Source: Clytia hemisphaerica
Taxonomy: Eukaryota; Cnidaria; Hydrozoa; Leptothecata; Clytiidae
Assembly (NCBI GenBank): GCA_902728285.1
Contig: CACVBU010000236.1
Location: forward strand, 1-64,000
Length of the DNA: 64,000 nt
Reading direction: 5' to 3'
Shown: positions 1 to 64,000 of the stretch, in pieces
Numbering within the stretch: position 1 is the stretch's first letter
Layout of the letters: the number at the start of each line of letters is the position of its first letter
The notes under the pieces: generated by a model
What the model was told of the DNA's origin: nothing
Databases searched by the model: none
What the model saw: only the letters and a program-made list of their open reading frames with translations
Made by a program: the position numbers and the translations under genes

Positions 1-2375
1 TTTCAATCAATTCGATAGCAATGAATTTTCCAAAAAAAAAATAAAATCGGACCACATATCTGCCGTGATCTGAAAATTCATATTTTTGCAATTAAATCAA
101 CTCCTAAGAGTCTAGCTTGTGTTTTCCAGTAGTTGATATCGAGTAAAAGACTTATTTTTATCAATTTTTTTTGGACTAAAGTTTCATTTTATTTTCTGAC
201 AAAAGGTATTAACTTTAAAAATTTCAGCTTGAAAGAGCTTGAGTAAAGTAAAACTTGTGTGAAGATTTTTCCAAAATCAAGATGTTAAACTCCTTTTAAC
301 TCCTTCCTTTTAAATATTATACTATTCTAGGGTTTGGTCTTACACAATCAGCAAAAGTTTTGATCTGAAAACGATACCATTAATCTTGAATAAGGTCAAC
401 TCGTTTATGCAATTATCTCAAAATAAGAAAAATGCAATTACTTCCTTTTGTCAGATCACGGCAGATATCAGGTGGACAGGTGTTTTTTTATAAGAATGGT
501 GTAAATCCATTTCATCATGGATATTCTTAACTTTTTTGGGAAAATCATCTTAAAATATCTAACAGGATTCTTAGGTTAGGATCCTAGTAATTCAGACTAG
601 ATGTACATTTAGTCATACGTCCTCAAGCATAAAAGGGCATCTTTGGGAAAGGAAAAGAAGTGAGCCTGTTCTGGGGTAATACAGTTTGATTGAAAATGCG
701 CTAAAAATGGCATTCTTAGCTTGAGTAGCAAAATTCCATGATGGTGATATTCTTAGCATTATCCTTAATTTGAAAATAATAATTTCTTTTCATTCATAAT
801 ACACAACAGGTTATCAAAAGAATTTATGAAAAGAATGTTGTGATCTTGACTCGCCTAAAGGCTCGGAAAATATGACGAAAAATCTGAATTCAATATATCA
901 CATATTGTACTCGGTACCTATTACTTATCTATTGATCCATCTTATCCTCTTTGGGCGGACCTTCCAGCGCAGCTGGTTTATTATTTATTATTTGTTTCGC
1001 TATACACTTTTTTACACCGGGTGGTCCAAAAAAGACTTCGGACGTGTGTTGGCTTCTTGAGATCGAATAAATTCGGTCGACCCTGAAAATACTTTTATTA
1101 GTCAGAAGATAGTCTAAGTTAAATGTTGAGGTATAATTTTTAGGGGACAATGTCGTTTTAGAGTCATAGCTACAGTATTCAAAGTTAAAATTCACTTTTC
1201 GAAAAGTGGAAAAATACGCCAGAAGGGGGGGGGGATAGGAGTGAATAGGAGTGACCTTATCTTAAGTATTGTCAAATTTGTCAAAAAAATATGCTATTTT
1301 GAGCAAATATTACTTTTTAAAGCATTTAAATGATTATTTAGGTCGTAAAACTCGTTAAATGTGTCAAATTGTGTGTCTGTTATCGACATTTAATTCCTCT
1401 TTTTTGACGTGTTTTTGCACATTTAAAAAAGTGAATTTTGGCTTTGAAAGCTATATAAACTCCAAACCTACTCAACCAAATTCAAACGATTATAACTCAA
1501 CATTTAAGCTAGTTTACTATCTTCTAACTAATAAAAGTATTTACAGGGTCGTTCAAGAATTTATTCGATCTCAAGAAGCCAACAAACGAAGATTTTTGTT
1601 GACTCCCCGGTAAGAAAATTCATTACATATTTTTTGAGTTAGCTCTTTAAAACGAAAATTATATTTTGGTCATACATGTTTTTTTTACAGAGCGTGTATG
1701 ATGCAGAATATTTTCTCCTGTAAATGAGAGGTTCGAATGAAATATGTCTTTTGGAAAAATCATGCTATTAAAAGGGTTTCTACGGGAATAAAAGGAGCTT
1801 ATTTTAGGCAGTGTCTTCATACTGAGTCAGATAAATTAAAGCTACTGTTTTACGCAACGATATCTTGCAGACAAGTAAAAGATTGAAAGTTGTTTCGAGA
1901 TGTGACCTCACTTTCTATTGCTTTTGTAAACAAAAAAATAGCAAAGTTGATTTCGAGCAAATTTGTAATCGAAACCTTTTTCTAATCTTGTCGAAAACAA
2001 AACCTTTAACAGCATTCTTTATTACACTTTCATACAGCATTCTTAAATGCAGTTTTCAAGAATAACAAGTCAAAAAGACTAACTATAACGATCAAGAATC
2101 GTCTCGATAGGTAATTGTTTGGGGATCTTTTTATCGAGGGAGGGGGTAATTGTCTGGGGGGCAGTTGTCCTGGGAGTAGTTCAAGAGTGAGCGAAAATTA
2201 TCAACACTTTTACTTTACATCCGAATTTTCACGGAAAAAATTGATTTTCGATAAAATTTATACGAACGGAATTACGAGATTTAACACCAGTCCAAGTCAT
2301 TATGAAGCCTGTTTTGTGATCGAAGAATTTTTTGAGGTTTGTACTTAATACCTTGGAACTAGAAAATAAACTTAC
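1..2375. other. EPG5 intron 17 (partial): repeats only
   Basis: There is no exon here that I can support. A truncated copy of the TATAAGAATGGTG MITE family lies at about 478-775, and the 1013-1612 element is listed separately. 1613-2375 shows short open frames without recognisable protein. Confidence 0.6.
1013..1612. mobile_element. Inverted-repeat element, arms ~160 bp
   Basis: The left arm (from ACACCGGGTGGTC at 1014) and right arm (ending GACTCCCCGG) are inverted copies. Shared stretches include TTGAGATCGAATAAATTC, AATACTTTTATTAGT and AAATGTTGAG. No transposase frame is visible, so it is non-autonomous. Confidence 0.8.
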
Positions 2376-30987
<28,612 letters not shown>

Positions 30988-31499
30988 CTCAGTAACTGCT
31001 ACTTATTTTACATTTTTTCACATCTACATAACAAAATTTTTGTATAATGTATAACTGCAGCTGTTTTGAAATGAAATCTCTAATCAGCCAGAGGCACATT
31101 GACAAAATTTAACAAACAAATATAAACAAATAATAACAAACTTTATTCTATTTTTTTTGTTAAAGTGTACCCTTTTACTGTATAAAGTAATACCTTATAA
31201 CTATAACAACAATAATTAATAATGAATAAAGAAACAGCTTCAGGGCTTTCTCTTTGTGAGTATATAGTTTATTAAAAACATTTTTTCCAAAGAGTTAAAA
31301 GTGAACAACCTCAATGCATGCACAATTTCTTAGTTGAACTCCTTCAAAAGTCATGTGAAATTTAGCAAAGATTTTCACAATTTTACAAATTTTAGCCTAA
31401 ATTGGATCATAATATTTATATCATAATTTATTATCATGAATCCTAGGAAAGCTAGGTCATAATCATTTATTTTTCTTTTTAGCAATACACCTGGGTCTG

Positions 31500-31690
31500 A
31501 ATTAAAATAGGAAATGCGTCAATCATTCAGCTGACCAAAAATGACAAAAAATGACAAAAAATGACAAAATAACCTGTTAAGATTATCTTTATCTTTTTGT
31601 TAATGACTAGAAATTTTGACAAGGAAAATATATAAGCTTTTCATACAGCCAAACAGAATTAACATAGTTTTAATCAAAAAGTAATATCCA
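31500..31690 (+). repeat. Dispersed repeat shared with 55685-55870
   Basis: Both copies run CAGCTGACCAAAA(A)TGACAAA through TATATAAGCTTTTCATA and GCCAAA(C/T)AGAATTA in the same order. Class unknown. Confidence 0.75.
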
Positions 31691-32249
31691 AGTTTTATAA
31701 GCTTGAATTCGATCCACACTTTTTTCTCAAAAATGACGCTTTTTCGAAATAGAATTTTTTCAAATTTTCTTCATAACTTTAAAGTATCATAGCTCAAAAT
31801 TTAAGTTAGTCTTTCCTCTTTCTGATGGTAAAAAGTTTAGATTTACAACATTTTTACTTTTCTCAAAACCTCACTTGAAACGTGTACACTTTTTAGTGAA
31901 ACAACCAGTGCAGTAGTAAAAAAAGCACTTTTAAAAATGTAAGAAAAAAGGCAAAATCATTGGCAAAGAATTAAACTCAACAATAAAAAAATCTACAATC
32001 CAACTTTAAAAACAGACACAACAGTCAAAATTAAAATAGCAGAAATATTCAAAAACGCTCAAGAAGAAATTTTCTGAGGAAACAAATCATGAACACAAAA
32101 AACAACGTCAACAGCACAACCAATAAAATTTCACAATTTCAAATCAAATTTTTTTTGACCTTAACAAACTTTCAAAAACTATTAAAAGCCTCAAAAATAA
32201 CAAGCATAGCATCAATACAATTTCAAACACTTATAAACCAGACCTGATC

Positions 32250-32830
32250 AACCAAACGTGTCAAACTACAGTAATCGAACAATCGAACTCCATCGAACGA
32301 TTATAGTTAATTGAACCTAATTGAGTACACTCACAATTTTTTCGATTAGTTCAGTCAGTAAAAAGTTCGATTAGTTTGATGATATTTAAATCCTCATATC
32401 TTCCCTCACTTGCAAAAACTTTATTGTGGCATGCGATCGCCATTTCAACAGTTCCAAGCCTTTTGTCTATCCAGAATAAAATCCGTAGCCCCTCTGTTGC
32501 AATCTTGCCCGGGGCCGAGTGGCGGAATACTACGCCCAACAAACCGCATTTGGCATTAAAAGGATTTACAGGAGAAGTGTATAATCTGTTAACAGAAGTA
32601 CTTTCCCAATTTACATTCCAAATTTGGCTTTGAAAAGAAGCTAATCTACATGGCGGAGCGGCACAAACGTGACAAACAAGATTGGTTTATCGAACTGATC
32701 GAACCGCGAGCAATTGATTGAACTTAATCAACCACTCACAATGTTTTAAGAAATCTTAGAGTTGATGATGATGAGTTGGATGGAGTTGGATTATTAGTTC
32801 GATTGTTTGATTGGTTATCTGAAAAACTAC
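32250..32830. repeat. ATCGAAC word stretch
   Basis: ATCGAAC, TTCGATTAG and ATTGAAC recur on both sides of a G+C-richer middle (32400-32560). The middle has open frames on both strands but no family I recognise. Confidence 0.45.
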
Positions 32831-33780
32831 TAAAGGTTGAAAGATATTGTCAACTGCTCTAACTTGGGACTATCTGACAAGACATGGGACGGCAATTCGG
32901 CCACCATTTCACCGAACCTCCAAAGTCATTTGATTTGAGTTAATAAACGGCGTATTAAAAAATACACGATTTCTCTTTCGCACAGATAGGCTTTTAAATC
33001 GAAGCACACGCGAATGTCTGGGACAAAGAAGACCAAATTAGTGGCAAAACGATGGAGCATTTGACGCCACTCGCACTGCAAGTTACACACTCATTATTTG
33101 TTAATCCCATCTAACGATAGGCGGTTAGGTGGCAGGCGTTCTCTAATTCTCCAATCGATGTCCGGTCATTTTGAATGAAAGCAAAAAAGTTTAAAAAAGG
33201 GCGCGCTATCAGTGAAAGTTATCGTGACATGCTATGAACAGAAAGTATGATTGATAAACTTGCTGGAGTTATCAAAACAAATTTGTTGTCAAAGAGATTT
33301 AACAGTAATTGAAATTACAGGCCAGATTATCAACAGTCCCATGTTTCGATAGGCTACGTCATATCTTCCTTCATTTCGAGCGTAAAACTCCTACTCTTCG
33401 AGATATGAGCACTGCTCTTGTTTTGAATATTGAAATTCTTCGGATAAATCACATGCGCACTGAGGTTTTAATGATACAATAGAGAGTTATGAAACCTAAG
33501 CCAATCAGCTGTGTTTTAAACATTATTTTATTTGAAATCTCTATTGATAAACATCTTTTGTGAATGTTGTCTATTATGTTTAAACCTATTAATAAGCTAT
33601 TCCCGGTGGGGGCTACTAGTGGCCGCCTATAGCAGTGCCTATAGACCAAGAGTAAGGCCTAAAAGCCTGGAGCTGTCTATTGTGTAGACTAATGTTTTGA
33701 CCAATCGTCCCAAGTTAGAGCAGTTGACAGTAAGATATTTGCATATTCCATTTTGAAGTTCCATTTTTTGAAGATTTCTG

Positions 33781-35035
33781 TGCAAACAAAAACCTCCCGC
33801 CATCTTGTAACCTCTCCAGGGTGAATTGCACCAAATCTGTACCATGGGTTTGTAAACAAGACAAACTGTCTTCAAATTTCCACATAAGTAGATGTGTTAG
33901 GTATTAGAACTTCAGTTGTTGTGGATATGGTACTGTGGCTAGCTCAGTTGGTAGAGCATTTGCCTTACAATCTAAGGGTTGTGGGTTCGATCCCCGGTTA
34001 CCGCCAACTCAGCGGATGAGTAGCTTAGATTGGGTAATCTGATCTAGGCCTTAAGTTACTGGGAGCTGAGAGTAGGTGTGGCGCTCCACCTCAGCATTCG
34101 ATCTCCCAGGTCTAGGGCAAACAGAAAAGGGGATAGACTCCCTCACTCCTGGCTCCGCCGACAGCCACCAGATGAATATACTTACTTACTTACTGTGGCA
34201 GAATGTATCAGTCAGGATTAAAGTCATTTTTTGATACTTTGTTTCGTCTTTGAAATACTAGCAAAAATCTGTGATGGACGGGGGAGGGGTGGGCGTCCCG
34301 TCTGTCACGCATATGCCTGTCTTCCTACCACTCAATTTTTAATTAGACTTCCTAAATTCTTGACAATTTTATGTAATAATGCTACTCTATAATGGAAGTA
34401 TATGCTTCGCAAATTACAAGCCATTTTCTTGAACCAAACTTGAGTTATAACTGAAAATGTGTGACGGACGGGACACAATTTTTTTGCTTTCAAAGGTAAA
34501 TTCAGTACAAGATGCTTATTTGTTCAATTTTCCGGACTCAGGGGATTTTCTTGTTGCGTGTCCGGGAATTTTAACATTACTTTTTTCAGACTTACCCCAG
34601 ACTGAACGCGTGGTCCGCGCGACGTACTTAAACAATCGGGTGATTGCATTGGCATCAATTTCACCATCCCTATTCCGCCCGCTTTCATGTAAACTTGTCA
34701 ACCGCGTGTCGTCTGTGCGTTAACTCACAATCACGGGTTCACTTATCTGGCGCGGTTTGTTTGTCTGGGGATACAAATATTTTTTTCGTTCCCCAGACAT
34801 TTGCCCCAAATTGTCCGGGTAATCGGCAGGCTCGTACGAAACAAAATATTAAAAAATGACTTAGTCCCGACTAATACTTTCTGCCACAGTACCAAATCCA
34901 CTAAAACTTAAGCTCTAATATCTAACATATCCCATTCTATGGTAATTTGAATATATACAGTTTGCCTTGTTTACAAAACCACGGTACAGATTTGGCGCAA
35001 TTCACCCTCCAAGCAGCTTGGTAAAATCTGTGTGT
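33781..35035. mobile_element. Foldback element, arms ~200 bp, carrying a SINE in its left arm
   Basis: Left-arm GGGTGAATTG, ACCAAATCTGTACC, TTTGTAAACAAG, GGTACTGTGGC and AAAGTCATT appear inverted and in order in 34856-35010. The loop contains GTGACGGACGGGAC-type words in both orientations. Confidence 0.8.
33940..34190 (+). mobile_element. tRNA-derived SINE with 9-bp target duplication
   Basis: Pol III A box TAGCTCAGTTGG (33940-33951) and B box GGTTCGATCC (33984-33993) head a ~250-bp body that ends ATACTTACTTACTTACT. TACTGTGGC flanks it at 33931-33939 and 34191-34199. No proper 7-bp acceptor stem closes the tRNA part, so this is a SINE and not a tRNA gene. Confidence 0.85.
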
Positions 35036-36549
35036 TTTCATTTTGAGAAATACCAAGTGATTGATGACGCAAGCAATTAACAAAAGAAAAAAAAGAAAGA
35101 TCAAAGAGATTTTTTTTAACCAAGATTTAAGATACCTTCGCCAATCTTGGGAATCTCCATTTTTCAATATGTTATTCGCGCTTTTCGTGATGATTACTCT
35201 CATATAAATCTTATCACCACCAGAATTGGTGAAGTTTGAGAAATTGAAGCACACGAAGAATTGACTTTTTCAATCATCTGCGGTGGAGCTCAAGTTATCT
35301 GAAATTGGAATCTTAGACGATGTGCAATGAATTGTAACGAATGATGATTGTAGATTTTAAAGTCGTTAAAAGTGGGAAGTAATTATCTTGGGAGTAAATG
35401 AACTGAAAATCAATTAAAACAATGTAACAAAAAAGTTACAGAATTATGTCCATTATTATGTAAAGAAATGTGAAATGTTTTTATTTTGATGTAGAGTGAT
35501 AGTGAGTTATAATGTTCTACCGTTTTGCCTTTCTCGGCGTCACAAAATATGTGTAAGTACTTTCGTTTAGGGGTAAGGTCCATATTCAAAGTCGCCATAC
35601 GTAACGGGAAAAGACCAAGGTTTACAACGGCCGTATTCCATCACAATTTTTAAACGGCCTTTGTTTTTGAAACTCCCAAGGCAAGAATGTTATACTCTAA
35701 AACCACCCCTAAATTGCTCAGGGAAAGGATTTTGGATAGCGTGCTAAAGGAAAAAGCAAAGAAGTGAGCGCTATGATAAGCGGTCTTTGATTTTTTCCTT
35801 GGAATTTTTAGTGGAATTTCATTTTGGTCATCAATGCCACATCTAACTCTCAACATTCCGATGTACCTACCAGTATGGATTTCGTGTAACTAACGCCTAA
35901 GATCTTTGGCGTACAACTGAAACGTTTTTGGCGCATAGGCGTATAGGTACTTACAAAGATTGTTTGATTTTCAGTTGGCGTAAAGTAATAATTCCAGCTC
36001 GGCGTGAATGACTCCATAATCCATCAATTTTTAGCTTTCATTTGGCTAAATTTGCTTTAATTTATTAATCATGTTGGCACATGCGCCTCTTTTCCCATCT
36101 TGCACCATTATTGAAAAATTGAATGTTGGTATACAGTAGTCATCTGGGGTGATTACGGGACAGTTAAAATTAAGGGGTAAATACGGGACACCCCTAAAAA
36201 TGGTGTTATTGTTATAAATTTGGATTCAGATGGAGAGGATTTTGGAGTCATTCTAGCTGCTAGAAAAATGTCTAGTTAGATTATTCTAACATCATACTTT
36301 TGATTTTCAACAAAAGTTTCATAATATGTCACCATAAAAATCAATTTTCGTAGTTTTAGAAGGAACTTTTCAAGCTTTAGTGTCAGGAAGAGCTGCAATC
36401 ACTTTGATTATATTTTGACTGAATTCTGGCATCAAGATACTATGGTTTGAGATTATAATAGTCTCATTATCAAACAAGGCACCTTATCTCTAAAAAGTGT
36501 GTCCCATATTTACCCCGTAGTGAAATCTTAATTTTGGGGTAATTATACT

Positions 36550-37200
36550 TACTTACTTTTGGTTACTTTTGGTTGTCTTCGAGCTTCATGCTCTGGCAAG
36601 AAACTTTCTGCTTCACACCACAATGCTGCATCCATCAAACCTGAATAAAGGAAGGATGTCGGCAGCTAAACAGTTTTCATGTCAAGAATGGAGTTAGAGT
36701 CGGCTCTCCTGCACCCTGTGTAACCATGAATCTGTGGCTCGTCTGGGATCGAACTGAGGTGTCTGTCTAGAGAGTTTTTGAACTTTTCGACTGTAACATT
36801 CTTCATATCTCTAATACTCTTGGGCATTGAATTGAATAACTTAGCACCTTGCACAACAAGCGTGCTATCATGTAGTTTTGAACTATGGGTGCGAACACAC
36901 ATCCTTCCCAATCTTGGGAGTTCCTTGAATTGAAATTTATTGTTGATGTTTGGAACCAGATTTTCAGCTATTTTCCATGTATACAGGATCCGATATCTCT
37001 CCCTTCTTCTTTACTCACGTAAAGTTTTAGCTTTTTCAGACAATCCCAATAGTTTTTTGGAGTGCCAGTTATTCTTTTGAGAAATGATTTTTGGATTTCT
37101 TCTAATCTTTGGGTAGAACTGACAGCACTTGGACTCCATAGGACTGAGCAATATTCAATGACTGGAATAACCAATGATTTGTAATTAGAGTAACCATTAG
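36550..37200 (-). pseudogene. LINE reverse-transcriptase C-terminal remnant, copy 1
   Basis: Minus-strand reading gives YCSVLWSPSAVSSTQRLEEI, KRITGTPKNYWDCL, then after a frameshift near 37010 RYRILYTWKIAENLVPNIN, ending GYTGCRRADSNSILDM and stop. This is the conserved end of non-LTR retrotransposon ORF2. It is broken, lacks the catalytic domain, and has an (AAGT)n tail at about 36550. Confidence 0.8.
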
Positions 37201-37436
37201 TTGGGGTAAACGCGAAGAGAAAGTCCGCAGAATCCAGGAAATCAAGTTTTTTGCTTTCTCAATGGCTGAATGGGACACTAAAGTTGAGTTTCAAGTGTTT
37301 ATTTTTTAGAAGAAAAGTACAAACTTGATTTTCTAGTTTAATGGAATCATAACTACACTCTAAGTCTTTCAAAACCTGCAAAAGTTTGCATCTAAATTTA
37401 CTTCAGTTGGTCTAGATTGCTCTATACAAATATTAC

Positions 37437-39605
37437 TAGGGGTGGGGGTAAAATGGGGCTATCTTCAAATCATGCTGTGCTAGAGTTTTTTTGATGTGTT
37501 TCTACCCGAATAACAATAATCTGAAAAAAATTTTCAATTTCATGCATTTTTCAGGAATTGCCGGACCAAAAACTGCCGATTTTGGTCCCTAAACCCCCAA
37601 AATAGCAATTTTCGTCATTTTACTGGTATTTATCCTTGTTTATGATCCCACATGAAGCCAATTAGTATTCAAAGTTGTTTGAATATAATTTAGAAGTACT
37701 TAAGATATAATTTTGGTGCTTTCAACACCTGTTGGGACCAAAAATTAGGCAAATTTGGGCCAAAAACTCAAAAAAAGGTAATTTTTTATCAATTTTGTCA
37801 TGTAAAAGTTGCTTAAATGCACGTTATAGGCCTAAAACTTGCCATTCGTTTCAAAGAAATAATTGATGTATCACAGGGAGTCAAGATTAGGTGCCTCTGG
37901 GTATAGAATGGGCTTTAGAGGCTTAATTAAGCTAAATAAACAAGAAAATCAACTGTATTTTCTAAAAAAATGTAAAATATAAAGTTCAAATCTGATGCCG
38001 ATTTAAATATTTTCAAATGAATTTTTGATTCATTTTGCTAAAAATTATTAAGATTTAATATATATTAATCTATAATAATTCTGATTGAGTCCATCACAAT
38101 GAAGTGTGTTGATCAAACGCAAACAATACTGTTTTGCTGTTCATCAAATGAAAAAGTCTCTTTCTGGAATCTGCAGCCATATTAGGGTAGATCGTCAAAT
38201 GGCAAATTCAAAAAATTCAAAGTGTAGTATTTTTTTGTGAACATTTAATCTATTGTAAGACATTTTGCGCAATTTTTAACCTCCTAGGTAAAAAATCCAG
38301 CATTCCCCAGGGGGTCTTTGATTCGCACTAAAGCGAAAAATGAGCAAAAATGGCATTTTTTTGCCCATTTTAAGACTATAAAAAGCCAGAAAAGGGTCAA
38401 AATGGTTTCTAAATGGTGTCTTGTACTAATATTCAACACAAAAAGACAAAAGAACCCCAGCGAGATCGCTCAATGTTTCAATTTCAGGCTAAAAAGGCTG
38501 ATTTTCTCCGATTCTGGGTAGCAAAATGCACGAAAGCAGCATTTTTGAGGACCCACAACTTTTAAACTTTTTAAGGTACACACTTGAAATTTTCAGCAAT
38601 GAAACACTTCAGAGAAAGCTCCAGGAAAAATCAATCTTGAGTTTTCAAAAATTTCCTATAAATCCATAATGGCGCCCTAGAAATTGAGTTTTCATGCTAA
38701 ATGCCAATATTTCAAGCTAAAACTTGGTTTTCTTGGGCTAAAATCTCAAAAATGATTTCAAATGATGTCCTGAAATCTTTGGCTCTTGGAAGTATTCTGA
38801 AAATACTCTGGAAGAATCAAAATGGTTTGGGTCAGAAATTTGCCCTAGTCTGCCATTATGGCATTGCATTTCCAACTAAAACGCGATATTTAGAGTTTAA
38901 AGGCTGATTTTCTCAGGCTAAAATCTCAAAAATGGTTTCAAATGGTGTCCTGAAATCTTTTGGTGTTGAAGGTATTCTGGATATACTCTGGGAAAACCAA
39001 AATGGTTTGGGTCAGAAATTTGCCAAAGTCTGCCATTATGGAATTGTATTTCATTCTAAAACACAATGTTTTGAGTAAGCTTGAGTGTTCTTCCTAAAGA
39101 AATAAATAAAAAAAGCCCATTCTATACCCATAGGCCCCTGGTCTTGACTCCTTGTGATGCATTAATGATTTCCTTGAAATGAGTGGCAGCTTTCAGGCCT
39201 ATAACGTGGATTTAAGCAACTTTTACATAACAAAATTGACAAAAAATTACCTTTTTTTGAGTTTTTGGCCCAAATTTGCCTAATTTTTGGTCCAATAAGG
39301 TGTTGAAAGCACCTAAATTATATCTTAAGTACTTCTAAATTATACTCAAACAACTTTGAATACTAAATGGCTTCATGTAGGATCATAAACAAGGAGAAAT
39401 ATCAGTAAAATGACGAAAATTGCCATTTTGGGGGTTTAGGGACCAAAATCGGCAGTTTTTGGTCCGGCAATTCCTGAAAAAAGCATGAAATTGAATTTTT
39501 TTTTCAGATTATTGTTATTTGGGTAGAAACACATCAAAAAAACTCTAGCACAGCATGATTTGAAGATAGCCCCTAAAAAATGTTGATTTACCCCTACCCC
39601 TAATA
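37437..39605. mobile_element. 2.2-kb foldback element with ~490-bp arms
   Basis: 37437-37925 and 39110-39605 are inverted copies at high identity. Shared pieces include AATTGCCGGACCAAAAACTG, TTGGTCCCTAAACCCCCAAA and GATTTGAAGATAGCCCC in complement. The loop holds the tandem units at 38700-39060. No transposase. Confidence 0.9.
38700..39060 (+). repeat. Two tandem ~195-bp units
   Basis: GGCTAAAATCTCAAAAATG, then TTTCAAATG(A/G)TGTCCTGAA and GGTTTGGGTCAGAAATTTGC, occur at 38735 and again at 38915, diverged at scattered sites. Confidence 0.85.
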
Positions 39606-40460
39606 TTACTGTTTAAAGTGTCCCGTTATTACCCCAAAATGGGAAAAAAGCTGGGGTAAAAACGGGACACTATCACTAATTTTGTTGAAAGTCCTTTAAA
39701 TGATAGCACTTGGATTTGAAGTCATCAAATTCAAGTGAATGCAAAACCTCAAATATCATGACCTTTTGGAAAGATATCTGGATTTTTCAATAACATTTTA
39801 TACCTGTCCCATATTTATCCCGAGGGTGTCCCGTAATTACCCCAGAATGTGGGGACGTATGCGGGGTAATTACGGGACACCTTTAAAATAAATTTTAGGA
39901 ACATCTACTAAATTTCAAGGAAAAGTAATACATCTTATGTAAAGGTCATACTTTGACAAATAAAATATCAAAAGATCGGATCTCTAGGATTAATACTTTC
40001 AGAGTGATGCCCAAATAATTCAAAATCGTCCCGTAATTGCCCCAGATGACTATACAAAAGAAATTTTGCTTGGCGTGAGGCTTGCTGTACGGAAAAATAT
40101 CTTTGGCGCGAGATGTCGTGGAATCCATACTGGTGTACCTACCCAACCCACTAACGCTCTTTTCCCGTTACTCGTGGCGACTTTGAATATGGACGTATGT
40201 CCCTTACCTGCTTACATAATAAAAACATACGGATTTTACCAAGCTGTCAAGCAACTGAAACTATTTGATTAAAGATTTACCCTCCCCCCCCACCCCCCCA
40301 CCCCCCCCCCCCCCCCCCACCGTCTATAATAGTATAGATCCCCGCGTATTAGAAAATTTCACTTGTGTCTTGTTGGAGTATGATATCAGCCAACCTAACC
40401 ACGTACCTCTGATGTGTTCCTACTTTGACTAGCTGAGCAATACTGAAGCCAAATTTCGAG

Positions 40461-41822
40461 AGTTTATTCGAGCGCTGTCAAGGATATATGGTCTTTCGTT
40501 AGAATATGGTCTCGCGTGGAAATGTGGTCTCGAAAACAATAGAGAGAGGGCAGAGTGAAAAAGAGGGAAGTTGTTTAACGTCATACCAGGTGTTTTTAAA
40601 CAACTCTCCTTCACTTGTTGAATTTTTAAAAGACGGGGAAAACTTTCCCTTTTGCTTTTTTGTAACAAAATCTGTTGATCTTTTAATCCTTTAATTAATA
40701 TACTTGCTAAGTAAAAACACTATCAGGAGTATGACAGCTCTTCAAAAAAGTTATTCTTGTAAAAAAAAAAAAATCTTTAAGAACAGACAAAGTAATTGAA
40801 TTTTAAAACTTGTGCTTTTAAAAAAAACTTTTTTTTATAAGAAGAAAATCATAAACGCAACTATCAAGTCTTCAGATGTGGTTTTCTTATTGAGAATAGG
40901 ATCAATTTCTATGGAGCCGAGTCTTTACTCCTTCGATTCAGCAGGCTTAGGACGCTCAGGGATGGTTTATGGTTTGTGTTGCAATTTTGTTAATTTATTT
41001 TGGTCTAAACCAGTCAATTCCTTTTTGCCCACAAAATTCATTTTACCTTACGGGGAGAAATTTTCCGGTTTGTGTAGTTTACGATGCACGATCCAACGAT
41101 TCACGATGCACGATGTACGATCAATGGAAATTATTATAATTGTTTGGAAATGAACTTTTATGCAGCAATTTTCACGACGCTAGAAAGAATGCTCATTAGC
41201 TTTGTTCTTTTTTTACAAGATTAATTTTGTGCTTATAAACACTCAAGACCACATATTCACGACGCTAGACACTTGAGACCACATATTCACGACGCTAGAA
41301 AGAATGCTCATTTCTTTGTTCTTTTTTTACAAGATTAATTTTGTGCTTATAAACACTCAAGACCACATATTCACGACGCTAGACACTCGAGACCACATAC
41401 TCACGACGCTAGAAAGAACGCTCATTAGCTTTGTTCTTTTTTTTTACAAGATTAATTTTTGTGCTTATAAACACTCGAGACCACATATTCACGACGTTAG
41501 ACACTAGAGACCACATACTCACGACGCTAGACACTAGAGACCACATATTAATTATTATAAATTAAAGAGGCAAAAACTATTGAAGATATTACACAATGCA
41601 TTTTTGCAACTTTAGCGTTGAGCTGAACAATTCAATAAGAAAATTTATTTATTAAATAAAACAATTATCTTTTAGCACACAAGAAAATATTTTCACAAAA
41701 ACCCCCTTTAAACATTTTTTGTAATTTTGAAATACTCTCCTTCGCATTTGCTTTCGAGACCACATATTCTTGAAAAGACCACATATCCACGAAGCCACAT
41801 TTTCACATCAGTGCTCGAATAA
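40461..41822. mobile_element. Foldback element with CGAGACCACAT words
   Basis: TTATTCGAGCGCTG on the left mirrors CAGTGCTCGAATAA on the right. The left end has ATGGTCTCG words and the right has CGAGACCACAT, so words face each other across the element. It includes the 41160-41560 minisatellite and ACGATGCACGAT words at 41085-41125. Confidence 0.7.
41160..41560 (+). repeat. Minisatellite, CACGACGCTAG units
   Basis: Three long units of about 130 bp contain GAAAGAATGCTCATT, TTTTACAAGATTAATTTT, GTGCTTATAAACACT and (A/T)GAGACCACATA(T/C)TCACGACG. Short subunits multiply at the right end. Confidence 0.9.
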
Positions 41823-42137
41823 CTGGTGCAAATTTCTGCAATAATTTGCAAAACTTGGGATTTTTTTGTAAGCTTGGAAAAATGTCTGAAATAGAAAGTA
41901 TTTTCGAAAAAGCTCGTGACATTTACTATGTACAAGAGAAATTCATTCTACGATCTAATCCGAAGTAGGGGCTGCGCAGATATAGCTTCACCTGTACATA
42001 GTTCTCCGAGATATAAACAAATATGATGTAATGCAAGGTCAGCAAGAATTTTGGTGATTTAAATATCTGGTTACACGGAATCAAGATTGTAAACAAAGCA
42101 CATTTTTCGAATTTCACATTTAGCTCGACTTTTTTGG

Positions 42138-42405
42138 AAAAGGATAATTACAAGGTCTCAAAAGAAGGTTGTCTACTGCTCATTCCGACATTTTAAATTT
42201 TCCGGGGGTTTTGTTGTTTGGAATTGATTAACTAACAGTTAGGTAGGGTCAGGGTTGCTAGTAACGGCTTGTCACTGTGTCGGGTGCATACTCGGCGCCT
42301 TGGGCCCCGCAGGGTTGCTAGTAACGGCTCGAATTTCAGTCAGGTTATAAGTCGATGTCGGAATGAGCAGTAGACAACCTTCTTTTGAGACCTTGTAATT
42401 ATCCT
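42138..42405. mobile_element. Hairpin element immediately upstream of MESD
   Basis: GGATAATTACAAGGTCTCAA and AGAAGGTTGTCTACTGC mirror 42355-42404. The loop holds a duplicated CAGGGTTGCTAGTAACGGCT. It ends 45 bases before the MESD start codon, so it lies in the promoter or 5'UTR. Confidence 0.85.
42254..42325. promoter_or_regulatory. Two X-box-like sites (GTTGCTAGTAAC) upstream of MESD
   Basis: GTTGCTAGTAAC at 42254-42265 and 42314-42325 is one base off the RFX X-box pattern GTNRCC-RGYAAC. Function is unproven; the duplicate may simply be part of the mobile element. Confidence 0.3.
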
Positions 42406-42449
42406 CTCCCGACTTTTTTTGAAGACGAAACTCGCAGAAGTCCATCAGG

Positions 42450-45400
42450 ATGAAAAGTACTTTTTTCTTAACAATTTTATGCATTGCTCTTTCTCAAATA
42501 CATGGAGAGAAGATTGGGAAGAAGGTTACAGATTTTAATGATGTAGATGTTGAAAAGCTTCTTGACCAATGGAACGTAAGGAATTTCATTAAAAAATCTT
42601 TTCTTTTTTCTCTCTGTTCTGATTGTGATTGATTAAATCTGGCATGGCCTTAGAGAGTTTGCTTTCTTTCAACTTTTAAAACACTAAATACAATGAATAA
42701 ACCCTGAGAATGAAAAGAGCTCATAATAAATAGAGAGATTTCTAAGCCATTCAGTTAGTCAGGCACATATCCTGGCAAATGAACGGGGTGAGCATTTGCA
42801 TGGGGTATTCGTCACCCAGGCCAGTGTAGTAAATGAGATAGGACGTCTCAGGCTAAAAGCGGGAAAATGAATAAAAATGAACTTCAAACTGAAAATGGGA
42901 AAAAAAGTAAGAAAACTGGGCACTTTATTTTTTCGTTAAAAGTTTCTTCAATCTTCGAAGACAAAATCAGTCTGGGAAATCCTCTCAATAAGTTACATCA
43001 AAATGCCTCGAAAATGTCAATATGAAAATTGCGTAATCAGAGAACGTATGTCTCGCTCATTATAAAAAGGCCGAGAGACAAACTTTCAATAATTGGATTT
43101 TAAACATCGAGTTAAATCTCTTTTGTTAAGTCACCAGGGGGTAAATAAAACAGACCTTGATACATTTATCGTTCGCTTCAACTTGACGATTCGTTTAAAA
43201 CTCAGCCTCCTAAATATTTGGGGTAGGTAAAATATGCACACAGAAATTCATACTTTTCCAACCCGGCCAATCTTAAGAAAGAAGCGAACAATAAAATGTA
43301 ATTACCCTTTCCAAATAAACCTCTTCGGTGGCGAGCGTAGTCTACTCTGACGTAATTGTAAAATTTATGTGATGGGAGTTTGACATAGTAATGTAATGTT
43401 GTTTGGGGAATTATGAAGTTCTCTGGAATTCCGATTGCATTTATTCAGGTTGATTCTTTATGGACATGTTCATAAAATAAGGCAAGCTCTGTGACATTCA
43501 AAAAATAGGAAAAATTGGTCTTATGTTGATAAAAGCTTCAAAATAGCCTCTACATCAATAAAAATTTTTGGCTAAAAAGGTAACAAAGGTCCAAAGGCAC
43601 TAGAATTGAAAGATTTTGGATGTGTAGGTTATTTTGCCAAAAACGGCTAAAAATGTAACATTTTCATTATAAATGACCTAAATTTTTATTTCAGGTGAAA
43701 AAAATTAGAGCAAGGCTTGGAAATGAAACTTTAGTATGTTAACTTCCCGCTGTTGTTATTTGCGGAAATTGCACATCGTTAAACTGAAGATATTGGCTAA
43801 AGAAGTAACATGCTCAGAAAATCAACTTCTATTCATAATTTCAATAATTTAGAATTTATGGAACTTAAACAATTACCATATACTATCTAGACTATAAACT
43901 TAGCTATGGAAATACCTTAAATTGGCTTATTTCTTGTTAAAATACACATTTTGGCTAAAATGTAACAAAAACAGTGTTCGACCAATTTCAAGATTTTATA
44001 GTTTCAAAATTAAAGAATTGGGTTCAACAGAATTCAAAATATAAAGGATTGTTTTATTACTTGTCTTAAAGTCAAAGTTTTTAATTATAGGCTCATGTCT
44101 GGCTAAAAGTGTAACAAATATAACATATTTTTGTTTTATCGAAAACGTCATAATTCAGAAGTAATGCTGAGCTATGGAACTTCTGAAAGTTTTTTCTAAA
44201 AAAAGACTTATATAATGAGTTTTAATAGAACAAAATAAGTTATAAAATAAGAACTTCAAGATAAAACATTCTTAACTGGAATAGGCTAAAGTGTAACAGA
44301 ACATATTATATTGTTGTCTTAGTTGTTTAAATAAAAATGTAATTAAGAAGTAATGCTAAGCTATCAGCTATGGAACTTCTGACACCTTCTTTAAAAAAAC
44401 TAATGAACTTATGGAACAAAAAAAATTATGAAATAAGTACTTCAAGATAAAACATTCTTAACAGGAATAGGCTAAAGTGTAACCATCAAAAAATGAAGAT
44501 TGAGATTGATATCCCATTAATTCAATGAAATTATCGTGTTTCCCCCATGTTATACTGACAGCCAAGCTTCGGCGAGTATGACTTCTGTTACACCTCTCAT
44601 TGCAAAGTGATGTTGAAATAAGTATTACAAAAGGTTGATTGAAACATGAATCATATTGATAGTGCTGTTAAACAACTTGTTCATTCCCCAGAAACGGCTA
44701 AAAAAGTAATAAAATTAGATATTTCTTCCCAATTTTGTTACAAATTTAGCCAATTTTGGCTGATTAATGAAAATAAAGGCTTTTGGAAGGTTCATCAAGT
44801 GAATTATCTGTCATTGAGATGCTGATTTTTGAGATGTGAATTATGTAACTTAGACTAAAGTCTGAATACCAGCCAATTTAATAAATACTTCTATCAATGG
44901 GCCTGAAAAGGGACCATTATTAGAGTTATAGGATTGAATGTTACCATATTAGCCAGTTTGTCCTATCATTTATTGGCAAAGTCATAATATTGTCTAAAAC
45001 AATGCATGAACTAAACAATATATTGCCTTTTGACTAAGGATTCGTTGTTATGTCGACAAAATCTGGCTTAAATGGAACAGCACATTGGGATATTTCAGCC
45101 TTGTTACACCATTAGCCGATCAACTTTTTAACCCAAATGCATTACCAATAGCATCCCCTTCAACCCCCTAATGATGCTAATGTACCATTTTTTATGTGAA
45201 TATTGCCTAATAGCTGTTTTAGAGTCATTAGCCAGCTTTTCTAAAATTTGCAATGTTACATCATTAGCCAGAATTCTGGCAAGATTCAAATTGTCATAAC
45301 TTGAAATATACTAAACTATAGAAATCGCTGTTACCTAATTTGCCAACAGAAATCTAATGAGCTAACCATCATGTTATTCTTTGAGAAGGATCAAATTCTG

Positions 45401-48400
45401 TTAGAAAGATGTAGGCTAATTTTGTAACATAGGTATGAAATGTCACAAAAACCTCAAAAACTTGCCTTTTTTTATGAACATGTCCTTATGACTTCTAATG
45501 GTACTTTTTCTAACGAGTTTGATTACTCTGTTCTCACACTTATGTCCTTTTTTTTCGCGTCCTTTTCTCCGTGATTACTTTTATTTATATTTTTAAAGAC
45601 AGGTAAGAAGGCATATTGATGTAACTGTCAATTGCACGCTTATGTTCCGAGGCCATAACCGCGCAATTGCACGGTTATCAAAATGGCAGAATTTTTAAGC
45701 ATGTAATTACACGCTTATCGAAATTGTTCTGAAATGGGCGGTAAGCGGTAAGCGGTAAGCGTGCAATTGCACCCTTTATTATTCTGACACGCAATTCCTT
45801 CCGGAAACTCGAATTTGAATTTCAAAAGCCTAGGGCAGTTTTACTCAAAGTTTATCGTAGAAGAAGATTCCGTAAAAATGGATTGCCCGTTAAACCATGC
45901 CTTCACCCGAATTAGAGAATTCTGAACCCCTTGAAATCCCTAAGCAATTTCAACCAGGGCGGGAGCGGGCGTAAATTATAACCATGCATTTGCGCGCTTA
46001 CGCCCTCGTGTAATTGAGCGGATTTCCCAGACTGAAAATTGACCCATGGAAAAAAAATTTCATCTATGCAGTTCTTTGAAATGAAGCAAAATATTTCCAA
46101 CCCGGTTCAATTGCGTGGGGTATTCAGTGCTATTACATCACTTTTGTTTTCGACCCCTTGCACTTGCCACCAATCGCAAGTGAAAAATACCCCGTTCATT
46201 TGCCAGGATGTGCCTGACTGACATTCGTCAGTATAAAACCTTGTGACTATAAAATTTACCAAAATTTAACAAAAGGGTGGTTAAAAAACTAGGGAAAACT
46301 CAGGTAACCTTTATATAAAGGTAGCAATATTTACACACGCAAGAGGTTAGAAGGTTTAAGGTATTCAACTACTGTGAGATTGGGTAACTTGCATCAGTGG
46401 GGGCTAACATGCATAGCCCTCAAATGAAAGACCTGGCTGGTCATTAAAATACAAAATTAAATCAAAACAAAAATGGTAGAGTAGAGCTGCAAGCGGAGCT
46501 GCGTAGTTGTATTTTAATGACCAGCCAGGTCTTTCATTTGAGGGCTATGCATGTTAGCCTCCACTGATGCAAGTTACCCAATCTCACGGTATGTGGTAGC
46601 AGTCAAGTTCCTGCCACGCTAAGGGTGCATGACAGTGAGGCTGGAACTTCGATTTTTGAGGATTACGATTTTACCAGCTTTTTAGCGATTTTTGCCTCGC
46701 TAACCCAAATCTCGCAACCTCTTTACCTTAAGGAAGATCGAAATTAGAGTTTTTCAGCGTTCCGAAAAAAATGGAAAGCAGAAATTCTTTTATCTTCACA
46801 GGATTGATTCTCAACAACAAAATACATCTTTTGGTCCTTGGGTTTTTTTCTGACGTTTTTCCTTCAAAGAATATCAATCACTTTCCTTTTCCCCTTGAGC
46901 ACGCGAGAAAAAAATGATTAGCTCGCATTCTCGCGCGGGCAAATAAAGATGAGGCGGCAATCTTGAACTGAGGGTGCTTCTTGGTTTCCACCCTATTTTG
47001 CGCCCATGGTAGAATGGTCTAAATATGGGGGTATATTTCCAAATGATAAACAATGTTGTTCTGTAAGTGTTTATTTTCTGAGAGATACAAATAGTATATT
47101 GAATATTATTAACTTATTTATTTTTTATTTAAGTATTTTTTAGCCCAAATTTAAATCTGGTTAAATAAAAAAGAAATGATAGCAGTTTTGTTTTTCCTCA
47201 AGCCCCCGGGAAAAGTTTTTTTGCCGACTTAGCTATTTTACAAATTTTGGAAAAGAACTCCCATAGGAATTCCGATACATAACCCGATTGGTTAATTTCG
47301 GCGGAACGGCTTCAAGAAAGTCATAATGGCAGATAATTTTAAAAGTTTCTGAGGAAATGTGTTTAATTTATCGATGTTGATGGCTTGTTGATTCTTTAAA
47401 GAAAAAAGATAACTGGTATAGCTTTTTCTAATCCTGGAATATCGAGGTTCCAGCTACACTGCATGATACATTAGGGGACAATCTGCTTGATCATAATGAG
47501 TAACTGACAGTCACGGAAATCCTTGCATTTGCACAGGGTGTGCATTTGCAACGGTTTCAACGATTTTTTCCTCCCCTGTGCAAATGAGCTAGAACGTGTA
47601 AGGCAAAATGCGCAAAAATTAACAAATCTCAACTTTAAAATGAAAATGGCATAAAACAATGACGAATGCTGACGAATGGCATTTTCATTTTCTCTTTTAA
47701 TAGAAGATTCTTTAGCCTTTTTAGAAAATGTTTGTCCACTGGTTAAAATTTTGATCTGTGCATTTTTTTATAATCAAGTGTAACATTTTTCCACTCTGTG
47801 TAAATGCAACGAGTCGCAGTGATCTTACTTTTGGATGTGTTTGAGCGTATCGCTCTGGTAAGAATCTTTTGATCCACACCACAATCTTCATTCAATCCAT
47901 AATTCCTGAAGGAAAAAATGGATCAGCAGAGAGATTTCATGTCTAAAATTGAGTTTGAGTCAACTCTCCTGCACCCTGTATAACCACGGATTTGGGGTTC
48001 ATCGGGAATTTTTTGCAAGTGTTTGTCAAGTGCATTTTTGAATTTGTCAACAGTTAAATTTTTCAAGTTTCTAATGCTCTTTGGCATTGCATTGAAAAGT
48101 TTTGCTCCTTGTATAGTCAGGGTACTGTCGCATAATTTTGAATTGTTTGGACCAGCGTATTTGCTAAAACACATTCGTCCTAATCTTGGATGGTCTTTAG
48201 ATTTGAAGCAATCATTGATATTTGGCACAATATTTTCCAATATTTTCCAGGTGTATATGATCCTTAGCGTTCTCTCCTTCTTTGAAGTGAGTATATTCTA
48301 AGCTTCTTTAGACTTTCCCAATAATTTTGGTGTGTTCCTTTAATTTGTTTTAAAAATGATTTCTGGATCTCTTCAAGTCTTTGAATAAGACTAATAGTAC

Positions 48401-51400
48401 TGGGGCTCCATAAGGCTGAGCAATATTCCAGTATAGGGATCACAAGTGATCGAGTATATGTGACTCCCCAAGCAATTTGAAGTACACAAAAGTCCGATCG
48501 GCTAAAGCGGGTAAAAGACCGGTCTCATAGCGGGCGAAGTGAAATTTCAAGCGGCCTAACATTTTAGAAGATCGGCCATGAAGCGGCCAATGGAATTTTT
48601 CCAAGAACGGCCTCAAGGCCTCTATTAGAGGCTTTTTCTTAATCGAGAGACCGGCCAAACGGCCAGCGGCCTATTTAGCGGCCAGCGTCCTATTTAGCGG
48701 CTTTCTTTAGGGATCTTCTCAAAGATTTAATAGATTTTCGTTTATGAAGTTTGATTAATGACTCGACTATTTATTCTCCTATATTCAATTATTTTTAATC
48801 TCCCATATTCAATTATTTAATCCTTGTTGTATTCGATTAATTAATCCTTTTTCGCTTATATCTTAGGGATCTTCTCAAAAATATAACCGAATTTCGGTAA
48901 AATGGTTTCGGTTAAATTCGGCTGTTTAACCGAATCGCTTCGGTAAAAAGTTTAACTAATTCGGTAAAAGTAATTATTGAATTTGGCTGAAGCTTGTGGA
49001 ATTCGGTTAAAGTTTTACCGAATTTCGGCTATAAAGAATTTTACACTGTCTAGAATAATAATAGAGAATTCCACTGACTGAGACGGGGATATTAACAAAA
49101 GGATCGTTCGTGGTGAGACAGGGTTGTCTTGAAAATTGTTCTTTTAAAGGGGAATTAACGTTTCAAAATTGTCAACAAATAAATTACAGATTCAAATAGA
49201 GCTCATTCAGACAATTTCAAATATATATGGTTTATAGGGCTTTACTCTTCTACATCCGGAATAAGAGTTGTTTGAAAATTCCCTTACGTTGCTATGGATA
49301 CGAAAAATGTGACGTAGCATACGCCCTGTGTTTCTCTTTTTTATAAGGGAAGAGTGGTGAATGATGATTTAAAATGCAGTTTTTGAGTTTCTTTTTACCG
49401 TTAGAAAGTTCACTGCACCTTTGGAATCCTAAGTAGACTCTCCTAGTATTATTTCTTCAACGTTTTGCTATAACTACTCTAAAAAAGATTAATTTCTTAT
49501 GTTTTTTATCTCTTTTACAACCAAATAGAGTGTAACAGTAAGAATAGTTGGAGCACATGTGACGTCACAAAATCAACAGAGGGGGAGTTTTTCTCCATTG
49601 TAGAGTCAAAATTGTGAGAAATTAAAGATTGAATAACTCAATGAATAAAAGACATTATGAAGTGGTTCTTTTTTTGTTCGATCACATTTTTCTTCCTCTT
49701 TAATGTCTCGAAAAAAAATCTCAGGGTTAATTCCAAACGTTAATTCCCCTTTAACTACTTACATATTCTGAATTTGTTTATCTAGTATTTTTGAATAGCG
49801 AAATACTTTGCTCTCTTACATTTCTTTTCAAATCATAACAACGAACGAAGCAAAGTGCAGACTTTTACTAAATGTTTGTTTACATTGAGCTCCCTCTGCG
49901 TTCTTTCCTTCCCGTTATCACGTGAACTTTTACCAAAAATAGTGATGAAATACACTCCTTCTGAGTGTGTCTCTTTCTTTTCACGTGATTTTCACTTTTT
50001 CTCTCTCGCATTCTAAAAGTTGCATTAAGCATTCGAAACATCACAGATCAGGAGCTTGTGACAAATCAGGAGCTTATAAGAAAGCAAAGCCTGCAAGATG
50101 CCCTTTTGGAAGCTTTCCCCCTTCTCTACTGGGGAAGCAATCATTTCATTTTATTTTACAACATTTGATGGCTTCTTAGGTCCTTCTTTATTTCGAGCGC
50201 CCTCCCTTTTATCTTTTTTTTTGTTTTGCCCTTTTTGATTTCTGAAAAAATCTTTCTTTGTTCCAAATGTACTTGAAAATGTAAGTAAATTAAAAAATAA
50301 AGCTAAGGGCCGCTCATGGCCGCTAAGGGCCGCTAATGGCCGCTATGTCCGATAAGGGCTGCTGTTAGCGGCTTAAAACTTACTATGCGGCCGCTTTTAA
50401 TAAGCGGCCTTGCATCGGCCTTCTTCAATATCCAAACGGCCCAAAAGGTAAAAAGACTGGTCAAGTAGAGGCCAAAGAAGATCGGTCTTTTTACCGATCG
50501 GACTTTTATGTACTTCAAATCGCTTGGGGAGTCACATATTTGCATGGGGTTTTTTCGTCACTTTCGTTTTCGACCCGTTGCATTTGCCGCATGTTGAACC
50601 CTGTGCAAATGCAAGGATTTCCATGACTGACTGAGCAGACACTGTTTTTATCATTTCGTCTTGCTGGGTTATTTATGTCATGCTTACGAGGATGATAAAC
50701 AGATTTGTCGATGATTTGTTAAGTGTGTTATTTAGGTATCTATGTACAAGTTTACATGCTTCGAGTAAGCACCCAAAAGGTAAAAAGACCGGTCAAGTAG
50801 AGGCCAAAAAAGATCGGTCTTTTTACCGATCGGACTTTTATGTACTTCAAATCGCTTGGGGAGTCACATATTTGCATGGGGTTTTTTCGTCACTTTCATT
50901 TTCGACCCGTTGCATTTGCCGCATGTTGAACCCTGTGCAAATGCAAGGATTTCCGTGACTGACTGAGCAGACACTGTTTTTATCATTTCGTCTGGCTGGG
51001 TTATTTATGTCATGCTTACGAGGATGATAAACAGATTTGTCAATGATTTGTTAAGTGTGTTGTTTAGGTATCTATGTACAGTTTACATGCTTCGAGTTTA
51101 TACAAACTATGAATGTTTAAGGGATTAAAGTCATTATTGGTTTCAGGGTTGTCGTTTACTTTATTGTTGATAAATTTAAAGCATTTATAAATAAACCTGT
51201 TTATTTGATTGAGTCCAGAGGTTTCGGGACTGCCCCAAGTACTTACACAGTATAAGGAAATAAGATTGCGTTTTGATATATACCTACCTATCTTGTATAA
51301 CATACCTACTCCTTGTTTAACTTTCAGCCCTGTGAATCCAGGTCGGCACTTGAGCTGAAGTCGGCTTTTATTTGCCGACGTAATTTACACTCTAGGTTGG

Positions 51401-54400
51401 TGTGCCGACAAAAGAAATGTTTTGAGTCGGCAAAGCCGACCTAAAGAGGAAAAATATTATTTGTTAGGTTAATCTAATTGTGTTATCATTTGATAACACA
51501 TGATAATCGAGCCTCATTCCATTCTCTTTATAAATCATAAAACTTATTAACACAATTATTAAGGATAGTTAAACTAACTGTAGGAGATTTATTGTCTTTG
51601 CCAACCTAAACAAGCTACTTAGGACGGCTTTGCCGACCTAAAATGACCTCTAGGTTGGCAAAATTTTGCCGGCCTACGGCCGGTTTTGGTCGGCACTTAC
51701 GTGCCGAAATGATTTTGTCTGAATTCACAGGGCTGAACTTTAGTATATATTTACTAGCTTGATTTGTTCTTTCCAATTGTGATGTTCATCAATGACAACT
51801 CCAAGATATTTATAACTGTTTGCGTTTTTGAGCTGTTCACCTGAAACAGACAAGTTAAAGTCCTTGATTTTGTTGTGCTTACCATAGAAAAGAATAAAGT
51901 TTTGGCTTTGAAACGTTTAATGTTAGTCTGTTGCATAAAAGCCAATTTTATATCTTATTGATATTGGCTTGGGCTTCAGTGCAGGCGGAACTGCGATATT
52001 CCAGGATTACGATTTTACCAGCTTTTTAGCTAAAATTTTGTCTCGCTAGCCAGTCTAGCAGAAAGTTAATTCTTCTTTCAGAAGAAAGACTATACCGTGA
52101 GTGGTCCTAAATCCGACAGCCCTGCCTAATTCCAACCCCCCCCCCCAAATACCCCCCAAATAACTGTTATGAAAAAAATTCTATGTTTACAAACATTCCC
52201 TCTCCAAGTTGAACGATGAACTATTGCAAGAACTCTCGAAACAAAATATCTAACAAGACGATTTTAATCTCAAGATGTCAATTGATGTGATCAAAAAAGA
52301 ATGAGTTGTAAAAATAATTACCTTTTATTCTGAATCCGTTGTTTGTACTCAAAACGTTAACAAATGTTATTTGATTTAATGGGTTCAATGTATTATTTAA
52401 TGGTTCAATGTATTAAATCTCTCAGTTTAGTTGATACTTTGGTATCCTCGTTGTGTCACAGCGAAAGGTTTGTTTTTAATTTAGTTTGTATCTTTGAAAA
52501 ACCCCATCAGAATTAGGCAGGGCTGTCGAATTTATGACCACTCACGGTAATTTGTTTACATTTTATTCTTGCAGCTTCCCAACATCCAAGCTCTCAAAAA
52601 TCACAAGTCAAATAAAATTACTTTCGATTTTCCGTAGAAATTATGCAATGAAAAATCCGACCGACCCTCTTTTTTGGGTAGCTTGGCCCGTGAAACAACA
52701 AATTAAATTGGCCTTGCCTTATAACGAATTATTACTTTTCAATATATTTGTTAAATATAATTTTTATTACAAAAATACTTTATGTATCCCGAGTTTATCG
52801 TTCTACATCTGCAATTTGACCTTTACTAAGCTCATTTGACGTTAATCGATACTTCGATTATCAGCCGGATTGAGAGAGAGTGATATACTCCATTTTTGGA
52901 GTGTATTCTTGAAGGAAACTGCCAGCCAGCCCGCAGCCAAAACAATTGCGTGGTTATGGGTGGTTTCAAATTATGACCTATCAACACTGTGACCTAAACA
53001 AAGTCAAAATGCCGTGAATGCGCTAGAAAATCGCTCGCAAAAAATCGGCAATAATAAAATTTTTGAACGAAGGAAACGTCAGGTCGACAGAAAAAGTCTG
53101 ACAAATTTATTCGACTTACTGACTCAATTCTACTCAATTTTCGAGAGTCCGGTGGGCGACGCGAAACGAAGATATTTGTGATTGCCGCCTTAAAATAGGC
53201 ATTTTAAATATCAAATTTAGAAATAATAGTATAAAACCCAGTAAAACCTTATTTTCTACCATAGTCCTTCTTCTAAAACAAAAAACAAAATACACTAGAA
53301 AAATAAAGAAATTACAAATGTTATCAAGCCACCCAAAATGAACTTTCATTCGTCGCGCGTCATACCAAATTGTTGTATACGTCAACCATTGTCCAATCCC
53401 GTAAGCGATTGAATTGCCATCAGTAATAATCTGAGAAGAGAACAATAACTTTATGACATCACACGAATAAATTACACTAGGAAAAACCGCGAGGACAACA
53501 TGCGGTCTTAACATTTTTCCCTCGCAAGTTTGGGGGGGAACGAAAGTACTCTATATTTTACGTATGGGGAAGTGGAAGAAAGATTTAAAAAATAGAAAAG
53601 TTTTCGTTTTGGGGTAAAGAATCAGTATTGTGAATTTAAGCGAGTTTCCAATTAGCAATTTTTCTACAGAGCCAAATAAAGATTTTTTCTATTGTTATTG
53701 CTAACCGAGTCTCTAATGATAAGTTCCATAGGTATGAGGCTATTGAGACATAATGTGACAGATTTGCGGAAACAAAATTTAACATTGCTCTAGGCTGCTA
53801 GCCCAAATCCCGCAACCTCTTTACCTAACAGGAAGATCCAAATTAGAGTTTTTCAGCATTCCAAAAAAATTGCATTGCTGAAAATTTTTCATCTTCACAG
53901 GATCGATTCTCAACCGCAAAATACTTCTTTTGGTCAATGGTTTTTTTCTGACGTTCTTCCTTCAAATAATGTTGATTTTTGGACCTACCTCCGGGTACCC
54001 TGGTGGAGGTCCTTTAAATTTACCCATGTCCGTCCATCCGTTCGTTTGTTCGTCTGTTGCCAGCTTTTCTCGGGATTGGCTCATTAGATTTTTCTGATTT
54101 TTTGCACAATAATGCAAAATGGCAATGCCAAAAATTTTCCGGCCGAAAATGGCGGAAATATCCCGGATAAACTGGTTTTTTGGCACTTTCTCAAGATTTT
54201 ATCATTAGTTTTTTCTGATTTTTTGCTCAAAGATGCGTATTAACAATGCCCAAAACATGGCCGAGTTCGATTTTTGAGAAAAAATTTTTTCTGGAAATAT
54301 GCCGAAAATCGCCGTTTTTCTGGATTTTCATTGGACTTTTTCCTTATAATTGGTTGTTTTTTCATTCAAAACATTATTAATAGCAATGCCCACCATCAAG

Positions 54401-56962
54401 TATGTTCCAATTTTCAATGAAATTGATTTTTGAAGCCGGAACTATTCAAAAATCGCCGGAACAACCTATCTTTGCCGGAAAGACAGTATTCCATGAATTT
54501 CTCGAGTTGTACTCGTATTATTCTGCATTTTTATACTATTCTTCTCATTTTTCAATTATCCTATTACATCAATCTTCAGGTAGGTCCATTCAGCATGTAG
54601 CTTGTTGAACTTTCGTTTTCCCCTTGAGTGCGCGAGAAAAAAATGATTAGCTCGCTTCACTCTCACGCGAACAAATAAAGATAAGGCGGAAATCTTGCAC
54701 TAGCAATCTAATTAGTTTATTTTGCGCCCACGATAGAATGATCCAAATGCGGGGTTTTACAATGATAAACTATCTCATTTTGTAAAAATTTGGTGAGAGA
54801 TACAAATAAAATAGAATATACTATATTATTGGAACTAATTTTTGCGGAAATTAATTTTAGCGGTTTTCACGGTTTTTCGTCAAAATCACGAATATTTGAG
54901 TCTGCGAAAAATTCTGAGAGTTAAAAACCGCGAAAATTAACTCCCGAGAAATACTATTTTTTTCTAATTTTATAAAAAAAAATGTGAAAAATCCCTGTGA
55001 AAAAAAAAATTGCCCAAAAAAGGGCAAAACCGCAAAAAATTAAAACCCAAGAAAATTAAAACCCAAGAAAATTTGAACCCATGAAATATGTGGCCCTGGA
55101 AAAAGTTTTTTTGCCGACCTAGCTATTTTACAAATCTTAGAAATGAACTGTAGGAATTCCAATACCTATGTAACCTGATTGGTTAACTTCAGAATGGCTT
55201 CAAGATGGTCATAATGGCAGATAATTTAAAAATTTCTAATGAGAAACTGTGCGGAATTTATTTGATGTTGATGGCTTGTTGATTCTGTAAACAAAAAAGA
55301 AAACAGGTATAGCTTTTACTAACCAAGGAATATGGAAGTTCCACCTTCACTGCAATTACACACCTATCGTAATTTAATAGAATTTTTTTAAGGATGCTTA
55401 TCACTATTCGAAAGGGAAGTACAGTAATCTTGTAATTTTCAACTTTGGTAGCAACTCCAGAAGTCCAGTCAAGGCTTCCTTTCACTTTATAGATACTATG
55501 CACGCAACAGTGTGCGCTGTAATATTTTGATTTTGATTTTGATTTTGATTTCAAGCAAAGGTCTTAGCAACAGGACGCGCTTCATAGCAACAGGAAGCGT
55601 GTTCATAACACACGTTCATTTGCGTAGGGTAAAATGGCAAAATGTAAAATAAATTCACGCGTGTTCCGGAAGCCAAAACAATGGATGCGTGAATCCATTC
55701 AGCTGACCAAAATGACAAAAAAATGACAAAATGACTTGTCAAGATTTTTAAATATCTTTTTGTTTGGTAAAGCAATCAATCTCAAATAAAAAGACAAGGA
55801 ATATATAAGCTTTTCATATAGCCAAATAGAATTACCATAGCTTTTATCAAAAAATTATATTAAAGGTCCAATTTCAGCCATTTTCAGCTGCCTCAGCTCA
55901 GCTCCTTAATTATAATCTCTTTTATGGAGGCAAAATATTCAGTATTTTGAGGAACAAAAATGAATATGTTTTGATTTTCAGGAAAATGATGATGATTATG
56001 ACGATGAGGATGATGACTTTGTTGACCCACGTAAAAAACCACCTCCAAAAGTTGACATGCAAAAGGTTTTCAAAGCAGGTAGGTATACAATGCAAAAAGC
56101 TTGTGATAAATACAAGATGTTTTCCAGGCTCTCAGAAAATGTCTGTTAAAAAAATTTGCACTGTTGTTTCTTTTGAAATTTGTCATGGTAAAACTGGCTT
56201 CTTTTTTATCAATTAATGATGGAATCCTCAATTTGCAATTAGAAGTGATTCTTTTTCTGATGTTTGCATTAATTTTTCAACATCAGCTTTTCCTGGGTCA
56301 TCTTTGATTATCCATACTATTTAAAGAAGAGAACTACGCTGAATGAATTACTTTTGATTATAACTCCATGTCATACAAAACATACAAATTTCACCATGCA
56401 TTGTAAGAATGGCTATGGTCCAACATCTTTAATTATGATATTTTGAATTCACTGTAGGTGGCAATAAAGAGGATATTATAAAAGCTTCAAAGAAAGGACA
56501 ACCTATGATGATGTTTGTCACAGTATCTGGTAATCCAACGCGCGAAGAAACTGAAACCACAAGTATGTTGTGGCAAACTAGCCTTCAGAATAATAACATT
56601 CAAGTTCAAAGGTATTCCACTACTAAGATTTTTTATAATGACGTCCAATATTCAAAGGCTTTTGCATTATGATTAATTTCACAAAAAAAACCTTACTGAA
56701 TTAATTTTTATGATCATGCCCTATTATTAAAAGGCTCCTGTCTTGGTAACGATTTTATGAAAAGAATATGATCTAATTCTAGCTGGTAATCCTCAATTAA
56801 TCTTTTAGATATGTGATAGCAGACGATAGAGTGTTATTTCAATTGAAAGATGGTAGTTTAGCTTTTGAAATCAGAGATTTTTTGGTCACTCAAGATACTT
56901 GTCTCACTGTCACGTTTGAACAATTGGAATTTAAATGCAAGCCCAAGAAGACCGAACTGTAA
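42450..56962 (+). CDS. MESD: MESD, LRP-receptor chaperone of the ER, 4 exons
   Basis: Known role: MESD (mesoderm development) folds the beta-propeller/EGF modules of LDL-receptor-related proteins such as LRP5/6 and so supports Wnt signalling. Exons are 42450-42575, 55982-56078, 56458-56611 and 56809-56962, all in phase, giving 176 residues. Residues 1-19 form a signal peptide. VTDFNDVDVEKLLDQWN matches the family's N-terminal motif, followed by a Glu/Asp-rich stretch. The core is MMMFVTVSGNPTREETE, then ML-WQTSLQNNN and FEIRDFLVTQD. The protein ends KTEL, a KDEL-type ER retrieval signal. It is shorter than the human protein (234) because the Lys-rich C-terminal tail is missing. Intron 1 is 13.4 kb and packed with nested mobile elements. 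Confidence 0.94.
43461..45485. mobile_element. Word-array element (GGCTAAANTGTAACA), 2.0 kb
   Basis: GGACATGTTCATAAAATAAG + GCAAG on the left mirrors CTTGCC-TTTATGAACATGTCC on the right. GGCTAAA-n-GTAACA words stand forward at about 43570, 43645, 43793, 43953, 44101, 44284, 44470 and 44696. They are inverted at about 44738, 44939, 45103, 45252 and 45329, with one forward exception at 45413. No coding frame. Confidence 0.85.
45595..46030. repeat. CAATTGCACGCTTA word stretch
   Basis: CAATTGCACGCTTAT, TAAGCGTGCAATTG and near variants recur in both orientations, including (GGTAAGC)3 near 45740. Confidence 0.65.
46372..46590. mobile_element. Hairpin MITE, arms ~88 bp
   Basis: GTGAGATTGGGTAACTTGCA, GGCTAACATGCATAGCCCTC and AAGACCTGGCTGGTCATT are mirrored nearly perfectly around a short loop near 46480. 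Confidence 0.9.
46636..47460 (+). repeat. Dispersed ~825-bp repeat, copy A (less interrupted)
   Basis: Landmarks TTACGATTTTACCAGCTTTT, GCAACCTCTTTACCT, TTTCTGACGTTTTTCCTTC, GAAAAAAATGATTAGCTCGC and GATGTTGATGGCTTGTTGAT reappear in order at 51990-55350 (copy B), where they are separated by insertions. Confidence 0.8.
47930..48455 (-). pseudogene. LINE reverse-transcriptase C-terminal remnant, copy 2
   Basis: Minus-strand reading gives ENIVPNINDCFKSK, PRLGRMCFSKYAGPNNSKL and IPDEPQIRGYTGCRRVDSNS, ending ILDMKSLC. It is the same family as 36550-37200. Its 5' side stops at 48455, where element 48460-50535 begins. Confidence 0.8.
48460..50535. mobile_element. 2.1-kb foldback element with GCGGCC words
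   Basis: GTGACTCCCCAAGC and AAAAGTCCGATCGG are mirrored at 50500-50535, with ATAT on both sides. Ends are dense in GCGGCCnnTAA and AGACCGGTC words in opposite orientation. It interrupts LINE copy 2 and contains a further element at 49143-49757 and CGGTTAAA words at 48885-49030. Confidence 0.85.
49143..49757. mobile_element. Inner element with AAAGGGGAATTAACGTTT ends
   Basis: AAAGGGGAATTAACGTTT at 49146 mirrors AAACGTTAATTCCCCTTT at 49736. It is the third nesting level (47506, 48460, 49143). Confidence 0.8.
50440..51097 (+). repeat. Recent 332-bp tandem duplication
   Basis: 50440-50771 and 50772-51097 match at all but about eight positions. The unit spans the right end of element 48460-50535 and the flank beyond it, so it was duplicated as ordinary DNA after the insertion. 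Confidence 0.95.
51064..51960 (-). pseudogene. LINE remnant of a second family, split by a transposon
   Basis: 51760-51960 (minus) reads FYGKHNKIKDFN and SYKYLGVVIDEHHNW, the YLGVxID thumb motif of non-LTR reverse transcriptases. 51064-51303 continues LYKIGRYISKRNLISLYCV and STWGSPETSGLNQIN. The two parts are separated by element 51325-51735. Confidence 0.8.
51325..51735. mobile_element. Element CAGCCCTGTGAAT, 411 bp, duplication AACTTT
   Basis: CAGCCCTGTGAATCCAG mirrors GAATTCACAGGGCTG. Exact AACTTT copies lie at 51319-51324 and 51736-51741. Inside are CCGACCTAAA and TAGGTCGGC words in both orientations. It disrupts a LINE. Confidence 0.9.
52095..52547. mobile_element. Tc1/mariner-like MITE, TA borders
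   Basis: CCGTGAGTGGTCCTAAATCC and GACAGCCCTGCCTAATTC mirror the right end. TA lies on both sides (52093-52094, 52548-52549). No transposase. Confidence 0.85.
52660..52735 (+). repeat. Dispersed repeat, copy 2 of 13910-13985
   Basis: It matches CCGACCCTCTTTTTT, AGCTTGGCCCGTGAAACAAC and GGCCTTGCCTTA in order. Confidence 0.65.
53134..53514 (-). other. 126-codon open frame, unknown
   Basis: A hydrophobic frame with two possible membrane segments (LDNICNFFIFLVYFVFCF; VLLGFILLFLNLIF). I recognise no family, and it lies in repeat-rich intron DNA. Probably not a gene. Confidence 0.15.
53981..54587. mobile_element. GGACCTACCT element, copy 1
   Basis: GGACCTACCTCCGGGTACC on the left and GGTAGGTCC on the right are its ends. 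The body repeats TTTTTCTGATTTTTTGC. It interrupts dispersed repeat copy B. Copy 2 begins at 63494. Confidence 0.75.
55685..55870 (+). repeat. Dispersed repeat shared with 31500-31690
   Basis: CAGCTGACCAAAATGACAAA to GCCAAATAGAATTACCATAG matches the other copy. It lies about 110 bases before MESD exon 2. Confidence 0.75.
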
Positions 56963-57733
56963 ATTATTTTGTAGATCATTTACTGATCGTTGTGTCTTAA
57001 TTATTTTTCAACAATGCTTTTCAAGTTTTCCAGATCCAACAATCAAAAGGTTTTATTTTTTATACTTTAATAAGGACTTTTGGGAAAAGTAAGTGACTTA
57101 ACTCATTCAAAAAGGGAATAATTTTATAAGTGCATGATGGCAAAAACATCCCATGGCATATTGACATTATCTTGCATAATTTTTTTGTAACTCAATGCGG
57201 GAACAGGGTCGTTATGGATTTTATGCATTTTTATTTTTTCTGTTTTGTTATCTATTTATTTTCTAGACTTTTCTAGACAAACTATTAGAATTTTACTTGT
57301 AACTTTTTTATAACAGATAGTAATAGATCTTTTTTAAGTTTTGTGCTAGCTTTAACTTGTTTTTTTTTCTCTAGGTTGATAAGACTATCAATTGAATGGG
57401 TTCTTAAGATATTCTTGATAAGAAGAGTACTAACAGTTTTGACTTTTTAACCGTAGCTGTTTTGGACCTGTTTTTGGATTGTGCATTTTATTTAAAAGAA
57501 TTTTCAACCATGTTTTTTTTAGAAGAAACTTTAGATTAAAGATTAAATATGGCAGAAAGTATTGAGAATAACAAACCAAAAATGTTAGAAAGACAAATCT
57601 CATATTCTGATAAAGAATCACTTGATACTGGCAAAAGACATGTTGTAAAAACTGAATGGGATGTTTCAATTGGCGGTTAGTAGTATGGTATTACTACCCT
57701 CTAGCGTTTATTACTTTCAACCTAAATGACACA
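56963..57733. other. MESD 3' flank, nothing recognised
   Basis: No clear polyA signal or exon. It includes T-rich tracts at 57220-57250 and 57360. Confidence 0.4.
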
Positions 57734-58107
57734 AATACATGGTGTCAGCCCCCCCCCCAGAAATCTGAAGGGCACCTAGGCCAGGTTAGTAGAGGGGGGC
57801 TAATGCCTTGCAATTCTTTGGGGTTACCTATTCATTAAGGGTACCTAGCTGTCTTGATGGAGGAGGGGCTGGTTATATTTTCCAAATCGAATATTTCAAA
57901 ATATTTCAGATTATTGAATTTTTTTATTAAACCACCCCAAAAATCATTAAGATTTTACGAATGACAAAAGAACAAAAAGTGTCAATTCAAAAAATTTTTT
58001 TTTGGCTGAATGGGGGTACCTAACTCAAAGCAATTTCTCAAGGGGATCTAAATTGCTGGGGGCATCATGCTCAATGGGGGCACCTGAAAAGTGGGCTGAA
58101 ACCATGA
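57734..58107. mobile_element. GGT(T/G)TCAGCCC element, short sibling of 16100-17345
   Basis: CATGGTGTCAGCCC and GGGCTGAAACCATG bound ~374 bp, with AAATA on both sides. It matches the outer parts of 16100-17345 and has the uninterrupted site ATTAAGATTTTACGAATGAC where that copy carries 876 bp extra. Confidence 0.9.
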
Positions 58108-58499
58108 AATAGTGGATGCTGCAAATGGACCCTTGACATTTTTTTTTATAAGAAGCAATCACGCCATTTCAAAAGATTGTTACATTTTAAATCCCTGCAC
58201 AAGTTTTCATTTGTCATAAATTGACAAATATTTTCAGAGTTTTAAAAATAACCGCAGGTTGAGATGAGCTGGAGTTTTTTCAAGATACTTCACTAATTGG
58301 TCATTTAAAGTGATAGAGATGACGCGTTCTTTAGGAAAAGTAATAAGATTCTTTTATTACATCTTATAACGACCAACCAAATCAAATAAGCGCTTGTAAA
58401 AACTCCAGCTTGTCCCCGCAAGTTAGCTATATTTGGTGAGCTTACCAATACAATTATTTTAGCCGGTTGACGTAGTTTTTTCCTTGATCCTACATTTTC

Positions 58500-60783
58500 A
58501 TGACTCTTTTATTCAAAGGGATGGAGAAAAAACGACGTATTGACAAAGAGTCAGATGAATTTGACAAACGAATCACACAAATGAGTGGAGCTGTTAAAAC
58601 CATACTGGAGAATGTGGGTGAAGATCCAAACAGGGAAGGATTGTTGGATACCCCTGAACGATATGCAAAAGCAATGCTCTTCTTCACCAAAGGGTATAAC
58701 CTCAGTTTAAGTGGTAAGTCATTTGTGACACCAAATACAAATGTAATGTATTTCTAAACACTAGTAAACATCACGAGAAATCAAATCTTCATGAGAAGGA
58801 CAATAATCTTCCATTTCTTTAAAGGTTTTCCTTTCCTTGAAGCTGCAAAACTCTTTATCTTAAGATCAAAAGAATATGGGTTACTTCTCTTTAACAAAAA
58901 CGCTGTTTCTCAGATTTTGCCATGTAGTAGTTCATGAAAATGACAAGTTGTTTACTGATTGTTCATTTGATCTTTATACCTACTACCTCTAATCTTTATA
59001 TCTGAAGAAGCTAATCAAATTTCAGAAAACATTAATACTTTATCCACATCATATGACAACAATCAAATGACCAATGAATTTTAACAACCCAAAATCCTAA
59101 AAGACAAAAGACAAAACAAACCAAATTTCACTAGAGACACGTTACTAGAACAATTAAATCAAATTTAGCGAATAGGAACCCAATATTCAAAATGAAAAGA
59201 GATCTAAACCGAAAGAAAATGAAAAAAGTATGAAAAGATGAAGACCGAAGACCTTATATTACACCTTCCTTTAAAAATATTTCCTTTAATTCTAAATTAT
59301 CTTTAAAGTCAATCTGTTAATACCTCTGATTTTGTGAAGGCTCTAACCCTATATTATAGAATGGAAGGAAGTTTCCCACTTTGCTGACGTTTATTTTCTC
59401 TATAAAATAGGATATTCTTTCATCTAGAGGTACTGAATGATGCAGTGTTCAATGAGAACCACGATGAGTTGGTGATTGTGAAAGATATCAATGTTTTCTC
59501 CATGTGTGAACACCATTTAGTTCCCTTTTATGGTAAGGTGAGTCTAATACTTTAGCCAGTATCTGGTAAACTTAAGGCTTCCATGTGTACATCCCGGAAA
59601 TAGTTTTTGTTATAAGGAATGCAAATCAGACTCGAAAAACACTTCCGCATTTTTGCTTAGAAAGTTTTCAAATCAGGGGAATGTTGACAGTCAGTGATAA
59701 AGACATGTTGTTCTTTATCGTAGTTCATGAGTTCTTATCCTCGGTGATTTTAATAATATCTTTCTCCCTCATTTGAAGGCACACGTTGGATATCTACCCA
59801 ACAAAAAAGTTCTTGGAATTAGTAAAGTTGCAAGGTGTGTTGATTTCTATTCAAACTGAGAGCCTCGTCAATCTTGTTTTTAAAAAACCTTTCGATACAA
59901 TTATTACCTCCTACCAACGGATATCCATTTATTTACAAGTTCTTTGCTGTCAAAGACAAAGTATTTTATCCCTCTTTTAATTAAAATTGTGATTAAAAAT
60001 CAAATTTCATGAGCCTCCGATCTTACCCAAAATCTATAAAGAAAAATTTTTTTTTGAAAGACTTGCAACAGGCATCTCAATGTTTTTTTTCTGTGTTTTA
60101 AGGATTGTTGATATGTTCAGTCGAAGATTGCAAGGTACACGTTATTATTTTTCCTTTTTAATTTTACCAACTATTTTAAGGCTACCAAACATACCGAGTA
60201 CATAATTTACATTGATTTTCTGGCTTTTGAAATCATCGTGCAATGTTTTTAAAATGCTTATACCTGATCAAACATTTGCTTATTAAGAAGGGTTTATCGT
60301 TTGTATTTTCGTAGCCATTCCTGAAATCTCACAGGCTTGGATTGTTCTTAGCTATGCCTAAAATCTCTTCTTATAAGATATGAATGAACCTCTTCCGATT
60401 CTTATTTTAGTGCAAGAACGTTTAACAAAACAGATAGCGACAGCTTTGAATGAAGCTGTTCAACCGACTGGTGTTGGAGTCATAGTTGATTGCTGGTAAG
60501 ATGTGTCCTATATTAGCCCTGATTAGCCATCAATATCTGGACTGTTTTACGTTTCGCCTATGTAAAGCAACAAAAAGATTGTTGCTGATCCAAAGATTGA
60601 TACAAAGTTCCATCAAGATGGTTTCTACCTCATTATCCATTTTCTTTCAGTCATATGTGTATGGTGATGCGAGGTGTACAGAAACCAGGTGCTTCTACTG
60701 TTACCAGTTGCATGCTGGGAACGTTTCGCGATGACCCCAAAACTCGAGAAGAATTCTTAGTACTGACCAGAAATTATCGATAG
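58500..60783 (+). CDS. GCH1: GTP cyclohydrolase I, 6 exons, complete
   Basis: Catalyses GTP to 7,8-dihydroneopterin triphosphate plus formate, the first step of tetrahydrobiopterin synthesis; family enzymes are cytosolic homodecamers. Exons are 58500-58713, 59428-59537, 59779-59834, 60103-60134, 60411-60495 and 60651-60783, in perfect phase, giving 209 residues. Zinc ligands are Cys98, His101 and Cys169, with the same spacing as human Cys141/His144/Cys212. The catalytic His167 lies in [13 protein letters not shown]. Other marks are [29 protein letters not shown] and PKTREEFL. A second possible start is the ATG at 58521 (MEKKRR). AATAAA at 60820 is a likely polyA signal. The N-terminal extension is short, as in many invertebrate enzymes. 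Pterins serve aromatic amino-acid hydroxylases and pigments. Confidence 0.97.
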
Positions 60784-60819
60784 ATTGTGGTACAGTAATG
60801 TTAGTACCAATAATTTAAA

Positions 60820-60825
60820 AATAAA
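60820..60825 (+). terminator. Likely GCH1 polyadenylation signal
   Basis: A canonical AATAAA lies 37 bases after the GCH1 stop codon. Cleavage would be expected within about 30 bases. Confidence 0.6.
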
Positions 60826-60899
60826 GAATCTCAATCCAGCATGTGTTGTACGAGACCTATTCAAACGCTCATCGAAAATAGACATAATTTATGTTTAAC

Positions 60900-61600
60900 T
60901 AAAGCAATTGCAAAATGGCATTATTGTGGATTCCTGTTTCAATAGAGCGTATCGTAGCGTAAACCAAAAGGTTTTTAAGTATTTCCTAACACATTTACAT
61001 CACGAAATCAGGCATTTTTGTATTCATATTCGCTGCAGAAAAAGCAGCATAAAGATTTGTTTTTCAATCGCTTTATATGGTGAATATTACATCAAAACAT
61101 CGATGGCAAAATATAAAGGATATAATGGTAGTGTTAATGCATTTTCTGCTAGTGGGACGTTTCTCCTTCGAAAAGACGTTGCTTGCTCGAAGGGTGAAGG
61201 GCGTTCTCGTACCATTAACAACCTCGTAAAATTCAATTTATTTAATACTATTTGTTACTGTTACTTTTTAGTATGTTAGGTATATTACCTTCTTTTTATG
61301 GAATGATTTTTAGTTTTTATTTTGTCCGTTTGAACGTACGATAGACAGTATGTGAACTTTTACTGAAAATGAAATCAAAACAAATTTTTGTGGTAATTTT
61401 TTACAGAAAATGTTTTGGAAAATTGAACAGATTAGGATCCGTGATTTATTTTAGTTTCAAGGTTTGCTTTTCCCTTTTTAAAAATCTAGACTGAAATCAA
61501 TTTAAGGTCTGAATGCATTTCCATAGGCTATTTTATTCACTAATATTTTTCAAATATTTTTATTGATGTAGTTTTTTCGCTGCCCCGCGTCATACACTTG
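60900..61600. other. GCH1 downstream region
   Basis: A 123-codon frame (60908-61279) has no recognisable domain and starts just after GCH1 ends. It is probably chance. Otherwise AT-rich. Confidence 0.4.
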
Positions 61601-62060
61601 ATGTGACAAATAGCTCCCAAAGAATTTTCCCCCCATTGAAAAACTGTATTATACTAGTAACTGTACATCTTCCCTACAAAAACTTTATTTTTGATCTAGA
61701 AGAGCTATGGGCATGAAATTTGGTACATATGTTCTCCATCATGACACAAATATCCAGCGTCATTCAAAAACCGATGACGTCATCACAAAATTTCCACCTG
61801 TCGGAAAGAAGCCCAAATATATGGTTTACAAAAAATGTCTATTACAGTCGAACCAATAAAGATATTTAGATTCTGTTTTAGATTAGTTGGGTTTTATGTC
61901 ATGTTTCACAATAAAGTCATTAAACCTGATCTGAACAACCTATGACCCTAAAATTCTGCACAAGTACTCTTAATAAGATTTTGTTAAAAGTCAGAAAGTT
62001 TCAAGTCGTTTAAAAATTTTTCTCGGAGATATTCACAAAATAACTCCATGCGTGGTAGAT
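61600..62060. repeat. Probable dispersed repeat
   Basis: Conserved-looking phrases such as GGGCATGAAATTTGGTACAT and CCGATGACGTCATCACAAAA suggest an old repeat. Its ends are unclear and no second copy lies in the window. Confidence 0.35.
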
Positions 62061-62089
62061 TCTACCCCCCCCCCTGGGGCTAATAGGGT

Positions 62090-62400
62090 TTAAGAAAAGA
62101 AATTTTGGCGGATGACCGAAAAAGTTTTTTCAGAGGGAATTTAATTTGGTGGTAAACTTGAAAAATTAAATTTGGCTGGAATTTAATTTAGCGGACGAGG
62201 GAAAAACCTGTGTTTTAAAGTCTGAAATAGCACACATTTGGGGGAATGAATAGAACAATTTAAATTTGGCCGGAGTTTTATTTGGCGGAAATTTAATTTG
62301 GTGGATGAAGGAAAAAATTAAATTTGACAGGAACTTAATTTGGCGGATTATGGTCAAATCCGCCAAATTTTCTTCCCTCCAAAATTTCTTCCTTTAATAT
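62090..62400. repeat. AATTTGGCGGA word stretch
   Basis: TAATTTGGCGGA, TAATTTGGTGGA, AATTTGGCCGGA and a final inverted TCCGCCAAATTTT recur about ten times in 300 bp. Confidence 0.75.
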
Positions 62401-63490
62401 GTAAATAGTTTTTGTAACCGTTACTGAAATCCCAATGATATTCTTCTATATTTTTCTCATTTTCAGACTACTAAGAATAAAAAAATAATCTCTTACTAAA
62501 CCACACTAAATTTGCACAAGAAGTATTAACAATAATGACTTAATAATTGCGAGTTCAATAATGATCAACAAAGCGAAATCATTTCTCAAGCAGTGAGGTC
62601 GGAAGATGAACAAATTTGGCTGAAGGTTCGAGTTGAAATTGAAGAAGCTCTCCGAAGTTTCATGAAAACGGTATATATTTTGACTTGATTTCGAATTTTA
62701 GCTTTTGATTTGTATTCTAGAGCTGTAGAAGGGTGAATCATATCATTAGAAAATTAAATTTGCAAAACTCCCGTGTTGAGGTATATGAACAACGGACACA
62801 AGATAAGTTACAGTTGACGCTTTTTAATTCGATTTGCAATAGAAGTAGAACGTCGAATTAGAGAGACTCAACTGCAACTCCTTCTTGGTGAAATGTGATT
62901 TTTTCTGTGAACAGACCCGATATCTACCTCGAAGTTTGCCGATTTACGCTTCGATAAACTTAAAGATATACTTTATTACATAGTATTTACATAGACTTTC
63001 CAATAGTCTAGGAGTAAGATAGTGGCTTTGAAGGTATGTAGGAGAAGTTAATATCAATAAAGTTTTAAGAAACAAATTAGTGTGGTGTAACTCATCGGTA
63101 ATTTATCCTAGTCCTTGTCATATCTTTTAAGACTGATGGCTTATGTTGGAATCTGAAAGACCTGTGTTGTGACGATGATGAAACGATAGAATCACTTCTG
63201 TGATGTCAATGTATGTAAAAGCTTTTGCTGCAATCTGCAAGAATCGGTGAGTCGACTTTTCTATTAATTTTACATTTGTCTGATTTTGCCATGCGTGTAC
63301 TAAGGATTTTTACGATTCATCTTTCTAAATGTTTGACACGTCAGTCCTGAGGTCATACTCATGGTAATCGGTGCCCTATAGTTTTACGTTTAAAGTTCGT
63401 TACCCTAGAATCCAGAATTCACGGACAGAGCAATTTTAATGCTCTCCAGCCAAGCAAGAACAAAGAGAAAACCCTGAATCTTTACACGTT
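62400..63490. other. Unassigned intergenic DNA
   Basis: No exon, RNA gene or repeat that I can support. Confidence 0.4.
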
Positions 63491-63493
63491 TTT

Positions 63494-64000
63494 GGACCTA
63501 CCTCCGGGTACCCCGGTGGAGGTCCTTTAAATTAACCCATGTCCTTTCGTTCGTCCGTTCGTTCGTTCGTCCGTTCGTCTGTTGCCAGCTTTTCTCGGGA
63601 TTGGCTCATTAGTTTTTTCTGATTTTTTGCACAATGATGCAAAATGGCAATGCCCAAAATGTGACGGAGCCTGATATCCCGGAAAAACTGTTTTTTTGGC
63701 ACTTTCTCGAGATTTTATCATTAGTTTTTTCTGATTTTTTGCTCAAAGATGCGTATTAACAATGCCCAAAACATGGCCGAGTCCGATATATGCCGGAAAT
63801 CGCAGTTTTTCTGGATTTTCATTGGACCTTTTCCTTATAATTGGTTGTTTTTTCATTCAAAAACATTATTAATAGCAATGCCCACAATCAAGCATGTTTC
63901 AATTTTTAATAAAATTGATTTCTGAAGCCGGAACTATTCAAAAATCGCCGAAACAACCTATTTTCGCCGGAAAGACAGTATTTCTTGAATTTCTCCAGCT
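63494..64000. mobile_element. GGACCTACCT element, copy 2 (cut by window edge)
   Basis: It begins GGACCTACCTCCGGGTACC like 53981 and follows that copy to the window end with small indels; TTCGT(C/T)CG repeats near the start are expanded. Confidence 0.85.

Follow-up and report, generated by a model that had tools for sequence, protein, structure and literature searches.

In CACTA/EnSpm transposons, short subterminal repeats are located at both ends of the element, and in Spm/En an element-encoded protein of the TNPA type recognises them (PMC2613891). Motif sequences differ between soybean CACTA subfamilies, for which passages of the same report raise co-evolution as a question; in Tgmt*, which has CACTA tips and a 3-bp target site duplication (TSD), the motifs are asymmetric, within 159 bp on the left and 732 bp on the right (PMC2613891). 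In Galileo-G of Drosophila buzzatii, THAP-domain sites at ~70, 561-577 and 701-718 bp of the 1.2-kb terminal inverted repeat (TIR) are bound in vitro (PMC3688188). Sola2 elements have an AT-rich 4-bp TSD and short TIRs (PMC3627910), coral CMITEs are related, by their abstract, to piggyBac-like transposons (PMC2872659), and the piggyBac target is TTAA (PMC7351741).

The locus described here lies in Clytia hemisphaerica, in a stretch of 64,000 nucleotides (assembly GCA_902728285.1, contig CACVBU010000236.1, positions 1 to 64,000; the window), and its family, judged from sequence, seems to be a variation on the known subterminal-array transposons. Two features of cut-and-paste elements (TIR order) were found, terminal inverted repeats and a constant 4-bp TSD (16/16). 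Repeated short motifs at both ends resemble CACTA/EnSpm as described in those passages, but the spacing of 75-200 bp is nearly mirrored here, and GGACATG tips with a 4-bp TSD, against CACTA tips and a 3-bp TSD, led us to reject that assignment. The likeness to Galileo (P superfamily) lies in several sites, far from the tip, for a zinc-binding N-terminal transposase domain, binding being putative here; Galileo, in the parts of its description used, has three sites in long inverted repeats with tandem repeats, whereas here TIRs of ~25 bp are combined with 5-7 words per end, flanks are mostly unrelated, and C2H2 rather than THAP fingers occur. P and Galileo elements have TSDs of 7-8 bp. This class was rejected on the 4-bp TSD and on the five ORFs scanned by Pfam, which gave C2H2 fingers and no THAP domain, in a broken gene that may hide parts. 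Sola2, compared by description only, is alike in its 4-bp TSD and short TIRs, and the Sola2 passages mention no word arrays. The coral CMITEs are likewise short and have an internal region that is conserved across families; their printed conserved internal consensus lacks the GGCTAA-N3/4-GTAACA word (PMC2872659). PiggyBac was rejected as well, with TTAA at 1 of 16 copies and other tetranucleotides at 15. In open-licence literature covering subterminal arrays and foldback elements as well as Sola and co-evolution, no title or start of an abstract describes this family.

RESULTS

The window element and its ends

The element was delimited by its TIRs and TSD and by further copies in the genome, with its internal junction placed by comparison with longer copies:

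43458..43461, no strand: TSD TTAT, left copy
43462..45485, no strand: non-autonomous DNA transposon copy, 2,024 bp
43462..43486, + strand: left TIR, GGACATGTTCATAAAATAAGGCAAG
44101..44483, + strand: tandem duplication with a 183-186-bp step and 75% identity in 214 aligned columns
~44507..44510, no strand: junction at which longer copies hold internal sequence (gene region)
45461..45485, - strand: right TIR
45486..45489, no strand: TSD TTAT, right copy

The TIRs are ~25-28 bp long, share 93-96% identity and have GGACATG tips. Eight more full-length copies in the same genome are 97-99% identical to the window copy, and mean pairwise divergence among these nine copies is 0.92%. Perfect 4-bp TSDs of many different sequences flank 16 of 16 two-ended copies (the window copy and 15 of 32 fetched loci, the remaining 17 being set aside because one or both exact TIR 12-mers were absent). 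The element had been called a foldback in the first-pass annotation. This label is wrong, because only ~25 terminal bases are inverted and, with words masked, the left part matched the reverse-complemented right part no better than shuffled sequence (z 0.9), leaving no residual homology outside TIR and words.

Words within the element

The repeated word is GGCTAA-N3/4-GTAACA. All 11 exact matches in the window fall inside the element; allowing one mismatch raises the count there to 14 and brings up 2 among the 61,975 bases outside, each having a gap of 5 bases. Sixty dinucleotide shuffles of the element gave means of 0 exact words and 0.03 at one mismatch. A two-part word in about 14 copies had been correctly recognised beforehand, in a literal form (GGCTAAA-n-GTAACA, one free base) that has no match in the window. 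Word counts cover the window and the fetched loci; for the 1-base-gap form of the word there were 21 matches against 6 for the reversed control. The words, with their occurrence in 15 copies, are:

43570..43585, + strand: L1, GGCTAA-AAAG-GTAACA, exact core in 14/15
43645..43660, + strand: L2, exact in 13/15
43795..43810, + strand: L3, exact in 15/15
43953..43967, + strand: L4, 3-base gap (also in sister family), 14/15
44101..44116, + strand: L5, 9/15 exact, 14/15 within one mismatch
44284..44298, + strand: L6, 14/15
44470..44484, + strand: L7, GTAACC variant, 0/15 exact, 12/15 within one mismatch
44696..44711, + strand: forward word of a +/- pair, GTAATA variant
44736..44751, - strand: R5, 13/15
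44939..44954, - strand: R4, 15/15
45102..45117, - strand: R3, 14/15
45254..45269, - strand: R2, 15/15
45329..45344, - strand: R1, GGCAAA variant, 0/15 exact, 15/15 within one mismatch
45414..45429, + strand: odd forward word adjoining the right end, 15/15

This table omits L065 (367 bp, both ends) and scores words shifted by >30 bases (L049, L052, L054) as missing; L081-L084 were scanned for the word only. Distances of words from both ends are nearly constant across the 15 copies, L7 and R1 are fixed variants, and the right-end word at 45414 is wrongly oriented in 15/15. Other genomic copies share the words. Each unit of the tandem duplication opens with one word. After masking of words, the best other 12-mer had 6 copies, within the maxima of 8 shuffles (4-6).

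Two subterminal arrays that mirror each other

The first eight words are forward and five of the last six reverse, with the switch at 44.70-44.74 kb, and successive spacings of 150, 158, 148, 183 and 186 occur, all as reported at first pass. This apparent flip is a mirror arrangement of two subterminal arrays. From the ends inward, spacings are nearly equal (75-150-158 on the left, 75-152-163 on the right), and nothing else there aligns. With the forward words at 44696 and 45414 excluded, uniform placement would give agreement to within 5 bp with a probability of 8.5e-5 for the first three spacings and 5.5e-4 for any three consecutive ones; when the observed spacings are permuted, these values become 0.003 and 0.023.

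In longer copies (4.5-7.7 kb), words are forward in the left array and mainly reverse in the right one, and pieces of a putative transposase gene lie between the two in L050, L051 and L052. The window element is the two ends of such a longer transposon, fused through internal deletion. The words had been contrasted with subterminal arrays as running through the whole element; this contrast fails, since they flank the gene in longer copies and only seem to span the 2-kb copy because it joins two subterminal regions. The deletion junction (~44507-44510) does not coincide with the orientation switch.

In L050 the putative gene is broken across frames, and Pfam found C2H2 fingers there; the L051 version has no finger region, and that of L052 is a fragment. 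Long ORFs of these longer relatives have 95 related matches in the genome. No catalytic domain was matched in Pfam or PDB by the putative transposase ORFs, the PDB sequence search giving a single match (E 0.16). A loss of introns in L051, compared with L050, was rejected: the two are co-linear and 97.7% identical in an alignment of 3,028 columns that has 41 gap positions, so their differences are probably small frame shifts rather than introns. On the right, a ~390-bp module is present in three copies in L050 and two in L051, and the +/- word pair (44696 and 44736) sits in a module repeated in both.

Conservation of word cores

Between subfamilies, 1 of 156 word-core positions was changed, against 117 of 1,534 elsewhere (P = 2e-4). 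Comparisons with short derivatives used 12 of 16 loci (L070, L073, L079 and L080, each with a single matching part, were dropped), and in the filtered versions rows were masked where local identity was <60%. Against the consensus of the short derivatives, 0 of 71 core and 66 of 575 other positions were changed after filtering (P = 6e-4), and without the filter 7 of 95 core positions and 93 of 712 others separate this consensus from the window. Old short derivatives differ from their own consensus, after filtering, at 24 of 672 core and 303 of 5,390 other positions (P = 0.03), where neutral decay is expected; unfiltered, cores decay no slower (0.199 vs 0.185), in an alignment where many rows stop before the right end. 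In young copies, for which neutral decay is also expected, 2 of 1,343 core and 108 of 13,986 other positions differ from the window. The four middle bases differ mainly from word to word, and with 3 of 49 changed between subfamilies they are not clearly freer than their surroundings.

A sister family with a uniformly different word

Two insertions, L085 and L086, represent one sister family and hence one evolutionary event rather than two, with 68-71% protein identity and a nearly identical TIR. Its words lie at 109-110, 184-185, 334-335, 492-493, 644-646 and 809-811 from the left end, and those of the window copy at 109, 184, 334, 492, 640 and 823. In each insertion, all six left-end words read GGATAA and none GGCTAA; the right half-site varies in 2 of 6. 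Within the first 392 bases of L085, which hold three words, the third letter is changed in 3 of 3, and other core positions in 1 of 33 against 95 of 305 other bases (P = 1.8e-4). The uniform letter is also found in words beyond the ~392 bases that can be aligned with the window copy.

DISCUSSION

The words probably form transposase-binding arrays that co-evolve with their protein. In the parent, the gene would be flanked by a left array of ~1 kb, with forward words, and a right array of ~0.8-1.7 kb whose words are mainly reverse. Its protein, most likely through the C2H2-finger-bearing N-terminal part of the transposase, would recognise the subterminal words, and several molecules per array may pair the two ends or place the enzyme on the correct DNA, after which cutting and insertion of the TIRs would follow, staggered by 4 bp. 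A copy that lost the gene and kept TIRs and arrays, such as the window copy, could still be mobile in trans. Segment duplication would have enlarged the arrays while selection on mobility held cores and spacing and the rest drifted; with shifts in the preference of the protein, words would shift together and give sister families with different words. The arrays, their near-mirrored spacing, the conserved cores, the gene pieces in longer copies and the sister-family letter are observed; we infer the binder, the domain by which it binds, synapsis, and that co-evolution lies behind the pattern. The earlier suggestion of binding-site arrays multiplied by slippage or selection is favoured as to duplication and selection, given words shared by other copies, constrained cores, the 75% tandem duplication and relatives with putative transposase coding sequence; binding itself is putative.

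Words might instead be sites of a host protein, a transcription or a silencing/architectural factor, which the element would exploit or which would control it, with no binding by the transposase. We consider this unlikely. It would suit the ~1 kb spread of words per end, which exceeds catalytic need, and the apparent conservation of cores even in dead copies, and the transposase as word binder is itself something we infer. However, one host factor in the same genome is not expected to produce the same letter difference in 6 of 6 examined sister words with the TIR nearly unchanged, and near-mirror spacing of the ends is easier to reconcile with recognition of the ends than with control of genes.

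A clearly less probable view takes the words as what passively remains of an ancient tandem repeat, and the orientation flip as an old inversion. The 75% tandem duplication on the left and the ~390-bp right module do show that duplication builds these arrays. Yet no other repeated motif stands out between words whose cores are conserved between subfamilies, and the uniform sister difference reaches words outside the alignable bases. Short gene conversion between words, with no binding protein, would leave the same uniform letter difference, but is very improbable, for it needs tracts of ~16 bases or less that spare both fixed variants, GTAACC and GGCAAA, as well as the middle bases particular to each word, in the examined copies.

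If the transposase-binding reading is extended, sister families in one genome may share tips and a ruler-like set of 5-7 bipartite words per end and differ in letters, GGCTAA or GGATAA, and perhaps, in a relative further removed, TGATAA, with each family co-adapted to its own fingers. Mobilisation of deletion copies would then be family-specific, and spacing would be under selection since a regular array would underlie the end complex. This extension is tentative, and we hold it somewhat less likely to be right than wrong. How transposase and sites change jointly and stay functional can seldom be seen, sites being few and tips almost invariant. Many word copies per end at fixed places, with the same letter change at every readable sister word, may offer a natural experiment on co-evolution of fingers and targets, which also bears on the role of arrays far from the tips and on the mobility of deletion copies.

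Searches of viral contigs by TIR gave 9 loci, none with the word, and searches of viral contigs by protein, and of phages, gave no useful match. Rfam gave one tRNA-like match, which lies elsewhere. One candidate for a long parent, L049 (C306), proved to be a 2-kb copy split twice by other DNA.

The element and its copies

The word arrays belong to a non-autonomous DNA transposon with a 4-bp target site duplication (TSD):

43462-45485, transposon copy, ends inverted over ~25 bp and beginning GGACATGTTCATAAAA; TSD TTAT

Searching the genome (417 Mb, 951 contigs) with the element sequence gave at least 63 matches. Nine full-length copies, including the window copy, share 97–100% identity, and their mean pairwise divergence of 0.92% points to recent spread. 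Both exact ends of the terminal inverted repeat (TIR) were present in 15 of 32 fetched loci, on which the TSD count was made. All 15 have a perfect 4-bp TSD (16/16 with the window copy), namely AAGT and AGGT, each used twice, ATGA, TGCT, ATAG, TTTT, TTAA, TTGA, AACT, TGTT, ATAT, CTAT and CCAT.

Three longer copies, L050 (6,921 bp), L051 (4,501 bp) and L052 (7,663 bp), hold mutually related ORFs that read against the element's left-to-right direction and sit at the window copy's junction (query positions 1053/1056). The window copy therefore consists of ~1,050 bases from the left end of such a parent joined to ~970 from its right end, with the gene gone. L051 has an uninterrupted open stretch of 407 aa, L050 has the same gene spread over several frames, and L052 has only part of the gene together with additional foreign DNA. 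An alignment of L050 with L051 spans 3 kb at 97.7% identity and has 41 gap positions; hence we read the L050 gene as probably disrupted by small shifts. C2H2 fingers at the start of the L050 gene (Pfam zf-C2H2, E 3.6e-6) lie in a part missing from L051; the catalytic part of the putative transposase ORFs gave no Pfam match.

Layout and growth of the arrays

GGCTAA-N3/4-GTAACA occurs in the element 11 times exactly and 14 times at ≤1 mismatch, and in the remaining 62 kb of the window 0 times exactly and twice with one mismatch. The first-pass annotation described the orientations and spacings of these words correctly, as the word scan of the window confirmed; the single free base that it gave is in fact a gap of 3–4 bases, counted after GGCTAA. 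In the window copy, left words L1–L7 start 109, 184, 334, 492, 640, 823 and 1009 bases from the tip, and right reverse words R1–R5 start 142, 217, 369, 532 and 735 bases from the right tip in their own direction. From the tip inwards, the first three spacings between successive words are thus 75, 150 and 158 bases at the left end; at the right end, counting reverse words only, they are 75, 152 and 163. The chance of a left–right match within 5 bp is 8.5e-5 (first three spacings) or 5.5e-4 (any three) under random placement, and 0.003 to 0.023 when the observed spacings are permuted. With words masked, the two ends align no better than shuffled sequence (z 0.9), which speaks against the foldback structure first proposed.

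Among the 15 two-ended copies, the exact core (the two half-sites) is found at L1–L7 in 14, 13, 15, 14, 9, 14 and 0 copies and at R1–R5 in 0, 15, 14, 15 and 13. At ≤1 mismatch every place has 12–15 of 15, L7 and R1 being fixed variants of the word, and part of the missing words are displaced, as in L049, into which other DNA is inserted. A forward word lies 71–72 bases off the right tip in all 15. The +/− word pair at 44696/44736 belongs to a module of which L050 has three copies and L051 two, and the left array contains a tandem duplication (step 183–186 bp, 75% identity); together, these repeats indicate that word arrays expand by duplication.

Short derivatives

Sixteen loci are short derivatives, which are older, and none has both exact TIR 12-mers; the right end is present in L009, a larger stretch of the short derivative L007. 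Query 350 is joined exactly to 1476 in nine of them, right at words L3 and R4, and three have junctions close by (338/1476, 350/1487 and 322/1484); four match the element in one part only. At the deletion junctions of three fetched loci, a forward and a reverse word stand back to back as a near-palindrome of 32 bp (L067 1346/1362, L068 1458/1474, L071 991/1007).

Conservation of the word core

Compared with the majority sequence of five longer-subfamily copies, the window copy differs at 1/156 core positions and at 117/1,534 of the rest (p 2e-4); for the word middles the count is 3/49. Against the consensus of 12 short derivatives, the counts are 0/71 for core and 66/575 for other positions (p 6e-4). 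Decay within the short derivatives gave a weaker contrast in the same direction (24/672 versus 303/5,390, p 0.03). An unfiltered count, in which many rows stop short of the right end, gave 7/95 core and 93/712 other positions for the consensus; in it, decay within the derivatives was not slower in cores than elsewhere (0.199 versus 0.185). Young copies differ at 2/1,343 core and 108/13,986 other positions, in the direction seen between subfamilies. The core deficit within short derivatives and young copies, like the unfiltered counts, fits less well with selection on the word; neutral decay after insertion predicts no such deficit.

Sister family and distant relatives

Searched as a protein against the genome, the 407-aa stretch has 95 matches; the two best after its own locus are on contigs C566 (71% over 2–407) and C737 (68% over 2–319). 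Over the 1.6 kb examined in each, on the left-end side beyond the gene, these two insertions share the tip GGACATGTTCATTAAAAAAGGCAAG with differing flanks, and each has six words at 109–110, 184–185, 334–335, 492–493, 644–646 and 809–811. GGATAA is used in 6/6 words of each, with no GGCTAA in these pieces; the gap of the fourth word is 3 bases, like that of its counterpart in the window family, and right half-sites vary in two of six words (GTAACT, ATAACA). In the first 392 alignable bases, covering three words, the families differ at the third letter in 3/3, at other core positions in 1/33 and at other bases in 95/305 (p 1.8e-4). Since both sister insertions have common ancestry, the uniform GGCTAA/GGATAA difference counts as a single event, observed at six words.

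Beside the gene of a 39% relative on C691, 1.4 kb (L087 1–1401) consists of three tandem units of ~402 bp without a TIR by eye, each with two word-like sites (TGATAA-AACC-GTAACA and TGATCA-AAAT-GTAACG, three of each in total). Because all lie in one repeat, they count as two words and give only a hint that families may differ in their words. Six weak transposase matches (24–25% identity, near query 19–196; C418, C312, C403, C373, C397 and C556) appear to form a single separate family of recent spread; five of the six lie in open frames of 304 aa.

Probable function and known systems

The words are probably bound by the element's own protein, most likely via its C2H2 fingers, and arrays at both ends would help end pairing or enzyme concentration; such a binding role would place core and spacing under selection. 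In Galileo, the zinc-binding domain of the transposase has several tested sites far from the tip (PMC3688188), a precedent for the putative sites here. CACTA elements encode proteins acting on subterminal motifs that vary among subfamilies (PMC2613891), and are a precedent for both features, the corresponding protein of the window family being putative. In TSD length the element fits Sola2 (PMC3627910), a candidate superfamily. The unusual point is that three features come together: word spacing that is nearly mirrored although the ends are otherwise unrelated, a word in two parts, and the same letter difference at every sister-family word examined, with the layout kept.

Surroundings in the window

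Two inverted-repeat pairs lie outside the transposon (42754-42789/46189-46222, 36 nt, 92%; 42967-42989/46013-46035, 23 nt, 96%), which suggests that it may be nested inside another inverted-repeat element. An open frame at 13077-13643 matches rhodopsin-family receptors, which would suggest an animal genome. A tRNA-like match at 33937-34006, barely over the gathering score (30.2 versus 29), is possibly a tRNA-derived repeat. In addition, the window has a (GACA)n array of ~87 units (18406-18754), a 114-bp tandem repeat in three copies (41172-41531, 94%) and a 332-bp tandem pair (50440-51097, 97%).
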